DNA from: Candidatus Babeliales bacterium | Lineage (GTDB): Bacteria; Babelota; Babeliae; Babelales; Chromulinivoraceae | Direction of reading: 5' to 3' | Length of the DNA stretch: 64,000 nucleotides | NCBI GenBank assembly: GCA_018061805.1 | Contig: JAGOTL010000002.1 | Span: forward strand, 1-64,000 | Shown: positions 1 through 64,000 of the stretch, piece by piece | How the letters are laid out: each line of letters begins with the position of its first letter | Position numbering within the stretch: position 1 is the first letter of the stretch | Program-made: the position numbers and the translations under genes | Notes under the pieces: generated by a model | Database searches by the model: none | The model's input: the letters and a program-made list of their open reading frames with translations, nothing else | Told to the model about the DNA's origin: nothing

Positions 1-1
1 A

Positions 2-172
2 TGGGTTATTCAAGAAAACATAGATGCGGTTTTTCTGATTACGTATGGAATGATCGTGGGAAGCATGATACCGTCAGTTCTGTATCAAGCTTATCCAACC
101 ATCAGGCTTGATTTTGTAATCTGTTTGGTTTGTACGTTACCTTGTATGGTATGGTTGTATCGCAAGATCTAG
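2..172 (+). CDS. C-terminal end of a membrane protein (partial)
   Basis: An open frame enters from the left edge and stops at a TAG at 170-172, giving 56 residues. They form two hydrophobic helices separated by a short polar turn (around YQAYPTIRLD), and the protein ends in a basic tail (WLYRKI). This resembles the last two transmembrane helices of a transporter, but too little is present to name a family. No start codon is visible in the window. The next gene begins about 90 bases downstream. Confidence 0.5.
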   Translation, partial: WVIQENIDAVFLITYGMIVGSMIPSVLYQAYPTIRLDFVICLVCTLPCMVWLYRKI

Positions 173-261
173 AACAAATACATTACCTTTTTGTGATGAA
201 GTGTTGATTTTACGGTTTTAAAATCGGTAAAATACCTATGAGTGTGGAAATGGAGGTTACT

Positions 262-879
262 ATGAAATGGTTTTCTGCGCATAGGTTATATCTTTTTATT
301 CTTTTGATCTCAACTGATCAACTTATGGCTCGTCGTAGCCATATGTGTTTCAATAGCAATGAATCGGTCGTTAAGTTTCGTAAAAAAACGTTGGGTGATT
401 CTTATGGACAAGCTATTAAAATGTGCTTGGCTGATAAAATTATTGGAAAAAAAACAGTGTCTTTTGATTGGCCCGTAGATTTATGTGATTTTTGGGTTAG
501 TTCTTTATTTGGTATGCGTAAGCATAAAGGCGCGATGCAACATCACGGTGGTATAGATATGGCTGCTTTCAAGGGGGTTAGTGTTAAAGCGGCTGCTGCA
601 GGTGTTGTGACTAGAGCGCAAGAAGAGCAAGCGGGCTATGGAACGTTGATAGAAATTAAACATGCGTATGGGTATACGACTCGTTATGGACATTTAGATG
701 AGATGTTTGTGCAAGAAGGAACCAAGGTAGCACAAGGGGAGGTGATAGGTGCTGTGGGTTCAACAGGCCGTGTTCGGGCAAAGCGCGATCCGTCTCATTT
801 ACATTTTGAAATTTTGCATCATGGCGTTAAGGTAAATCCTTTAAAATATTTGTACTGTTCAGAAGTTGCCTTTGATTGA
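262..879 (+). CDS. M23-family metallopeptidase, exported
   Basis: Zn-dependent peptidoglycan endopeptidase of the LytM/M23 family, 205 residues. Residues 1-23 are a signal peptide ending near LMA-RR, so the protein is exported to the periplasm or envelope. The peptidase domain covers about 85-200. It carries the HxxxD motif (H95-GGI-D99) and the HxH motif (H179-L-H181), so both halves of the zinc site are present. The ATG at 262 was chosen because GGAGG lies at 252-256 and the signal peptide starts there; an in-frame ATG at 238 has no such site. It is short for the family and has no LysM or coiled-coil region, so it may be a hydrolase or an activator of other amidases. The cell-wall role is inferred from the family. 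Confidence 0.88.
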   Translation: MKWFSAHRLYLFILLISTDQLMARRSHMCFNSNESVVKFRKKTLGDSYGQAIKMCLADKIIGKKTVSFDWPVDLCDFWVSSLFGMRKHKGAMQHHGGIDMAAFKGVSVKAAAAGVVTRAQEEQAGYGTLIEIKHAYGYTTRYGHLDEMFVQEGTKVAQGEVIGAVGSTGRVRAKRDPSHLHFEILHHGVKVNPLKYLYCSEVAFD

Positions 880-930
880 AAAATACCTTATTCTTAAAGA
901 AGAATATACGGGTTAAGGGTTCTAATTTTA

Positions 931-1116
931 ATGAAAAAAGTTTGGATAAATCCTGGGTGTATCACCTGTGGACGTTGTGAGTTTATAGCCCCAGAGATAT
1001 TTGAGGTATTAGATGTGGCGTATGTGAAACGCGACATTGATCCTGAAGCGTATCAAGAGGCTATAAAATTGGCAGCAAAAACGTGTCCCGTGCAAGTAAT
1101 AAAGTACGATCAGTAA
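931..1116 (+). CDS. Single-cluster ferredoxin
   Basis: A 61-residue electron carrier. Cysteines C10-x2-C13-x2-C16 and a distant C52-P form the ligand pattern of a single [4Fe-4S] (possibly [3Fe-4S]) ferredoxin such as those of Thermotoga or Desulfovibrio. The remaining sequence is acidic in the middle (residues 20-45), as expected for a ferredoxin. It stands alone, with a strong terminator candidate about 100 bases downstream, so no redox partner can be read from the neighbourhood. The family call is firm; the partner enzyme is unknown. Confidence 0.87.
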   Translation: MKKVWINPGCITCGRCEFIAPEIFEVLDVAYVKRDIDPEAYQEAIKLAAKTCPVQVIKYDQ

Positions 1117-1220
1117 CTTAAAAATGCACGCTTTTAAAATTAATTTGATTTTCTAGATGTATTGAGTTAGGCTAAATAATGTATTATTTACTTACTCAGA
1201 AATAAGCGTAACCTCCATTT

Positions 1221-1262
1221 CCCCTATCCGTGATATTTTATATCTGGGTGGGGGGTTTTTTT
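1221..1262 (+). terminator. Rho-independent terminator candidate after the ferredoxin gene
   Basis: A C-rich arm at 1221-1230 pairs imperfectly with the G-rich arm at 1245-1255. The top of the hairpin is a perfect GATAT-TTT-ATATC. A run of seven T follows. It lies about 105 bases after the ferredoxin stop. Confidence 0.6.
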
Positions 1263-1310
1263 ATTCTACTTCGCGCAATGCGCCAGTTTTTACGCTGGGT
1301 ATTGGAACGA

Positions 1311-1328
1311 ATAGTAACATGTTACTAT
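1311..1328. promoter_or_regulatory. 18-bp perfect palindrome upstream of the MBL-hydrolase gene
   Basis: ATAGTAACATGTTACTAT reads the same on both strands and ends 22 bases before the ATG of the next gene. Its size and position fit an operator for a dimeric repressor. No regulator gene is adjacent, so the function is inferred from symmetry and position only. Confidence 0.35.
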
Positions 1329-1350
1329 CTATTATTAGGGTTTTGGTCTT

Positions 1351-2370
1351 ATGAAACGTATGTCTCCTGAGCGTAGTTATGGCAAATTTGTCTGTTGTGA
1401 TGGGATGAACCATGAATGGTTTATGCCTATTATAAAAACATTTGTGCATTATATTAAAGCGCTTGTTTGGGATAAAGAGCTGCGCCTTGATCTAAAAAAA
1501 TTGATTCAAAAACCAACCTATCCACAACGCAGTGAAGAACCAGTGATTACCTGGTTAGGTCATTCTACGTTTCTTATTCAAGTTGCTCAAAAAAACATTT
1601 TGACAGACCCTATTTTTGGGTCATTATCATCTGTATTTCGTCGTTTAGTTCCGCCAGTGGTCAATGTGGACGATTTGCCTCCAATTGATTATGTTTTAAT
1701 TTCCCACAATCATTTTGATCATATGGATAGTGCATCGCTGTATGCTTTAAAGCAGCGCTTTGCACACATGAAAGTTTTGGTGCCGATGGGTGATAAAGAT
1801 TGGTTTGATCGTCATTTGTTTAAAAATGTTTCGGAACATAGCTGGTGGGAAGAGGTCGTTGATAGTTCAGATAAAGATTTTAAGTGTACATTCTTACCTG
1901 CTAATCATTGGTCACAGCGAAATTTGTTTGATAAAAACAGATCACTTTGGGGTAGCTGGATGATACAATCAGGTGATTTTAAAGTTTATTTTGGTGGTGA
2001 CACAAGCTGGGGTATGCATTTTAAACAAATAGGTCATTACTTTAAGGGTATTGATGTTGCATTGCTCCCTATTGCACCTGGTGAACCACGATCATGGATG
2101 AAAGATACTCATATTGATGCCTCAGAAGCTGTGCAAGCATTTATCGACCTTAAAGCAGACACCTTGATCCCGATGCATTGGGGAACATTTCACTTAGGTT
2201 TTGATGAATATTATCAGCCTATAGAGTTGCTTAAAAAATCGTGGCAAGATATGCGTCAAAAGTTGCAATATCAAAGACTCAAAGTGTTAAAATTTGGTGA
2301 GCTTGCAACCGATATTTCGCAAAAAATATTGTGGTCGATTGCTCAAAAATCAAAACAAAAAGTGTATTGA
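1351..2370 (+). CDS. MBL-fold metal-dependent hydrolase, NAPE-PLD/UlaG-like
   Basis: Metallo-beta-lactamase-fold hydrolase of 339 residues. Visible motifs are WLGHSTF (68-74), the HxHxDH metal site H119-N-H121-F-D123-H124, H186 in the NHW motif, D217 in GGDTSWG, and H276 in IPMHWGTF. The order and wording match bacterial relatives of N-acyl-phosphatidylethanolamine phospholipase D; the substrate cannot be read from sequence. The first 60 residues are a variable extension, and in-frame ATGs at 1360 and 1405 could be the true start. The next gene starts five bases after the stop, so the two are probably co-transcribed. Confidence 0.85.
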   Translation: MKRMSPERSYGKFVCCDGMNHEWFMPIIKTFVHYIKALVWDKELRLDLKKLIQKPTYPQRSEEPVITWLGHSTFLIQVAQKNILTDPIFGSLSSVFRRLVPPVVNVDDLPPIDYVLISHNHFDHMDSASLYALKQRFAHMKVLVPMGDKDWFDRHLFKNVSEHSWWEEVVDSSDKDFKCTFLPANHWSQRNLFDKNRSLWGSWMIQSGDFKVYFGGDTSWGMHFKQIGHYFKGIDVALLPIAPGEPRSWMKDTHIDASEAVQAFIDLKADTLIPMHWGTFHLGFDEYYQPIELLKKSWQDMRQKLQYQRLKVLKFGELATDISQKILWSIAQKSKQKVY

Positions 2371-2374
2371 TACT

Positions 2375-2980
2375 ATGGTGCTTACTATGATTATGAATCT
2401 ATTTGTTATTATCTTTATGGGAATTACGCCGTTATTTGCATCAGATAGATTAGTACTATCTAAGAGCAAACAGTTTGCACAAACAAAGAAGTTGTTTATT
2501 AAAATACCTGAAAATACGCACGGACAAGAAATATCAGAGAAAGCATATTATCCAGACAGAGCCGTTACGTTTAAAAGTTTAAATGATTCTATTCTGCAGA
2601 CGCAGCGTTTAATTAAAAAGCCAGAACAAGAGCGTTCTGCAGCAAAAGTGCGTGCAGCATTTTTTGGTATGGTAAGCGGTATATTTGGGACTTTGGTTGC
2701 GAACAGTGAATTTTGTACGCAGCCAGATATTGGTGTATGTTCAGGTTTTGCTTTGTTTCTTATGACAGGTGTTGCAATACACCAAGCAGGAAGTGCTTTA
2801 ACGCGATATCATGGTTACTGGTGTGATATGGCGCTTGATCAAGATTTTGTCAAAGATTTTGTATTACAACGACATACGCCAGAACAAATAAAAGAATTTT
2901 TAGATGATCCGTTTTTGCGCAGTACGCTATCGCCAACATTTGTGAAAATGCTTGAAGCTACGTGGCAAGATAAAGAGTAA
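2375..2980 (+). CDS. Exported protein of unknown function with a hydrophobic hairpin
   Basis: About 201 residues, family not recognised. The start is placed at the ATG at 2375, just after the preceding stop; ATGs at 2387 and 2393 are equally compatible with the signal peptide, which runs to about FAS-DR. After a polar stretch comes a hydrophobic region with a GMVSGIFGTLVA-type helix and a second helix near SGFALFLMTGVA, connected by a short Cys-containing loop. The C-terminal quarter is polar and helical. This suggests a protein anchored in the inner membrane by a helical hairpin. It ends in front of a strong terminator shared with the convergent gene. Confidence 0.6.
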   Translation: MVLTMIMNLFVIIFMGITPLFASDRLVLSKSKQFAQTKKLFIKIPENTHGQEISEKAYYPDRAVTFKSLNDSILQTQRLIKKPEQERSAAKVRAAFFGMVSGIFGTLVANSEFCTQPDIGVCSGFALFLMTGVAIHQAGSALTRYHGYWCDMALDQDFVKDFVLQRHTPEQIKEFLDDPFLRSTLSPTFVKMLEATWQDKE

Positions 2981-3031
2981 TTTTTTGTCTTGATATTATC
3001 AGCTTATGAGACTTTATTTTTTGTTATATAC

Positions 3032-3062
3032 AAAGAGCCTGCCAAAAATGCGCAGGCTCTTT
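3032..3062. terminator. Bidirectional terminator
   Basis: Eleven-base perfect stem AAAGAGCCTGC / GCAGGCTCTTT with a nine-base loop, between two convergent genes. The A and T ends make it suitable on both strands. Confidence 0.85.
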
Positions 3063-3065
3063 CTG

Positions 3066-3356
3066 TTAATCAGGTTCATTTTCAAGTGTAGCAGGGGTTA
3101 TATTTTTTTGGTTTTCTTTGAGTTGTTTGCTTGCAAGTTTTAAAGCAGTTTTGTATTGAGTTGTGCGTGGTTTGTTAGCCTTGTATACGTCGCCTTGGGC
3201 GATAATTTCAGCAGTAATTGTTTTGATGTGTGTATTAACTTCATCAAAAGTTGTTTCAGGATGTGTTTTGATGCTTGTAGCAGCGATAGTTTTTTGTTGT
3301 GGAGGAGCGCCATAACAGTTTAAATTAATCATGACTATAAAAATTAAAGAGCGCAT
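3066..3356 (-). CDS. Small exported protein of unknown function
   Basis: 96 residues with a signal peptide (MRSLIFIVMINLNCYG, cleavage near CYG-AP). The mature part is polar and rich in Thr, Lys and Ala, with a predicted helix around KTALKLASKQLKENQKN. A Shine-Dalgarno-like AAGGA precedes the ATG. The cysteine near the cleavage site could be lipidated, but the preceding residues do not form a clean lipobox. No family was recognised. Confidence 0.6.
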   Translation of the reverse strand: MRSLIFIVMINLNCYGAPPQQKTIAATSIKTHPETTFDEVNTHIKTITAEIIAQGDVYKANKPRTTQYKTALKLASKQLKENQKNITPATLENEPD

Positions 3357-3758
3357 ATCATAATCCTTTTTTTATTATTATGATCATCACCAGCAATGTA
3401 TAGAACATGTTTCATTTTTGCAAGAATTGTTTGTTCTAAACATGCATGTTCAGCATGCGTAATTTTTTTATAAAACTTAATATTTAATAATTGTTTTTTT
3501 ATCTATAAAAATCTTTTTCTGTGCAAAAGTAAATCTATTTGTTGATTTTTTTTGAGCAAAGTTTACTCTTGATCACAATTATGATAGAACAATTTAATTC
3601 ATTGTATGTATGCAAATGCATATTACACACCAGAAGGAATAAGCTCTAAGTTATAAAAAATTACAACATATTTATGATGTTTTATTTAAGCAGAAGACAT
3701 TATAAGTTTTTATATAAACAACCATATTATCGATTATTAAAAACGAGATTTTTAAAAC
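3357..3758. other. 402-bp gene-free divergent promoter region
   Basis: This very AT-rich stretch separates a minus-strand gene from the plus-strand toxin-like gene. No open frame of note and no tRNA-like fold was seen. It contains a 12-bp palindrome, AACATGCATGTT at 3439-3450, and GAACATG near 3403, which may be regulator sites. No terminator was seen. It probably holds the promoters for both flanking genes. Confidence 0.4.
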
Positions 3759-5951
3759 ATGAATTCTAAGCATTTCAATCAACAATATTTTCGCGTTTTA
3801 TTGTTACTTATAGTACCACATGTAGTCCAAGGTATGACATTGACAGGATCTATTAGATCTTGTGATCGTACATCTTCCCATAGTTCTTTCAGTGATGATT
3901 CTAGAAATTCGGGCAATACTAGTGTTTCTCCAAGCAAGTCTTGTAGAGATGAAGATCGTAGTTCTAGTTCTTCTACCGCTAGAACTGAAAGTCATGTAAT
4001 CAGTAGTCAGAAAGAAGAGACTTCTGTTTGTAGTGCTCAATGTTCTACAAAAACAGTTAGCATGCATGAAGAAGTTTCTGTGAAAGAAGAACCTCGTGTT
4101 CGTTCAATAGTAGATGAAGAAGAATATGAAGTTAGAAGGCAAAGAAGAAATGAAGAGTATGAAGAGTCAGAAAGATTATTAAAAAAGGAGGATGAAGAAA
4201 GAGCGCAGTATTGGGAAGAGCTGGCGCTAAAAAAACGTAAAAAAGAGCAAGAAAAAAAGCCACTAAATATTTTGAATGATCAAATAAATAATTATTGGAA
4301 AGCTCCTGAAAGATTAAAATATGCTCATCTTGTTACACCGCTAGATCAAGCGGTTAGAAGAGCAAATGTTACACTTGATCAAAGTTTTGTACAAAGTGAT
4401 TTTAAAAAAGAAATTGTTTTTGTTACAAGAGATATTGATTTAGAAAATAAATTGATATTGGCTTTGTCTATAAAGCGTAAACCTTTATTACACTCAATGT
4501 TTCAAGAGAATCTGTTGTTGCACAAACGACAACCTATGCAAAATAATTCGCTAAAAGAAGATATTATATCCGTACATCAACACATGAAACATAATAATTC
4601 GCAAGATGATACGATAACTGTATTTATTCCAACCAGAGAATATTATCAACAAAATCAAGAAATGTTTTCAGTTCCGTTGAAATGTAACGGATATCCAGTT
4701 TTTATTCCAGATAGATTGAAAATAGTATCACAATCATCGATGAATGCAGGTAATTCTGGCACACCGTGTCACTTAGGCAATAGCTGTGGAAATGGTGGAT
4801 TTTTTGATCCTAAATTACCTAAAGATGACAATGATAGTCCTCTTCAAACATTACTTAATACAGTTGCCATGGTTGCTCTCGGGATGTGTTCGAATAGATC
4901 AGCAATGATAGCAGAATTTGCTGGCCTGAATGCAGTGATGACAGTTGGATCAGCTATGCCGATAGTTGTAGGTGGCGTTGTTATTGGGTATTTGACAAAA
5001 ATGATACTGCCTGGATGTAAGACTCCAATTCTTTGTGAAACAGCGCGAAACACTAAAAATATGAGCAAAGAGGAACTTAGTGAATATATAAAAGCAAAAA
5101 AAATATACGACGCTCTTATTGAGCAGGAAAATATTATTTTTTTGGCTGAAATGGCTAATAAAATAGCATGCCAAAATGGTGTATATGTTAAAGGATCGAG
5201 CAGTGACCCTGTCATAGATGATCCTATTGTGGATCCAAGGCTTAATTATCACCTTGGTCATGGTCAAAGGTTGCTTGATTTATCGACGTCTGTTGCAGGT
5301 AGTAATGATAGATATAGTTTTCATAATGGTAAGGTAATTAAATTTACATGCACATCTGCATGGTATGATCCTACTAAGAAAAAATATAGTGCGGCTGTTG
5401 TAGATGATTTAACGGTTTTATCAAAAGCAGATAAGAAACTTTTGCGCAGATATTATGGTTTTAATGTAAACCATGAGTTGTATTTACAAAAGAAAAAACG
5501 AGAGCGTCAAAAACAGGAGTTGAAAAACTTCGAGAAAGACAGAAAAAAAAGAGAAAATGATGCCAATAGAGGTAATAATTCTGATCCTGATAAAGATCCG
5601 AAGAAGGATCCTAAAGGTAAAGGTGTTGTAGCCGACGCAGCCGCAAATGAAGCTAAGAAAAAGGTAATGAAATATACGGGTAGTCCTAAGCATCACGAAA
5701 ATTCAAAAGGTAAAGCTAGCAAAGCTCCGCATCATGGACAAAAAGTACTAGATAATTCGATTTTGGTTAAAACTAAAGGTAATCAAGGCCTCGAAACTCG
5801 AGTCGGTGTTGAAAATGGTGAAGTTGTAAAATTCCAAGAACAGGCACCTTGTCAATATCATGGATATATAGTAGAAGAAAATTTAGATCAGGATAGTATA
5901 AATACTTTAATAGCAGCAGGTTTGATGCGTACAAATGGAAAATTAAAATGA
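3759..5951 (+). CDS. Exported polymorphic-toxin-like protein with a duplicated C-terminal domain
   Basis: 730 residues. A signal peptide (1-25) is followed by a Ser-rich segment (35-105), a charged Glu/Lys/Arg segment (105-165), an unassigned region (170-330), a Gly/Asn/Cys-rich turn (330-350) and a hydrophobic stretch (365-415), as found ahead of toxin domains. The last 90 residues contain KHHENSKGK (644-652), GQKVLDNSI (660-668), RVGVENGEVVKF (681-692) and YHG (700-702). This pattern recalls tail domains of RHS and hemagglutinin-type toxins, and I recall it as polymorphic toxin type 17, but that name needs a profile search. Residues 497-570 look like a degenerate second copy (GHGQRLLDLS, NGKVIKF, VDDLTVLSKADKKLL) without the YHG motif. 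The stop overlaps the next ATG (ATGA), so the first putative immunity gene is translationally coupled. The toxin role is an inference from architecture and neighbours. Confidence 0.65.
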   Translation: MNSKHFNQQYFRVLLLLIVPHVVQGMTLTGSIRSCDRTSSHSSFSDDSRNSGNTSVSPSKSCRDEDRSSSSSTARTESHVISSQKEETSVCSAQCSTKTVSMHEEVSVKEEPRVRSIVDEEEYEVRRQRRNEEYEESERLLKKEDEERAQYWEELALKKRKKEQEKKPLNILNDQINNYWKAPERLKYAHLVTPLDQAVRRANVTLDQSFVQSDFKKEIVFVTRDIDLENKLILALSIKRKPLLHSMFQENLLLHKRQPMQNNSLKEDIISVHQHMKHNNSQDDTITVFIPTREYYQQNQEMFSVPLKCNGYPVFIPDRLKIVSQSSMNAGNSGTPCHLGNSCGNGGFFDPKLPKDDNDSPLQTLLNTVAMVALGMCSNRSAMIAEFAGLNAVMTVGSAMPIVVGGVVIGYLTKMILPGCKTPILCETARNTKNMSKEELSEYIKAKKIYDALIEQENIIFLAEMANKIACQNGVYVKGSSSDPVIDDPIVDPRLNYHLGHGQRLLDLSTSVAGSNDRYSFHNGKVIKFTCTSAWYDPTKKKYSAAVVDDLTVLSKADKKLLRRYYGFNVNHELYLQKKKRERQKQELKNFEKDRKKRENDANRGNNSDPDKDPKKDPKGKGVVADAAANEAKKKVMKYTGSPKHHENSKGKASKAPHHGQKVLDNSILVKTKGNQGLETRVGVENGEVVKFQEQAPCQYHGYIVEENLDQDSINTLIAAGLMRTNGKLK

Positions 5952-6520
5952 TAGATGTAATTAAATTTAACATAACAGAAAAGCAATATATACAAGTTAT
6001 ACCAGAACCATTTCAAGAGGGTGATTGCGAAGTATGTGCTATGTGTGATGTTTATTATATCGATGAAGATATAAAGTTAAATATACGTTTTGGGTATACA
6101 GAAATAGAAACGTTTAATGGGGTTGTGGGTATTAAAAATTTTGATGATTTATTAGATAATAAATTATTTTTTGATGTTCAGCAGCGTATAGATCCTGGTT
6201 TTGAGTATAATCAGTATTGTCAAGAATTGATAGCTCGAAGTGATGTTATGAATAAATATTTTTTTGAAAGTAATAGTCATAAAGCTATATTGCCATATTA
6301 TATGAGTTGGTTTTACAATGATAAAGATGGAAATATAGTTTTTGAAATTACGCCTTTTTATCCATGGCATTATGCAACAAAGAAAAAATGTTCAGATAAA
6401 ATACCGTACAAAGAATGGATTAAAAACTATCAGGTAACAATTCGTAAGATAATTCCTAAAGAAACGCTTATTGCGTGGGATAATCAGGCTAAGTTATACA
6501 ATCATTGGAAGCATGATTAA
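5948..6520 (+). CDS. Putative immunity protein 1
   Basis: 190 residues, no signal peptide, acidic and rich in aromatics. It overlaps the stop of the toxin-like gene by four bases. It is a close paralogue of the protein at 7225-7788: both begin with KQYIQVIPEP, share WFYNDKDGNI and FEITPFYPWHYATKK, and end with KLYNHWKH. Cytoplasmic location, small size and position directly behind an exported toxin-like gene are typical of cognate immunity proteins. The sequence family was not named; neutralisation of the upstream protein is inferred. Confidence 0.6.
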   Translation: MIDVIKFNITEKQYIQVIPEPFQEGDCEVCAMCDVYYIDEDIKLNIRFGYTEIETFNGVVGIKNFDDLLDNKLFFDVQQRIDPGFEYNQYCQELIARSDVMNKYFFESNSHKAILPYYMSWFYNDKDGNIVFEITPFYPWHYATKKKCSDKIPYKEWIKNYQVTIRKIIPKETLIAWDNQAKLYNHWKHD

Positions 6521-6542
6521 GGGTCGTGTAATATACAAAAAA

Positions 6543-7157
6543 ATGAATCAGAGTTTAAATTTAAAAATTAACACAATAGATTCTTTATTGATAGCAACAA
6601 AAAGTGACGATTATGATTTTATCATTGATCTGAACAACGCTGTTTTTGTCGCGTATTTACAACATCAAAATAATAAGATTAAGATTCATAGGTTTGCGGT
6701 TGGTTATGATTTGTATTATTTTTCTGAGCATATACAAAAATGTATAGAAGGAAAAATAAATATTCCAATAGGATTAGATCGTAATATTGATTTAGGTTTA
6801 TTGTGGAATGAACATTGGCAAAAAATATCTTTAGCTGAAGATTCTGGTCATCCACTTCCTACTTGGAAATGGGTAGCGAGTGATACTGTTTTTTTTCAAA
6901 ATAAATCTGATGGAGACTTTGGTAATAATACTTTTTTATATAATGATCAGCAAGGTAATATAATTTTGCAGGTATCATTAGCTTATCCATGGTTTTTTAC
7001 AGATGCGCCATCGAATGAACTGAATATTTCTTACTACGATTGGTTATTAAAATATAAGATTGTATATAAATCAATTATTTCTCACGATATTGCTCAGCAA
7101 TGGGTACGACAATTGAATGAGTTGTATGCGCAGCTTGATAAAAATATGCAAGTATAA
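6543..7157 (+). CDS. Putative immunity protein 2, divergent paralogue
   Basis: About 204 residues, no signal peptide. The C-terminal half aligns with the two neighbours (NDQQGNIILQV, LAYPWFF, YYDWLLKYKIVYKSII, QQWVRQLNELY against their NDKDGNI, FYPWHYA, YKEWIKNYQVTIRKII and AWDNQAKLY), while the N-terminal half is strongly diverged. The ATG at 6543 lies 22 bases after the preceding stop. An ATG at 6513 overlaps the preceding gene and has GGAAG upstream, so it is a real alternative. Divergence next to two near-identical copies suggests it protects against a different toxin variant, or is decaying. Confidence 0.55.
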   Translation: MNQSLNLKINTIDSLLIATKSDDYDFIIDLNNAVFVAYLQHQNNKIKIHRFAVGYDLYYFSEHIQKCIEGKINIPIGLDRNIDLGLLWNEHWQKISLAEDSGHPLPTWKWVASDTVFFQNKSDGDFGNNTFLYNDQQGNIILQVSLAYPWFFTDAPSNELNISYYDWLLKYKIVYKSIISHDIAQQWVRQLNELYAQLDKNMQV

Positions 7158-7224
7158 ATTGTGATTATTATAGAATATAATTTTGTATTCATCTTAATAA
7201 AATTAAACATTGTAATGTGAAAAA

Positions 7225-7788
7225 ATGAAATTTCAAATAACAGATAAGCAATATATACAAGTTATACCAGAACCTATTCCTGAAGGTTACTGTGAAGTAT
7301 GTGCTCGGTCTGATGTTGATTATGTCGATGAAGAGTTAGGATTAACCATTAAATTTGGACAGACAGAGGCAGATATGTTTTATGGAGGGTTTGGAACAAC
7401 AGATTATGTGGAAGATTTAATTAATAATAAAAAATATTTTGATCAAGATGTTACACCAGACTTAGGTTTTGAGTGGAATCAATTTTTTCAAGGTCTTATA
7501 AAAGATACTGATGTGCTAGAAAATTATCATTTTGTAGGAAATGATCATACAGAAAAACGTCCATATTTTAACAGTTGGTTTTACAATGATAAAGATGGCA
7601 ATATTATTTTTGAAATTACACCTTTTTATCCGTGGCATTATGCAACAAAAAAGCAGTGCCCAGATAAAATACCGTATAAAGAATGGATTAAAAATTATCA
7701 GGTAATTGTGCGCAAAGTAATTCCTAAAGAAACGCTTATTGCGTGGGATAAACAAGCAAAATTATATAATCATTGGAAGCATGCTTAA
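7225..7788 (+). CDS. Putative immunity protein 3
   Basis: 187 residues, cytoplasmic and acidic. It is closely similar to the protein at 5948-6520 over its whole length, with identical stretches such as IPYKEWIKNYQV and IPKETLIAWD. The middle, about residues 40-110, is the most variable part, which is where specificity would be expected if these are immunity proteins. It is the last gene of the toxin/immunity locus and is closed by a terminator eight bases downstream. No distinct family name was recognised. Confidence 0.6.
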   Translation: MKFQITDKQYIQVIPEPIPEGYCEVCARSDVDYVDEELGLTIKFGQTEADMFYGGFGTTDYVEDLINNKKYFDQDVTPDLGFEWNQFFQGLIKDTDVLENYHFVGNDHTEKRPYFNSWFYNDKDGNIIFEITPFYPWHYATKKQCPDKIPYKEWIKNYQVIVRKVIPKETLIAWDKQAKLYNHWKHA

Positions 7789-7795
7789 AAGAATT

Positions 7796-7826
7796 AAAAA
7801 AAGGGCTCGAAATTGAGCCCTTTTTT
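7796..7826. terminator. Bidirectional terminator after the toxin/immunity locus
   Basis: Stem GGGCTC-GAAATT-GAGCCC (7803-7820), flanked by an A run on the left and six T on the right. It lies between convergent genes. Confidence 0.85.
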
Positions 7827-7849
7827 ATCGAAAATTTGTATTCAGTAGT

Positions 7850-8296
7850 TTACGAATACTGTTTTAATAAACCTATAATTTTATGATTTTTGTTCATATG
7901 TTTTTTTGTGAATGCTGGAGGATGTTGAGCGTAGTGTAGCGCTGTAAGGTTACGAGAGCTTGTATCTGCTATCGATGATTTAATACCGCCTGTGTTATGA
8001 TACAATAGATAACGTAAACAGTTTGCAGCGTTCAGCCATGTAGCAGCAATTAACGGAGTTGCGTATTCTTGTGACCAAGGTAGGTTAAGGTAATGTGTAT
8101 TCCAAGCAAATGTTGGATTTTCTTTGATAAACGCTTTTAAGCTGGAAACATTATCGCGATAAAAAATATCGTATAGTTGTGTAACAGCTGATGGTGCGAC
8201 CGAAGTAACGGTATGTTTAGCATTCAGCTCTGATATCGTTACGGTAGTTGCTGTTAAGGCTAAAATAGCGTACCACGCTACAAATCTATGATTCAT
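7850..8296 (-). CDS. Short exported ankyrin-like protein
   Basis: 148 residues with a signal peptide (MNHRFVAWYAILALTATTVT). The start was set at the ATG with GGAG eight bases upstream; a longer in-frame reading would run through the leader repeat. The mature part holds roughly two ankyrin-like units: FAWNTHYLNLPWS followed by ATPLIAATWLNAANCLRYLL, then LTALHYAQHPP. It is a clear paralogue of the protein at 12015-12467, and the two flank the tandem family between them. A host-directed role is plausible for exported ankyrin proteins of intracellular bacteria but is not shown. Confidence 0.65.
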   Translation of the reverse strand: MNHRFVAWYAILALTATTVTISELNAKHTVTSVAPSAVTQLYDIFYRDNVSSLKAFIKENPTFAWNTHYLNLPWSQEYATPLIAATWLNAANCLRYLLYHNTGGIKSSIADTSSRNLTALHYAQHPPAFTKKHMNKNHKIIGLLKQYS

Positions 8297-8360
8297 GACA
8301 ATCTCCATTTTTAATAACTTTCTACTATTAGTATGCCCGAAAAAGACCTTTAAAAACAAG
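8297..8360 (-). repeat. Leader repeat, copy 1
   Basis: About 64 bp in front of the exported ankyrin-like gene. In gene direction it contains a weak stem ACCTT-loop-AAGGT with a T run, the box GGGCATACT (possible -10 CATACT), and AAAAATGGAG just ahead of the start. The same block precedes three neighbouring genes (9092, 10058, 10973), so it was probably duplicated together with them. Confidence 0.7.
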
Positions 8361-8371
8361 GTTTTTGAGTG

Positions 8372-9091
8372 TTAATTGTCTGGCATGCGGTCTACGATAT
8401 TTGGTATTTCTGCTTTTACGTTTTCCCATGTTTGTTTGGTTTTATCCCACCAAGTTTGTTCTTGTATTTCTTTACCTTTACTTGAAGGTAGTCGCACAGC
8501 GCCTGGGCGATTACCATGAGGTAAATATCGTAGCACACCTGGGTGAGGTGGATACATAGCATTCTGTAAAGCAACATTCTTTTGAAGAGATTCTTGTATT
8601 AATTGTGCAGCCTTACTATTATCCATGCTAAGATTGTGTAAATATAAATCCCAGTTAAATCTTTTGCGAGTTAAAACTTGAATGGTTTGGATATCTCGAA
8701 TACGTAGGTTTGGTGGATTTGCTATGGCTTTGTTTAATAATTTAAGAATATCACGCGACACGAGTAGTTCGAATGCGCTTTGGTTGGAGTTATAAAAATT
8801 GCCTTTGCGTAGACGGTAGTTTAAGTAATTTGGTAAACTATGTCGTAAAGCAATTGCTGAGGTATCAAAAAAATCAAGAGGTAATTCTGGTAATTTGCTT
8901 AATTGTTCTTCTAAAGAAAGAATATCACTATCAGAAAGAATATTACCATCGGAAGTTTCGTTGAGTTCAAGTATTTTTTTAATTCTATAAAATTCATCCC
9001 AAGCTTTTCTATCGTCTTTAGAGGTTTGTATATCTATGGTAGTAATTGATATGACGCAAAAAATCCACAGTACGTATTTTTTAAGGTTCAT
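8372..9091 (-). CDS. Exported tandem-family protein A with conserved C-terminal tail
   Basis: 239 residues. The start is the ATG that follows ATGGAGATTACA (GGAG ribosome site), giving the signal peptide MNLKKYVLWIFCVISITT. The N-terminal half is specific to this copy. From about residue 150 it resembles its neighbours (LTRKRFNWDLYL, LQNAMYPPHPG), and it ends with the shared tail RPGAVRLPS, then TWWDKTKQTWENVK, then NIVDRMPD. The Asp-Trp repeat-like segment hints at a degenerate ankyrin/helical fold. No known family was recognised; the tail conservation suggests a common sorting or binding role. Confidence 0.65.
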   Translation of the reverse strand: MNLKKYVLWIFCVISITTIDIQTSKDDRKAWDEFYRIKKILELNETSDGNILSDSDILSLEEQLSKLPELPLDFFDTSAIALRHSLPNYLNYRLRKGNFYNSNQSAFELLVSRDILKLLNKAIANPPNLRIRDIQTIQVLTRKRFNWDLYLHNLSMDNSKAAQLIQESLQKNVALQNAMYPPHPGVLRYLPHGNRPGAVRLPSSKGKEIQEQTWWDKTKQTWENVKAEIPNIVDRMPDN

Positions 9092-9154
9092 TGTAATCTC
9101 CATTTTTAATAACCCTCTACTATCAGTATGCCCGAAAAAAGACCTTTAAAAACA
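9092..9154 (-). repeat. Leader repeat, copy 2
   Basis: Near-identical to copy 1: stem ACCTT/AAGGT with a T run, GGGCATACTGATAGTAG, then AAAAATGGAG before the start codon. It probably combines a terminator for the upstream gene with the promoter and ribosome site of the next. Confidence 0.7.
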
Positions 9155-9166
9155 AGGTTTTGTATG

Positions 9167-10057
9167 TTATTTATCGGGCATGCGGTCTACGATATTTGGT
9201 ATTTCTGCTTTTACGTTTTCCCATGTTTGTTTGGTTTTATCCCACCAGGTTTTTTGTGGAGGTATTGAGGGTAGTCGTACAGCGCCTGGGCGATTACCAT
9301 GAGGCATAGCCCCTGGGTGCTTCGGTGTCATGGCATTGCGTAAAGAAGGATCCATTTGTAGGGCACGTTGCATGTCTATTCCTTGGGGAAGGCTTAAATA
9401 TGTACTCCAATCAAAGCCATGTTTTGTTAACACTCTGATGACATCTCTGGTTCTTTCACGCCATGGTTTATACTTAGGAAGGCCTTGGATGCTTTTTAAT
9501 GTAACCGCTGAAAGCTGGCTCATGATTCCTTCTTCATTAAGCACATCTTGCATTGTACTAGGATGATTATAGAGAGATTCTGTTATTATAGGTATCATAC
9601 CCGTTGTTATCTTAACATAATCAGGGATAGGTACTGCTTGGATTATGTACTGTTGATATAGTTTTTCATTTTGAGATAACATATAATCTAGATATCGTGG
9701 TTTCAATTCCATAATCGCATTTAAAATGTCATAGCTTTCAAATACGATAACGGGTGTTTGCTGAAATCTTTCTATGTATTTATTTTCTATGTCTATAGCT
9801 AAAATAGGATCCAGGTCAGCTGCCTTAGGATCAACGTCGCTCAAGACAACCGGGTAGCCCATGGTATGGTGAGTTAAATCTTCTAAATCTTTGTAGGCAC
9901 GAGTTTTTCGATGTTTTATCCAGTCACGAAATTCTAGATCTGCTGTTGTTAAATATTTTGTATCGACTTCTGATCGATCATCTGAAGCTGATAGCGTGTG
10001 CATGCCTATGGTCGACAAGCAGCAAAACATTAAGAATAAATACGTATTAAGGTTCAT
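9167..10057 (-). CDS. Exported tandem-family protein B with conserved C-terminal tail
   Basis: 296 residues, with signal peptide MNLNTYLFLMFCCLSTIGM. It is the closest relative of protein C (10142-10972). Shared blocks are KPRYLDYMLSQNEKLY, the segment after VLTKHGFDWSTYLSLPQGID, and LRNAMTPKHPGA. The C-terminus is almost identical to that of protein A (TWWDKTKQTWENVK, VDRMPDK). Sharing its body with one neighbour and its tail with another suggests gene conversion or module exchange within the array. The function is unknown. Confidence 0.68.
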   Translation of the reverse strand: MNLNTYLFLMFCCLSTIGMHTLSASDDRSEVDTKYLTTADLEFRDWIKHRKTRAYKDLEDLTHHTMGYPVVLSDVDPKAADLDPILAIDIENKYIERFQQTPVIVFESYDILNAIMELKPRYLDYMLSQNEKLYQQYIIQAVPIPDYVKITTGMIPIITESLYNHPSTMQDVLNEEGIMSQLSAVTLKSIQGLPKYKPWRERTRDVIRVLTKHGFDWSTYLSLPQGIDMQRALQMDPSLRNAMTPKHPGAMPHGNRPGAVRLPSIPPQKTWWDKTKQTWENVKAEIPNIVDRMPDK

Positions 10058-10120
10058 TGTAATCTCCATTTTTAATAACCTTTTACTATCAGTATGCCCG
10101 AATAAGGTCTTTAAAAACAA
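10058..10120 (-). repeat. Leader repeat, copy 3
   Basis: Same block as copies 1 and 2 with a few substitutions (for example TTATTCGGGCATACTGATAG). It directly precedes the ATG of exported protein B. Confidence 0.7.
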
Positions 10121-10141
10121 GATTTTTGGGCATTTTTTAGA

Positions 10142-10972
10142 TTAAACATCAGTTAACTTGTCAGCAATTTTGCTTAATGTTTGTTTGGTACGATCCCACC
10201 AGGTTGGTTGATGAATTTCGGGCACTTGTGATGAAATTGGCGGTAACTTAACAGCTCCTGGGTGTTTAGGTGTCATGGCATTGCGTAAAGTAGGATCATT
10301 TTGTAGGGCTTGTCGCATATCTATTCCTTGGGGAAGGCTTAAATATGTACTCCAATCAAAGCCATGTTTTGTTAAGACGTGTATCATTGCTATAGATTTT
10401 TCACGCCATGGCAGATATAAGGGAGTGCCTAGAGTTATTTCTAGCATATTTTGTGAAAACTCGTCGATGGGTCTATCCATAAGATCGTTCACGATAGTAG
10501 TATTATCCACAAGAAAATCTTTCATGGTTTTACCATAGTCAAAAGGGCTTTCTAGTGCTGTGGTGTAATAATCAGGGAGTGGGGCTTTTTGAATAATATA
10601 TTTTGTATATAATCTCTTATTTTGAGACAACATATAATCTAAATATTTTGGTTTCAGCTGATCAATTGCATTTATAATGTCATAACCTGAAAAAACAATG
10701 TCGGGTGATTGTTTAAGTCTATCTATAAAAGTGTTTTCTATTTTTGTACCTAGCACAGGATCAGTTGGATTATATATATCGATAGCGGTAGATTCCATCT
10801 CGAGCTTAGGATCTGCTTTCGATAGTCTTTCTAAGTCTTGGTATAAAATATCTTTTGGGTTGGTATAGATATCTGGGTATAAAATTAAAGTACCGCGTGC
10901 AGCTAGTAAAAAAGGCGTGTTGCTTATTGATAAAAAGCATACAGCCAAAAATATATATTTTTTTAAATTCAT
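10142..10972 (-). CDS. Exported tandem-family protein C with conserved C-terminal tail
   Basis: 276 residues. Signal peptide MNLKKYIFLAVCFLSISN; GGGGG lies upstream of the ATG. Body blocks are shared with protein B (KPKYLDYMLSQNKRLY, HGFDWSTYLSLPQGIDM, LRNAMTPKHPGAV). The tail is of a second type, TWWDRTKQTLSKIADKLTDV, shared with protein D rather than with A and B. So two tail variants exist in the array. No family was recognised. Confidence 0.68.
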   Translation of the reverse strand: MNLKKYIFLAVCFLSISNTPFLLAARGTLILYPDIYTNPKDILYQDLERLSKADPKLEMESTAIDIYNPTDPVLGTKIENTFIDRLKQSPDIVFSGYDIINAIDQLKPKYLDYMLSQNKRLYTKYIIQKAPLPDYYTTALESPFDYGKTMKDFLVDNTTIVNDLMDRPIDEFSQNMLEITLGTPLYLPWREKSIAMIHVLTKHGFDWSTYLSLPQGIDMRQALQNDPTLRNAMTPKHPGAVKLPPISSQVPEIHQPTWWDRTKQTLSKIADKLTDV

Positions 10973-11040
10973 GATTTAAACCCCCATTTTTAATGACCTT
11001 CTAGTATCAGTATGCTTTAAAAATACCTTTAAAAACAAGG
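10973..11040 (-). repeat. Leader repeat, copy 4 (diverged)
   Basis: This copy keeps ACCTTGTTTTTAAAGGT-like and GCATACTGATA-type sequence, but the CGGG box is replaced by AAA and the ribosome site is GGGGG instead of GGAG. It precedes exported protein C. Confidence 0.6.
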
Positions 11041-11060
11041 ATTTTGTGGGCTAAAACGTA

Positions 11061-11816
11061 TTAAACATCAGTTATTTTGTCTGCGATGTTGCTTAATGTT
11101 TGTTTGGTGCGATCCCACCAGGTTGGTTTAGGTTGTGGTATTGAAGGTAACTTTACAGCGCCTGGCCGATACAGATTCATAGCGCACAATGTATCATGAT
11201 TAGCGTACATGAGCTTTTTAGCATCTTGCATGTTTATGAGGTCAAAACAGTTTGTAGTGGAATATCTATAGGTGTTAAATATTTTATTCCAATCAACGTT
11301 ATGTTTGGTAAAAACCTTGGCGAGTTTGATATATCGTGTATGCATAGCAAGATTGTTTTCGTGTGTGTTCTGGTTTTGAACATCAAATGCTTGTTGGCTG
11401 TGCTGCGCTATTTTACGCTTGAAATATATTATGCCTTTGATTGTTTCGATTGCTGCATAAGAATTAAGTGAAAAATCACCTTCATAGTTTGAAATAAGGT
11501 AATCTAGATAATCAGGTAAAGCATAGAAGCGAGCGTTAAAAATATCAAGTTCTGTTACAGGCAGTATCAATGTTGGATGTATTGCAAGTAATAAAAATTC
11601 TTTTTTTTTAAGTTCAGAGGCGTTGAAACGATGTTGAGCAAGAGTGTCGTATATTGTAACCAGTTGATATATAGCCAAAGCTTTGTATGCTTTATCCAGT
11701 TCTTGTTTTCTTTCTAGAATGTAATGTGATCTAGCAGTGTTTTCAGATGAGCATATCGTCACGAACATTGTCCAGATAAGGCAAAATGTACATAAAATAT
11801 ATTTGTATGTATTCAT
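11061..11816 (-). CDS. Exported tandem-family protein D with conserved C-terminal tail
   Basis: 251 residues with signal peptide MNTYKYILCTFCLIWTMFVTIC. It is the most diverged of the four bodies but keeps the segment AKVFTKHNVDWNKIF and the tail RPGAVKLPSI, then TWWDRTKQTLSNIADKITDV. Its upstream region lacks most of the leader repeat seen before the others. Position and tail place it in the family; the function is unknown. Confidence 0.65.
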   Translation of the reverse strand: MNTYKYILCTFCLIWTMFVTICSSENTARSHYILERKQELDKAYKALAIYQLVTIYDTLAQHRFNASELKKKEFLLLAIHPTLILPVTELDIFNARFYALPDYLDYLISNYEGDFSLNSYAAIETIKGIIYFKRKIAQHSQQAFDVQNQNTHENNLAMHTRYIKLAKVFTKHNVDWNKIFNTYRYSTTNCFDLINMQDAKKLMYANHDTLCAMNLYRPGAVKLPSIPQPKPTWWDRTKQTLSNIADKITDV

Positions 11817-11848
11817 GAAAAAACCTTTTTAAAAAATAGTTTTGCATG

Positions 11849-11926
11849 TTATTTGTCTGGCATGCGGTCTACGATTTTTGGTATTTCTGCTTTTATGTTT
11901 TCCCATGTTTGCTTGGTTCTATATAT
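11849..11926 (-). pseudogene. Decayed C-terminal remnant of a tandem-family gene
   Basis: The minus strand encodes IYRTKQTWENIKAEIPKIVD and then RMPDK and a stop, nearly identical to the tails of proteins A and B. A TGA lies immediately upstream of the remnant, and the body of the gene is gone. This shows loss as well as gain of copies in the array. Confidence 0.75.
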
Positions 11927-12014
11927 TCATTATGTTTAAAAAAAGTAAGGACCGATAGAAAGAGCATTTTTTTGCTTCATTATATCAGTCCCAAGATTAA
12001 TGTTAATGTTTGGT

Positions 12015-12467
12015 TTATTTAAATTTGTTAATTAAGTTAGCAATTTTTGTATATTTGTTAGCTATGTCATTTTTAAATGGCATTTGAGCAGTGGTTAAGT
12101 TTGGAGGGTTTTGAGCATATTGTGACGCTGTAAAGCCATGCGAGCTTTTTGCTCCCCATGAATTTCTGATGCTACCTATATTATGGTTTAAAAGGTAGGT
12201 AAGACAATTGACTGCTCCTAGGTATGTAGCAGCAATTAAAGGTGTTGCAGTTTCACCTGACCATGGTAAATGTTCATATTGTTCGTTCCAATTAAACTTT
12301 GGATTTTTTTCAACAAAGCTCTGCAAATCTGTAACGTTATCGGCTTTAAAAATGTTTAATAAATGATTTATAGTAGCAGGTTTCCCGGTTGATTTGGTGT
12401 GAGGAGTTGCGTAGAAAACAGATGAAATGCTCAGCATAGTAAGCATTATGCAACGTAAAATTTTCAT
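12015..12467 (-). CDS. Short exported ankyrin-like protein, paralogue of 7850-8296
   Basis: 150 residues with signal peptide MKILRCIMLTMLSISSVFYA. The mature part matches the protein at 7850-8296: DNVTDLQSFVEKNPKFNW, then ATPLIAATYLGAVNCLTYLL, then FTASQYAQNPPNL. These are about two ankyrin-type units. AAGGAG lies just upstream of the ATG. Its predicted promoter abuts the (ATAG)12 microsatellite, so its expression could vary between clones. A role at the host interface is inferred only from the class of protein. Confidence 0.68.
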   Translation of the reverse strand: MKILRCIMLTMLSISSVFYATPHTKSTGKPATINHLLNIFKADNVTDLQSFVEKNPKFNWNEQYEHLPWSGETATPLIAATYLGAVNCLTYLLNHNIGSIRNSWGAKSSHGFTASQYAQNPPNLTTAQMPFKNDIANKYTKIANLINKFK

Positions 12468-12507
12468 AAAGGTACTCCTTTTTTAGTGGACGATATTATT
12501 TATACAC

Positions 12508-12585
<78 letters not shown>

Positions 12586-12717
12586 CTTGGAGCTGAAAGG
12601 CAGAGTATAAAAATAAAAAAAATGGTTGTTTTTTCCGTATATTAAAGGTTTCATTTGTGTGATATAAGTTGTTTTTGTTGTAGTAATCTTTAAAAAATCT
12701 TTTAGACAATTAATATG

Positions 12718-13041
12718 TCAGGTTTTTTTTCGTAATTCTAGAGCGTGCTGCTCAAGTTCTTTTGAGATTGTTTGACGACAATCATCAATGAACAAATCTA
12801 ACTCTATACCGGACATTTCATTATCTAAGCATCTTTTTTGAGCAACGTATTGGTCATTTGGCATAACGTATGGAATTATAGTATCTGTTGTAGCTTGGTA
12901 TGTATCTGGTGGTAAAAGAAATATTTCTGATTTGCGGTGTAGGTCATAAGCGACGACGGCCATATTTGATGATGTATCAGATGTATAGAGTACCATAGAC
13001 AAGCAGAACGTTATAAGAAACAAGAGTGTTTTTGGAGTCAT
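12718..13041 (-). CDS. Small exported protein of unknown function
   Basis: 107 residues with signal peptide MTPKTLLFLITFCLSMVLYTSD. The mature part contains two cysteines (in QKRCLDNEM and IDDCRQTI) that could form a disulfide, and a charged helical end. It starts five bases after the stop of the gene at 13047-13424, so the two form an operon. No family was recognised. Confidence 0.6.
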   Translation of the reverse strand: MTPKTLLFLITFCLSMVLYTSDTSSNMAVVAYDLHRKSEIFLLPPDTYQATTDTIIPYVMPNDQYVAQKRCLDNEMSGIELDLFIDDCRQTISKELEQHALELRKKT

Positions 13042-13046
13042 AAAAT

Positions 13047-13424
13047 TTATATATGTTCTAGGGGAATATACAGGTGTGCATCGTACAATTCTTGTAAAGC
13101 TGCAGCATGGTCTTGCAAGAGCGTTTCAAGTAGTAACGGTTTAGATAACATGAGCACTGTTTTCATAGTAGCGATGTAGATTGTACTTTTGTTTTGTAAG
13201 CAGTTTTGAAACGTTGTAATGCAACTATCTATAGTTGTTGCAATAGCAGATGGCTCCATAGTTGCTCCTGCAAGCATGGATGCTATATTGGTAAGCTCTT
13301 GAAAACATTCAATATTGATAACAGATAGTCGTTGCGCAACAATTGAATGATTGGGCAGTGTGATTGGTGTTGTCGATATATTGCTACATAAACTTACAAG
13401 AGTGATTAAAACTATTTTTTTCAT
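13047..13424 (-). CDS. Small exported helical protein of unknown function
   Basis: 125 residues with signal peptide MKKIVLITLVSLCSNIST. The mature part is predicted helical, with cysteines in NIECFQEL, DSCITTFQNCLQNK. A strong AAGGAG precedes the ATG. First gene of a two-gene operon. No family was recognised. Confidence 0.62.
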   Translation of the reverse strand: MKKIVLITLVSLCSNISTTPITLPNHSIVAQRLSVINIECFQELTNIASMLAGATMEPSAIATTIDSCITTFQNCLQNKSTIYIATMKTVLMLSKPLLLETLLQDHAAALQELYDAHLYIPLEHI

Positions 13425-13452
13425 AGGATCTCCTTTTTAAAAAGGTATCCTA

Positions 13453-14364
13453 TCATGCATAAAAACCTTTTGAAAGATATGCACGGCCAGAATCACCGAA
13501 GATACAAACAGCAACATCGTTTTCTGATAATTTGTCGCCGTAGGTGTGCGCAGCATAGGCAACAGCGCCACTGCTTGGTCCAACCAGTAAGCCATGCTGG
13601 TGTGCCATAGTTTTCATGAACTGCATGCCTTGTTCGTCAGTTACTTCGATAAATTCATCAATCACGCTGTTATCTAAGACAGGAGAATCAGAATCAACAC
13701 CGATACCTTCAAGTTTGTATGGTTTAGGGTTACCTTTGGTAGAGCGATATGAATTTGCAGCATCTACACCAATAACTTTAATGTTAGGGTTCATTTCTTT
13801 TAAATATTTACCTGCACCACTCACGGTACCGCCAGTTCCTGCTGCAGCAATAAAATGAGTAATTTTGCCTTCTGTTTGTTCCCAAATTTCAGGTCCCAAG
13901 TGTGTGTAATGTGCAATGCTGTTAATTGTGCTGCAATATTGATTTGGCATATATGAATTTGGATTTTCTTTATTCATTTTTACCGCTTGAGAATGATAGC
14001 TGTTTGGATCCTGAAGTGACATAGTGCCTGGAAATGTCATAACTTTTGCGCCATACGCTTTGATGGTATCAATTTTTTCTTTGCTATGTTTGTCCATGCA
14101 GCAAATCGTGACATCGTAACCTTTTATAGCGCCAATCATTGCAAGTGAAATGCCGTGGTTGCCTGATGATGCATCAATAAGTGTCATGCCAGGTTTGAGT
14201 AAGCCTTGTTGTTCTGCCCACTCAACCATGTACAAAGCTGACCGATCTTTAATGCTGCCGCCTGGATTGAGGTATTCTAATTTTGCATACATAGTGCCAG
14301 GTTTTTGATCAAAAATCTTAACAAGTAGTGTGTTACCAATAGAGTTCAGTAATGATTTTTTCAT
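13453..14364 (-). CDS. PLP-dependent cysteine synthase / cystathionine beta-synthase family enzyme
   Basis: 303 residues of the fold-type II PLP family that makes cysteine from O-acetylserine (CysK) or cystathionine from serine and homocysteine. NPGGSIKDR carries the PLP lysine K39; SSGNHG (66-71) is the substrate loop, and GTGGTVSGAG binds the cofactor phosphate. EGIGVDSDSPVLD and GPSSGA are also typical. The start was moved to the ATG behind GAAGGA, which removes an overlap with the upstream atpE gene. CysK usually has TSGNTG, so SSGNHG is unusual and may change specificity. No serine acetyltransferase is nearby, so the sulfur source is unclear. Confidence 0.82.
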   Translation of the reverse strand: MKKSLLNSIGNTLLVKIFDQKPGTMYAKLEYLNPGGSIKDRSALYMVEWAEQQGLLKPGMTLIDASSGNHGISLAMIGAIKGYDVTICCMDKHSKEKIDTIKAYGAKVMTFPGTMSLQDPNSYHSQAVKMNKENPNSYMPNQYCSTINSIAHYTHLGPEIWEQTEGKITHFIAAAGTGGTVSGAGKYLKEMNPNIKVIGVDAANSYRSTKGNPKPYKLEGIGVDSDSPVLDNSVIDEFIEVTDEQGMQFMKTMAHQHGLLVGPSSGAVAYAAHTYGDKLSENDVAVCIFGDSGRAYLSKGFYA

Positions 14365-14380
14365 GTAAATCCTTCGTGTA

Positions 14381-15328
14381 TTAAAAAAGCAGCATAACAA
14401 TAGCGATTAAGAGTCCATAAATTGCAAATGAGTCAATCATAGCAAGTGCAAGCATAGTGATCTTTGATAAAGATGGATATTGATCAAGATGCAAGGCGAT
14501 TTGTGTGCATGCCATCGCCCCAGTTCTACCAGAATTTATACCCGGAGAAATAGTGCTTAGGCCGATACAAATTGCTGCTGCTATAAATTGCCAACTTTGA
14601 ATAAATGATTCAGGATTAATTGCAGTGGTTAAAATCATAAGCGATATCAACAATGAAAAGATAGCAGGTGTTTCAATAATTGCTTCGCAAATAAACGTGA
14701 ATGTCATAATTTTGCCAAAGGCCTGTTTGTTGGTACCTACCCCGTGGCATGCTGCAAAAGCAAACAAGCTGAGTCCGATCGATGGTCCAATGCAACCGAG
14801 TCCTATGCTAATACCCGCAGCAAGCATTTGGAAACCATGTTGGACAGTTGCAGCGGAGTGTATTTTTGATTTTATAAGCAACGATATCAACATGCCAAAC
14901 ATGTTAGGCGTCATGATCAGAGTTTGTGTAATGAGCATTAAATTTAGCAGCTTTGTCTGAAGGAAGGGTTGTGAGGCTACACTGTGGCATGTTGCAACAG
15001 CAGGAAACGCTGAAGCAATCCCAGCACAAAAACCGGAAAGGCCCATAGCGATAGCAATACCAGCTGCACCGTAGTTGGCGTAGTTCGAATTTTGAAGTGT
15101 GTTTATATCGCCCAGCATCATGATTGATATCACGATACCCATAACGGCAGCAGTTTCGGTAATTGCCATACCGATCACGCAAAGTTTTGAAATCGCATTT
15201 GCAGATGTTGGTTGGCGGTTCATTGCTTGGAGTGCTGCGGCACCAATAAAACCTTGGCCAATAGATGTACCAAGAGCAGATAGCACTGCTGGTACAATGG
15301 CGTATAAAATATACAACATATCGATCAT
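14381..15328 (-). CDS. atpE: F0 ATP synthase subunit c, four-hairpin fusion
   Basis: Subunit c forms the membrane rotor of ATP synthase; the usual protein is about 80 residues with two helices. This one has 315 residues and eight helices, an 80-residue unit repeated four times. The ion-binding position gives E58, M139, E219 and D299, spaced 81, 80 and 80, so the second unit lacks the carboxylate. The first unit also keeps the RQP loop (38-40) and GQG with Q25 followed by E58-T59, which resembles Na+-binding c subunits; the others lack the glutamine. The ATG overlaps the stop of the subunit a gene (ATGA), indicating coupled synthesis. It could run as a V-type-like pump or as an ATP synthase of altered ion/ATP ratio; direction cannot be told. 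Confidence 0.85.
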   Translation of the reverse strand: MIDMLYILYAIVPAVLSALGTSIGQGFIGAAALQAMNRQPTSANAISKLCVIGMAITETAAVMGIVISIMMLGDINTLQNSNYANYGAAGIAIAMGLSGFCAGIASAFPAVATCHSVASQPFLQTKLLNLMLITQTLIMTPNMFGMLISLLIKSKIHSAATVQHGFQMLAAGISIGLGCIGPSIGLSLFAFAACHGVGTNKQAFGKIMTFTFICEAIIETPAIFSLLISLMILTTAINPESFIQSWQFIAAAICIGLSTISPGINSGRTGAMACTQIALHLDQYPSLSKITMLALAMIDSFAIYGLLIAIVMLLF

Positions 15329-16068
15329 GGTATGCCCACTTCATCTTCAGATGTTAATTCCATAGATAGGTATGTCATGGTCAGCATAGTAAACACAAAT
15401 GCTTGTATAAGACCTTCAAAAATACCAAACAAAAGTAGCATGATAATATTGGCACCTGAAATAATACCAACCGTTTGAGCTATTACAGATCCAGATAAAA
15501 CTTTGGAATACAGCGAGCTTATGATAAAGCCACCGTAAATATTTCCAAATAAACGAAACGATAGTGAAATGATCGATGATATGGCACCAATGATGTGGAG
15601 TGGAAACATGATAAAAAATGGTTCAAAGTAATGTGCGATATAGTGAAGTAAACCTTTAGCTTTAATAGAATTAAAGTGTACATACAAAAACGAAGTAAGT
15701 CCTAAAGCAAAGGTGGTATTTAAATCTTTGGTTGGTTCTTCCAGCCACGGAATAATTTGAATAGTGTTGCATAAAGTTATGAAGGTAAAAAACGAACCAA
15801 TCATAGCAAGATGGTTGATAGGACAAGTTTTAAGTGACTGTAGTAACAGATCTCTAAAAACTTGTACGTATTGTAAAACGCACCACCGAACTAAACTTTT
15901 TGGATTTTTTAAGCAATAAAAAACATACACACTTGCAAGTGCGATTAAAATTAAAATAACCCACGTGCTGATGAGTGTGTCAGCTTGAAGGTCCCAGAAT
16001 TTTCCAGAAAGACCAAATAGTGCAAATGGTTTCCAAACTGTATGATGAAGCATATTTTGGTTATGCAT
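15325..16068 (-). CDS. atpB: F0 ATP synthase subunit a
   Basis: Stator membrane subunit that forms the ion half-channels, 247 residues from the ATG at 16068 (AAGAGAT upstream; a TTG two codons earlier is possible). It has about six transmembrane helices. The essential arginine lies in SLSFRLFGNIYGG (R172), and EEPTKDLNTT (110-119) precedes the channel helices, as in other subunits a. It sits between the atpI-like gene and the fused atpE gene. Genes for subunit b and the F1 sector are not in the window. Confidence 0.92.
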   Translation of the reverse strand: MHNQNMLHHTVWKPFALFGLSGKFWDLQADTLISTWVILILIALASVYVFYCLKNPKSLVRWCVLQYVQVFRDLLLQSLKTCPINHLAMIGSFFTFITLCNTIQIIPWLEEPTKDLNTTFALGLTSFLYVHFNSIKAKGLLHYIAHYFEPFFIMFPLHIIGAISSIISLSFRLFGNIYGGFIISSLYSKVLSGSVIAQTVGIISGANIIMLLLFGIFEGLIQAFVFTMLTMTYLSMELTSEDEVGIP

Positions 16069-16086
16069 GATCAAATCTCTTTAGAA

Positions 16087-16347
16087 TTATTTTTTATATG
16101 CTAGTACAATGGTACATAGGTAAGAGGATACAAAGAATGCGATCAGAAGTATAGCATTGTCCTTAATTAATCCGTAATTATAGTAGACAATAGAAAAAAT
16201 AACTGCAAAGCGTACAATGGTAAACAAAAGACCAAGCCATATTTTTTTATGTCGAGCAGCATACGTTTTTTCATAATATGACACAGATCCATTTATAATA
16301 CCCAGTATCGCAGCACACATACTTTGGATTATAAGCATTTCATTCAT
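16087..16347 (-). CDS. Small membrane protein, AtpI-like
   Basis: 86 residues with about three to four transmembrane helices and basic loops (KTYAARHKK, LAYKK). Position immediately upstream of atpB, 18 bases away, matches atpI, which encodes a c-ring assembly helper or Mg transporter. The sequence is too short for a secure family assignment, so the name rests mainly on synteny. Confidence 0.5.
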   Translation of the reverse strand: MNEMLIIQSMCAAILGIINGSVSYYEKTYAARHKKIWLGLLFTIVRFAVIFSIVYYNYGLIKDNAILLIAFFVSSYLCTIVLAYKK

Positions 16348-16427
16348 AATTTTCCTTAATAAAATGTTAAAAATCTGAAATTTTTATACACTATATATAA
16401 GCTCGCAAAAAACAAGTTGGAACGCAA

Positions 16428-17039
16428 ATGATTTATTGGAATGAAGAAAAAACTCAAGAAATATTAGAACAGACACTGAGTGATCAACAAGTGATTTTAG
16501 CATCAGGAGATACGGTGCTTGGTTTATGGGGTACCATAACTGAATCAGTTTTCCATAAGCTTAACACGATCAAGCAACGACATGATAAACCATATCTACT
16601 CGTGATTGGTTCAGCAGAAAAATTACCTTTATTTACCGATCAGCAGTTAACGTCACAGCTGAAAACATTAATTGAAACATGCTGGCCAGGACCGGTTACG
16701 ATCATTGTCAAAGCTCGCTCTGATTTACCTAGCTGGATGAAAAGTCCTGATGGGACCATTGCGCTGCGTGTGCCAGATCATAATGGTTTGTTGCGTTTAC
16801 TGACAAAGTATGACGCATTGTTTTCAACCAGTGCAAACACCCATGGTCAGCCTATTCCTGAATCGGTTGGCGCTGTTAATCGTCTCATATTGTCCCAGGT
16901 GGGTGCTGTGTGTGTTGAACGTGGCCAATTAGTGTATCCGCAAAGTCCATCAACTATTTTAAATTGTTCATCAGGAACTATCGAGGTTGTTCGTTCTGGT
17001 GCTTTTCATGTTGATATGATACGAGACCTATTAGGTTAA
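16428..17039 (+). CDS. tsaC: Threonylcarbamoyl-AMP synthase (YrdC/Sua5 family)
   Basis: Makes threonylcarbamoyl-AMP from threonine, bicarbonate and ATP, the first step of t6A formation at position 37 of ANN-decoding tRNAs. The 203 residues cover only the YrdC domain, so this is the short TsaC type without the Sua5 extension. Recognisable motifs are SGDTVLGLWG, KQRHDKPYLLVI, CWPGPVTII, ALRVPDH, STSANTHGQP and SPSTILN. It is transcribed divergently from the F0 cluster; the 80-bp gap must hold both promoters. Confidence 0.9.
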   Translation: MIYWNEEKTQEILEQTLSDQQVILASGDTVLGLWGTITESVFHKLNTIKQRHDKPYLLVIGSAEKLPLFTDQQLTSQLKTLIETCWPGPVTIIVKARSDLPSWMKSPDGTIALRVPDHNGLLRLLTKYDALFSTSANTHGQPIPESVGAVNRLILSQVGAVCVERGQLVYPQSPSTILNCSSGTIEVVRSGAFHVDMIRDLLG

Positions 17040-17138
17040 GATTCAGGATAAAATTCCTTTATGCTAACATGAAAAGCCTTGCTTCTCGTGTGTGACTACT
17101 GTTACAATTGATGCAACAAATAAAAGGTAGGGGGGCTC

Positions 17139-17807
17139 ATGAATAATAGTCTACGTATGTTTATGCTGATAGCAGTGTCACAAGGTATGGTTGTTGTTGC
17201 TGCACCATTAGTTCAAAAAATAACCAATAATACTGATTTTGGTTATATGATCGTTCATCATAGTGATGATTCTTTGTGTTCATTGCGCAATAAAAAAATT
17301 ATTATACAACCGCATTCAACGTTTATGCATGAATTTTTGCTTGAATATGGCCAGCCAAGTCTTGTGCTGCGTCCTGTTTTTTATCAAAATCCAACAACCA
17401 AAGAAGATGTATGGTTAACAGGTAATAACTTTGAGTTTCAATCATCGTTGATTGATAATGTGCATACTGTCTGGAAAAAACAAAAAAAATCTGATTATTA
17501 TCGAAAAGATGCACAACGTTGGTTTGATGTTTGGGTAGGTGGAGATTTATCAGTTATTCCGCATCAGGTTGAAATGATGGGTTATTTATTAGATTTGTCA
17601 CGCATCACGGTAAGTAACAAACGACATAGTAATAAACAATGGCTCAGTTACTCCAAAGGTATTTTTTCTAAACTAGTACTTGAATTTACGATAGATCAGA
17701 ACCGTAAAAATGGACTTTTTGGTCACATATCAGTGCTTCATGGAGAAGGTGGTGTGTGTAGCAATGGAGTGGTGGAACGGTTACCGATAGAGCCTATACA
17801 CTCATAG
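17139..17807 (+). CDS. Exported protein of unknown function
   Basis: 222 residues with signal peptide MNNSLRMFMLIAVSQGMVVVAA and a strong GGGGGG just upstream of the ATG. The mature part is beta-rich and aromatic (FGYMIVHHSDD, LVLRPVFYQNP) with a Gly-rich end. It resembles small periplasmic or surface beta proteins in texture, but no family was recognised. Its end overlaps the convergent prepilin peptidase gene by 14 bases. Confidence 0.6.
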   Translation: MNNSLRMFMLIAVSQGMVVVAAPLVQKITNNTDFGYMIVHHSDDSLCSLRNKKIIIQPHSTFMHEFLLEYGQPSLVLRPVFYQNPTTKEDVWLTGNNFEFQSSLIDNVHTVWKKQKKSDYYRKDAQRWFDVWVGGDLSVIPHQVEMMGYLLDLSRITVSNKRHSNKQWLSYSKGIFSKLVLEFTIDQNRKNGLFGHISVLHGEGGVCSNGVVERLPIEPIHS

Positions 17808-18465
17808 TGGTAAGAAGTAGCTCAATAATGTGTGGTTGGCAAAATATAAATATCATACTGCCGAGTGCTAAAAATGGACCAAAAGGTATCATGCGCAGCG
17901 TATGTCCTGTGTAGAGCATGTACAAACAGCTTGCCAGGCTTCCCACGACGGAACCAACAAACACGGTAAACCATGCGCCAATCATACCAGTCCATGCACC
18001 CACAAAAGCAAGGAGCTCGATATCACCTTGTCCTAAACCATCATGGTTTTTAATTTTTTTAAACAGAGCATTGATGCCCCATAAAAACAGATAACAAAGT
18101 CCACTCGTTACGATGCTGTCATAGATGTTGATCGATATAAATTGCCCAGCAGCAGCTGCATATCCAAAAGGGATAAGATAGAGCGATACGTATCGAGAAA
18201 TAAGCATATGGCGTAAGTCTGTTTGTATGGTGACCCAAAGCGCAGATAGATAGACAAGTAAAAGCGGAGTTTGATTAACATTAGTTACACATGCCCCGTA
18301 CATGGTACATGCGCAGAGTATGCGTAGTATAACATCAACCCTAGAACAGTTAAGTAAGGGTGTATAGAGCTGAGACGTAATGAAATAGTGAGCAATGCTT
18401 TCCAGGCAGTATGCCCAGATCAAGCATGCAATGAACAAACAGATAGAGGTAATCATACAAAGCAA
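17794..18465 (-). CDS. Prepilin peptidase, A24 family, peptidase domain only
   Basis: Aspartic membrane peptidase that cleaves type IV pilin-like leader peptides, 223 residues with six to seven helices. The catalytic aspartates lie in TDLRHMLIS and in GLGQGDIELLAFVGAW, the usual GxGD-type motif. The cysteine-bearing cytoplasmic methyltransferase domain of PilD/GspO is absent. Substrates would be pilins or pseudopilins of type IV pili, type II secretion or competence, but none is encoded here. The stop is ten bases from the rbfA end downstream of the ribosomal genes. Confidence 0.85.
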   Translation of the reverse strand: MLCMITSICLFIACLIWAYCLESIAHYFITSQLYTPLLNCSRVDVILRILCACTMYGACVTNVNQTPLLLVYLSALWVTIQTDLRHMLISRYVSLYLIPFGYAAAAGQFISINIYDSIVTSGLCYLFLWGINALFKKIKNHDGLGQGDIELLAFVGAWTGMIGAWFTVFVGSVVGSLASCLYMLYTGHTLRMIPFGPFLALGSMIFIFCQPHIIELLLTTMSV

Positions 18466-18475
18466 AAATTATTTT

Positions 18476-18859
18476 TTAAGAATTGTTTTTATCTATATCT
18501 TTTTTTACTTGTTCGAGTAAAGACTCAATTCGTTGTTGTTTTTCGAATTGATGGTCATAGGCAAAAACGATTTCAGGAGTATAGCGTCCATCAAGTGTAG
18601 AAGCTATTCCTTTACGAAGTGAAGGTTTGTATAAAATCAATCGATGTTTTTTTGCTTCGAAAGTAGCAGGGCCTTGTGGGTCGTAGAAATATACGATACA
18701 AGCGCCCTTATTCTTCGAAAGTTCAACACGATTTATAAAAAACCCAAAGAGTTCTTTGTCTTCCAAAGTAATTTCGTGCAACATCTTTGAAAGCTCTTTG
18801 AGTAGTAACGATTCTTTTTGAGATCGTTTAATATGTGATACGTTTGACTGATTATTCAT
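18476..18859 (-). CDS. rbfA: Ribosome-binding factor A
   Basis: 30S maturation factor, 127 residues, KH-like fold. The core reads KELSKMLHEIT, VELSKNKGACIVYFY, then LRKGIASTLDGRYTPEIVF, the typical RbfA wording, followed by a charged helical tail. Its ATG shares a base with the stop of rpsU (TAATG), so the two are translated in a coupled way. Pairing of a ribosomal protein with a 30S assembly factor is consistent. Confidence 0.87.
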   Translation of the reverse strand: MNNQSNVSHIKRSQKESLLLKELSKMLHEITLEDKELFGFFINRVELSKNKGACIVYFYDPQGPATFEAKKHRLILYKPSLRKGIASTLDGRYTPEIVFAYDHQFEKQQRIESLLEQVKKDIDKNNS

Positions 18860-19083
18860 TATTTTTTAATCAGTAACTCACCACGGCTTGCAAGTAACAT
18901 GAGATTTTGTTTGATAGCGCGAATGAGACGTTTACGTTTCTTTTGTGTTGGTGATTCAAAGTAGACAATACGTTTCATATCGCGGACAACGCCTTCGCGT
19001 TCAATTTTCTTTTTGAGCTGGCGAAGAGCACGGTCAATATTGCTAGTTACTTGAACTTTGATATTTGCCTTTTTTTTAGACAT
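18859..19083 (-). CDS. rpsU: 30S ribosomal protein S21
   Basis: 74 residues, very basic. It matches S21: VTSNIDRALRQLKKKIEREG, followed by RIVYFESPTQKKRKR. Longer than the 71 residues of E. coli S21 by a short extension. S21 is missing from some bacterial groups, so its presence is informative. It is coupled to rbfA downstream. Confidence 0.9.
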   Translation of the reverse strand: MSKKKANIKVQVTSNIDRALRQLKKKIEREGVVRDMKRIVYFESPTQKKRKRLIRAIKQNLMLLASRGELLIKK

Positions 19084-19184
19084 ATATAAATGCCGCCTTA
19101 CGAATTTGGTAAAGAATTAAACATATAAGATATATTTTTAAGAATACTTTTTTTCTATAAAAAGTCTAGCTGTTAACCTTTTGT

Positions 19185-20897
19185 TTAAAACAAGAAGTTT
19201 ACAGAACCAAGTATAGAGACTGGATAGTACGCATTACGAGGCGCTATAGGCTGTTGCCATAGAAGGCTGGCCTGTATGCCTGGTTGAATATCAAATACCA
19301 GACCCATGTTAAAGAACTGAGCGCGCCAGTCAGATCGGCAGGTAAGTACCGAAGGAACATAATATTGCGCTTTGCTTAGATCACAGATGGTAAATGTGTC
19401 TGCACGGTGCTCAATGAGCTCATAATTCATCCAAAAGCTGACGTGTTTTATAAATTGGTATGCATTCAGCAAGAGCCTGATATGCCAGTTCATACCTGGT
19501 TGCGTCATAACTTCAGCGGTAAAAGGATATAGTATTCGTTGAAGTTGGTGCGTTGGGAATGGACGACATTCTTTTTGTTCCAAGAAGGTGGTTACGCCGC
19601 CTTCAAAGCCTACTTCGACAGATTCAGCAAAATCAAAAGTCATACCAGCACCACCACCAATAGATGGGTGTCCATTGTTACCAAAAGGTAAGCTTAAGAT
19701 GTTATAATAATCGACCCCTTTTGCCACAGGAAACGATCCACCAAACCAACAGAATGGGGTGAATATAACATCGGGCCATGTGTCTTCGTCGTCACCGTGG
19801 CGATAGCGATACGGTTCAAACGGTTTTTTAAAGGTAAGCATCATGCGAATATCGTCGATGCTGTAATCTTCAAAGCCACATAAAGGATCACTTCCCATAC
19901 AGTTTGGATTTAAAATCGCTGCAACGTTGTTGCTAATTTGTTCATCAAATATTTGTTGTGCTGTGGTATCAGGAGGGAAGGTGGTAACAGTGTTGCCGCC
20001 TTGGGTAAGCGTGTTATACAAATTTGAAATCGTTGCAGGGGTCGTAGCTGCAGTTTGCCAATTTGATAAACTGTAAGGTCCATATGTTTGTTGGCCACTG
20101 GTTGATGAAATTTGATAGGTGTTGACATATTTTTGTCGCATATTTGACATACCGCCTTGCATGATCAAGTTGAGGTATTCGCTACATTCAAAGCTTATTT
20201 CCCAGCGCATACCAGCTTGTTGATATACGATTGGAAGTGAAAAAGCACCAAAGTAAAGCGTGTCCCGAGCAAGTGCATCAGCATTAAAAATACTTACAAC
20301 AGGAGGAGTTGTTGCTGGGATTGGAGATGATGTTGTACCATTGTAAAATACAAGACCTTTTGCGGGTGTTGGTACGCCTGCGACACTCGGAGTAGCAAGT
20401 TGTGTTGCAATGTCGGAAAGGCATTTGGGTAATTTAAATGCGGCAATAGAATTTGTAGTAATATTATTTGGATCACCATTATCAGTACCGTTTGCCCAAA
20501 TGTTTGTTGGCTTTGGTTTTACGTGAGGATTGTATCCTAAAAATAGACCCATTGCGTTCATGGTACCGCGGAAATCACCCAGTTCAAAAGCACCTTGAGG
20601 GCTACCAAGCACGGCTCCGTATTCATTGACGCCGTTATAACCTTTAGCGCGTACTGCACGTTGTAAAAAACCACTCATATTAATGTTAACAATTCTTTTG
20701 CGGCTTGGCACTTCATGTTTGATGCGGGCTTTTTTTAAATCTAAAAAGACGCTACCCAAAGGTACGCCACTATCGTTTGCGCTATAACGTGGCGAAGGAT
20801 CAAAATGTTTTAAGGTAGTAAGTCCGGCATGCAAAAAAGAGTTGCATGCTGTAAAGACTAAAATGCTTTTAAGCAAAACGTTACGGCTTAGTATCAT
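19185..20897 (-). CDS. Putative outer-membrane beta-barrel protein
   Basis: 570 residues with signal peptide MILSRNVLLKSILVFTACNSFLHA. The mature part is rich in Gly, Tyr, Phe and Asn, with alternating strands, and the last residue is Phe (GSVNFLF), the usual end of barrels inserted by BamA. An inserted Thr/Pro/Asn-rich stretch (about 140-200 and 270-320) looks like long surface loops. No porin family was recognised; a lineage-specific major outer-membrane protein is likely. Confidence 0.7.
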   Translation of the reverse strand: MILSRNVLLKSILVFTACNSFLHAGLTTLKHFDPSPRYSANDSGVPLGSVFLDLKKARIKHEVPSRKRIVNINMSGFLQRAVRAKGYNGVNEYGAVLGSPQGAFELGDFRGTMNAMGLFLGYNPHVKPKPTNIWANGTDNGDPNNITTNSIAAFKLPKCLSDIATQLATPSVAGVPTPAKGLVFYNGTTSSPIPATTPPVVSIFNADALARDTLYFGAFSLPIVYQQAGMRWEISFECSEYLNLIMQGGMSNMRQKYVNTYQISSTSGQQTYGPYSLSNWQTAATTPATISNLYNTLTQGGNTVTTFPPDTTAQQIFDEQISNNVAAILNPNCMGSDPLCGFEDYSIDDIRMMLTFKKPFEPYRYRHGDDEDTWPDVIFTPFCWFGGSFPVAKGVDYYNILSLPFGNNGHPSIGGGAGMTFDFAESVEVGFEGGVTTFLEQKECRPFPTHQLQRILYPFTAEVMTQPGMNWHIRLLLNAYQFIKHVSFWMNYELIEHRADTFTICDLSKAQYYVPSVLTCRSDWRAQFFNMGLVFDIQPGIQASLLWQQPIAPRNAYYPVSILGSVNFLF

Positions 20898-20922
20898 GTG
20901 ATCGTATCCTTTTTTATATCAA

Positions 20923-22125
20923 TCATGCCAAGATGGTAAATACTAAATTTTGTAATGCAATACCAAAAATGGCACAAGCTGATAGCAACCCTATGAGAGT
21001 GACATAATTTTTACCTGATTTCCATTCTTGTTTTATAAATAGTAGTGAGATAATGGAAGTGATAAATGCAAATAGTACGCACACATTGGTTAAACTAAAA
21101 AAAATGTCCATTTTTTCAACAGTTAAAAATACCGTGATCATGATTAAACTTGCAAGACACACAGATGTTTTTTTGTTAATGCGGCCTTGTGTAATAGCTT
21201 TTGATAGAGCAGGAATTTTTATAACTTTGAGGTATGAAAATAAAAGTTCGCTACATGCCCAAATGACAGCATGTATGGTTCCCATGATTGAAAAGATAAT
21301 TGCAATATCAATTGATGATACTATCCAAGGATGCTCTGGAAATGCATACGCCAGTACTTCTGGAAAACTTTCAAACATATGAAATGTTGATTGCGGAATA
21401 CCAAGTAAAATCGAACTAATAAAAATAAAATATATGAATCCAACAATTGATATTGAAATGCGAAGTGCCGCAGGAACAGATTTTTCAGGATGATGCATGA
21501 TGTTGAATAGTGAAGCAACGCCTTCAAACCCAAACAGTCCAAAAACCGCTGCCTTGATACCAGAAATTACAGAAGTTATACCGTATGGCATAAATGGAGT
21601 TAAGTTTGCAGTATTAATATTGGTCAAGCATAGAAGTGTAATTGCGATCACTGGATAAAGTGTCATGCCAATTAAAATATATTGTCCTATCTGTGATAAT
21701 ACTGCGCCAGCCATATTTAAACCAGCAAGTAGCGCAATAGTACCAAGTCCGAGTATGGTTGGTGAAATGGATGGAATATATTCATGTAAAAAAAATGTGC
21801 ACATGATTTTGCACAAAAGACTCATTGCTGTAAGTAGTCCAAACAGATAAGCTCCTGCAGCAGCAAGACCCAGTTTGTGACCACCCCATTGCTTGGTATA
21901 GTTATAAAAAGAACCTTCTTGCGGGTATAAATATGCAACGCGTGCGAATGCTTGAGCAATAAACCAGATAGCAAAAAAAGCAATAATAAAAGATATAATG
22001 CCAGCAGGGCCTATTTTAGAGCCAAACAGAGAAATAGTGCCAAAAATCCCTGCGCCAATCATTGAATTAACTCCAATAATTACGGCAGTAGGTAGGCTTA
22101 TTTTCTCATCACGCGATGAAGACAT
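20923..22125 (-). CDS. APC-family amino-acid permease
   Basis: Inner-membrane amino-acid transporter of the APC superfamily, 400 residues with about 12 helices. The first helix carries GVNSMIGAGIFG, the substrate-binding break of the family, and the sixth region has AVFGLFGFEGVA. The ATG at 22125 was chosen because it is preceded by GAAAGG and starts a short polar N-terminus. The substrate is not readable. Import of amino acids fits a genome with few biosynthetic genes. Confidence 0.85.
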   Translation of the reverse strand: MSSSRDEKISLPTAVIIGVNSMIGAGIFGTISLFGSKIGPAGIISFIIAFFAIWFIAQAFARVAYLYPQEGSFYNYTKQWGGHKLGLAAAGAYLFGLLTAMSLLCKIMCTFFLHEYIPSISPTILGLGTIALLAGLNMAGAVLSQIGQYILIGMTLYPVIAITLLCLTNINTANLTPFMPYGITSVISGIKAAVFGLFGFEGVASLFNIMHHPEKSVPAALRISISIVGFIYFIFISSILLGIPQSTFHMFESFPEVLAYAFPEHPWIVSSIDIAIIFSIMGTIHAVIWACSELLFSYLKVIKIPALSKAITQGRINKKTSVCLASLIMITVFLTVEKMDIFFSLTNVCVLFAFITSIISLLFIKQEWKSGKNYVTLIGLLSACAIFGIALQNLVFTILA

Positions 22126-22239
22126 ATATGTACCTTTCTTTATAAATTCACTCAACAAATCAATGTTGATATGGTAAGGTTATAGCATGCTTTTATATTC
22201 AGAACAAGTTTTTATACCATACATTATTAGAATCTATTT

Positions 22240-22488
22240 ATGAATTATTCAGTTTATTATCAGGCTCGTGTTCAAAAAGAATTGTGTTGGTTTATTACCT
22301 CAGGTATCAGATTTTATGAACATGTTGCTTTTGACCGAACCATTGATAAAGAGCAAAGTATTTTTGAGTTTTATGTTGCACCAGATCTAGAAGATGTTTT
22401 TTTAGAAGTGATGCAAGGACTCAAAAAACGAGGCGTTGTGCTTGATTTGCAAAAATTGCCAAATCGATTGATTGACGGACAGTTTTAA
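22240..22488 (+). CDS. Small conserved-looking cytoplasmic protein, unknown
   Basis: 82 residues, no signal peptide or membrane helix. The sequence has an alternating strand/helix pattern (YSVYYQARV, IFEFYVAPDLEDVFLEVMQGLKKRG) compatible with a small ferredoxin-like or ACT-like domain. A strong terminator follows 18 bases after the stop. No family was recognised. Confidence 0.5.
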   Translation: MNYSVYYQARVQKELCWFITSGIRFYEHVAFDRTIDKEQSIFEFYVAPDLEDVFLEVMQGLKKRGVVLDLQKLPNRLIDGQF

Positions 22489-22506
22489 TACAACCAAGAC
22501 GTTATA

Positions 22507-22539
22507 AAAAAAGGGACACTTTTTGAGTGTCCCTTTTTT
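22507..22539. terminator. Bidirectional terminator
   Basis: Stem AAAAAAGGGACACT / AGTGTCCCTTTTTT with a five-base loop, between convergent genes. Confidence 0.88.
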
Positions 22540-22554
22540 GTTGCATCGTAAAAC

Positions 22555-23766
22555 TTAATTACGTATTAAATTTGGTTCTAGGCATAATGCCGCAGCACCG
22601 TATAGTTGAACTTTTGTATCAGTTACGACATAAAAAGGAAGTTCTGCTAAATATCCCTCGAGATATTTTCTTGAACCTTCATCGAGCACTTTTCCACTTA
22701 AATCAACAATGTTTTTGATAAAAGCTTCAGTAGCAAAAAGTTCTGGAAATTCTTGTGCGACTGTGTTTGCTATGTATACGCCACCATATGCTGCTTGTGC
22801 GTATGCGGCATTTCTGATAATGCGAGCGTATGCATTAACAAAGAAATCTACAGAGTCTTTGCAACGAGGTGATACTTTACGATTCGTGAAAATATCTAAA
22901 TAATGTGGGTAATCTACAAATTTTTCTAATGTATATTTTTTATCTTCTTGTTCTTTTTGTGCATCATGTGCATCAAAGAATTTGTAAATTAATTTTATTC
23001 CACCAGCTCCTGCGCCCAGTACTTTACCCCACGCAATATTGCCAGTTTGATCTTTCATGTAATTGAAAAACGCTAACTCTAGATCAGACTGTGCACCAAA
23101 TTCTGTAAAGCTATAGTTTAACTGTTGTGGCACATAGCGGTTGAGTTGGTTGTCCCATAAAAGTAAGCTAGCGCCAAGGCCGTTTCCAGCACCAATGACT
23201 AATTTTGGTTTTTGTGGATGGCTTTTGCCTGCTTGTAATGTATGTAAAGAAGATGAATCAAGTAATTGAGTCCCGAGCGCAACAGCTTGAAAATCATTGA
23301 TAAAATAGACCTTTTCAAGGCCATCTTTTTCTAAAAATTTCTTTTTGCTCAGTCCATTGAGTGATTTGTCTGCTGGTTTTTCGCGATCGTCGCTGGTGCT
23401 CCACGGTAAGTGAGGGTGTAAAAACAAATCGCCCTTAGCTATTCCAGGAATTGCAAAGCATGCAGATGAAACAGTGATACCATGTTTTTCGTGTAAGTCT
23501 TGTAGAACTGTTTGAACATGGTGATAAATGTCAGCAATGTCTTTATTTTTGCTGTGATATTCGATTAAAAAGGTTTGTTTGCCGGGTTGTATTTTGAAAA
23601 TACCCAAAGATGTATCAGTATTGGTTATTTCGCCACCAATAATGTAAGACACGGCAGTATCTTTTAAAATAGCGCCATGGACTTTTTTGTGGGTAGTTGG
23701 TGCAAGTACGGGAAGTAACGCAATTGATTGCAAAAGCAATATTGCTGTTAAAAATGATTTTTTCAT
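22555..23766 (-). CDS. Exported glucokinase-like protein, probably inactive
   Basis: 403 residues. Residues 1-22 (MKKSFLTAILLLQSIALLPV, then LA) form a signal peptide, and AGAGGA precedes the ATG. The rest aligns by eye with Glk-type glucokinase: CFAIPGIAKGD, PWSTS, FINDFQAVA with D158 at the catalytic position, and GAGNGLG (192-198). The phosphate loop is altered: GDxGGTN becomes GEITNTD (45-51), losing both glycines, and the sugar-binding GEGGH is replaced by NYSF-like sequence near 217-221. A cytosolic ATP-dependent kinase with an export signal and a broken ATP loop is best explained as a pseudoenzyme, perhaps a sugar-binding protein. My alignment was by eye. Confidence 0.7.
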   Translation of the reverse strand: MKKSFLTAILLLQSIALLPVLAPTTHKKVHGAILKDTAVSYIIGGEITNTDTSLGIFKIQPGKQTFLIEYHSKNKDIADIYHHVQTVLQDLHEKHGITVSSACFAIPGIAKGDLFLHPHLPWSTSDDREKPADKSLNGLSKKKFLEKDGLEKVYFINDFQAVALGTQLLDSSSLHTLQAGKSHPQKPKLVIGAGNGLGASLLLWDNQLNRYVPQQLNYSFTEFGAQSDLELAFFNYMKDQTGNIAWGKVLGAGAGGIKLIYKFFDAHDAQKEQEDKKYTLEKFVDYPHYLDIFTNRKVSPRCKDSVDFFVNAYARIIRNAAYAQAAYGGVYIANTVAQEFPELFATEAFIKNIVDLSGKVLDEGSRKYLEGYLAELPFYVVTDTKVQLYGAAALCLEPNLIRN

Positions 23767-23842
23767 ATATTCCTCTGTGTGAAATAGAGATTTTATAACA
23801 TATTTTCAATCTAGCAATGTTTTATTGCAAGTTCAAAATTAT

Positions 23843-23877
23843 AAAAAAAGGGACACTGGAGAGTGCCCCTTTTTTGT
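23843..23877 (-). terminator. Terminator of gltX
   Basis: Hairpin GGGACACT-GGAG-AGTGCCCC with one mismatch, flanked by A and T runs, directly after the gltX stop on the minus strand. Confidence 0.8.
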
Positions 23878-25287
23878 TTACTGTAATCGTTTAAAGAATG
23901 CTTCTTTGCCTAAGCTGGTGTATAGATCAAGTAGTTGCATACCTTTTGGTGATCCGGTAATTAAAATACGGATCGTGGAGTATACTACTTTGTCTGGGAT
24001 GCTTTGTGCTTTTGCTTGTTGTTTAACCTGCGCTAAGAATGTTTCCCAAGATGTCATGTCAGCATTGCGTAGTACGGTGTGCATAGCTTGAAAGGTTGCT
24101 TGATCTGCAATGTCAGCATATTGTGTAAAGTCGACGATAGGTTGTATAAAATAAAATTGTAACAACGTAACGCTGTCAACCAAGGTTTGCATATCATTTT
24201 GAATTGATTTGATCAATTGCATGAGCGTTTGATCAGATATTTTTGATAGATCATAATGTTGTTGTAAGAATGGTTTGCACAAAGCTGTCAACTTTACCAA
24301 ATCGTATGCAGCAATCCATTTATGATTCATCCATTTTAGTTTTTCAATGTCGTATTTGATTTGGCTTGCACCATGTAAGTTGTCAAAGCGATAGTTGTTT
24401 GCAAGTTCATCTAAAGACATGATTTCTTGTTCAAATGAACAGCCAAGTATACCTAAATAGTTGCAAATTGCTTCAGGTAGGTATCCTTGTTGCTGAACGT
24501 CTTCAAGTGAAAAACCACGGTCACGTTTTGATAGCTTTTTGCCATCTTGATTGCATAAAATGGGCAAATGCCAAAACGTAGGCAGAGTTTGTTTCATAGC
24601 GTTGTACAAAACGGTCTGGCTTACGGTGTTTGACAAATGTTCTTCCCCGCGAAAAACGTGAGACATTTTCATTTCGCTGTCATCAACACAGTTGGCAAAA
24701 ATAAAGGTAAAGCTGCCATCTTCGCGTGTTAATGGAAAATCTGAAAAGTGTTGTAAATCAAACTCGAGCATGCCACGTGCTAAGTCTCTAAATGATACTT
24801 TTTGAGAGCTATCGACTTTCATACGCCAAATGAATGATGTTTTAGCGGCCAATTTTTGTTCGATTTCTGCCGCTGTTAATTTTAGGCATGTGCCTTCGTA
24901 GCGAGGCGGTTTTTTCATTGCAATTTGTCTGTTTCTGCGAATTTCTAGTTCGTCAGGTGTGCAAAAACAGCGATAGATAAAACCATCGTTTTGTAATTGT
25001 TGTAAATGTTTCTGATAAATTGCAGCACGCTGTGACTGATAGTATGGTGCATAAGGACCACCGATATCAGGGCCTTCTTGGTAGTTGAGCCCAAGCCATG
25101 TGAGGTGTTTTATAATAAATTCTGTACCTTGAGAAATGTTACGCTCTTGATCTGTATCTTCTATGCGTAACGCAAAGGTGCCTTTGTTTTGGTGAGCAAA
25201 AATAAAGTTTAAAAGAGCTGCTCGGACGTTACCGATATGCATAATACCTGTTGGTGAAGGAGCAAAGCGTGTGCGTACTAGTTTCAT
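23878..25287 (-). CDS. gltX: Glutamyl-tRNA synthetase
   Basis: Class I aminoacyl-tRNA synthetase, 469 residues, the normal length. It opens with RTRFAPSPTGIMHIGN, containing the HIGH-like motif; LRIEDTD follows at about 41-47, and the KMSKS-like motif is KLSKRD, near residue 253. The C-terminal anticodon-binding part is complete. Whether it is discriminating for tRNA-Glu or also charges tRNA-Gln cannot be decided here. Confidence 0.95.
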   Translation of the reverse strand: MKLVRTRFAPSPTGIMHIGNVRAALLNFIFAHQNKGTFALRIEDTDQERNISQGTEFIIKHLTWLGLNYQEGPDIGGPYAPYYQSQRAAIYQKHLQQLQNDGFIYRCFCTPDELEIRRNRQIAMKKPPRYEGTCLKLTAAEIEQKLAAKTSFIWRMKVDSSQKVSFRDLARGMLEFDLQHFSDFPLTREDGSFTFIFANCVDDSEMKMSHVFRGEEHLSNTVSQTVLYNAMKQTLPTFWHLPILCNQDGKKLSKRDRGFSLEDVQQQGYLPEAICNYLGILGCSFEQEIMSLDELANNYRFDNLHGASQIKYDIEKLKWMNHKWIAAYDLVKLTALCKPFLQQHYDLSKISDQTLMQLIKSIQNDMQTLVDSVTLLQFYFIQPIVDFTQYADIADQATFQAMHTVLRNADMTSWETFLAQVKQQAKAQSIPDKVVYSTIRILITGSPKGMQLLDLYTSLGKEAFFKRLQ

Positions 25288-25377
25288 ATACTTTAGATCT
25301 TATTTATCAAATCCATGTAAAAGTTACCTATAAAAACATGATATCACCTTTTTGGTGAATATAAAATAGATAGATAT

Positions 25378-25833
25378 TTATTTTAGTCGCGATTTAAATG
25401 CCTGTATGGGAAATTTAAGAAGTGTATTTTGGTTATAGTCTTGCGCAGTAGGTGCAACAAGGTATGTCTTTTCATGATCTTGGAAATGTAATCGGTTTAA
25501 GCATGCTGATCGTGTGTCATCAGTTAAAAAGTACATTTTATTGTGCAATATAAGGTACAGTGTACCAACGACTTGATGGCTACTGTTGTATGATGGTTCT
25601 TGTATGATTCCAAAAGATGCTCGTGATAAAATTTCGGGAATGAATTTGCCTTTGAGCTCTATAAATAGATTGTTTGGGGTTATCATTCTGCTTATGACTT
25701 CTATGTCAATATTTGTGCTTTTGAAAAGTTCATTTTCTGGCACAGCCTGAGCCATGACAGGTTCTTGACTGTCAGAGCTGTATAAAGGCATGGATGCTAC
25801 GGTACTACAGATGATAAAAAATACTGTTTTCAT
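25378..25833 (-). CDS. Exported protein of unknown function
   Basis: 151 residues with signal peptide MKTVFFIICSTVASMPLYSS. The mature part alternates short strands (FIELKGKFI, GTLYLILHNKMYFLTD) and has one cysteine, resembling a small beta protein. It is divergent from the BamA-like gene, with a 105-bp intergenic region. No family was recognised. Confidence 0.6.
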   Translation of the reverse strand: MKTVFFIICSTVASMPLYSSDSQEPVMAQAVPENELFKSTNIDIEVISRMITPNNLFIELKGKFIPEILSRASFGIIQEPSYNSSHQVVGTLYLILHNKMYFLTDDTRSACLNRLHFQDHEKTYLVAPTAQDYNQNTLLKFPIQAFKSRLK

Positions 25834-25938
25834 CTATGCTCCTTTTGAGGATTTTTATTATGACTATAAGGTACCTTTTTCTTTTAAAATATCTATATTC
25901 TTGGTTGGGGTTTTTTGTAAAAGTGGTACACTTAAAAA

Positions 25939-28899
25939 GTGGGGATACGTTGTTCTTTTTCGGAAAATCTTATTGTGTTGTTTATTATATTAACCTTACT
26001 TTTTACGTCATATTTTTCAGCTTACTGTCAGCTGGAAAATATATCTGTTGATCGGTTTACGATAACCGTTGCAGATGATAGTTACCGCAGTAAGGCTTTA
26101 GAGCTTTTTCCTGAACGTTTTACGATACGCAATCTGACGTATGTAACAGATGGAGTTTGCAAAAACAATGATCTGGACGCTTTGCTTAATCTTGAAGCTG
26201 GCAAAGAGGTTGAGGTTTCAACCGTGTTAAACGCTTTGTTTTATCTTACGCATTTGGGACTTTTTAAGCATATTGCAATGCATGTTTCTATCGTTGAGCA
26301 GGGCGTATATGATATTTCGTTTGATTTGGTACAGCATGTTTTGCTTGATTACTTAAAGATATCGGGCTTGCTTCGCAGTAAGCATAAGTTAAAGCAGTTG
26401 TATATGATTGATTCAGGAGAGCTGTTTGATGCGTCTAAGCATCGATATTCTATTGATCAAATGCAAAGTTTTTTACGAGAACAAGGGTATTTAAAAGCTC
26501 GGGTCTATGATGTTGTGTTGCCTGAAAACAATCAAAAAGCTGTTGTGGTCCGTTGTGGCATTGATATGGGTCATCGGTTTAAAATAGGGCACGTTACGGC
26601 TTTGGTAGATTGTGTTAGTGATGTCGGGCAAGTCGATTTATCTCATCTAACAAGCTATGTACAAGATTTTTTAACTCGTAAGCTTCACAATCGTTATTAT
26701 AGCGATCATCTATTGAAAAAAACAGAACAAAAAATACGTGGCTTATTGCAACAGCAAGGCTTTTTAGAAGTTACATTTGATTGCGTGCAGACGTTACAAC
26801 CCAAAATACATTCTGTTGATCTTAAGGTTACCATTGCCTTGGAAAAAAAGCGTGAAATTGTGGTTTGGGGTAATGTTTTTTTTAAGTATCAAGAGATACT
26901 TGAGCATTTGTTATTGTATGGTAAATCAACATGGCATTTTCCGGTTTCGATTATTGTCGATGAGATTGAGCAATTGTATAAAACTAAAGGCTTTTGGAAT
27001 GTGCGCGTTACGGTTAAAGATGAACAGCAGCGCATGTTTTGTTTTGTTGATGAAGGCGTGCGTAGTAGTATTGCGAGTGCGGTTTTGCATCATGCACAGT
27101 ATTCTCGGTCACAATTGTTGGTTTTACAAGCATTTAAGCATGCGTACAAAGAACGTTATATCGACATGCAGCTTATCAAAAAATGTACGGATAAGTTGAT
27201 TAAGCTGTATAAAGCAGCTGGTTTTTGGGATATCAAGATAATCCAACAAGATTTTAAGCCTACAAAAAAAGAATATGCATATGATTATGTCATGTTTGTT
27301 GATGAAGGTAAGCAACGTGTGTGGGGTCAACATATTGTTGAAACAGATGCACATGTTGCGCAGACATTGAATCAACAGTGGGGTTATTGCAAAGGTCTTG
27401 GTTTTGATAAAGCTCTGTTGCAAGAACAAAAACAGTGGATTTTAAAACACTTTAAAGGGCAGGGTTATCATAATGTACGCGTTGATTGTGCGTTGCAGGA
27501 GCTTGCAGATGCTACGGTAGATGTGGCGTGGAACATTACGCTTCCTAAAGCAGCTATGAAGTTTGGTAAGACTTTGATTGTTGGAACGACGCATGTTCCC
27601 TATCATCAAATAGTTAAAGAGTTAGCATATGAGCCGGGTGAACAATTTAGTGCAGCAAGCCTTGAACGAACGTTACAAAATTTAAAACAAATTCCGGTAT
27701 TTGATTCGGTTCAGGTCTATCCAAGTCGAGAAGTGGATGAATTAGGGTGTAAACCTATTTTTATTAAATTGGTTGAAGCAGATCGATATGAAATAAAAAC
27801 AAGATTTGGTTTACAGCAAGTGGGTAGAAATTTGCAACTGAGACGAGGCTTTACGTATAAAGTGGGTTGTAGTTTTATTATGAACCGCTTGTTTAAAGCC
27901 ACGGATCAATGGTCTGTGAGTGCAGATGTTACGCGCTTTTATCAAGACATTCATACAACGTACGAATTCCCTTGGTTTTGTAACCGTGACATACGATTCC
28001 AGTTAAAAGCATATGATTCTGTGTACCAACAACCTGTCTACATTGGTAGCCAAGATTCATTGTACAAAGCTGTGCAGCAAGGTGGTCTGTGGAACGTTTC
28101 GAAAAAATTAAAAGATCAGATGATAAGTGGGTCTTTGGGTATTGAGTTTTTAGGATTGTACGAAGCTGACCAACCAGATTTGCAGCGTATCATGTGTTAT
28201 GATAAGCAGTTGCTTGAAAAAAAACGGGGATATTTATTTTGCGAGCCGATGTGGTTGTGGCGTAGGGTCGATAATATCTTGAGTCCGCATCATGGGCACA
28301 CGACAACGGTTACAGCGCGGATGATGTTTGATTTTAATAATCATACAAGTTTTGCAAAAATTCTTGCAGAGCATGCACATTATCTTTCTGTTACTGATGA
28401 TATTGTGCTTGCGCTGCGTGCTCGTGCTGGGCATGTGTTTAATAGATGTTTTACGCAAATACACCCCATAGAACGTTTTTATTTAGGTGGTCCATCATCT
28501 ATTCGAGGTTACGAACGAGATTTTTGTCCTCCATTTGGTTTGCTCACGTGTCCTATTGAAGATCAACACGCAGGCTTGCCACCATGTGCCAATAATATTT
28601 GGCGTTATGCTGCTCAAGGTGGTAGAACAATGCTGAATGCCAATATCGAAGCTCGTTGTAATGTGTATAAAAATATAGGCTTTGTAGTGTTTAGTGATTT
28701 TGGAGCATTGTTTCAAAATAGCATTCCTGATAGTTGGAGCAAAGCAAAAGATCATATGTTTGCAGGATCTGGATTTGGTGTTCGCTACGACACGCCAATT
28801 GGACCACTGCGTTTTGACGTAGGATTTAAGTGGAAAATTCAAAAACCAGACTTTGAAGCTGGTTATTCGTTATGTCTAAGCTTGGGTCAAGCTTTTTAA
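25939..28899 (+). CDS. BamA/TamA-family outer-membrane assembly protein
   Basis: Omp85-family protein of 986 residues that inserts barrel proteins in the outer membrane. N-terminal signal peptide, then a long POTRA array (to about 620; VDEGKQRVWGQHIV and YEPGEQFS are typical POTRA turns), then a barrel. The barrel has the family hallmark GGPSSIRGYERD and ends in Phe (LSLGQAF). It is longer than BamA of E. coli (810), mainly in the POTRA part. The start is a GTG at 25939, which supplies an Arg in the signal peptide; GTG at 25975 is a possible alternative, and a stop at 25933 excludes a longer protein. Other Bam genes are not nearby. Confidence 0.88.
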   Translation: MGIRCSFSENLIVLFIILTLLFTSYFSAYCQLENISVDRFTITVADDSYRSKALELFPERFTIRNLTYVTDGVCKNNDLDALLNLEAGKEVEVSTVLNALFYLTHLGLFKHIAMHVSIVEQGVYDISFDLVQHVLLDYLKISGLLRSKHKLKQLYMIDSGELFDASKHRYSIDQMQSFLREQGYLKARVYDVVLPENNQKAVVVRCGIDMGHRFKIGHVTALVDCVSDVGQVDLSHLTSYVQDFLTRKLHNRYYSDHLLKKTEQKIRGLLQQQGFLEVTFDCVQTLQPKIHSVDLKVTIALEKKREIVVWGNVFFKYQEILEHLLLYGKSTWHFPVSIIVDEIEQLYKTKGFWNVRVTVKDEQQRMFCFVDEGVRSSIASAVLHHAQYSRSQLLVLQAFKHAYKERYIDMQLIKKCTDKLIKLYKAAGFWDIKIIQQDFKPTKKEYAYDYVMFVDEGKQRVWGQHIVETDAHVAQTLNQQWGYCKGLGFDKALLQEQKQWILKHFKGQGYHNVRVDCALQELADATVDVAWNITLPKAAMKFGKTLIVGTTHVPYHQIVKELAYEPGEQFSAASLERTLQNLKQIPVFDSVQVYPSREVDELGCKPIFIKLVEADRYEIKTRFGLQQVGRNLQLRRGFTYKVGCSFIMNRLFKATDQWSVSADVTRFYQDIHTTYEFPWFCNRDIRFQLKAYDSVYQQPVYIGSQDSLYKAVQQGGLWNVSKKLKDQMISGSLGIEFLGLYEADQPDLQRIMCYDKQLLEKKRGYLFCEPMWLWRRVDNILSPHHGHTTTVTARMMFDFNNHTSFAKILAEHAHYLSVTDDIVLALRARAGHVFNRCFTQIHPIERFYLGGPSSIRGYERDFCPPFGLLTCPIEDQHAGLPPCANNIWRYAAQGGRTMLNANIEARCNVYKNIGFVVFSDFGALFQNSIPDSWSKAKDHMFAGSGFGVRYDTPIGPLRFDVGFKWKIQKPDFEAGYSLCLSLGQAF

Positions 28900-28907
28900 T
28901 CTGATAA

Positions 28908-29279
28908 TTATTTCTGATTTTTTTTACGAGGGGTCAAAAGCGGTAACTTGGGGTTTTGTAAGGGTTGCAGGTATGATGATTTAGGTTTTATATATGCTTT
29001 ATTTAAGTCGTGGATCGCAGCATAGAGCAAGCGTCTTGTTCTTTCGATTTTAATTGCAACTTCTTCAAGTACTGGATTTTTTTTGCTGAGTGCTATGTCT
29101 GCTTCAGGATGATCGTAGTCATACGAGCTCAGTTGGTAAAATTGTATCAAAAGAGATTGTTCTCTTTTTTTAAGAAACCGTTTTTGAACCATGAGATTTG
29201 TAAGCTTATGATGTTGCTCAGAGGCTGCTAAAAATATACCGTTGCACAGTATGACTGTCAGCAAATATATTATTTTCAT
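28908..29279 (-). CDS. Small exported helical protein of unknown function
   Basis: 123 residues with signal peptide MKIIYLLTVILCNGIFLAAS. The mature part is basic and helical, with a Lys/Pro-rich end (PKLPLLTPRKKNQK). Its ATG overlaps the stop of the gene at 29276-29518 (ATGA), so the two are coupled. No family was recognised. Confidence 0.6.
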   Translation of the reverse strand: MKIIYLLTVILCNGIFLAASEQHHKLTNLMVQKRFLKKREQSLLIQFYQLSSYDYDHPEADIALSKKNPVLEEVAIKIERTRRLLYAAIHDLNKAYIKPKSSYLQPLQNPKLPLLTPRKKNQK

Positions 29280-29518
29280 GATATTTGAGAGGTATAAAGT
29301 TCATATTCTTTTTTTTGTCGATTATATTCTACCATCGCTGCTTGGACGGCTTGGGAATATGTTTTGTAGGTTTTTCGTGTACCATTTTGTGTCATGCGCG
29401 TAAAAGGTCCTGAAGAATTGAAGGATGGCACATAAGGCTCTACCGGTTGTTGTGAAGCTTTGATGGTATGAGAACAGAAAAACAATATCAGGTTTAGGGA
29501 TAAACATTTTGATGTCAT
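29276..29518 (-). CDS. Small exported protein of unknown function
   Basis: 80 residues. The ATG with AGAGGA upstream was chosen; it begins the signal peptide MTSKCLSLNLILFFCSHTIKA. The mature part, about 58 residues, is Tyr/Gln/Thr rich. First gene of a two-gene operon with 28908-29279. No family was recognised. Confidence 0.55.
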   Translation of the reverse strand: MTSKCLSLNLILFFCSHTIKASQQPVEPYVPSFNSSGPFTRMTQNGTRKTYKTYSQAVQAAMVEYNRQKKEYELYTSQIS

Positions 29519-29789
29519 AATGTGATCCTCTTTTTGATATATTTTATAGCCTAATGTAAGTATAAAAATAGTTGCATTAGATAAACAAGATATCGGGTAT
29601 TGACCGATTGAAAAGATCTTTGTAAAGCATGATTTCGTGGTGTTTTGCAATAAGGTTGTACAAAAACAAAAATTAGTTATATCGTAGCTAGATATAAAGC
29701 TTGTTTTTTATAATTTTTTTATAGCAAAAAGTTGTTTGGTTGTTATACTGTAACCACGTATGTTTTTTCTAAAAAATTAGGGAATAAAG

Positions 29790-30527
29790 ATGTCTTTAGA
29801 AGTTAATACAAGTTGTTTAGACGCTCAGCATATATCGCGTAAATCTATTTGGGAAATTTTCTCTCATGAATTAGTTCATCATTTGCCATATGGTACGGTA
29901 TCGGTAGCTTTGGCATTGATGCTTTTAAGTATGATATCGGTTTTATTTGGTTTATCTAATATTTGTTCTCATCACACACACGATCATGCTATTCATGATG
30001 CATGCAGCATGCTGTCAGGCATGGATGTGTTATTTCATAGCTTTCACTTTGCGCATATTTTATTTGCAGCAAGTGGCACTATGGTAACGTTTTATCGATA
30101 TTCGCGAAACATTGTAGCGGGTATCATTGTGGGTGTTGTTTCGTCGGTTATTTTTTGTACGCTTGCCGATATTTTGCTTCCATATGCAGCTGGTCGTTTG
30201 CTGGGTGTATCGATGGAGCTTCATATTTGTTTTCGTTCAGAGCTTGCAAATATTATTCCGTTTTTAGCAATTGGTGTTATCAACGGTATTATTATTCCTC
30301 GTGGCAAAGAAGGCCATACAGAACATCATTCTGTATCGCTTCATATCATTCATACATTTATCAGCGCTATGGCATCTATTTTTTATGCTATAGGGCATGG
30401 TCTTGAAAATTTTCATGATTATTTAGGTATGTTTTTCGTATTAATGTTAATTGCGGTTGTGATACCATGCACGTTGTCAGATGTTGTGGTACCAATTTTA
30501 TGGGCGCGAATGGTGAATAAGAAATGA
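29790..30527 (+). CDS. Histidine-rich membrane protein in the pot operon
   Basis: 245 residues, about six transmembrane helices. The loop after helix 1 is very His-rich (CSHHTHDHAIHDACSM), and further histidines sit at HSFHFAH and EGHTEHHSVSLH, suggesting divalent metal binding. Its stop overlaps the potA start by four bases, so it is translated together with the polyamine importer. A TATACT box at about 29744 may be the operon's -10 element. Whether it transports metal or assists the Pot system is unknown. Confidence 0.6.
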   Translation: MSLEVNTSCLDAQHISRKSIWEIFSHELVHHLPYGTVSVALALMLLSMISVLFGLSNICSHHTHDHAIHDACSMLSGMDVLFHSFHFAHILFAASGTMVTFYRYSRNIVAGIIVGVVSSVIFCTLADILLPYAAGRLLGVSMELHICFRSELANIIPFLAIGVINGIIIPRGKEGHTEHHSVSLHIIHTFISAMASIFYAIGHGLENFHDYLGMFFVLMLIAVVIPCTLSDVVVPILWARMVNKK

Positions 30528-31615
30528 AGGGTATTGTATTACAGGGGATTACCAAGTCATATGATAATGATATCATCTTGGATAATCTTAATTTAAAAAT
30601 TCCTGGCGGTAAATTTTTTGCACTTATCGGGCCAAGTGGTTGTGGAAAAACAACTATCTTGCGCATGATAGCTGGTCTTGAGATACCTGATTCAGGGTCT
30701 GTTTTTTTAGGAGATCAAGATATTACGCATGTGCCTGTCAATAAGCGCAGCGTTAACACCGTATTTCAAAATTACGCACTTTTTCCTCATTTGAATGTGT
30801 TTGATAACATTGCGTACAGTTTGCGTGTGAGAGGTTTGACTCAGGATACTGTTCAGCAAAAAGTTGAACGCGTTATCAAGATGTTTCATCTTGAGCAGCA
30901 TTTATATAAAAATATTAAACAGTTATCGGGTGGCCAGCAGCAACGAGTCGCTATTGCGCGTGCTGTGGTAAGCGAACCTGAAGTGTTGTTGTTTGATGAG
31001 CCACTTGCAGCTTTAGATTTACGATTACGTGAAAAAGTTTTACTAGAACTTATTGAGCTTCAAGATCATTTGGGTACAACGTTTGTGTACATCACGCATG
31101 ATCAAACAGAGGCGCTTACGGTAGCTGATCAAATGGCTGTTATGAATCAAAATGGTCAGATTGACCAAGTTGGTACTCCTAAAGAAATTTACGAACATCC
31201 AAAATCAGTTTTTGTAGCAAACTTTGTGGGTACTATGAATATTATTCAGGGTGTTATAACTCAGAATAACGGTGAATGGTATTTGGATGTTGACAAGATG
31301 ATTTGTATAGCTTTAAAAGTACCTGAGAATGTTCAGATAAAAGTTGGTGAAGATGCATGTATTGGTATTCGTCCTGAAAAGGTGATGATTAGCAAAACAA
31401 TGCTGACAGGTTTTTCAAATAACTTATCGGGTAATGTTGAGTCTATAGTGTATCAAGGTCGATTTACGCAGTATAATGTTCGCTTACAAAATGGATATAT
31501 TTTGCAAGTTTTTGAACAAAATGAAGAGCATTTTGCACGTGATGTGATCGATTATGATGATCATGTGTATGTGTATTGGCAAAAAGAAAATGTTGTTTTG
31601 TTAAGAAACAAATAA
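30524..31615 (+). CDS. potA: Spermidine/putrescine ABC transporter ATPase
   Basis: ATPase of the polyamine importer, 363 residues. Walker A GPSGCGKTT (36-44), signature LSGGQ (134-138), Walker B VLLFDEP (154-160) and H-loop H192 are intact. The C-terminal part (about 240-363) is the TOBE-type regulatory domain with IGIRPEKV. It is followed at once by potB, potC and potD, which together give the full importer. Confidence 0.93.
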   Translation: MKGIVLQGITKSYDNDIILDNLNLKIPGGKFFALIGPSGCGKTTILRMIAGLEIPDSGSVFLGDQDITHVPVNKRSVNTVFQNYALFPHLNVFDNIAYSLRVRGLTQDTVQQKVERVIKMFHLEQHLYKNIKQLSGGQQQRVAIARAVVSEPEVLLFDEPLAALDLRLREKVLLELIELQDHLGTTFVYITHDQTEALTVADQMAVMNQNGQIDQVGTPKEIYEHPKSVFVANFVGTMNIIQGVITQNNGEWYLDVDKMICIALKVPENVQIKVGEDACIGIRPEKVMISKTMLTGFSNNLSGNVESIVYQGRFTQYNVRLQNGYILQVFEQNEEHFARDVIDYDDHVYVYWQKENVVLLRNK

Positions 31616-31651
31616 AAAAACTGTAAACAGTACAATGATAAAGGGTCGTTT

Positions 31652-32506
31652 ATGCAGTTTTTAAAAAACCTTATCAAGAATGAAAAGTCCTTTTTTTTCA
31701 TGGCGCCAGCGCTAGCATGGCAAATATGTTTTTGTTTTTTACCACTGTTGTTTGTGATACAGCTCAGTTTGTGTACCAATTTGTTTCAAGGTTGGACGCT
31801 TGAGTATGTGGCGCAGGTATTTCGATTTACACATCTTTTAGTCGTTTTTAGATCAATGCTGCTTGCAAGCGTGACAGCGGTTTTATGTTTGCTCGTTGGA
31901 TATCCTGTAGCATATTATGTTGCATTGTGTGCTCCAAGTCGCATGAGAACAGCGTTGATGTTTTTGGTTGTTTTACCATTTTTAACCAACCTATTGGTAC
32001 AGGTATACGCATGGTTTTTCCTGCTTGAAAAAAACGGGGTCATTAATAAACTTTTACACTTAGTAGGTTTAGACTTTGGTCATTTGCTGAACAGTACATT
32101 TTCTATGTATTTGGTTATGTTTCACGTATATCTTCCATTTATGATTATGCCATTGTACTCAACGCTTGAAAAAATAAACATGAGATGGATAGAAGCTTCG
32201 CTTGATTTAGGGGCATCCTACTTTCAAACGTTTTGTCGAGTAGTTGTGCCATTGTCTGTGCATGGCGTCAAAACAGGATTTTTCTTGGTGTATGTTACAG
32301 CGTTTGGTGAATATGCAATACCGTCACTACTTGCAGGCCAACGACATTATTTTGTTGGGACTATGATCTCAGAATATTTTTTTATTGGTAGAGATTGGCA
32401 TGTTGGTGCGGCTTTTACATTATTTAGTTCATGCATTTTTATTGCATCAATTGCGCTGTATCAAATCTGTTTTACAAAATTAGTTGATCGACTGCAAAGG
32501 ATTTAG
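31652..32506 (+). CDS. potB: Spermidine/putrescine ABC transporter permease PotB
   Basis: Inner-membrane permease, 284 residues, six helices. The EAA loop that contacts PotA is EASLDLGASYFQTFCRVVVP. AAAGGG precedes the ATG. It overlaps nothing and is followed four bases later by potC. Together with PotC it forms the channel for polyamines bound to PotD. Confidence 0.92.
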   Translation: MQFLKNLIKNEKSFFFMAPALAWQICFCFLPLLFVIQLSLCTNLFQGWTLEYVAQVFRFTHLLVVFRSMLLASVTAVLCLLVGYPVAYYVALCAPSRMRTALMFLVVLPFLTNLLVQVYAWFFLLEKNGVINKLLHLVGLDFGHLLNSTFSMYLVMFHVYLPFMIMPLYSTLEKINMRWIEASLDLGASYFQTFCRVVVPLSVHGVKTGFFLVYVTAFGEYAIPSLLAGQRHYFVGTMISEYFFIGRDWHVGAAFTLFSSCIFIASIALYQICFTKLVDRLQRI

Positions 32507-32510
32507 CACT

Positions 32511-33278
32511 ATGAACGTATCCAAATCGACATTGCCTATTTTTGTAGGATTAGTGTATTTGTTTTTGTACACGCCGATTATGGTGTTGGTTTTGTATTCA
32601 TTTAATCAGGGCGGTTTTCCTGATGCATGGACCGGTTTTTCTTTGCATTGGTACCATGATTTATGGCAGTCACAAGAAATTTGGCGCGCTTTTTATAATT
32701 CGATTATTGTTGCAAGTTGTTCATCTTTTTTAAGTGTGACAATGTCTGTATGTTTTGTTCATGGCCTTCGTAAGTACAGCAGTGACTGGGTAGGTATTTT
32801 TTACAGTAACACCTTGATACCCGATATTGTGCTTGCGGTAGGTATGTTGTCATTGTTTGCGTATCTTGTTGTGCCACTTGGTTTGGGCACATTGATAGCG
32901 GGACACACATTACTTGGTCTTGGTTTTTCGATGCCGATTATTAAAGGGCGTTATGATGAACTGGATAAAAGTTTGATAGAAGCATCGTTGGATTTAGGCG
33001 CATCCATGAAATATACGTTTTTGCACGTGATTGTTCCTTTTTTGTATCCAGCACTTTTAGTCGCATTTTTGTTAACGGTTATCATATCATTTGATGATTT
33101 TTTAATATCGTTCTTTTGTTCTGGTTCTACGGTTCAAACATTATCTTTGTATATTTTTTCTATGATACGTTCTGGAATATCACCTGTGGTTAATGCATTG
33201 TCGACGTTGTTATTGGTAGGAAGTTGTGTGTTATTATTCGTGATGATGACATTTCAAAAAAACCTTTTTAAAGATTAG
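32511..33278 (+). CDS. potC: Spermidine/putrescine ABC transporter permease PotC
   Basis: Second permease, 255 residues, six helices. EAA loop EASLDLGASMKYTFLHVIVP; the family motif FNQGGFPDAWTGFSLHWY is near the N-terminus. The start ATG at 32511 follows the potB stop by four bases. Normal length for PotC. Confidence 0.92.
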   Translation: MNVSKSTLPIFVGLVYLFLYTPIMVLVLYSFNQGGFPDAWTGFSLHWYHDLWQSQEIWRAFYNSIIVASCSSFLSVTMSVCFVHGLRKYSSDWVGIFYSNTLIPDIVLAVGMLSLFAYLVVPLGLGTLIAGHTLLGLGFSMPIIKGRYDELDKSLIEASLDLGASMKYTFLHVIVPFLYPALLVAFLLTVIISFDDFLISFFCSGSTVQTLSLYIFSMIRSGISPVVNALSTLLLVGSCVLLFVMMTFQKNLFKD

Positions 33279-33286
33279 GTGCAAGC

Positions 33287-34363
33287 ATGGTCAAAGCAGC
33301 TCATTATTTCATACGATCATTGCTTGTTGTGGCATGGATAGGAATTATTTATAGTTTCTTGATGTTGCCAGCATGGTTGCCAACAAACACAGTACCTGTA
33401 AAGTCGCTGCGTATTTATACGTGGGCGTATCGTATCGATGAAAACATTGTCCGAGAATTTGAACAAAAAACAGGTATTAAAGTATTTCTTAATTATTATG
33501 AAAGCGGTGAAGAGCTTTTAACAAAATTAGAAATGATGCCGACACTTGATTATGATATTTTGTTGCCATCAGGTTTTATGATGCAGCGCATCATAGATTT
33601 GAACTTGGCTAAAAAAATAGATAAGCAACGTTGTTCATTTCTTAAAAAAATATATCCAGAATTTTTAGATATGTATTTTGATCCACAGAATCAATATTCT
33701 ATACCGTTGTATTGGGATGTTTTTGGTATTGGCTATAACGCTCGTATGGTACAGGGTCCTATCACGCTTGATTTGTTGTTTAATAAAAAATCTATGGTTG
33801 GTTCATCAGTTGGAATGGTTGATGATTCTCGAGAAGCCATTTTTATGGCGGCACAATATTTAGGTATTCCTTTAGTTGGTTCATTTACTCCAGAGCAAAT
33901 TCAAAAAATATATGCTTTATTGTATGAACAGCGACATTGGGTTGGTGCTTATTCAGATTCTCAGCAGGGATATTATTTAGCATCAGACACCTTTGCGGTC
34001 GTTGCAGCTGATCGTGAAATTATTCGCCGTCAAGCGATCAAAACAGACTTTGTACAATTTGCGTTAATACCGCAAGGATCAATGCTTCGCATCGATAACA
34101 TTGTGGTAAGTGCTACGACACAAAAAGATGACATGATTTATCAGTTTTTAAATTATTTAATGAGTGATGAAGTTATGTTGCATCATGCTACAACGTTTGG
34201 TGTATTGCCTGTTACTAAAACAGTCTTTAAACAGATACAAGATTGTATTGGTTTGCCAGATCTGTATCCGGGTAGCGATTCATTTAATAAATTAGTTGTT
34301 TTTCAGCATGGTTTGACTCAAAAACAGTTGAATGATTTTTGGGTACAATATAAGTCTTCATAG
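33287..34363 (+). CDS. potD: Spermidine/putrescine-binding protein PotD
   Basis: Periplasmic binding protein of the polyamine importer, 358 residues. The N-terminal helix (12-30) is a signal peptide or membrane anchor. The mature part has the PotD landmarks LRIYTWAYRIDENIVREFE, YESGEELLTKLE, YDILLPSG and IPLYWDVFGIGYN. It closes the operon eight bases after potC; metG follows after 12 bases and may be co-transcribed. Polyamine import matches the absence of polyamine biosynthesis genes in the window. Confidence 0.9.
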   Translation: MVKAAHYFIRSLLVVAWIGIIYSFLMLPAWLPTNTVPVKSLRIYTWAYRIDENIVREFEQKTGIKVFLNYYESGEELLTKLEMMPTLDYDILLPSGFMMQRIIDLNLAKKIDKQRCSFLKKIYPEFLDMYFDPQNQYSIPLYWDVFGIGYNARMVQGPITLDLLFNKKSMVGSSVGMVDDSREAIFMAAQYLGIPLVGSFTPEQIQKIYALLYEQRHWVGAYSDSQQGYYLASDTFAVVAADREIIRRQAIKTDFVQFALIPQGSMLRIDNIVVSATTQKDDMIYQFLNYLMSDEVMLHHATTFGVLPVTKTVFKQIQDCIGLPDLYPGSDSFNKLVVFQHGLTQKQLNDFWVQYKSS

Positions 34364-34375
34364 GAGTATTTTTCA

Positions 34376-36289
34376 GTGAAAAAAAGTTTTTATGTAACAA
34401 CTCCCATTTACTATGTAACAGCAGCGCCACATTTAGGATCTTTATATTCAACATTGCTTGCTGATGTTGCAGCTCGTTATAACACCTTGCTTGGCAAAGA
34501 TGTTTTTTTTCTAACTGGTACCGATGAACATGGACAAAAGGTAGCTGAAGCTGCTCAAAAGGCTGGAAAGTCGCCACAACAATTTGTAGATAGTTTTATC
34601 CCTGCTTACACAGATGCTTGGAAATTATACAATATTGGGTATTCAAAATTTATTCGTACGACTGATAAAGATCATGTGCAAGCTGTACAAAAATGGATAT
34701 CGCAATTAATGGCGCAGGGTGATATTTATAAAGGTGAGTATGTTGGTTGGTATTGTACTCCTTGTGAAACATATGTGACTGAAAAAGAAAGCACAACGCA
34801 AGATCAAGAAGTAACATGTCCATCATGTTTACGCCCTACAAGTAAGCTTGCAGAAGAATGTTACTTTTTTAGATTATCAGCATATCAAGATCGATTGCTT
34901 GAGCTCTATGAAAAACATCCAAATTTTATGACACCAAAAGAACGACTTCATGAAATTATTTCGTTTGTAAAAGAAGGCTTAAAAGATCTGAGTATTTCTC
35001 GAACAACAGTAACGTGGGGTATCCCTTTTCCAGGTGATAGCAAACATGTAACCTATGTTTGGGCAGATGCTTTAAACAATTATATTACAGCAGTAGGATA
35101 TGGTGCAGCAGGCCAAGAAAAAGAATTAGCTCATTGGTGGCCAGCTGATATGCAAATACTTGGTAAAGACATTGTTCGTTTTCATGCTGTTTATTGGCCA
35201 GCATTTTTAATGGCAACGGGTTTGCGTATGCCAGAAAAATTATTAGTGCACGGTTGGATTAAAGTAGGCGATCAAAAAATGTCTAAATCGCTTGGTAATG
35301 CAGTTGATCCGTTAACGTTAGCGCGTAGCTATGGCGTTGATCAAATACGTTATTATTTGACACGTAAAATGGCTATCACGCAAGATTCACAATTCAGTCT
35401 TGCAGATATTGAACAAAGTATTAACAGTGAACTTGCAAATGATTTAGGCAATTTATTAAATCGTTGTTTGGTGTTAGCTCATAAATATCAATATACCACT
35501 ATCCAAGCGCCATCATCATGGTCTGCACAAGCACAACAGTTACATGATTCATGTCAACAAATGATTCATGAAGCAACTGTACTGGTTGAAGAAGGGTATT
35601 TGTATCGTGCAGTTAATCGGATTTGGGAATTTGTAAACCAAGTGAATGCGTATGTGCAATTAACACAGCCTTGGAAAACAGCAACCACGGATAAAGCAGC
35701 ATTTGAAGAATCTATTGCAGCAGCTGTGTACAGCTTGAGAGCAATTGGTTTAATGATGTGGCCTGTGATGCCTACCAAAATGGAACAACTGTTGTTATGT
35801 GTAGGGTACACGGTGCAACCTGCGCTTGATCATAATAGATTGCATGAAGGTGCTGTGTGGACAGGTGTTTGTACCTTAAAAATATCAGAGCCACTTTTTG
35901 AAAAACATGAAACAAAGCCGGAGCTTAAAACTATGCAAGAACAGGTAAAAGTTGAAACAACGCCAACCGTTACGATTGATGAATTTATCAAAATGGATTT
36001 ACGTGTTGGATTAATAGAGCAATGCGAGATTGTTGAAAAATCAGATAAATTATTAAAACTACAGGTTGATTTTGGTGATCTAGGAAAACGTCAAATTTTA
36101 AGTGGCGTTCGCAAACATTTTACTCCGCAAGATTTGATAGGTAAAAAAGCAGCCTTTATTGTGAATTTGCCACCACGTATGATGATGGGCATGGAGTCAC
36201 AAGGAATGTTATTTGCAGCAGAGTCTAATGGAGTTTTGTCTATTTTACAACCAAGTGCTGATGCAGCTGCGGGTACTAAGATAAAATAA
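34376..36289 (+). CDS. metG: Methionyl-tRNA synthetase
   Basis: Class I synthetase of 637 residues with GTG start behind TAGGAG. The HIGH-type motif is APHLGSLYS, the KMSKS motif lies in DQKMSKSLGN at about 302-306, and the zinc knuckle is CTPCETY plus CPSC. The C-terminal 110 residues (from IDEFIKMDLRVG) form the tRNA-binding OB domain that also makes dimers. Complete and of normal length. Confidence 0.95.
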   Translation: MKKSFYVTTPIYYVTAAPHLGSLYSTLLADVAARYNTLLGKDVFFLTGTDEHGQKVAEAAQKAGKSPQQFVDSFIPAYTDAWKLYNIGYSKFIRTTDKDHVQAVQKWISQLMAQGDIYKGEYVGWYCTPCETYVTEKESTTQDQEVTCPSCLRPTSKLAEECYFFRLSAYQDRLLELYEKHPNFMTPKERLHEIISFVKEGLKDLSISRTTVTWGIPFPGDSKHVTYVWADALNNYITAVGYGAAGQEKELAHWWPADMQILGKDIVRFHAVYWPAFLMATGLRMPEKLLVHGWIKVGDQKMSKSLGNAVDPLTLARSYGVDQIRYYLTRKMAITQDSQFSLADIEQSINSELANDLGNLLNRCLVLAHKYQYTTIQAPSSWSAQAQQLHDSCQQMIHEATVLVEEGYLYRAVNRIWEFVNQVNAYVQLTQPWKTATTDKAAFEESIAAAVYSLRAIGLMMWPVMPTKMEQLLLCVGYTVQPALDHNRLHEGAVWTGVCTLKISEPLFEKHETKPELKTMQEQVKVETTPTVTIDEFIKMDLRVGLIEQCEIVEKSDKLLKLQVDFGDLGKRQILSGVRKHFTPQDLIGKKAAFIVNLPPRMMMGMESQGMLFAAESNGVLSILQPSADAAAGTKIK

Positions 36290-36304
36290 GATCGAAAAAT
36301 ATAC

Positions 36305-36330
36305 AAGGGCACCTTTACGGTGCCCTTTTT
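36305..36330. terminator. Bidirectional terminator
   Basis: Stem AAGGGCACC / GGTGCCCTT with loop TTTAC, followed by a T run; between convergent metG and the gene at 36332. Confidence 0.88.
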
Positions 36331-36331
36331 T

Positions 36332-37561
36332 TTATGACAAAGGTACAAATTTTTTGGGGACTAAAATAATTTCATTACCTTTACGATAATGAAGTGTTTC
36401 TTTTGGATATTTTTTTTCTGTTACTAAATATTTAGTAAATAGTGGCTCTTGTTTGGGTGAAAGTAGTGTTCGCATTGCGGTGATACCATTTTTTTGTATT
36501 TGATCAGATTGGTGTTTGTTTAAGTTGCTATCAAATCGAGATTTAAATTGGTAGAGCACGTCTTGCGTTACTTTTTCTTTGCGGTCAAATTTGCTGGTAG
36601 CAGAATCTTTTTTAGGAGCGCTTTTAAATGTTTGGCTGATTGCACTAAAGTCACTCTGTGAAAAATTAAGAGTAAATCCAACAGGTTCCCATTGAATGTA
36701 CGTTAGATTGTCGCTGAGTAAGTGTCCAAATAAGATATGGCTATTTTGTCCTGGCAGTACGGGCATGCTTTCGTGTCTATGGTCTTTGAGATCAATTCCA
36801 AAACTATGATTTTGAAATTTTGGTTTTGATGACCAATTATGTGTTTTACGCGTGTAAGCTTCTGATTGCCATAAAGAATGAGGGTGTACAGGACCATACA
36901 GTTTATAACGTGGTGAAATTAATTCTGCATATCCATCTAAAAATAAAAAAAGATCTAAAGTTGGGTCAGGTATGGTTAGCATTCCTGTTGCAAAAATACC
37001 ATCTTGAATAATTGCTTGGCCGTATAAATACCATTGTAGGTCAATGACTGCATCTTGATATGCTTTTTTAATCTGTTCTATAATTTCAGGATCTGTGACA
37101 TGGGTGCGAATATAGCTGATTTTAAATAACATTTTATATTCAGGGTTGATACAGTTTTCTCGCGTGAATTGAACGTTAGCGCGCTCTATTTCATGTTGCA
37201 CATTGGCATCATTGTGGATACGCAACCAAAAATGGTCAGGCGGTAGATTAAAAGCGGTATTTAAAATCTCGGCTGTCTGTGGAGTTAAATTTTTGATACG
37301 CAGTGCATTGTACAATAACCCTTGTGTCACAGCTTTCCAAACAGAAGCACCTTGTAAAATTGAAATTAATGCTTGTTTGGTGTTGATAGGTTGTAGTTGT
37401 TCAGGAAGCTTTTTGAATGATTGATGGATAGTTTGCAAGTATGGATTTTGTTTTTGTTCGGCGGTGGGCTTTGCCGGTTGAGGAATAATAGTATGGTATG
37501 AGCATACGGATAATGGTATAAGCATTAAAATCTGATTATACCAAAATGGTTTTTGCTTCAT
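36332..37561 (-). CDS. Exported protein of unknown function, 409 residues
   Basis: Signal peptide (about 1-27, MKQKPFWYNQILMLIPLSVC) followed by a Pro/Lys/Gln linker. The body has helical segments around LLYNALRIKNLTPQTAEIL and mixed strands around IQDGIFATGMLTIPDP. The C-terminal 110 residues are basic (KFDRKEKVTQDV to EIILVPKKFVP). The cysteine at the end of the hydrophobic segment could make it a lipoprotein. It lies 14 bases downstream of the NTT gene and is probably co-transcribed with it. No family was recognised. Confidence 0.6.
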   Translation of the reverse strand: MKQKPFWYNQILMLIPLSVCSYHTIIPQPAKPTAEQKQNPYLQTIHQSFKKLPEQLQPINTKQALISILQGASVWKAVTQGLLYNALRIKNLTPQTAEILNTAFNLPPDHFWLRIHNDANVQHEIERANVQFTRENCINPEYKMLFKISYIRTHVTDPEIIEQIKKAYQDAVIDLQWYLYGQAIIQDGIFATGMLTIPDPTLDLFLFLDGYAELISPRYKLYGPVHPHSLWQSEAYTRKTHNWSSKPKFQNHSFGIDLKDHRHESMPVLPGQNSHILFGHLLSDNLTYIQWEPVGFTLNFSQSDFSAISQTFKSAPKKDSATSKFDRKEKVTQDVLYQFKSRFDSNLNKHQSDQIQKNGITAMRTLLSPKQEPLFTKYLVTEKKYPKETLHYRKGNEIILVPKKFVPLS

Positions 37562-37575
37562 TACTGATTCCTTTT

Positions 37576-38958
37576 TTATTCAATAATTTTATTTTGTTCT
37601 AACAGCTTAGCGTTTTGGGTGCCTACAAACAATGCAGCTACAATCCAAATACCAATACAACCTAAGCTAATTAAAGTTCCATACATAATCAAATTATGAA
37701 TTGAAAGTATTGAGTTACCAGGTACGTTGAGCCATCCACCAATTTGTGCCCCAGACATTTTTGCAGATCGGGAACCAAACATATCGATAATGCTTTTAGT
37801 TTTAAACTTTACATCTTTGCTGGTTGGGATGTACATCATCTCTTTGACGGGGTTATTTAAAGCGTATGCTAAAGCTTTAATGACAAGCATTACGATAAAT
37901 ATTGCCCACAATAAATGCATTGCTGATGGTGATACATAGTTATAATACGAAAATAAGCCCAGTAAAAATGTTGCAAATAAAATAGGGTAAATTAAAAGAC
38001 AAATTTTTGTGCCTAATTTTTTAATAGCGTAGCTAGTACCAAGTAGGGCTATTAAAAAGGCAAGTGTGTTGATCGATACGCCATACATACCTTTGAACCA
38101 TTTAAACGTAGGGTCATCAAAAAGTATTGATGCTTGAGAGTTCATTTGGTATTCAACAATAGTTCCTGCTATTTCATAAAATGTTGAAACAACAAGTACT
38201 CCAATTAAATAAGGTTCTGTTGCAAGTAGCGTAAAACCACTCCATGCATGATGTTCTTTTTTTGTTTCGCGACTATCGCTGCGCATTTGTTCTGCAGGAA
38301 TTGTTTTGACTAAGTAACGAATGGTCAGCATAAAAAAAGCAAGGCATACGACAACGATAGCATAAAAAGGCCAGATAATTTTTGTATGAATGAGCATTAA
38401 CGCAGAGCCACCAATTGCACCAAATTGTCCGGCAGCAGTGATGACAGGAAATGCTCTTTTTGCTTGATCAGACGGTGTTGAGCTGATGGTAAATGACCAA
38501 AACAAAGCGACCATCAAAGAACCGAAGCTTTCGGTAAATAAATAACCTAAAATACCACTGGTTGCGAGCATTGTACGGCCTATAAATTCATCGCCGTAAC
38601 TATTTTTAATAAAAAGTATTACGGTCATGTATGAAAAAACGATCATGTAAAATGATGCGATGACATACATGAGTTTATGTTTTTCAAATATATCAACAAG
38701 TCGTCCATACAGTAAAACAAGAAACAGTACAAAGAGAGGAGATAAGGTTTTGACTGTTGGGATCCAGAGTCGTCCTGTGTCGTGTGACCAGCCTAAAGAT
38801 GTTGGAAAAGCAAGTTTATACAAAACAAGATCTTTTAAAAGTCGCATGAGCCAGTATGTGCCAATGGTGAATAAAAATGCCAGCGCGAGTAAGCTTATTT
38901 TTTTGATCTCGTCTTGTTTGATGTCTGGATAAAAAAATCGTATAAACGCTGATATCAT
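37576..38958 (-). CDS. NTT-family nucleotide (ATP/ADP) translocase, copy 2
   Basis: Inner-membrane exchanger of the NTT family, 460 residues, about 12 helices. The start at 38958 has AAAGGGGA upstream. FFYPDIKQDEIKK near the N-terminus, YWLMRLLKDLVLYKLAFPTS and NPVKEMMYIPTSKDVKFKTK are shared nearly word for word with the neighbouring copy. NTTs of obligate intracellular bacteria import host ATP for ADP, but members also import other nucleotides or NAD; the substrate cannot be decided. The two copies are about half identical by eye, so they probably have different substrates. Confidence 0.9.
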   Translation of the reverse strand: MISAFIRFFYPDIKQDEIKKISLLALAFLFTIGTYWLMRLLKDLVLYKLAFPTSLGWSHDTGRLWIPTVKTLSPLFVLFLVLLYGRLVDIFEKHKLMYVIASFYMIVFSYMTVILFIKNSYGDEFIGRTMLATSGILGYLFTESFGSLMVALFWSFTISSTPSDQAKRAFPVITAAGQFGAIGGSALMLIHTKIIWPFYAIVVVCLAFFMLTIRYLVKTIPAEQMRSDSRETKKEHHAWSGFTLLATEPYLIGVLVVSTFYEIAGTIVEYQMNSQASILFDDPTFKWFKGMYGVSINTLAFLIALLGTSYAIKKLGTKICLLIYPILFATFLLGLFSYYNYVSPSAMHLLWAIFIVMLVIKALAYALNNPVKEMMYIPTSKDVKFKTKSIIDMFGSRSAKMSGAQIGGWLNVPGNSILSIHNLIMYGTLISLGCIGIWIVAALFVGTQNAKLLEQNKIIE

Positions 38959-38993
38959 AAGATTGGTCCCCTTTGTATGTATAGTCTTAACAG

Positions 38994-39028
38994 AAAAGAC
39001 TCCGACATATAACATGCCGGAGTCTTTT
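38994..39028 (-). terminator. Intercistronic hairpin between the two NTT genes
   Basis: Stem AAAAGACTCCG / CGGAGTCTTTT with a 13-base loop ends the upstream NTT gene. Only four T follow, so readthrough to the second copy is likely and the expression level may differ. Confidence 0.65.
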
Positions 39029-39063
39029 GGTATCGATCAAGATTTCGATATAAATCGTTGGTG

Positions 39064-40446
39064 TTACCCAATAATCTCACCGCTTTTAACGAGTTTTTGA
39101 TTTTTGTTACCAACGTAGATTGCTGCCATAATCCATACACCAATAACGCCAAGGCTAATAAGTGAGCCATAAAGCATGAGGTTTTGGATAGATGCAACTG
39201 CGTTTCCAGGTACGTTGAGGTAGTCTGTAACTTGAGCGCCTGTACCTTTTGCTGATCTACCACCAAGCATATCGATGATGCCTTTTGTTTTAAATTTAGC
39301 ATCTTTGCTTGTTGGGATATACATCATTTCTTTAACAGGGTTGTTAACTGCGTATGAAGCACCTTTAACAATCATCATCACGCCAAATGTAGCCCATACG
39401 AGTGATGTTGATGTCGCCATACCGCTTTGGTAGTACATATAAAGTGCTACTAAAGAGATTGCAAAGCTTATTGGATAAATAAGCAAGCAGATGCGTACAC
39501 CGTAGTTTTTAATGATTTTGCTAGTTCCTAAAAGAGCCATAACAAAAGCAAGACCGTTTGAAGCTACACCAAAATCACCAAGGAAATTTTGGAATTCAGA
39601 ACCATTAAAAATCACGCTTGCTTGTGATTTCATTTGGTAATCAATGATTGTTCCTGCGATTTCGTAGAATGTTGATACTACTAAAACACCCATTAAATAT
39701 GGTTGTGATACTAATAATTTGAGTCCACCAAAAAAGTCTGGTTTAGATTTTTTTTCTTCATGATCAGATTTCATTTGATCTGAAGGAGTTGTTTTGATCA
39801 AAGAGTAGATCGCAACAATTAAACCAAGAAGGAATGTTGTTGCAACAAAGAACAACGGCCATGTTGGAAGTTGTTTAACTTTCATTAAAGCTGATCCACC
39901 AATTGAACCGATTTGACCTAACGCAACGATGAACGGGAATGTTCTTTTTGCTTGATCAGATGTTGAAATACTTACGGTGAATGACCAGAATAATGCAACC
40001 AAAACAGAACCAAGGCTTTCTGTAAGCAAGTAGTTACCAATACCTGTGTATTTTAATACTGTTGCACCTACAAAAGCTGAACCTTGTGTTGCTTGCAAGT
40101 ATAAAACAGTAGCAACAAAACCAAAGCAAACTGTATAGAATGCTGCGATGATGTAAAATAGTTTATGTTTTTCAAACATATCAACCATTTTGGTATAAAT
40201 AGTAACAGCAACAAGTACTGTTAAGATAGATAATGTTTTTGCTGTAGGTTGCCATGTGCGTCCCATGTCAGCGTCAAAACCCAAATCTGTTGGGAATGTT
40301 AACTTGAAAAGCACTACATCTTTTAAAAGACGTAAAAGCCAGTAAGCACCAATTGTGAAGAAGAATGCGACTGCAAGCGTTGTATATTTTTTTACTTCAT
40401 CCCGTTTAATATCTGGGTAGAAAAACTGAACAACTGATGAAATCAT
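39064..40446 (-). CDS. NTT-family nucleotide (ATP/ADP) translocase, copy 1
   Basis: 460 residues, about 12 transmembrane helices, same family and same layout as copy 2. N-terminus FFYPDIKRDEVKKYTTLAVA, then YWLLRLLKDVVLFKLTFPTD and, near the end, NPVKEMMYIPTSKDAKFKTK. A stretch with TSDQAKRTFPFIVALGQ marks the central cytoplasmic loop region. Upstream gene of the pair. The presence of NTT genes is the main reason to see this organism as an intracellular energy parasite. Confidence 0.9.
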   Translation of the reverse strand: MISSVVQFFYPDIKRDEVKKYTTLAVAFFFTIGAYWLLRLLKDVVLFKLTFPTDLGFDADMGRTWQPTAKTLSILTVLVAVTIYTKMVDMFEKHKLFYIIAAFYTVCFGFVATVLYLQATQGSAFVGATVLKYTGIGNYLLTESLGSVLVALFWSFTVSISTSDQAKRTFPFIVALGQIGSIGGSALMKVKQLPTWPLFFVATTFLLGLIVAIYSLIKTTPSDQMKSDHEEKKSKPDFFGGLKLLVSQPYLMGVLVVSTFYEIAGTIIDYQMKSQASVIFNGSEFQNFLGDFGVASNGLAFVMALLGTSKIIKNYGVRICLLIYPISFAISLVALYMYYQSGMATSTSLVWATFGVMMIVKGASYAVNNPVKEMMYIPTSKDAKFKTKGIIDMLGGRSAKGTGAQVTDYLNVPGNAVASIQNLMLYGSLISLGVIGVWIMAAIYVGNKNQKLVKSGEIIG

Positions 40447-40774
40447 AAAGCATGACCTTTCATATAAATATTATTTATTTTTCTTACGTAATTTTTGAAA
40501 TGCAAAAAGTTCAAAAGATAGCAGTTTAATAATTCTTTTGAAATATTATATCCAATAAAATATGATACCTCAAAAAATCAGAAAGTACAGTTTGTGATGT
40601 GAAAAAAGGCTTTATGTCTATAAAACATAAAGCCTTTTTTTGGATTTTTATTGTTTAAAATTAACAGATTTTGCTTAAAATAGCATCGAGTAGATCATTG
40701 CAGATAGTTTAAAAAGCTTTGCATGAAATATGTAAAACTTTGCTTAGAAAAGTCTATTCTTATACGATAAAACA
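40447..40774. other. 328-bp gene-free region between topA and the NTT pair
   Basis: AT-rich with no convincing open frame and no tRNA fold seen. It holds a terminator candidate (40603-40639) for topA and must contain the promoter of the NTT genes. No other repeat was noticed. Confidence 0.5.
40603..40639 (-). terminator. Terminator downstream of topA
   Basis: Stem AAAAAAGGCTTTATG / CATAAAGCCTTTTTT with a nine-base loop, about 135 bases beyond the topA stop. Confidence 0.8.
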
Positions 40775-43030
40775 CTATTGCGTTACAATGTATTTACAGG
40801 TATCTGCAGGGCAGATGAGTGTAACTTTACCTGTTTTGTCTGTTTTTTTGAGCATGTATTTTGTTTGCTGACACTGTGGGCAAGTGTTTTGATCAATGTC
40901 AGAAAATATTGAAAAAGTACATTTTGGGTAATTTTGGCATCCCCAGAATGTGCCGCCTTTCCATTTTCGCTCTACAATGTTGCCTTGGCAGGTAGGGCAT
41001 GCAAAGTTAGCCGTTTTTTGTTTGATAAATTTGCATTCTGGATATCCAGAGCATGCGATAAATTCACCGTAACGACCTTGCATTTTGCGCATCGGCTTAC
41101 TGCATTTTTCACATTTTTCATCGAGTAATGCTTGTTCAGCTTCTGTTTTTTCAATAATTTGTACCGTGCCATCATCTTTACGTTCAAACTTGCTGGTAAA
41201 GGTACATTTTGGAAAACCGCTGCATCCTAGAAAACTACCATTTTTTCCGATGCGAATCACTAAAGGTTTTTCATTGCACGCAGGACAAGTGATGGTGGTT
41301 ACTTCTAATGTTTTGTTTGATCCTGTGTTAGTTTGTCCTTTAAAGTTTTGTAAATCTTTTTCAAAAGAGTTCCAAAAATCAAACAACAATGTATCTCGAT
41401 CAAGCTCTGCTTGTGCAATTTTATCTAAATCTTGTTCCATATGAGCTGTGAACTTTGGATCCATAATCTTAGGAAAATACTCGTTGAGCATTTGTGTCAC
41501 TTTCATACCCAGATCAGTTGGCATGAATCTTTTTTTATCCAGTGTCACGTAGTTTCGGTGTTGTATGGTGCTTAAAATAGTTGCATAGGTACTTGGACGT
41601 CCAATGCCTTGTTTTTCAAGCTCTTTAACCAGCGTTGCTTCAGAGTATCGAGCTGGTGGTTGCGTGAAATGTTGCTTAGGAGTTGTTTTTTCTGCCTTTA
41701 AAGGATCATGTTGTTGTAAGCCTGTAGGCAACTTTACCGTTTTTTCATCATCTTCATCTTCGGTTTGATATGCTTTTAAAAAGCCATCAAATAAAAGAGT
41801 AGATCCTGTTGCTTTAAATGTATATTGATCAGCTTTGACCACTACTTGGCGTTGTGCATAGATTGCAGGTTTCATTTGTGATGCAACAGCACGTGACCAA
41901 ATGAGTCCGTATAATTTATAAATTTCTGGCGATACGTATGATCTGATATCATCAGGTTTAAGATCCATATCAATAGGTCTGATTGCTTCGTGAGCATCTT
42001 GAGCAGATTCTTTTTTGCTGTACATATTTGGTTTTGCCGGTAAATAACTGGTACCCCATTCTTGTGTAATAAAATTACGTGCACCATCGATTGCCGTTTG
42101 TGATAATCGTGTAGAATCGGTTCTCATATAGGTGATAAGTGCCACAGGGGATTTAGCATCTTGTAGTGGTACACCCTCATACATATTTTGAGCAATGGTC
42201 ATTGTTTTTTTGACAGAAAAACCAAGTTTGTTTACTGCGGCTTGCTGTAATGTGCTGGTAATGAAAGGAGGCACAGGATTTTTGACGCGATCTTTATCAA
42301 CAATGCTTTCAATGCTGTATGATTTTTTTGCAAGATCAGCAACTATTTTTTGTGTTGTTTCTTCATTTGGTAGTTCTGCTGTTTTATTGTTGATCAAGCT
42401 TAATGTTGCATTAAAGGTACCTTTTTCATGGATAAAGGTGCTTTCAATAGACCAATATTCTTCAACTTTAAATGCTCGAATTTCTTGTTCGCGGATACAA
42501 ACAATTTTAAGCGCTACAGATTGTACGCGTCCTGCTGATAGGCCTTTTGCTAGTTTGCGCCATAAAATAGGTGATACTTCGTAACCTACCCAACGATCAA
42601 GTACGCGTCGAGCTTGTTGAGCAGCTACTTTAGGCATATCCACTTTAGCAGGATGATTGATGGCATTTAATATTGCAGATTTTGTGATTTCGTTAAACGT
42701 TATTCTGTGAATTTTATTTTCAGGTACAAGTTTATTGATTTCTTGTTCAACGTGCCATGCAATGATTTCTCCTTCGCGGTCAGGATCTGGCGCTAAGAAA
42801 ACATCATCGGCGTTTTTAGATGCTTTTACAATCTCTTGTATAATTTTGTCTTTATCTTTGATCGTAACATATTCAAGCTCAATAGTTTTGTCTTTCATGC
42901 TGATACCAAGGCCACTGCTTGGTAAATCTTTGATGTGCCCAACGGTAGACATAACTTTGAAGTCAGAACCTAGAAATTTGGAGATAGTTTTTATTTTTCC
43001 AGGGGACTCTACAATGAGTAATTTTTTCAT
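40775..43030 (-). CDS. topA: DNA topoisomerase I
   Basis: Type IA topoisomerase that relaxes negative supercoils, 751 residues from the ATG at 43030. Toprim domain at the start (KKLLIVESPGKIK, with APDPDREGE) and the active-site tyrosine in ITYMRTDSTRLS. The C-terminus has several Cys4 zinc ribbons (CPACNEKP, CEKCSKP, CPTCQGN and CPQCQQT). A longer in-frame reading to 43111 is unlikely because the conserved domain begins at once after the chosen start. Confidence 0.94.
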   Translation of the reverse strand: MKKLLIVESPGKIKTISKFLGSDFKVMSTVGHIKDLPSSGLGISMKDKTIELEYVTIKDKDKIIQEIVKASKNADDVFLAPDPDREGEIIAWHVEQEINKLVPENKIHRITFNEITKSAILNAINHPAKVDMPKVAAQQARRVLDRWVGYEVSPILWRKLAKGLSAGRVQSVALKIVCIREQEIRAFKVEEYWSIESTFIHEKGTFNATLSLINNKTAELPNEETTQKIVADLAKKSYSIESIVDKDRVKNPVPPFITSTLQQAAVNKLGFSVKKTMTIAQNMYEGVPLQDAKSPVALITYMRTDSTRLSQTAIDGARNFITQEWGTSYLPAKPNMYSKKESAQDAHEAIRPIDMDLKPDDIRSYVSPEIYKLYGLIWSRAVASQMKPAIYAQRQVVVKADQYTFKATGSTLLFDGFLKAYQTEDEDDEKTVKLPTGLQQHDPLKAEKTTPKQHFTQPPARYSEATLVKELEKQGIGRPSTYATILSTIQHRNYVTLDKKRFMPTDLGMKVTQMLNEYFPKIMDPKFTAHMEQDLDKIAQAELDRDTLLFDFWNSFEKDLQNFKGQTNTGSNKTLEVTTITCPACNEKPLVIRIGKNGSFLGCSGFPKCTFTSKFERKDDGTVQIIEKTEAEQALLDEKCEKCSKPMRKMQGRYGEFIACSGYPECKFIKQKTANFACPTCQGNIVERKWKGGTFWGCQNYPKCTFSIFSDIDQNTCPQCQQTKYMLKKTDKTGKVTLICPADTCKYIVTQ

Positions 43031-43314
43031 AATTTGCTTAAAAAAGTTAGATAGTAAGGATAAAAACGATTGATTATGTGTATTCATAAAGCATTTCCAA
43101 CTATAAGTCAAATTTTTACGCAGATGTTTTTAAAGCTATTGAGGCCTAAGAGCTCTGATATTGGGTATCCTTTTAACAGGAAAGATTGTTGATTGTTGCT
43201 GTAAGTCGAAATATTGTTAAAAATATTATCCTAGAAGCAAAAAAGCCTTGTTTTTTACAGTTAATGTTTTGTACCATTAAAGTAAATGGAAGAGTAATTT
43301 TTATGGGGGTTACA

Positions 43315-44244
43315 GTGAGTTTAAAAAATATTAAATATCTGTTGTTAATTACGTTAATTACAGTATCTACGCAAAATGCTATGCAATCAGGTTTTTCGCA
43401 AAATGATCAGGATGAAGGGTTTGGAGCTTTTGAAGACAATGATCCAGATTCTATCCGCTTTGAAGGATATTTAGGTGATTGGAAAAATGAGTATGGTGAA
43501 AACGTCCCACATGTTGAAGGTGAGGACCTTGCAAGATCTCAACGAGTATACCAAGCAGAAATAGATCGTTTAGAGTCAGAGTTAGCTGATTATAGTAGGC
43601 AAGATTTAGAAAATTTTGTTGGGATGCTTGACCGTAGTCCAGAAGCGGTACTGCTTGAAGATCAATCATATGATCATTATAGATGGTTACAAAACATTTT
43701 ACGTGAGCAGTGTAACGACTTAGATGAATTAGACCAATCAGAAAAATTACAAGCATGTCAAATTGTTAGGCAATATGTAGATTTATTAGATATTAGAAAA
43801 CATTTAAAAGATTTGAGTTGGTGGACATTACAAGAACAAATATTGCGTTATGCAGATACACCGCCATCGGATGAAGAACATATGGCAGGAAATGGGTTGC
43901 GTGGACTTGGCCAACGGTTGGATGTTGCGGCTGAAAGAGACGCAGCGTTAGCAGCATTAGGTTTAACATATGATGCTCGTTTGACAAACAAAAGCTTGAT
44001 ACAGCAACAAGCAGATATATTAAAAGGACAAATACGCGCTCGTTATTTAGCAGAGCGGAATCGATCTTTTACGGCCTTGTCTGAATTGGTTGGTAAAAAA
44101 AGAGATGAATATATACAGAATATGATACTGGGCAATCCTTACAATAAAGCATTGTGGGATCGTTTATATCAAGAAGAACAAGAAACTAAAAGTAATGTAG
44201 ATCAAGCGGCGCAGATGTTGATTTCAAAATATTTTCCAAATTGA
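43315..44244 (+). CDS. Exported helical protein, array member 1
   Basis: 309 residues. The GTG at 43315 is preceded by GGGGG and begins the signal peptide MSLKNIKYLLLITLITVSTQ. The next gene has the same context (GGGGTTACGGTG), which supports the choice; an ATG at 43303 lies on the ribosome site itself. The mature part is almost wholly helical and acidic, with coiled-coil potential around residues 85-130. A segment DAALAALGLTYDARLT recurs in similar form in the next two proteins. No family was recognised. Confidence 0.62.
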   Translation: MSLKNIKYLLLITLITVSTQNAMQSGFSQNDQDEGFGAFEDNDPDSIRFEGYLGDWKNEYGENVPHVEGEDLARSQRVYQAEIDRLESELADYSRQDLENFVGMLDRSPEAVLLEDQSYDHYRWLQNILREQCNDLDELDQSEKLQACQIVRQYVDLLDIRKHLKDLSWWTLQEQILRYADTPPSDEEHMAGNGLRGLGQRLDVAAERDAALAALGLTYDARLTNKSLIQQQADILKGQIRARYLAERNRSFTALSELVGKKRDEYIQNMILGNPYNKALWDRLYQEEQETKSNVDQAAQMLISKYFPN

Positions 44245-44274
44245 TATATAGAAAGATAGCATGGGGTTACGGTG

Positions 44275-45051
44275 ATGTTAAAAAATAGTAAATATGCATT
44301 TTTGTTTGTAATGTTGATAGTTGTTAGTGCATCATGCGTTCAAGCACAAGGGCTTCAAGTTTCACCAGAAACGGTATTGAAAGCTTTAAAGAATCAAACA
44401 CAACAGATATATACTCAACATCGAGAGCAAGTTTTGGAGTCGATGCAAAAGCTTCAAGATCAATTACAACGTTTAACGTTTGACAAAAATACCGGAAAGA
44501 TGTCTGAGAGTCAGTATGCTGGTCAAGCTATAGAGCATCAATTAGATCGTCAGATACTATTGTCACAGTTAGAAAAATTAAGAGATGATAATTTAGAAAG
44601 ATTGCAAGAAGCAGCAGATATGTTGTTGGCATCTGAATCTTCTGTTTCAGATCAGCAAAGAATTGACGCTTTAGCTTTACTGGGATTGTTAGATTCTTCA
44701 AGGGCGGTAGAAAGTCGCATGTCGCAAGAAAATGCACAACGTATGACTGAACAAGAAAAAGCAGCTTTAAGTTTACTTGAGTTAGAGCTGTATAATTTGA
44801 GTAGTGAGCTATTAATTAAACAAGCAGCTGCTCGAAAAAGTGCTATTAAGGCGCAGTATCAAGCTCGTCGTAATGAGTTGTTTCCTCAGCTTGCAGCTTT
44901 GAATTTGTTTGAACGTGAAAAAATGCTACAAGATCCAGATTTAGCTTGGATGAGAGATGCTTGGGACGCTTCGTTAAGAAAAGAAAAATTAGCTATCAGT
45001 GAAATTGATGCGGCAGTTGAAATAGTTCGACATACCTTATCTAATCGCTGA
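44275..45051 (+). CDS. Exported helical protein, array member 2
   Basis: 258 residues with signal peptide MLKNSKYAFLFVMLIVVSASCVQA. The mature part is a long helical, Gln/Leu/Glu-rich coiled-coil-like protein (LQVSPETVLKALKNQTQQI, QDQLQRLTFDKN). RIDALALLGLL resembles DAALAALGL of the preceding gene. The cysteine before the cleavage site could be lipidated, but the site is VSASC-VQA and not a clear lipobox. No family was recognised. Confidence 0.62.
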   Translation: MLKNSKYAFLFVMLIVVSASCVQAQGLQVSPETVLKALKNQTQQIYTQHREQVLESMQKLQDQLQRLTFDKNTGKMSESQYAGQAIEHQLDRQILLSQLEKLRDDNLERLQEAADMLLASESSVSDQQRIDALALLGLLDSSRAVESRMSQENAQRMTEQEKAALSLLELELYNLSSELLIKQAAARKSAIKAQYQARRNELFPQLAALNLFEREKMLQDPDLAWMRDAWDASLRKEKLAISEIDAAVEIVRHTLSNR

Positions 45052-45101
45052 TGTATTAAATAAAAATTAAAAAATCAATAAAAAAATGGAGAAGTTTGGT
45101 T

Positions 45102-46829
45102 ATGGATTTTAGAAAATATCTAATAGTAGGACTCATGTGTACTTCATGGGGTTTTGCAAAGCTGCAGGCAGCAGAGGCAGCTTATGAGCCACGCGTTGTA
45201 TTTGAAAATGAAGAAGAACCGGCTACAGCAATAGATCCAGTTTGGCATACTGATTGGAAAGAAACATATTTGCAAGCATTACAACATGATCAATCTGCGT
45301 TTAGAACGCTTAAAAATGTAGATACTCGTGTCATGAATGAAAAATCTTTTCAAGATTTAAAAAAACGTGTTGATACAACAAAACAAGTTTTAATTAATAA
45401 AGCGAAATCAATAGGCCTTGATGAGCAAGATCCTGCTATTGTAGATATTGAAAATCAAGCAAGTGATAAAAAAAGCATGTTAGAGATTTTAAAACAACAA
45501 ATGGTAGACGAAGTTAATCATTTTAATGATCATTTTCCTATGAATCTAGAATTGCATACCCCCCAAGGAAAGCAAAAAGCACTTGCCCTTTTTGGGTTAA
45601 AATCAAATTACACCCAACAGCAGCTTGATCAAGCATATCAGAGTTTAAAAAATCGTCTTCATTTTAATACGAGCGCATTGTATTTTCGAGCTCAAGATGC
45701 ATCAGAGCGCTCAAAAATAATTGAATTAAATAAACAAAGATTAACATCAATAGATGGTATTTATGCTTATTTGACAGGAGATCTTGGTGATAGGCAGCCT
45801 GTAGGTTTATCTGCAAAGCAAGAACAGTCGTCTGTTAGGCAATCTGCTGAGCAACCGAAACAATTTGGTGTTGCAAAAACTTTAGATGAACAAAAAGAAG
45901 AATTGCCTAAAAAAGAAGATGTAAAAGTTGAACCGTTGCCTAAGGTTTATCAAGATCCGATTGCTCCTGTTGTAGCATCTGATATGCAACCAAAACAATC
46001 TGTTGTTGAAAAAGCATCAGGCGAAAAAAAAGAAGAATTGCCTAAAAAAGAAGATGTAAAATTTGAACCGCTGCCTAAGGTTTACCAAGATCCGGTTGCT
46101 CCTGTTGTGTCAGTTGCTCCAAAGATGATTAAAAATCAATCTGATAGTTTGTGGAACGTTGATTTTGAATCAATACTGAAATTATATGATGATCAAGATA
46201 TTTCTGTTTTTTGTAAAAAAATGTTGGAAATAGATCCTCAGTTTAATATGAATAACTATCTACCATCGTTTGATGGTATTATGGAGCGTTTAATAAATAT
46301 AAAAAGAGATTTAGAAAAACAGGTAATGATTAAAGCTCGTGAAAATGGTTTAAATGCTGAAGATGATGTGGTTAAAAGAGAGTTGAGTAACATTAATAAA
46401 CAATATCAGTATCGTAGAGGATTTGTATCCAGCATTAGATATCGTATAAGTAATTTAAATAGTGCGTTTAAAAATTTGCATAATGAGTTAGGCAAGGTAC
46501 TTGGTGATGTTGATATGCAAAAAAATTTAAATGCCGCGGTTACATTTTTTGAGTTCAAGAATCTTCATAGTGATTATGGAGAATCTAAAGATAGTGTACA
46601 AAATAGATTACGCGAAAAATATGAACAAAGTAAAAAAATACTTAAAAACTATCAGGGATTAATAGAGGGTACGCCTACATATACCAACAAACAACGCGAT
46701 GAGATTGTGAGCTTAATTAAAAGTGATTTAGAGTTCTTGGATAAAATTTATAATAGAATCAAAGAAAATGTGACCAGTTTTGATTATCGACGTTCTTCTA
46801 GAATATATATGGGTGGCATACGATGGTAG
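45102..46829 (+). CDS. Exported protein with duplicated helical domain, array member 3
   Basis: 575 residues with signal peptide (1-24) and GGAG upstream of the ATG. Residues about 45-230 and 350-560 resemble each other: FQDLKKRVDTTKQVL against FDGIMERLINIKRDL, KAKSIGLDEQDPAIVDIE against KARENGLNAEDDVVKREL, and KQKALALFGLKSNY against AAVTFFEFKNLHSDY. The linker between them is a tandem repeat of a 45-residue Lys/Glu/Pro-rich unit. The first domain end (ALALFGLKSNYTQQQLDQAYQSL) is J-domain-like in texture, but no HPD motif is present. No family was recognised. Confidence 0.62.
   Translation: MDFRKYLIVGLMCTSWGFAKLQAAEAAYEPRVVFENEEEPATAIDPVWHTDWKETYLQALQHDQSAFRTLKNVDTRVMNEKSFQDLKKRVDTTKQVLINKAKSIGLDEQDPAIVDIENQASDKKSMLEILKQQMVDEVNHFNDHFPMNLELHTPQGKQKALALFGLKSNYTQQQLDQAYQSLKNRLHFNTSALYFRAQDASERSKIIELNKQRLTSIDGIYAYLTGDLGDRQPVGLSAKQEQSSVRQSAEQPKQFGVAKTLDEQKEELPKKEDVKVEPLPKVYQDPIAPVVASDMQPKQSVVEKASGEKKEELPKKEDVKFEPLPKVYQDPVAPVVSVAPKMIKNQSDSLWNVDFESILKLYDDQDISVFCKKMLEIDPQFNMNNYLPSFDGIMERLINIKRDLEKQVMIKARENGLNAEDDVVKRELSNINKQYQYRRGFVSSIRYRISNLNSAFKNLHNELGKVLGDVDMQKNLNAAVTFFEFKNLHSDYGESKDSVQNRLREKYEQSKKILKNYQGLIEGTPTYTNKQRDEIVSLIKSDLEFLDKIYNRIKENVTSFDYRRSSRIYMGGIRW
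45852..46121 (+). repeat. In-frame tandem repeat of 135 bp (2 units)
   Basis: Two 45-codon units, 45852-45986 and 45987-46121. Each starts with QPKQ and contains KEELPKKEDVK, EPLPKVYQDP and APVV. They form the linker between the two halves of the encoded protein. Confidence 0.9.
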
Positions 46830-46921
46830 ATTATTGCTTGAGCTGCTATGAGATACATTGAAAATACGTTTATTATACGTGTTTATAGTATTTAGATCTT
46901 ATAAAATGGATAGGTTATATC

Positions 46922-47524
46922 ATGAATTTTAAAAAGTATGTATTTTGTTTGTTATTTGTCAGTATGATTGCTATGGGTAGTACGAGGTATTATACACCTA
47001 ATGAATTATCTCATAGGGTGTCATTATTTAATACGTATACGCCTTCTGAATTAAATCGTCTGAAAATAAAATCACTATTACGTCAAATACCAGGCATTAA
47101 AATCACTCAAAAATTGTTAGATGATATTGATGATCGTCAATCTTGGGTAGAGAGGTATATTCGTGAAAAAATACAAGATATGAATGACGATGTGTCACTT
47201 GAGCAACAAGAACGTGCAGTAAAAGCTGCTAGGCTTTTATTGATACATTTAACACATGGAGCACCGAGTTTTTTTTATGTCACTCCTTCAGAATTAGATA
47301 CACTATTGGCAGAAGAGCAAAACGTTAGTCAACTACCAAAATTTAATAGACATAAGTTGGATAGTTTGAAAAACAATGAAAAGTTACAAGCGGCAATACA
47401 AGAATTAAATTTTCAGGATGAGCAAGATAGATATAATTTTGCCGTGCAAGATGCTGAATTGGAAGCATTAGAACAGTCGTTGCGACCATCGCAATATGTT
47501 TATTATGATATAGCTACGCCCTAG
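46922..47524 (+). CDS. Exported helical protein, array member 4
   Basis: 200 residues with signal peptide MNFKKYVFCLLFVSMIAMGS. The body is helical and acidic. The stretch with LLDDIDDRQSWVERYIREKI, LLLIHLTHG and VTPSELDTLLAEE aligns with ILDEVDEQ, MRDYIVDMIEDL, LLYYMDHSG and MSPEYLRALTEE of the next gene, so the two are paralogues. No family was recognised. Confidence 0.62.
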   Translation: MNFKKYVFCLLFVSMIAMGSTRYYTPNELSHRVSLFNTYTPSELNRLKIKSLLRQIPGIKITQKLLDDIDDRQSWVERYIREKIQDMNDDVSLEQQERAVKAARLLLIHLTHGAPSFFYVTPSELDTLLAEEQNVSQLPKFNRHKLDSLKNNEKLQAAIQELNFQDEQDRYNFAVQDAELEALEQSLRPSQYVYYDIATP

Positions 47525-47666
47525 AATTACTCAAAGTTGGTTTATGAACATATATCTTTGACAAGATTGTATTTTCTTGTACAAAAAAAGGCCCTGAAAG
47601 CTTGTTTTTTGGGTGTTTGTATTGATAAGCTATATGTATGGTTACTGAAAATGGAGAGTTTTGATC

Positions 47667-48431
47667 ATGAATTTTAAAAAATATGTATTGTTAGTATTGT
47701 GTTGTGTAGCCTCTGCAGGAGTTATACGTAGTTCTGCCAGTTTAAATAAATATGGTGAACGCGTTGTTCCTCTTTCTGCTTTGCAACAAGAAGATATGCA
47801 AGCTTTGTTATTAAATGATACATGGTTGAATGACGTACAAACAAATTTAGACCTTTATTTGCAGATGCTCGATATGCAACAACATATAAATTTGTTTCAA
47901 ATTGGATTGAGTTATCGAAATTATAAAATGTTGAAAGACCAGTTGAATTATAAGCTTACTGAAAGTATTTATTGTCCTATATTTTATAAAAATAGTGATA
48001 CTCAAGTAGCGCGGGACAAAGCAGAAAAAAAGATACAAGCCATACAAAAATTGTTGGATTATGTAACGTTGCTTGAATATCAAACTAAGGAACAAGATTT
48101 TGAACGACTTGAGCATCAACGATTACTTAGAGACGTTAATGCTGTTGTGTTACGAGCGTATGCAAAACGAATTTTAGATGAAGTAGATGAGCAGTTGTTG
48201 CAAGCAATTATTAATAGAGAGCCTACTATGCGAGATTATATCGTTGATATGATCGAAGATTTGGATGATGATTATAAAGAGTCTTTTGAAGAACAAATTA
48301 ATGAAGCGCGCGATGGGTTATTATATTATATGGATCATTCTGGATTTAACTTTAATATGTCGCCAGAATATTTAAGAGCTTTAACAGAAGAAACGGTTGA
48401 TGATGTATCAGTTGAAGCACAACACGAATAA
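47667..48431 (+). CDS. Exported helical protein, array member 5
   Basis: 254 residues from the ATG at 47667 (GGAGAG upstream), with signal peptide MNFKKYVLLVLCCVASAGVI nearly identical to that of the preceding gene. Helical, acidic mature part; its C-terminal half is paralogous to the protein at 46922-47524. A terminator lies 28 bases downstream, so the exported array ends here. No family was recognised. Confidence 0.62.
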   Translation: MNFKKYVLLVLCCVASAGVIRSSASLNKYGERVVPLSALQQEDMQALLLNDTWLNDVQTNLDLYLQMLDMQQHINLFQIGLSYRNYKMLKDQLNYKLTESIYCPIFYKNSDTQVARDKAEKKIQAIQKLLDYVTLLEYQTKEQDFERLEHQRLLRDVNAVVLRAYAKRILDEVDEQLLQAIINREPTMRDYIVDMIEDLDDDYKESFEEQINEARDGLLYYMDHSGFNFNMSPEYLRALTEETVDDVSVEAQHE

Positions 48432-48458
48432 TAAAATATTACAATATAGATTAAAGAG

Positions 48459-48486
48459 CGCTTGCTGAAAAAGTAAGCGTTTTTTT
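48459..48486 (+). terminator. Terminator at the end of the exported-protein array
   Basis: Seven-base stem CGCTTGC / GTAAGCG (one G-T pair), loop TGAAAAA, then seven T. Confidence 0.75.
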
Positions 48487-48590
48487 ATGTTTGTACAGAT
48501 CAAACATTTGCATACCCTTAATTTTTTTATATGTTGTGGTACGCTTTTGGCATAGATGAATATTGTGTTCATGATGTAAAAGGGATGTAC

Positions 48591-49598
48591 ATGTCATTAT
48601 TATTTCATTTTGCACACGTGCAATATATGCTTGTGGCTCTTTTTATACTCTGTTGTTTGAGTGTCTATCGATTTTTTTTCTATAAGCCTACGTTGTATCG
48701 TTATTCATTAACGTCTTATATTGTTTCAAAAAAGGGACAAGCATCATTGTTATGCACACAATTTTTTTTCTGGATGCGTGTTGCTATTTTGTTCTTGCTA
48801 GCGCTACTTATAGGAAAGCCGCAGTTTGTTGATTCTAAATCAAAAATATCTGTGGATGGAATTGATATTGTTTTAGCGCTTGATGTATCAGGTAGCATGG
48901 TGTTGTTTGATGATTTACAAGATCGTCGTTCACGTCTTGATGTTGCCAAAGAAGAAGCGTTACGTTTTGTAGATAAACGTAAGAATGATGGAATAGCGCT
49001 TGTTATTTTTGGTCTTTATGCTTTAAGTCTTTGTCCTTTGACGATGGATAAAAATATTTTGAAATCGGTTATTTCTGAAGTGGTAATAAGGAAACCGAGT
49101 GATGATGATATAAGCCAAGGTACAATGTTATCACAAGGTTTAATAACAGCATGTTGTCGGTTACAGAAATCGAAAGCTTCAAGCAAAGTAATTGTTTTGA
49201 TGACTGATGGTGCCCCTTCTCCGGGTGATATAGCTCCTGATAATGCTTTAAAAATTGCACAGGAACTAGGCATTAAAGTATACACTATTGGTATTGGAAG
49301 TCAGCAAGGTGGTTTTGTATTAGACTCCTCAAGTGGTCGATTGCTTAGCTTTCAAACCCCTTTAAATACAGCTTTGCTTCAAAAGATTGCACAGCAAACA
49401 GGCGGTAAGTTTTTTGAAGCAAGTAATCCAAAAGAATTAAGTAAAATTTATGATACTATTGATACACTTGAAAAGAGTACGATACAAACAGATCTGTATC
49501 ATAAATATTATGATTATTTTATGCCATTTGCATGGCTAGCTGTGTTGCTACTTATGATAGAATTGTGCATGGCAACATGGGTTTGGTTTATTTTGTAA
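48591..49598 (+). CDS. batA: VWA-domain membrane protein BatA
   Basis: 335 residues from the ATG at 48591, which has AAAAGGG six bases upstream. Two N-terminal membrane helices (10-30, 60-78), then a von Willebrand A domain with metal site DVSGSM (D98, S100, S102), CPLTMD and the loop TDGAPSPGD, then a C-terminal membrane helix. This is the BatA layout of the Bacteroides aerotolerance operon, and three further bat genes follow. In other bacteria bat genes follow moxR and a DUF58 gene; neither is seen here. The function of Bat proteins is poorly known; envelope stress or oxygen tolerance has been proposed. Confidence 0.82.
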   Translation: MSLLFHFAHVQYMLVALFILCCLSVYRFFFYKPTLYRYSLTSYIVSKKGQASLLCTQFFFWMRVAILFLLALLIGKPQFVDSKSKISVDGIDIVLALDVSGSMVLFDDLQDRRSRLDVAKEEALRFVDKRKNDGIALVIFGLYALSLCPLTMDKNILKSVISEVVIRKPSDDDISQGTMLSQGLITACCRLQKSKASSKVIVLMTDGAPSPGDIAPDNALKIAQELGIKVYTIGIGSQQGGFVLDSSSGRLLSFQTPLNTALLQKIAQQTGGKFFEASNPKELSKIYDTIDTLEKSTIQTDLYHKYYDYFMPFAWLAVLLLMIELCMATWVWFIL

Positions 49599-49611
49599 TT
49601 CAGGGATTAAT

Positions 49612-50600
49612 ATGTGGTTTGGAATACATTTTGCAAATAGTGCTGTAATTTATAAAATTGTCTGCATTGCGTTGATAGCAATAATTTTTTTGATCGTACG
49701 ATGGTATAAGTCGGTGCGCCGTATGCAAGCTTTAAGCTCGGCACGATTGCGTACTGTTGTGTTTTTTAAATCAGGTTACATCTATCGAGCATTAAAATAT
49801 ATTTTGTATGCTCTTGGTGTTTGTAGTTTACTTATCATAATTTTACAACCTCAATGGGGAAAAAAAGAAGAATCGATACAGCAAGAAGGACGTGATGTTT
49901 TGATTGCTGTTGATATTTCACGAAGCATGCTTTGCTCTGATCAAAAGCCAAATCGTTTAGAATTTGTAAAACAAAAAGTTCGTAAAATGTTAAGCAATTT
50001 ATCATGTGAACGAGTAGGGCTTATTTTATTTGCAGGCGACTCTGTGGTGCAATGTCCTTTAACCATCGATTATAATGCGTTCTTTATGTTTTTGGATAAC
50101 TTAGATGTGGAAACTGTAGCATCAGGTACGACAACGCTTGATGGTGCTGTGCAAAAAGCATTAAACATTTTTGAACAAATGCCAGAAAAAAAATCTAAAA
50201 TTTTGTGTATTTTTACCGACGGTGAAGATTTTTCAACAAACCTTGCTCGTTTTAAAGATCAAGCAATTGCGCAAGGTCTTTCTATTTTTACTTTTGGTGT
50301 AGGTACAAAGCGTGGCGCACCAATTCCGATTGTAGATAATAAGGGTAAAAATAGAGGGTTTGAAAAAGATGATAAAGGTACCATCATTATGTCTAAGTTA
50401 AATGAAGGTATTTTAAAAAATTTATCAGAGCAAACCGGTGGTACGTACATACATTTAGAATCTGGAGATAAAGATATTGCGCAATTTATTCGTTTAGTTG
50501 AAAAATTTGAAAAAGATTCTATGGAAAATGTATCTATGCAGCAATATGTACAGCAATATTGGTATTTTGCAGTAGTTAGTTTTATATGTTTGGGGTTAGA

Positions 50601-50613
<13 letters not shown>
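49612..50613 (+). CDS. batB: VWA-domain membrane protein BatB
   Basis: 333 residues, two N-terminal membrane helices, VWA domain with DISRSM (D101, S103, S105), CPLTIDYN and FTDGEDFS, and a C-terminal membrane helix. Paralogue of BatA. It starts 13 bases after batA and overlaps the next gene by 13 bases. Same layout as BatB of Bacteroidetes and spirochetes. Confidence 0.82.
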
Positions 50614-51795
<1,182 letters not shown>

Positions 51796-51815
<20 letters not shown>

Positions 51816-53562
51816 TGTGATATTGTTGCTTAGTTTGTGGTGTGTCTCAACGATAGCAGCTTCAATACATATGCGAGTATTAAATACACAGCAACAACCA
51901 ATTACAAGCGTAGAAATGGGAGTCCCTTTTTTAGTGCAAGTTTCTTTGGAAAATATTGATCAAGCACAAGAACCTTCTGGTTTCGAAAAGCTGGATGATT
52001 GTACTGTTGCTTTGTGTAGGAAGTCAGAAAGTTCATATTATATTAATGGTGTCGTAACACATCGATTACTGTTGAGTTACTGGGTTACTCCTCCATGTGT
52101 ACGTAAAAATCTTGAAATTGGACCACTGAGTGTAACGTCTAAAGATGGCACAAAAATAGTATCAAATACCGTCACGGTACCTGTAGGAGATGTACAGCAG
52201 GCTGATTATAGTCAAAAGTTACCGTATTATTTTATGGTGACATCAGATGAAAAAAAAGTGTATGTAGGTCAAAAAGTACGATTATATTTAAAATTTTGTT
52301 ATAGGCAGGATGTTGAAGATGTTTCTTTAGATAATGTACATGTGCCACAAGCATATTGTGGATATACGCAGACACAGTGGCAAGATAGTACCGTTCGTTT
52401 GGACCAGCAAGAATATTCTTGTAAGCAGATGTATGTAGAAATATATCCTCAAAAAAAGGGCACATTGGTTATTCCTCCTGTTAAAGCTACGTATGTTGTG
52501 AAACAAGATACATTGATGTGCAGTGGTGGATTTAATATGGTGTATATGTCGCAGTCATATGCTCTGCTGAGCAATCCGTATAGTATTGATGTTGTGGATA
52601 TGCCAAAGTCTGATACACATTCAGATGTACAGCTTGTAGGAGATTTTGCGAAGGCAACGCTTGAATTGCAACAAAAAACAGCCAAAGTAGGTGAAGGTAT
52701 CGTTGTTGCGTTAACAGTTGAAGGTGATGGCAACTTAGAAATAGCACGAGCGCCAGAGTTACAATTTCCAAAAGGATTACATTCATATGAAGGCAATAGT
52801 TCTTATGATAGAGTACATGAAACGTTGCAACGTAAAAGGTTTGAATGGATTGTGCAAGCTGATGAGGGTGGAACGTATGTAATTGCACCTCAAAATATTG
52901 TTTATTTTGATCCTAAAAAACATGAATATCGTAAGCTTAAAACTGAGTCATGTTCGATTACTGTTATAGGCAATGCTAGGATTGAAAAACAAGAGCAATC
53001 TTCAAAAGCAGAGCCTGCTGAGCAAAATACACCGCCTGACTCTTCTGGTGTAAAACAAGAAGAAACACCCGAAAAAATTACGTATGCATATCAAACATAT
53101 TTTACCTCACGATTTATGCATAATTCTCGATTGTCACAATGGCTTGAATGGATTATTGTGTTGCTTGCAATTTTACTGTCGGTCATGTTGTCGGTCAAAA
53201 CGCTTTGGCCTCGTTTGCAGCGATACTTTTTTGTGCAAGCTTTAGTCTGTCGTTGGCTGTTTTGGAAAATTATTCGTAAAAACGATGTACAAAGTTTATA
53301 TCAATTTTTAGAACGTATGACTGCAGCATATGGTTTTGGGTTACAAAGTCCTGAAATTAAAGAGTATTTTAAACAACTCGGACTTTCTGAAGAAACATTT
53401 GAAAGTTGGAATAATTTTGTTGTGATGATGTTGCAGTTTAATTTTGCATCACATTCAGTCAGCAGTGATAGCCAAGTGGTCTTTAATTTGGCAAAACAGT
53501 GGTTTCCTATTATACTTTCATGTTGTAAGTTGTCATATCAAAAAGCAAGAAAAAAGTCGTAA
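51796..53562 (+). CDS. batD: Oxygen-tolerance protein BatD
   Basis: 588 residues from the ATG at 51796 (AAGGAG upstream), signal peptide MVRKTGSVILLLSLWCVSTI. The long periplasmic part is made of beta-sandwich units typical of BatD (VGVPFLVQVSLENI-like opening, KVYVGQKVRLYLKFCYRQ, AKVGEGIVVALTVEGDGNL). A membrane helix near 450-470 and a basic cytoplasmic tail follow. It overlaps the end of batC and completes the operon. The role in the envelope is inferred from the family. Confidence 0.82.
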
Positions 53563-53579
53563 GATTTGAACGGATTTTT

Positions 53580-54920
53580 ATGTTGGACCAAATACTAGGT
53601 TTTGTAGGTGAATTAGAAGAAGTTTTTTGGGCGTACATGGGCGCTCCTGGTTTGATTGGCATAGGTTTATATTTATCAATTAAGTCACGCTTTTTCCAAA
53701 TTCGACAACTTCCTGCAATTATTCGTATTTTTAAAAGTTTTGCAACTCAAAAGACTGACGATAATAGTGATACTCGTGGTGTTGCACCAATACAAGCGTT
53801 TTTTGCAGCTGTTGGTGGAGCAATTGGTGTTGGTAATTTGGTAAGTGTTTGTTTAGCTATTAAAATCGGTGGCCCGGGCGCAGTGCTTTGGATGTGGTTT
53901 GCAGCATTAATGGGAATGCTTGTAAAATATGGAGAAATTTATTTAGGTGTAAAATTCCGCGTTAAGAATAATGAAAATAGTTATTCTGGTGGTCCTATGA
54001 TGTATCTTAAACATGTTCCTGGTGGAGCATTTTTATCAAAGTTTTCTGCTATCTTAATGTGTTTATATGGAATTGAAATATTTATTTTTAGAGTTGTCAC
54101 AACAACGGTTACTATCGGTTGGAATCTAAATCAATACGCAGTGATTTTTGGGTTGCTCTTTTTAGTAGTTGGCGTAGGTCAAGGTGGCGTGCGCTTGGTG
54201 GGTAAAATCTGTTCTATGGTTATACCTTTGTTTCTTGCTGCGTACGTAAGCATGGGCCTGTATGTCATTATGCAAAATATTACACAAATACCTGCTGTTC
54301 TTTCTTTAATTTTTAAGCATGCATTTACTCCAGCGGCAGCTGTAGGGGCATTTGCAGGAAGCACCATGATGCTTTCAGTGTCACATGGTGTTCGTCGTGC
54401 TTGTTATACGGGTGATATTGGGATTGGGTATGCGTCAACAATGCATGCTGAAACAAAAGAATCTATCCCAGCTCGTCAAGCATCACTTGGTATTATTGAT
54501 ATTTTCTTAGATTCATTTTTAGTGTGCACCATGAGTTTAATGCTTGTTTTGGTAACAGGGATTTGGAATCAAGATATTCATGAAAACTTTATGGTAGCCA
54601 CTGCACTCGCGCAATATTTCCCCGCTGTTTATTATATTTGGCCTTTGTTTATTTTCTTACTTGGTTATACGACGCTTATTGCGTTTTATGCAGCTGGTCG
54701 TCGTGCGGCATCAACATTGTCGGTACAATATGGAGCACCGATGTATAGCTTTTTGGCAACAGCAAGTTTATTGTTGTTTTCTTTTACCTGTACACAGACA
54801 CAGTGTCTATCGATTATGTCGATAGTAGGTAGCTTACTTTTGATGTGTAATTTGTATGGCTTGTTTTTCTTGCGCGATCAAATTGAATTTGATGTTTCAG
54901 CGCATGAAAAAACCAAGTAA
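53580..54920 (+). CDS. Sodium:alanine symporter family (AGCS) transporter
   Basis: Inner-membrane Na+-coupled amino-acid importer, 446 residues, about 10-11 helices. Family landmarks are FFAAVGGAIGVGNLV, GGPGAVLWMWFAALMGM, KYGEIYLGVKFR and SGGPMMYL. It starts 17 bases after batD and may be co-transcribed. Together with the APC permease it suggests dependence on external amino acids and use of a sodium gradient. Confidence 0.9.
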   Translation: MLDQILGFVGELEEVFWAYMGAPGLIGIGLYLSIKSRFFQIRQLPAIIRIFKSFATQKTDDNSDTRGVAPIQAFFAAVGGAIGVGNLVSVCLAIKIGGPGAVLWMWFAALMGMLVKYGEIYLGVKFRVKNNENSYSGGPMMYLKHVPGGAFLSKFSAILMCLYGIEIFIFRVVTTTVTIGWNLNQYAVIFGLLFLVVGVGQGGVRLVGKICSMVIPLFLAAYVSMGLYVIMQNITQIPAVLSLIFKHAFTPAAAVGAFAGSTMMLSVSHGVRRACYTGDIGIGYASTMHAETKESIPARQASLGIIDIFLDSFLVCTMSLMLVLVTGIWNQDIHENFMVATALAQYFPAVYYIWPLFIFLLGYTTLIAFYAAGRRAASTLSVQYGAPMYSFLATASLLLFSFTCTQTQCLSIMSIVGSLLLMCNLYGLFFLRDQIEFDVSAHEKTK

Positions 54921-54967
54921 TTTATTCTACTTTACGCAATATTACAGCTTTTAATTGGCAGAGCGCT

Positions 54968-55399
54968 TTATGGCATTAAAGTGTTGAGTTGCTTTTCTAA
55001 TATGCATATATCGTGCATGGTTTTAGTTCGCTTAGCTTGTAACAAAACAATACATTGTCTGGCGCAGCGTATAAGTTCACGCGTGTCTTCCAGTAGGAAC
55101 TCTGCAGTATACTGAGCTTGAGTTGCAAGATAGTATTTTAAGCGCGGTAGTTGTTGCTGTAGGACTAGGTATAATTTATGATAATCTTTATCGTGTAATA
55201 TAAGGTCATTGTATTTTTGTTGTAACTCTTGAGCGCACGATGATGCTTGTTGTTGTCGAGTATGTTGTTGCACTTTTTGCCGTAAAATTTCGGTTGTTTT
55301 TCGTGATATAGAAAATGGTTTTTGCGTCGATTTAAAACTTGTGTGCAGATGTATGTTGACCAAGAGAGTACATATAATCAACATCAAACATTGTTTCAT
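54968..55399 (-). CDS. Small exported helical protein of unknown function
   Basis: 143 residues with signal peptide MKQCLMLIICTLLVNIHLHTS. The mature part is Gln/Arg/Leu-rich and helical with coiled-coil tendency (KVQQHTRQQQASSCAQEL; LYLVLQQQLPRLKYYL), and has four cysteines after the signal. It is convergent with the AGCS gene. No family was recognised. Confidence 0.6.
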   Translation of the reverse strand: MKQCLMLIICTLLVNIHLHTSFKSTQKPFSISRKTTEILRQKVQQHTRQQQASSCAQELQQKYNDLILHDKDYHKLYLVLQQQLPRLKYYLATQAQYTAEFLLEDTRELIRCARQCIVLLQAKRTKTMHDICILEKQLNTLMP

Positions 55400-55611
55400 G
55401 TGACACCTTTTTATATAAAAGATCGATGATCATACATGCATATAAAGCAAACAACAGAGTGAAGTCAATATATTATTTGCATGCATGCACCACTCTATGC
55501 ATCAGAAAACTTTATTATTTAAAATTGGAAATGCAGGTGAGGTAATAGGTGGATGGATGTTCTGTAGTAGCAGTAATTGTACATAAAATGTGATTAGAAT
55601 ATATCGTAAAA

Positions 55612-55657
55612 ATTAATGAACAGTGCTAAAAATATATTTGTAGCACTGTTCATTAAT
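55612..55657 (-). terminator. 17-bp perfect inverted repeat, probable terminator
   Basis: ATTAATGAACAGTGCTA pairs with TAGCACTGTTCATTAAT across a 12-base loop. On the minus strand, T-rich sequence follows, so it may end the ankyrin gene. A second small hairpin GTGGCT-GAA-AGCCAC sits at 55659-55673. Confidence 0.65.
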
Positions 55658-55680
55658 AGTGGCTGAAAGCCACCTGATAT

Positions 55681-57417
55681 TTAATAAGTTCTAGGGAATT
55701 TTTGTTGGTGTAGGCTTGGGGCCATGGCGCAGTTATGTAACATTCTAAAAAAACCATTACCATGGCATTGGGAGTAATACGCTCTATTAGCTTGGTCGAT
55801 ATCAGCCATTTTAGAATAGTTTATTAAAACATTAAAAACGTCAGCTCTTTGGTGTTGATAATCAGGCGATAATACCGTGAAACCTTTAGAATCTTTGGTA
55901 GAAACATTAACTATTCCGCTGATTAAAAGTTTGTTGACAATACGTTGAGTGTCATCAGTGAGTTGTGTGTCATTTGTTAAATCCAATACTTTACTTTGTG
56001 ATCGAAACATTTCAAATAAAATATTAGGTTGCACAGGATCATTTGTTGGTTTGTATGTTAATATCATGTTAAAAAAATTAAAATCCCCTTGTTGTGCTGC
56101 AAGAAGTATAGGCGATTGGTTTGTCGGCAATGTAGGATTTGCACCTAATTTTAAAAGTTTCAAAATCAAGTTTTGATATTCGTCGTCGGGTAAATCAAAT
56201 TTTTTATTTTGTTTCAAAAGCATTAAGCATTGTAAAGGTGTTTGAGGCTGAGATGATTGTTTTTGTGCTTTTATGGTGATTGGTTTGTTGACGTCGCCCG
56301 AATTGAGTTGCTCGATATAATATAATAAAGTTTCTAGTACGTTAGATTTTGTCTTAGGCATGAACGGTTTGATGGCATCATCAAATTGTTCATGTTCTGC
56401 TACTGGTAAATGTTTGTTGATGTTAGGTATGAGCAGTGTTGTAATTCCATCTGTTTTTTCTAAATTAACATTGCGTTGTGTACTTGGATGACCGCTAACG
56501 TCTAACGGTGTAGCTACATCAGTATGTTGTAAGCTATTTGTTACAAGCATTAATTTTATTTTGTGATGTAAACGAGAAGAACACATTATTTTTTTTAGTG
56601 TTTCATGGTTACCTTGAAAGCAATCTAAGCAAGCCTTAATAAACACTTGCCCAAATAAAGTATCTTTATATTCTTTGGTATAATAAGGTGTAAGGCTTTT
56701 TTGTAAAGTAATCACTTTGCGCAATAGATCTGTACGATCTTGTGTTGTCAAGTTAACGTTGTGGTATACAGCGTCATATGATGTATCGTAGGTTTGTGTT
56801 TTGTGGTTTTGGATGGTTATATTTGTAGTTGGATGATTTATTAAAAAAAATAATGTTTCAGGACTGTGACAATATTTAGCAAATAATACTGTTTCACCTT
56901 CTTCATCTAATGCGTTAACATCTGCTCCATGTTCTATCAACAATTCGATAATTTCTATTGTTTCTGGCGTGAGCATAGGAGGATTGTTGGAATCGTCGAA
57001 TATAGCAAGTAGTATGTCGCTGGGTAGAGAAATTTTTGTTTTATTATGCTGTAATAACTGTTTTAAAGTAACTATATCGCCTATTTTTGCAGCATTTTTA
57101 ATGAGCTCATAGTTACATACTGTTGGATTGGCACCTAGTGTGAGTAAACGTGTGACCCATGTTTTATATTGATCATCGGTTATGAGTAGTTTTTTTTGGT
57201 AAAATGCTTGCATTAAATATTGCAAAGGATACATATTTTCAGCGCTCAGTACAGATCCATCCATAGATGAGGTGTTGACGGTATTTGCGTTTACTTTTTG
57301 TAATTGTTGTAAGATAGATTTGTTCTGGTCCTGTCCTACTACTGTTGTCAGTATTGCAGAGAAAGATGCTGTCGCAACCTTAAGTGCCATGAGGCAAAGC
57401 ATGTATAGTTTGGTCAT
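55681..57417 (-). CDS. Exported ankyrin-repeat protein ANK-A
   Basis: 578 residues with signal peptide MTKLYMLCLMALKVATASFS. Two ankyrin blocks of the same internal layout lie at about 75-210 and 410-545; typical units are LLIEHGADVNALDEEGETVLF and KLGANPTLPTNQSPILLAAQ. The middle (about 235-390) is non-ankyrin and shared with ANK-B. The double-block structure suggests an internal duplication of a half-size protein such as ANK-C. Export plus ankyrin repeats points to extracytoplasmic protein binding, perhaps at the host interface, which is inference. Confidence 0.8.
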   Translation of the reverse strand: MTKLYMLCLMALKVATASFSAILTTVVGQDQNKSILQQLQKVNANTVNTSSMDGSVLSAENMYPLQYLMQAFYQKKLLITDDQYKTWVTRLLTLGANPTVCNYELIKNAAKIGDIVTLKQLLQHNKTKISLPSDILLAIFDDSNNPPMLTPETIEIIELLIEHGADVNALDEEGETVLFAKYCHSPETLFFLINHPTTNITIQNHKTQTYDTSYDAVYHNVNLTTQDRTDLLRKVITLQKSLTPYYTKEYKDTLFGQVFIKACLDCFQGNHETLKKIMCSSRLHHKIKLMLVTNSLQHTDVATPLDVSGHPSTQRNVNLEKTDGITTLLIPNINKHLPVAEHEQFDDAIKPFMPKTKSNVLETLLYYIEQLNSGDVNKPITIKAQKQSSQPQTPLQCLMLLKQNKKFDLPDDEYQNLILKLLKLGANPTLPTNQSPILLAAQQGDFNFFNMILTYKPTNDPVQPNILFEMFRSQSKVLDLTNDTQLTDDTQRIVNKLLISGIVNVSTKDSKGFTVLSPDYQHQRADVFNVLINYSKMADIDQANRAYYSQCHGNGFFRMLHNCAMAPSLHQQKFPRTY

Positions 57418-57456
57418 AGTGCTCCTAATGCATGTAAAAAATTTTATAGAACATGA

Positions 57457-59220
57457 CTATTTAGCTTTAGGCAATAACTGTCGATGTTGTTGTGGTGTTA
57501 TAGAATATCTATGTAGCATTTTAGAAAAAGAATTAGTTTGAAAATCTTGGAATTTGCGGTATGTGTTTGCAGCTTTCGTAATATCATTAATGTCAGAGTA
57601 TTGTATTAAAAGTTGCAAAACGTCAAGTTGTTGATGTTGATAATCTGAAGATAAAACAGTTAACCCTTTAGGATCTTTTATAGAAACATTAACCAGTCCG
57701 TTTTTTAAAAGTTTATTAACAATTCGCGTTGTATCATCCGTAAGTTTAGTTTTATTTACTATAGGATCGAATACATTAGAACTTAATGTACTGCGTGATT
57801 GAAATAGATGAAACAAGATATCAGGTTGCACAGGTTCATTCGTTGGTTTGTAAGATAGCATCATATTGAATAAAGCTAAATCTCCTTCTTGTGCAGCAAG
57901 AAGTATGGGCGATTGATTTTTAGGTAATGTTGGATTTGCCCCTAAATCTAAAAGTTTTCTTATGAAATGTTCATACGTATCGTTTGGTAAATCAAATGAT
58001 TTTTGTTGTTTTAACATCATTAAGAATTGTAAAGGAGCTTGAGGAACAGGTCGACTTAGTGAAAAATCCCCTAGTTCTTTTATAGTAATAGGTATGTTAA
58101 CGTGTTCTGATTTGATTTGAGAGATGTACCAACATAAAGTTTCTACGACGTTATATTTTGTCAGCGGCATTAATGGCTTGATGCCTGCATCAAAACTTGC
58201 ATGTTCAGATGCGGGTAAAATTTCTTTGATGCTTGGTATAAGCAATGTCCGTATATTATCTGTTATGTCTAAGGCAACATCGCGCTCTGTAATTTGATAA
58301 CTATCAACACCCAAAGGTATAGTTGTATCAGTTATTTGACCGTGGTGGCTTACAAGTAAATCACTGATTTTTTTCTTGAAGCTAGGATGACACATTGCTT
58401 TTTTAAGGGTTTGATATTCACCTTGAAAGCAGTTTAAGCAAGCCTTAATAAATACTTGTCCAAACAAACTGTTTTTATGTTCTTGGGTAACGATTTTTTG
58501 TAAGGTAATTACTTTTCGTAACTGAGACATCTGATGCGTGGTGTTATCATTTGGTATAAAATATGAGTGATCAAATGTTTTGGCTTTTTTGTTTTGTATT
58601 GTTGTGTTTGTGGTTGGATGATTTATTAAAAAATGTAGTGTGTCGGGATTGTGATGATATTTTGAAAATAATATAGTTTCACCTTCTAAGTCTTGAGCAT
58701 TAATGTCAGCACCATGTTGGAGCAATAATTCAATAATACCTACAGTTTTTACGGTAGGTATAAAGAAATCTGAATCGTGCTTTAGAACAGAAAATAAAAT
58801 ATTTGTTAAAGAAGGCGAATTTGTTGGATCTCGTTTTGCTAATAATTTTTTTACAAGATCAATATCATCTTGTCTTGATGCTGTTATAAGTAGAATATCA
58901 TTGTTTATCGTTGGGTTAGCGCCTAGATTCAACAAATGATCTATTAAACTATGATATTCTTGAATAGTAAGATCGATGAGGTTGTGGCTATGTGAAAATA
59001 GTAAACATTCTAAAGGATATGGATGAGACAATGAAGGATGTATATTTTCAGCATTTGTCATTGGAGTATTGATGGTTTTAGCAGTTACTGATTTTAACAT
59101 TTCTAAAATTTCTTTAGAAGATGTATTGAACGTTTTATGCTGAAGATAATCAGCAGCACCTGTTAGTGGCGTTGTAAGAGTAGTAAGCGCCATAAAAAAA
59201 ACAAGATATAGTCTGTTCAT
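57457..59220 (-). CDS. Exported ankyrin-repeat protein ANK-B
   Basis: 587 residues, signal peptide MNRLYLVFFMALTTLTTPLT. Clear paralogue of ANK-A along its whole length (LLLQHGADINAQDLEGETILF; DLGANPTLPKNQSPILLAAQ; the NHPTTNTTIQN stretch; FGQVFIKACLNCFQGEYQTL). Two ankyrin blocks with a shared central non-ankyrin region holding two conserved cysteines. The start context (GGGACTTTTTCATATG, with the ATG following) is the same as in ANK-C. Confidence 0.8.
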   Translation of the reverse strand: MNRLYLVFFMALTTLTTPLTGAADYLQHKTFNTSSKEILEMLKSVTAKTINTPMTNAENIHPSLSHPYPLECLLFSHSHNLIDLTIQEYHSLIDHLLNLGANPTINNDILLITASRQDDIDLVKKLLAKRDPTNSPSLTNILFSVLKHDSDFFIPTVKTVGIIELLLQHGADINAQDLEGETILFSKYHHNPDTLHFLINHPTTNTTIQNKKAKTFDHSYFIPNDNTTHQMSQLRKVITLQKIVTQEHKNSLFGQVFIKACLNCFQGEYQTLKKAMCHPSFKKKISDLLVSHHGQITDTTIPLGVDSYQITERDVALDITDNIRTLLIPSIKEILPASEHASFDAGIKPLMPLTKYNVVETLCWYISQIKSEHVNIPITIKELGDFSLSRPVPQAPLQFLMMLKQQKSFDLPNDTYEHFIRKLLDLGANPTLPKNQSPILLAAQEGDLALFNMMLSYKPTNEPVQPDILFHLFQSRSTLSSNVFDPIVNKTKLTDDTTRIVNKLLKNGLVNVSIKDPKGLTVLSSDYQHQQLDVLQLLIQYSDINDITKAANTYRKFQDFQTNSFSKMLHRYSITPQQHRQLLPKAK

Positions 59221-59354
59221 ATGAAAAAGTCCCTAATATTAGAATTTTCTATAACAAGATAGTGCGTAGTTTTGATTTTAATAAGAAAGCTGCGCACTAT
59301 GTTATAAAATATGTGAGTTTAATAGATATCGCGTAGAGCTACTAAGATATAGAT

Positions 59355-60395
59355 TTATAATATGCTCTCAGGTTTAGACTCATGATGCATCGAAGCTTGT
59401 GTCGCTTGGTTGGGTTGGGGTAGTATGTCGTCAATTTCATTGATGAGAAATTTTGGAATATTGAGATCTGGATGTGATTGATATGATAATGATCGGAAAA
59501 AAGCATTGAAATCGTCAACAAGTTTTGGATCTTTTTCTTTGATAAAAGTTCTTAATGTTTCAGTGTGACCGTCGATGCTTTGTAAGATTAGATTTAAAAA
59601 TGTTTTACCCGTTTCAGAATCTTTGTATTGATTTTGATAGAGTTGATTTTCGCTGAGTACGCGATGCAAATAGAGTATTTTAAAATATTTTATATTACGT
59701 CTATTGTTGCAAGTGTCATGTTCTATTTGTTCATTAAATATATTCATTACATATCTAACATCTTGCTCGTGTGACTTGCTCACTAAATAGAAATATACAT
59801 CAACATCCATTGATAAATAGTCAGGGAATATTACTGTTTTTTGGTCTTTATCTTGTGCTTGTACGTCAATTCCGCGATTAACCAATTCTTGGACAATAGC
59901 TAACGTATCAGGTGTTTTTTTAGGGTTTGCCATAAGGCGAAACATTTCTAATAAAATATTTGGCCGTATAGAATCTTGTGCTCTTGTATGGTCTAATAAT
60001 TTTTTAAAAATTTTAAAATTTTTTTGTGTTGCGCTTAAGAGTAGAGGGTTACGTTGTTTGATATGTGATAAAGTTGGATTAGCACCAAGTTCGAGTAAGT
60101 GGGTAACCATTTGCTCATAATGATCTTGTGATACCATGAGACAATTAGCCCCTTTAAGGGATAAAAGATATTCTAAGGGATATACTGTTAATATAGTAGG
60201 GCTATCTGTAGACTCATCTGATACAGAGAACAAATGCCTTGGAGTATTTACAGTGACTGCATCTAACGTGTTGCAATGTGTAATAAATGCTTGAGTGTTT
60301 TCTATAGCATTTATTATTTTGCGCGTTGATGTCCCTGCAAAAGATGTTGTCGCAACATTAAGTGTAATTAAAAAAACAAGATATAGTCTGTTCAT
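59355..60395 (-). CDS. Exported ankyrin-repeat protein ANK-C, half-size
   Basis: 346 residues with signal peptide MNRLYLVFLITLNVATTSFA, beginning with the same eight residues as ANK-B. It contains a single ankyrin block (about 95-210: LLELGANPTLSHIKQRNPLLL; ELVNRGIDVQAQDKDQKTVIF), followed by a region like the central part of ANK-A/B (GKTFLNLILQSIDGHTETL). It looks like the one-block ancestor or a shortened descendant. The leader has two copies of AAAGTCCCTAAT between 60411 and 60432 (plus-strand reading). Confidence 0.78.
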   Translation of the reverse strand: MNRLYLVFLITLNVATTSFAGTSTRKIINAIENTQAFITHCNTLDAVTVNTPRHLFSVSDESTDSPTILTVYPLEYLLSLKGANCLMVSQDHYEQMVTHLLELGANPTLSHIKQRNPLLLSATQKNFKIFKKLLDHTRAQDSIRPNILLEMFRLMANPKKTPDTLAIVQELVNRGIDVQAQDKDQKTVIFPDYLSMDVDVYFYLVSKSHEQDVRYVMNIFNEQIEHDTCNNRRNIKYFKILYLHRVLSENQLYQNQYKDSETGKTFLNLILQSIDGHTETLRTFIKEKDPKLVDDFNAFFRSLSYQSHPDLNIPKFLINEIDDILPQPNQATQASMHHESKPESIL

Positions 60396-60448
60396 ATGAA
60401 AAAGTCCCTAATAAATGTAAAAAGTCCCTAATGTATGTACAAAAAAAC

Positions 60449-61150
60449 TTATATTGATTTAAGTTTTTCAATTTCTTTTTCTGTCAATGCTCGGTATCCA
60501 CCCACTTTTATACTCTTTTTTGATAGTCCTGCAAAAGAACTGCGGTCTAATTTTTTAACAAAAAATCTTAAAGCCCCAAATAGTCTTTTGATGATATGGT
60601 TTCTGCCACTATGAATCGTGACGATAACAGTTTTTGGAGAATGTTTTGAAGCAAGTATCGCTTCATCTACTTTCATAAAACCATCATCCAACATGACACC
60701 TTCTCTAAGTCTTTGTAAATCTTCTGCTGTTACGGGACGATGAGTTGTAACGTGATATGTTTTAGGAATGTTAAATTTTGGATGAGACAAACGTTGTGCC
60801 AAATCACCATCATTGGTCATAATGATAAGTCCGGTTGTGTTACGATCAAGTCTGCCAATAGGATATAAACGTTGTTTGATGTGCGCAAAATGATGAGCTA
60901 TCGTATCGCGTCCTTGAGTGTCGGACAATGTGCAAATCACATCTTGAGGCTTGTTAAACAAAAAGTATAATTTTTGTTCAGGTAAAATGCGTTTGTTACC
61001 GACTTTAACAAAATCAGTGTCAACTACTTCATGGTACGGCTCTGTGACAAGAACGCCGTTTACTTTTACTTTTCTATCTTTTATAAGTTCTGTTGCTGCT
61101 CGACGTGAACAAAAACCAGATTGGGCTAAAAATTTACTTAATTTAGTCAT
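60449..61150 (-). CDS. RsuA/RluB-family pseudouridine synthase
   Basis: rRNA pseudouridine synthase, 233 residues. N-terminal S4 domain (LSKFLAQSGFCSRRAATELI) and catalytic domain with GRLDRNTTGLI, whose Asp is the nucleophile, plus HSGRNHIIKRLF. It looks like RluB/RluE type, modifying 23S rRNA, but RsuA cannot be excluded. Its start overlaps the stop of the gene at 61143-61643 by eight bases. Confidence 0.9.
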   Translation of the reverse strand: MTKLSKFLAQSGFCSRRAATELIKDRKVKVNGVLVTEPYHEVVDTDFVKVGNKRILPEQKLYFLFNKPQDVICTLSDTQGRDTIAHHFAHIKQRLYPIGRLDRNTTGLIIMTNDGDLAQRLSHPKFNIPKTYHVTTHRPVTAEDLQRLREGVMLDDGFMKVDEAILASKHSPKTVIVTIHSGRNHIIKRLFGALRFFVKKLDRSSFAGLSKKSIKVGGYRALTEKEIEKLKSI

Positions 61151-61643
61151 TATCAGTATCAGTCTTTTCTATCAAAGTTTGAGGTGTTAGTGTTTCAAGA
61201 ACAAGATTTTTTAAAGGGGCTAATTTTTGTGCCAGAATTTTATCCCATGCCTGTAAAATCGCTTGAGCTAAGGCTTCTTTTTGAGCATCTGTTTTGGTAG
61301 CAAGAGCTTTCCCAGATTGTCCATGTGTGTAAAGAGCTTGGGTGTATCCTAGCAAGAGTAATAAGGTGTTTACAACTTTGATAGGTTGATCATGGTTTAC
61401 AAAAGTAAGACAGAGATCAAATGCTTTTTCAAATTCTGCATCAAATTCTTCTGGTGTGATATTTTCAAATTCTTCAGCAAGGTATACAAAAATTTGGTCT
61501 AACTGCCCTATGAATTTTTTAATAAGAGTATCTTGGTTGGTTTCGTTGAAAACGATATTTTGCTGATTTCTATGGTTATTAGAGTCTTTGTGGCAATAGA
61601 TCGTTGTCGATAGGATCATGGCTATAAAATAAATAAAAAACAT
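61143..61643 (-). CDS. Exported helical protein of unknown function
   Basis: 166 residues with signal peptide MFFIYFIAMILSTTIYC. The mature part is acidic and helical (LAEEFENITPEEFDAEFEKA). The C-terminus is rich in Leu, Ala and Thr. It overlaps the downstream pseudouridine synthase by eight bases, so they are probably coupled even though the functions look unrelated. The cysteine after the hydrophobic stretch could be lipidated. No family was recognised. Confidence 0.6.
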   Translation of the reverse strand: MFFIYFIAMILSTTIYCHKDSNNHRNQQNIVFNETNQDTLIKKFIGQLDQIFVYLAEEFENITPEEFDAEFEKAFDLCLTFVNHDQPIKVVNTLLLLLGYTQALYTHGQSGKALATKTDAQKEALAQAILQAWDKILAQKLAPLKNLVLETLTPQTLIEKTDTDND

Positions 61644-61725
61644 GTAAGCCTTTAGTAAAAAATGGTATATAGGTAGGTACTCTTTTAGTATACGTTATTT
61701 ACACATGTCGTCAAAGGAATAAAGT

Positions 61726-62247
61726 ATGATAGGGCTTTGTTTATATAGGTTTTTTTGGGGTTTCTTAGAGGTTTTAAAAGTTATTGTATGCGACCCTTTT
61801 TATATTTTTAATATTTCATTTTTGTGGTTTTGCGTTGCTATGGCTATCACGTATGGATATTTTTTGTGGGCTCATCAAGACATGATGATACGCATTCGTC
61901 ATAAAATAGCATTGTTACTGTGTCAAAGTCTGTGGTTTGGCTTTTTATGTGCGGTAGCAATTGCGGGTATGTATGAAGGCATTTTACAGCTTTTGTGTTT
62001 ATCTGAATGTTTTATTGTACCGCACCAGATCATTTGTCATTTAAGCATGGTCCAACAAGCAGATCATCACCAGCTTTTTATGATCGTAGGATGGGGCTTG
62101 ATCATACTCAGTACCTTGTGGTCATGCTTTTTTATCGAACCATTGTTTGAGGGCGTACATGATAATCATATTGTAGAAGGATACGGATGGATTATGATAG
62201 CAGTTTCCTTGCTTAGTATTTTGTTTTTATGGTCTATTGCCTATTAA
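61726..62247 (+). CDS. Membrane protein of unknown function (pair, part 1)
   Basis: 173 residues with four to five membrane helices. The large loop between helices contains Cys/His (LLCLSECFIVPHQIICHLS) and DHHQ, which could bind a metal or form a disulfide. It precedes another small membrane protein by 26 bases, and AGGAG is visible before that gene. No family was recognised. Confidence 0.55.
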   Translation: MIGLCLYRFFWGFLEVLKVIVCDPFYIFNISFLWFCVAMAITYGYFLWAHQDMMIRIRHKIALLLCQSLWFGFLCAVAIAGMYEGILQLLCLSECFIVPHQIICHLSMVQQADHHQLFMIVGWGLIILSTLWSCFFIEPLFEGVHDNHIVEGYGWIMIAVSLLSILFLWSIAY

Positions 62248-62273
62248 GATAAGACAATACAAAGGAGATACCT

Positions 62274-62717
62274 ATGTTTGATATGATTGTGTCAAAAGTG
62301 CTTAATGTTTTTACCTCGTCAGCGCTGTATGCGATTTTAGCGTGGTTTGGCTTGATTGGCTTTGTTGCTCATGTCATTATGGTCATGCTCATGACCTGTA
62401 TGAAAAAATCGTCAGTGGTTAAATCTGTCTGGTATATGCATGTAGTAAGTATCATCTTAAGCTTTGTAGGAGCTCCTATTTTGACCGTAGGAATCGCTGG
62501 TGTTTGGCGCTTGATGCAAGAACCTTTTGATATGCGCAGTATGTCTCTATTTTTATACGTATGGTTTGCCATTATTTTTATGATGACGATGCGTTATTTT
62601 GTATGTAAAAACATTGTGGAAGTTGCTTGTCGCGCATGGTACACAGCTTTGCTTATAACCAACGGGGTTGTTGCGGGCTTAGGTTATATCGTAATATTCC
62701 GGATATGGATGTTTTGA
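62274..62717 (+). CDS. Membrane protein of unknown function (pair, part 2)
   Basis: 147 residues, four membrane helices, AAAGGAG before the ATG. It probably works with the preceding membrane protein, because both are small, adjacent and on the same strand. No known motif was found. The stop is four bases from the convergent EVE-domain gene. Confidence 0.55.
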   Translation: MFDMIVSKVLNVFTSSALYAILAWFGLIGFVAHVIMVMLMTCMKKSSVVKSVWYMHVVSIILSFVGAPILTVGIAGVWRLMQEPFDMRSMSLFLYVWFAIIFMMTMRYFVCKNIVEVACRAWYTALLITNGVVAGLGYIVIFRIWMF

Positions 62718-62720
62718 TCG

Positions 62721-63167
62721 TTACAAGAGCGGTATTTTTTCAGGTGTTTCTACTAAAATAGTTTGAGCAATAACTAAAAAATCGTTACGAGGTATTTCAA
62801 AAAAACTTTGCGTTAAAACATCTTGCCACGTTTCATGGTCGGGTAAAAAGCTGACTTTGCCGACAAAGATTGCTGGATGATGTGGATTACAGTGAAAAAA
62901 ATCAACATTGCGTCGCCAACGATCGGGAAATTGTCCGCCTTGGGGGTAGACCCTTGAATCGTTGACGCATGAAATTCCGCTGAACTGTTCGCATGATGGT
63001 AGATCTTGTCCGTAGTAGATGGTGGGTGAATAATAGAGTATCCAGTCACCTGTGTTCATAGTTTCTAAAGGACCGCGTGGTCCCATATTAACCTGTGTAT
63101 AACCTTTATCTCGTACAATGTTGACATGTTCTTGGGCTGCCTGGCAAACCCAATAATGGCGCATCAT
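62721..63167 (-). CDS. EVE-domain (PUA-like) protein
   Basis: 148 residues from the first of two adjacent ATGs, with AAGGAG upstream. The EVE/UPF0310 landmarks are YWVCQAAQEHV, the MNTGDWILYYSP stretch, PSCEQFSGI and FPDRWRRNVDFF. EVE domains resemble PUA and YTH domains and bind modified bases in nucleic acids. Here it stands alone without a restriction partner, so a defence role is not indicated. Confidence 0.82.
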   Translation of the reverse strand: MMRHYWVCQAAQEHVNIVRDKGYTQVNMGPRGPLETMNTGDWILYYSPTIYYGQDLPSCEQFSGISCVNDSRVYPQGGQFPDRWRRNVDFFHCNPHHPAIFVGKVSFLPDHETWQDVLTQSFFEIPRNDFLVIAQTILVETPEKIPLL

Positions 63168-63321
63168 ACTACTCTCCTTTTTTATAATCATAAAAAGTAT
63201 ATTTATATAAAAGCAATATTTTTATAGTTCAAATATTACAAATAGTAATAGATACATTTGTTTGGCGGGTTGAGATCTGATAAAATAGGGATATAGGGAT
63301 AATTTTTAAAGGGGATTCTTT

Positions 63322-63555
63322 ATGCATATGAAAATATTTATATTTGCTACTTTAGTAGCTTTTTCGTGTTCAATGTTTGGGTCGGTTAATAGTACTGATG
63401 CGACGAAACAATATCTTGGAGTTTATAAGTCAGATGCTCGACGAAATGTCGATACTGGTGATTATGGACTATGTTTTGATGTTTCACAATCATCCGTAGG
63501 CTTAGTGTCACGTCTATTGCTTGCAGTGTTGCATTCAAGAGAGAATAATCAGTAA
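63322..63555 (+). CDS. Small exported peptide of unknown function
   Basis: 77 residues with signal peptide MHMKIFIFATLVAFSCSMFG and AAAGGGGA upstream of the ATG. The mature part of about 55 residues has one cysteine. A strong terminator follows. No family was recognised. Confidence 0.55.
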   Translation: MHMKIFIFATLVAFSCSMFGSVNSTDATKQYLGVYKSDARRNVDTGDYGLCFDVSQSSVGLVSRLLLAVLHSRENNQ

Positions 63556-63560
63556 ATTTA

Positions 63561-63593
63561 AAAAAGCCTCGGAATTTTACCGAGGCTTTTTTT
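63561..63593. terminator. Bidirectional terminator
   Basis: Stem AAAAAGCCTCGG / CCGAGGCTTTTT with loop AATTTTA, between convergent genes. Confidence 0.88.
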
Positions 63594-63594
63594 G

Positions 63595-64000
63595 TTATAA
63601 GCAATCAAGTCTTTTTTTAAGTTTTTGTATGCCAAGATACAAAAACAATATGGTAAAAAGGCATAACATGCCTAGGCACAACCAATAATTAAGCGAACTT
63701 TGCGTAAACATGATGGCTGATCTACCACCTTCAAGTGCATAGGTTAAAGGATTTAAAAGATCCAAATAGGCTAGAATTGGGGAAATGTTGTACAGGTCTT
63801 GCCAAGAAAATTGAAAACATCCTAAAAACCACATAGGAAATAAAACGCGGACCCATAGATTATCAAGGTCCATAGCAACATCATGCGTAATGCTGACTGT
63901 GAACAGTGAAAATGCACCACTAAATAAAGATACTACGAGTAACAAAAGATAATATTTGCACAAAGCAAGAATGCTTAAAGGTATGATCATTTTTGTTAAA
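63595..64000 (-). CDS. ABC-2 type transporter permease, C-terminal part (partial)
   Basis: The open frame runs on into the right edge without a stop; the ATG at 63990 may be internal. The visible 134 residues have four helices and the ABC-2 signature near LDLLNPLTYALEGGRSAI. The last residues are basic (KLKKRLDCL). The partner ATPase would be on the other side of the edge. The substrate is unknown. Confidence 0.72.
   Translation of the reverse strand, partial: LTKMIIPLSILALCKYYLLLLVVSLFSGAFSLFTVSITHDVAMDLDNLWVRVLFPMWFLGCFQFSWQDLYNISPILAYLDLLNPLTYALEGGRSAIMFTQSSLNYWLCLGMLCLFTILFLYLGIQKLKKRLDCL

Follow-up and report, generated by a model that had tools for sequence, protein, structure and literature searches.

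Among the parasitic Dependentiae, the available portions of the published accounts of Babela massiliensis and Chromulinavorax destructans describe an abundance of exported orphan proteins and ankyrin proteins, thought to act on the host, together with tandem duplications and islands enriched in ankyrin proteins (PMC4378268, PMC6561590). The array of four genes described here, which lies in a 64,000-nucleotide stretch of DNA (the window), resembles those islands, as far as these portions portray them, in belonging to the same phylum, in its exported-type proteins of unassigned function, in its tandem duplication and in its weakly ankyrin-like neighbours. It differs from them in that its proteins are without credible homologue in 100 other Dependentiae genomes (0 credible matches to a profile of the four proteins). 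For the constant C-terminal tail and the spacer repeat of the array, no mention was found in the available portions of the literature on Dependentiae and Babela or on tandem paralogues and gene conversion, which is weak evidence. Measured against those partial accounts, the array fits the exported-orphan and ankyrin kind of the phylum, and its mosaic tail-spacer repeat is the distinctive feature.

Two better-known arrangements offer a further comparison. Polymorphic toxins have a constant N-terminal part and a variable C-terminal toxin domain, with exchange by recombination; the array shares with them, and with other cassette-swapping exported proteins, the combination of a constant and a variable part and the recombinational exchange, but its constant part is C-terminal and none of its four proteins matches a domain at E ≤ 0.001 in Pfam, NCBIfam or PHROGs. 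C-terminal sorting signals (LPXTG, PEP-CTERM, T9SS CTD) are found on many unrelated proteins, and those of the LPXTG and PEP-CTERM types include a membrane-spanning stretch. Like them, the array tail is a constant C-terminal segment on exported-type proteins, whereas it is confined to one array, has no transmembrane stretch and matches no model.

The source genome (936,256 bases in 51 contigs) belongs to the Dependentiae (TM6), where it is placed by its cysteine synthase gene (window 13453–14400), which is 76–80% identical to copies in three Candidatus Dependentiae/Babeliales genomes. From the coordinates, the array lies inside an 11,082-base interval (window 2371–13452) between this gene and a metallo-beta-lactamase-fold (MBL) gene. 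In four family relatives the same interval measures 954, 1,010, 632 and 714 bases and holds other small proteins with hydrophobic N-termini, a comparison that covers the four of seven relatives in which both ends were found; G002, whose contig ends about 3 kb past cysteine synthase, G004, in which the MBL-fold gene was not found in a stretch of about 12 kb, and G007 are not among them. The interval seems to be a site that accumulates exported-type proteins. The array and its surroundings comprise, in descending coordinates:

12015–12467, minus strand: ank1, upstream paralogue of ank2, 43% identical to it
11979–12006, minus strand: promoter-like site, 11/12, with TG before the second hexamer, the top score of 22 in the region
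11852–11920, minus strand: orphan CD-type tail remnant, 23 codons, no body
11061–11816, minus strand: gene A, 251-residue exported-type protein with its own body and an AB-type tail
11064–11162, minus strand: tail of A, from GAVKLP to the end
10973–11060, minus strand: spacer A to B
10142–10972, minus strand: gene B, 276 residues, with the body common to B and C and an AB-type tail
10145–10258, minus strand: tail of B
10058–10141, minus strand: spacer B to C, same repeat
9167–10057, minus strand: gene C, 296 residues, with a B-like body and a D-like tail
9170–9286, minus strand: tail of C
9092–9166, minus strand: spacer C to D, same repeat
8372–9091, minus strand: gene D, 239 residues, with a CD-type tail
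8375–8503, minus strand: tail of D
8297–8371, minus strand: spacer D to ank2, same repeat
7850–8296, minus strand: ank2, small exported-type protein downstream of D, with weak ankyrin similarity
7797–7826, minus strand: terminator-like hairpin with a T run, after ank2

The open reading frames lie where a first-pass annotation of this DNA had placed four tandem minus-strand genes, at 8372–11816. The frame of gene C opens at 10120 and its ATG at 10057 is preceded by GGAG, and gene D has a second in-frame ATG at 9103. The signal peptides that the annotation had read in these proteins correspond to a hydrophobic 12-mer near the N-terminus of all four (Kyte-Doolittle 2.2–2.35), the single feature from which we infer that they are exported. 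The body said to be common to B and C was borne out, with 111 of 199 aligned residues identical between these two, against 28–57 of 147–163 in the other five pairs; between the B and C bodies, dS is 0.97 and dN 0.36. All four C-termini carry the reported tail, consisting of GAV(K/R)LP, a linker of 6–12 residues, TWWD(K/R)TKQT and a predicted helical end, and a comparison of the end sequences agrees with the two tail types that had been claimed, namely LS(N/K)IADK(I/L)TDV in A and B and WENVKAEIPNIVDRMPD(K/N) in C and D. The orphan tail, situated before gene A and with in-frame stops upstream, is the trace of a fifth gene copy.

Bodies and tails of these genes have different histories. In one common codon alignment of the four genes, which has long gaps in the bodies and served both of the following analyses, we counted the sites that divide the genes two and two, over 96 gap-free columns of the tail and 402 columns of the body. 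The tail supports the split AB/CD at 23 sites, BC/AD at 0 and AC/BD at 1, while the corresponding counts in the body are 12, 40 and 14 (Fisher p 7e-11 for the difference in grouping). A breakpoint scan of the MaxChi type gave, for gene C, 158 B-like and 67 D-like informative sites to the left of the best breakpoint and 0 and 24 to the right, and for gene B, 55 A-like and 149 C-like sites to the left and 25 and 2 to the right, values matched in neither gene by any of 20,000 column permutations. Both breakpoints fall between HPGA and TWWD. In the C protein the HPGA of B occurs together with MPHGNRPGAVRLP, which is close to the D sequence, and this places the joint in their vicinity. The array genes are mosaic: in C, a body resembling that of B carries a tail resembling that of D.

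The shared stretch extends past the tail, through the non-coding spacer and up to the start of the next gene. Over the six pairs, the four full spacers (75–88 bases) match at 58–64 of 74–84 aligned bases, or 69–86%, with 64/74 for C to D against D to ank2, and the leader of ank2 is the same repeat as that of the array genes. Elsewhere in the genome there are no full copies of the spacer, the three further matches covering 19–22 bases only. The promoter-like site before the orphan tail, together with the strong terminator-like hairpin after ank2, suggests that the array through ank2 may form one transcript; overall, promoter-like sites number 22 against 24.6 in shuffles, and are thus not in excess.

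Elsewhere in the window, on the plus strand, a 730-residue exported-type protein is followed by three smaller proteins (3759–7788), of which the products of 5948–6520 and 7225–7788 have a near-identical C-terminal part. A family search with the proteins of this group gave no match, and by eye we take the group to resemble a toxin with immunity genes. A pair of adjacent proteins, of exported type or with such genes nearby, is encoded at 46922–48431, also on the plus strand, the second of which resembles the array proteins, by profile comparison, in the signal-peptide region only.

By calculation the tail is amphipathic and not transmembrane. No membrane-spanning stretch was found in it, the mean Eisenberg hydrophobicity of its 18-mers being −0.09 to −0.29, and the hydrophobic moment of its helix is 0.55 in A, 0.57 in B and 0.43 in C, values reached by 70, 50 and 185 of 20,000 shuffles, respectively; the moment of the C/D tail is moderate only. 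AlphaFold2 models place the tail helix at residues 214–228 in D and 271–291 in C, with low confidence (mean pLDDT 57.3 and 52.0).

We read the array as a lineage-specific and probably co-transcribed set of exported orphan paralogues with recombined, homogenised 3' ends and a putatively selected docking tail, and give this reading a probability of roughly 55%. Tandem duplication would have built the array, and recombination within a repeat of tail, stop, spacer and start would have swapped and homogenised the 3' ends as the bodies diverged; most simply, the tandem copies would have undergone unequal exchange or gene conversion, and one copy or more would have been lost. Selection would keep the tail as a short amphipathic helix behind its linker, and this helix would most likely dock the exported protein on the membrane surface or on a common partner, with the variable helical bodies giving different contacts. 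The array proteins are probably host-directed or envelope proteins.

The conserved spacers and the bodiless fifth tail mean that much of the tail sharing is accounted for by duplication and recombination, and one could go further and suppose that it reflects nothing else: the 3' end would have been recently duplicated, or converted, along with the spacer, and the tail would have no function of its own. Such a history would account for the conservation of the non-coding spacer together with the tail, for the presence of every tail in one array and for the persistence of a tail remnant without a body, but we consider it unlikely in view of the substitutions in the tail itself. In the stretch that begins at TWWD and closes the protein, the C–D pair shows 3 synonymous changes and 1 nonsynonymous change and the A–B pair 4 and 2, respectively; over both pairs together, 3 nonsynonymous changes at about 115 sites compare with 7 synonymous changes at about 26 (p 0.0003, on 10 differences in all), and the nonsynonymous changes are also rarer than the differences in the spacer, 36 at 158 positions (p 8e-7). 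TWWD and TKQT, in addition, are invariant across two tail types that otherwise differ. The scarcity of nonsynonymous relative to synonymous changes points to selection on the peptide and speaks against mere recent copying, and the tail peptide appears, on these small numbers, to be under purifying selection. Of the case that the first-pass annotation had named as its own refutation, a tail limited to these genes through very recent duplication with no difference in body divergence, one half applies: among the genomes searched the tail is indeed confined to these genes, but body and tail differ in history.

The annotation had itself proposed a sorting or anchoring signal, or a binding module used in common. 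If the tail were recognised by a dedicated machinery for export or anchoring, in the manner of a C-terminal sorting domain, this would suit a constant C-terminus on exported-type proteins whose bodies differ, but in the genome itself the pattern and tail-profile searches found five tail matches, all inside the array. With a profile built from them, the four gene tails reach E values of 9e-24 to 3e-20 in this genome, more than chance would give. Across 101 genomes, the DNA pattern WW(D/E)xTK matched 5 times outside this genome against 6 times for a reversed control. None of the four array proteins matches a family of NCBIfam, which we take to include models of sorting signals (LPXTG, PEP-CTERM, T9SS), even at E ≤ 1, and the tail is without a transmembrane stretch. 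The tail profile matched at E ≤ 1 in 16 other genomes, with a best value of 0.02; among the nine of 16 loci outside the genome that were checked, one falls close to where a plausible frame ends, and the others are at least 54 residues away from the C-terminus or belong to frames whose shortness prevents a judgement. That one, in a distant member of the Dependentiae (G019:C7:129482–129520), is a 182-codon open frame ending in STWWDTTKSYAKSMGSKLAGVKDRLFGAKEVKA, akin to the array tails, with STWWDTTK about 31 residues from its end; it would favour a wider signal, and we treat it as a lead, not as evidence. We hold a dedicated sorting machine to be highly improbable and set aside the notion of a genome-wide signal, while a local docking or membrane-binding module is possible, given that the tail is predicted to be amphipathic and is apparently under purifying selection. 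No relatives were found in viral contigs or phages, and no array DNA in plasmids. A weak match in another genome (G037, E 0.005) was discarded as antisense inside another frame. In the genome of the array itself, profile comparison confined the likeness of a weak match at 47667–47990 (E 0.18) to the signal-peptide region. Three PDB sequence matches (E 0.43–0.86) were taken as chance.

It is also conceivable, though very doubtful, that the bodies are strongly diverged ankyrin-type repeats and the array one more secreted ankyrin cluster. The two flanking paralogues, ank1 and ank2, are weakly similar to Ank_2 (E 0.00078 and 0.0014, below the gathering score), the low-confidence models of the array proteins (mean pLDDT 57 and 52) are helical, and the stretch VLTKHGFDW, present in B and C, looks by eye like ankyrin repeats; but none of the four array proteins matches an Ank model in Pfam at E ≤ 1, and when their profile is compared with that of the flanking proteins the probability is 0.3%, so that an ankyrin link of the bodies is unsupported. 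With the model of D (pLDDT 57, low confidence), Foldseek gave no match at E ≤ 0.001, the best being E 0.48, and VIA gave Z of at most 5.4, many of the top rows being helical repeats (armadillo, HEAT) with Z about 5, which we took as generic. The family of ank1 and ank2 has one further member, in another genome (G003, L098:7719–8639), with a related C-terminal part and a long proline- and alanine-rich stretch.

In a parasitic phylum about which little is known, the array illustrates clearly, on a small scale, how exported orphan proteins evolve as mosaics. The reach of the case is limited to a single array in a single genome among those searched, and the tail is a defined module of 19–26 residues, open to direct localisation tests. 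One could also speculate, as a long shot, that the tail-spacer repeat acts as a recombination joint through which exported bodies, as they diversify, acquire a docking helix kept by selection, making up a cassette system for host-directed proteins. If true, such a system would let a reduced genome remodel the proteins that it directs at its host.

What the first reader, a model, noticed from the sequence alone, without database searches (positions are those of the whole stretch)
14381..15328. Quadruple-hairpin F0 subunit c with one missing carboxylate
Seen: four consecutive 80-residue c-type hairpins in one 315-residue protein. The ion-binding position is E58, M139, E219 and D299. Only hairpin 1 keeps the RQP loop and a Na+-type site (Q25 with E58-T59). 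Known: ordinary c has one hairpin with one carboxylate; V-type proteolipids have two hairpins with one carboxylate. Inference: a rotor made of such subunits has three ion sites per four hairpins and unequal sites, so an ion/ATP ratio between F- and V-type, perhaps Na+-driven or an ATP-hydrolysing pump in a cell that imports ATP.
Basis: partly seen in the sequence, partly recalled or inferred. Interest (0 to 1): 0.82.

Follow-up and report, generated by a model that had tools for sequence, protein, structure and literature searches.

The report
Four-in-one rotor subunit of ion pump
A whole phylum of tiny, ATP-stealing bacterial parasites (Dependentiae) carries, next to the ordinary single rotor subunit of its ATP-powered ion pump, a second rotor subunit made of four fused copies, one of which has in most species lost its ion-binding acid; this suggests a mixed, lopsided rotor not described before in this type of enzyme.

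Summary
Window 14381-15328 (-) encodes one intact 315-aa protein with four c-type hairpins (four PF00137 hits over cut-off); the ion-site residues are E58, M139, E219, D299. It is no artefact: the same four-hairpin protein ('c4') directly follows subunit a in all 95 Dependentiae genomes from which both could be extracted, including a single-contig genome whose length equals that of the cultured isolate Chromulinavorax destructans. (1) The genome also has a normal single-hairpin atpE ('c1') on another contig, upstream of the stator genes, delta and alpha; both forms occur across the phylum, with one subunit a. (2) Met is local: hairpin 2 has Gln in 61/95 species, Glu in 24, Met/Val in the window's own family; the acid/non-acid split follows one deep fork. 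(3) RQP is best conserved in hairpin 2; the window species is the exception. Best reading: an F-type, ATP-hydrolysing ion pump whose rotor mixes c1 and c4, convergent with the Acetobacterium woodii hybrid rotor, in ATP-importing parasites. Co-residence of c1 and c4 in one ring, ring size and ion (H+ or Na+) are inferred, not shown. New variant of a known kind.

The parts
14381..15328 (-). c4: four-hairpin F-type subunit c, 315 aa
   Evidence: ORF; four PF00137 matches over cut-off; AlphaFold2 pLDDT 96.6, pTM 0.92; best PDB fold match is the A. woodii c1 subunit 4bem_J
15095..15328 (-). hairpin 1 of c4 (residues 1-78); site E58 at 15155-15157, Q25 on helix 1
   Evidence: site is E 91, D 4 of 95 species
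14855..15094 (-). hairpin 2 of c4 (residues 79-158); site M139 at 14912-14914, carboxylate missing
   Evidence: site is Q 61, E 24, M 7, V 2, G 1 of 95 species
14615..14854 (-). hairpin 3 of c4 (residues 159-238); site E219 at 14672-14674
   Evidence: site is E 90, Q 2, G 2, S 1 of 95
14384..14614 (-). hairpin 4 of c4 (residues 239-315); site D299 at 14432-14434, Y304
   Evidence: site is D 55, E 39, G 1 of 95
15325..16074 (-). atpB, subunit a, the only one in the genome; essential Arg (R172 in the numbering) invariant
   Evidence: PF00119 E 1.4e-35; single match in the genome; R172, S168, L173, G175, N176, Q222 in 95/95
16087..16347 (-). 86-aa small membrane protein upstream of atpB, in the place where atpI often stands; no family match
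   Evidence: homologue found in only 6 of the fetched genomes by phmmer
37576..39015 (-). TLC-type ATP/ADP translocase, metabolic context
   Evidence: PF03219 E 4e-22
39064..40446 (-). TLC-type ATP/ADP translocase, metabolic context
   Evidence: PF03219 E 7e-29

Best explanation
c4 is a rotor subunit of the only F-type ATPase of Dependentiae, made by tandem fusion of four c hairpins in the atpE position behind atpB. It most likely assembles, together with copies of the canonical single-hairpin c1 encoded upstream of the stator genes, delta and alpha, into one heteromeric c-ring that turns against the single subunit a. F1 hydrolyses imported host ATP and turns the ring to pump H+ or Na+ outward. 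Hairpins 1, 3 and 4 of c4 and every c1 carry an ion; hairpin 2 lost its carboxylate once at a deep fork of the phylum (E to Q, later to M/V in the window's family) but keeps the structural and loop residues, so it acts as a passive spacer that lowers the ions moved per turn. Shown: the genes, the two c types, a single a, conservation, predicted fold, purifying selection, ATP-import genes. Inferred: that c1 and c4 sit in the same ring, the direction of operation, the ion and the ratio.
For: One subunit a, one gamma, one alpha and one beta in the genome, so one enzyme. c4 follows a on the same strand in 95/95 genomes, often with an ATGA overlap (36/95). c1 (E62 in 85/85, Q29 in 78/85) lies upstream of stator genes and delta-alpha. 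c1 was found in 96 of 101 genomes; the five without it also lack alpha, so those are assembly gaps. Carboxylates of hairpins 1, 3, 4 conserved in 95, 90 and 94 of 95. c4 is under strong purifying selection (G044/G047: dN 0.014, dS 0.51), hairpin 2 as constrained as the others. AlphaFold2 pLDDT 96.6; top fold and sequence hit is the A. woodii c1 rotor subunit. Precedent: A. woodii and C. aceticum have a two-hairpin c, whose second hairpin lost the acid (Q....QT), beside single-hairpin c of the same enzyme (PMC7911925). TLC ATP/ADP translocase in 98/101 genomes, COX1 in 1/101 (a fragment at a contig edge), complex I/Mrp-type subunit in 7/101. Epsilon is an 81-aa protein without the C-terminal domain.
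Against: No direct evidence that c1 and c4 share one ring; c1 and c4 are encoded far apart. Clade I species keep Glu in hairpin 2, so 'fewer ions per turn' cannot be the original reason for the fusion. Absence of respiration was tested with only two Pfam families. The two b-like proteins have no Pfam match and are named by position.
Confidence: 0.62

Rival explanations
1. The ring is made of c4 alone (8, 12 or 16 hairpins) and c1 is a remnant or serves another role.
For: c4 sits next to a in all 95 genomes and folds with high confidence; a rotor built wholly from fused hairpins is deduced for Methanopyrus (13 hairpins, PMC2359735).
Against: c1 is kept across the phylum upstream of stator genes, delta and alpha, E62 in 85/85, and evolves no faster than c4.
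Confidence: 0.12
2. The ring is made of c1 alone and c4 is an accessory protein, for example an assembly template or regulator in F0.
For: c1 has the complete classical site and a near-classical loop; c4 has diverged hairpins and no canonical loop in hairpins 3 and 4.
Against: Three ion-site carboxylates of c4 are kept in 90-95 of 95 species and the fold match is to rotor subunits; an accessory protein would not need them.
Confidence: 0.13
3. Two alternative homomeric rings, c1 or c4, are assembled with the same a and F1 under different conditions (extracellular versus intracellular stage).
For: Separate loci could be regulated separately.
Against: No precedent known to me; no expression data; both kept even in the smallest well-assembled genomes.
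Confidence: 0.1
4. Assembly or sequencing artefact joining separate c genes.
For: None found.
Against: Same fusion in 95 separately assembled species, including single-contig genomes; hairpins share only 21-29% identity.
Confidence: 0.01

Closest known systems
Acetobacterium woodii / Clostridium aceticum hybrid F-type rotor (c1 double hairpin plus c2/c3 single hairpins; PDB 4BEM; PMC7911925, PMC7793690)
   Same: F-type enzyme; a fused multi-hairpin c next to a single-hairpin c; one fused hairpin lost its carboxylate, E to Q before T; 4bem_J is the best sequence and fold match.
   Different: There two hairpins, here four, with three acids kept; there the c genes lie together in the atp operon, here c4 and c1 are in separate loci; there a Na+ ATP synthase of acetogens, here ATP-importing parasites; ring co-residence shown for A. 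woodii (4BEM), not here.
Archaeal/A-type multi-hairpin c (Methanocaldococcus jannaschii three, Methanopyrus kandleri 13; PMC2359735)
   Same: Tandem fusion of c hairpins in one chain.
   Different: A-type enzymes; here an F-type enzyme (PF00119 subunit a, delta, epsilon), with a separate single c as well.
V-type proteolipids (Enterococcus hirae K, eukaryotic c, c', c'')
   Same: Hairpin fusion and loss of acids; ATP-driven pump; folds match.
   Different: V-type stator and catalytic head; two hairpins with one acid per chain; here one acid lost in four hairpins, and only in one clade.
Fusobacterium nucleatum two-carboxylate c (PMC3692424)
   Same: Hairpin 1 of c4 has Glu instead of Gln on helix 1 in 17 of 95 species, like its Glu32/Glu65 pair.
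   Different: Single-hairpin homomeric ring; the window species has Gln.

Membership tests
F-type ATP synthase subunit c (PF00137) | PF00137 hairpin with TM2 carboxylate | tested here: met
   Four matches over cut-off; acids in hairpins 1, 3, 4, not in 2
F-type ATP synthase subunit c (PF00137) | one hairpin per protein, about 80 aa | tested here: not met
   315 aa, four hairpins; c1 meets it
F-type ATPase (enzyme) | F-type a, alpha, beta, gamma, delta, epsilon genes present | tested here: met
   PF00119, PF00006 twice, PF00231, PF00213, PF02823; b by position only
A. woodii-type hybrid rotor | fused multi-hairpin c plus single-hairpin c with one subunit a | tested here: met
A. woodii-type hybrid rotor | the fused c has two hairpins, second with Q instead of E | tested here: not met
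   four hairpins; hairpin 2 is M here, Q in 61/95, E in 24/95
A. woodii-type hybrid rotor | both c kinds in one ring | not testable with these tools
   needs protein chemistry or a complex model
N-ATPase | no delta gene, atpQ/atpR present, usually a second copy beside a normal F-ATPase | tested here: not met
   delta present (PF00213); only one a, alpha, beta
V/A-type proteolipid (subunit K) | works with a V/A-type stator and head | tested here: not met
   F-type a adjacent; F0 c models score best
Na+-translocating c | Q, E, S/T, Y ligand set (Q32, E65, S66, Y70 in I. tartaricus) | tested here: inconclusive
   c1: Q29, E62, T63, Y67 present; in the window's c4 only hairpin 1 has Q with E-T and it lacks the Tyr; ion not measured

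The most novel reading that the evidence does not exclude
The whole phylum Dependentiae uses an obligately asymmetric F-type rotor: a four-hairpin c4 segment with unequal sites, one of them silent in most species, completed by single-hairpin c1 copies. It evolved independently of V-type and acetogen rotors, as an ATP-driven pump of energy parasites.
Probability: 0.5. Interest if true: 0.85.

Novelty: new variant of a known kind. Interest (0 to 1): 0.74.

Why it matters
F-type rotors are described as rings of identical c copies; the acetogen hybrid is the main exception. Here a whole phylum keeps a four-hairpin c beside a normal c and one subunit a, with a clade-level natural experiment (Glu kept in 24 species, lost in 71) and a cultured member, Chromulinavorax. 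It makes testable how rotors tolerate silent and unequal sites, how ion/ATP ratios evolve when an ATP synthase becomes a pump, and whether a fused segment fixes the size of a ring.

Tried and rejected
Artefact: rejected (95 genomes, single-contig genomes). c1 truly absent in some species: rejected; the five genomes without c1 also lack alpha. N-ATPase: rejected (delta present). V/A-type origin: F0 c models score best. Hairpin-2 state tracking respiration or ATP import: no contrast, since nearly all genomes have TLC and lack COX1 and complex I. Internal hairpin homology (c to c2 to c4): identities of 21-29% do not resolve an order; H3/H4 are the closest pair within c4, and H4 is nearest c1. Literature searches for a four-hairpin F-type c found nothing, in an open-access library only.

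Full report
Observation. The ORF at 14381-15328 (-) is intact, 315 aa, and starts on the stop codon of subunit a (ATGA). Pfam finds four ATP-synt_C repeats, each over the cut-off.

What else is in the genome. The genome (936 kb, 51 contigs) has a second, ordinary subunit c: 80 aa on contig C16, followed by two stator-like proteins (b by position; no Pfam match), delta and alpha. There is one subunit a, directly upstream of c4, one alpha and one beta (the third, weaker PF00006 match is a 611-aa frame, probably Rho), one gamma on the window's contig outside the window, and beta with an 81-aa epsilon that has only the N-terminal domain on C48. So one F1, one a, two kinds of c.

Distribution. In the phylum set (101 genomes) 100 have PF00137 and most have five matches: one short ORF and a four-repeat ORF of 313-350 aa. 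Subunit a occurs in 95 of 101 genomes and in 68 of 68 high-quality ones, as a single good match per genome apart from short fragments in two assemblies. In all 95 genomes from which both were extracted, c4 follows a on the same strand. c1 was found in 96; the five others also lack alpha, so the contig is missing from the assembly. Named records of these genomes are Candidatus Dependentiae/TM6/Babeliales. G024, of the window's own family, is a single contig of 1,174,272 bp, the length published for the closed genome of the cultured isolate Chromulinavorax destructans (PMC6561590); its identity is inferred from that length. It has a, c4 and c1.

Sites. Over 95 species: hairpin 1 E 91, D 4; hairpin 2 Q 61, E 24, M 7, V 2, G 1; hairpin 3 E 90, Q 2, G 2, S 1; hairpin 4 D 55, E 39, G 1. 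On a tree of a, c4 and c1 built without the hairpin-2 column, one deep fork (SH-aLRT 100, quick method) parts 24 species (23 E, 1 G) from 71 (61 Q, 7 M, 2 V, 1 E); acid versus no acid needs three changes. The tree is rooted only for drawing; loss, not gain, is inferred from the universal acid of c subunits. Met/Val in the window's family is nested in Gln. The acid loss in A. woodii-type c1 was also to Gln (PMC7911925). The RQP loop is best kept in hairpin 2.

Constraint and fold. dN/dS is low for c4 as for c1 and a; the least saturated pair gives dN 0.014 and dS 0.51 for c4, and hairpin 2 is not relaxed (most other pairs are near saturation at synonymous sites). AlphaFold2 on a 50-row alignment gives pLDDT 96.6 and pTM 0.92. 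The best PDB fold and sequence match is the double-hairpin c1 of the A. woodii rotor, 4bem_J (Foldseek E 1.6e-4, TM 0.75 by target length), followed by V-type rotor subunits. The a subunit keeps the essential Arg in 95/95.

Function. TLC ATP/ADP translocases are in 98 of 101 genomes, two of them in this window. COX1 appears in one genome, as a fragment at a contig edge, and the PF00361 antiporter domain in seven; other respiratory enzymes were not searched. Deeg et al. propose that the Chromulinavorax ATP synthase runs in reverse. An F-type ATPase hydrolysing imported ATP is therefore the likely role; the short epsilon fits but does not prove it. A mixed c1/c4 ring is the simplest arrangement in which both conserved c types serve the single a. 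The effect on the ion/ATP ratio depends on the unknown number of c4 per ring and may be small; since 24 species keep all four acids or most of them, the ratio is unlikely to be the original reason for the fusion. The ion is open: c1 has a Na+-like ligand set (Q29, E62, S/T63, Y67).

Verdict. Real and phylum-wide. New variant of the known hybrid-rotor kind; I found no earlier description in the open-access library, which is not proof of absence.

Noticed in passing
L190:10932-11177 (-), G000:C48: Epsilon is 81 aa, N-terminal beta-sandwich domain only (PF02823), so it lacks the C-terminal helices that inhibit ATP hydrolysis in many bacteria.
   Followed up: partly
L190:11184-12710 (-), G000:C48: The C-terminal part of beta matches Pfam PF22919 (C-terminal domain of V and A type ATP synthase), which may be worth a check against other F-type beta subunits.
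   Followed up: no
window 9167-11816: Run of related proteins with signal-peptide-like starts sharing a C-terminal motif (TWWDKTKQT...), no Pfam family for the one tested; probably a lineage-specific expanded family.
   Followed up: partly
window 50586-51815: Protein with a long run of glutamines and a Q/N/K-rich tail after TPR-like repeats.
   Followed up: no
c4 residue 25 across relatives: Hairpin 1 has Glu instead of Gln on helix 1 in 17 of 95 species, like the two-carboxylate site of Fusobacterium nucleatum.
   Followed up: no
window 16087-16347: 86-aa membrane protein of unknown family in the place of atpI, found in few relatives.
   Followed up: partly
c1 residue 43: The loop of c1 changes from K/R to Y/F at the same deep fork at which hairpin 2 of c4 loses its acid, a possible sign of co-evolution.
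   Followed up: partly
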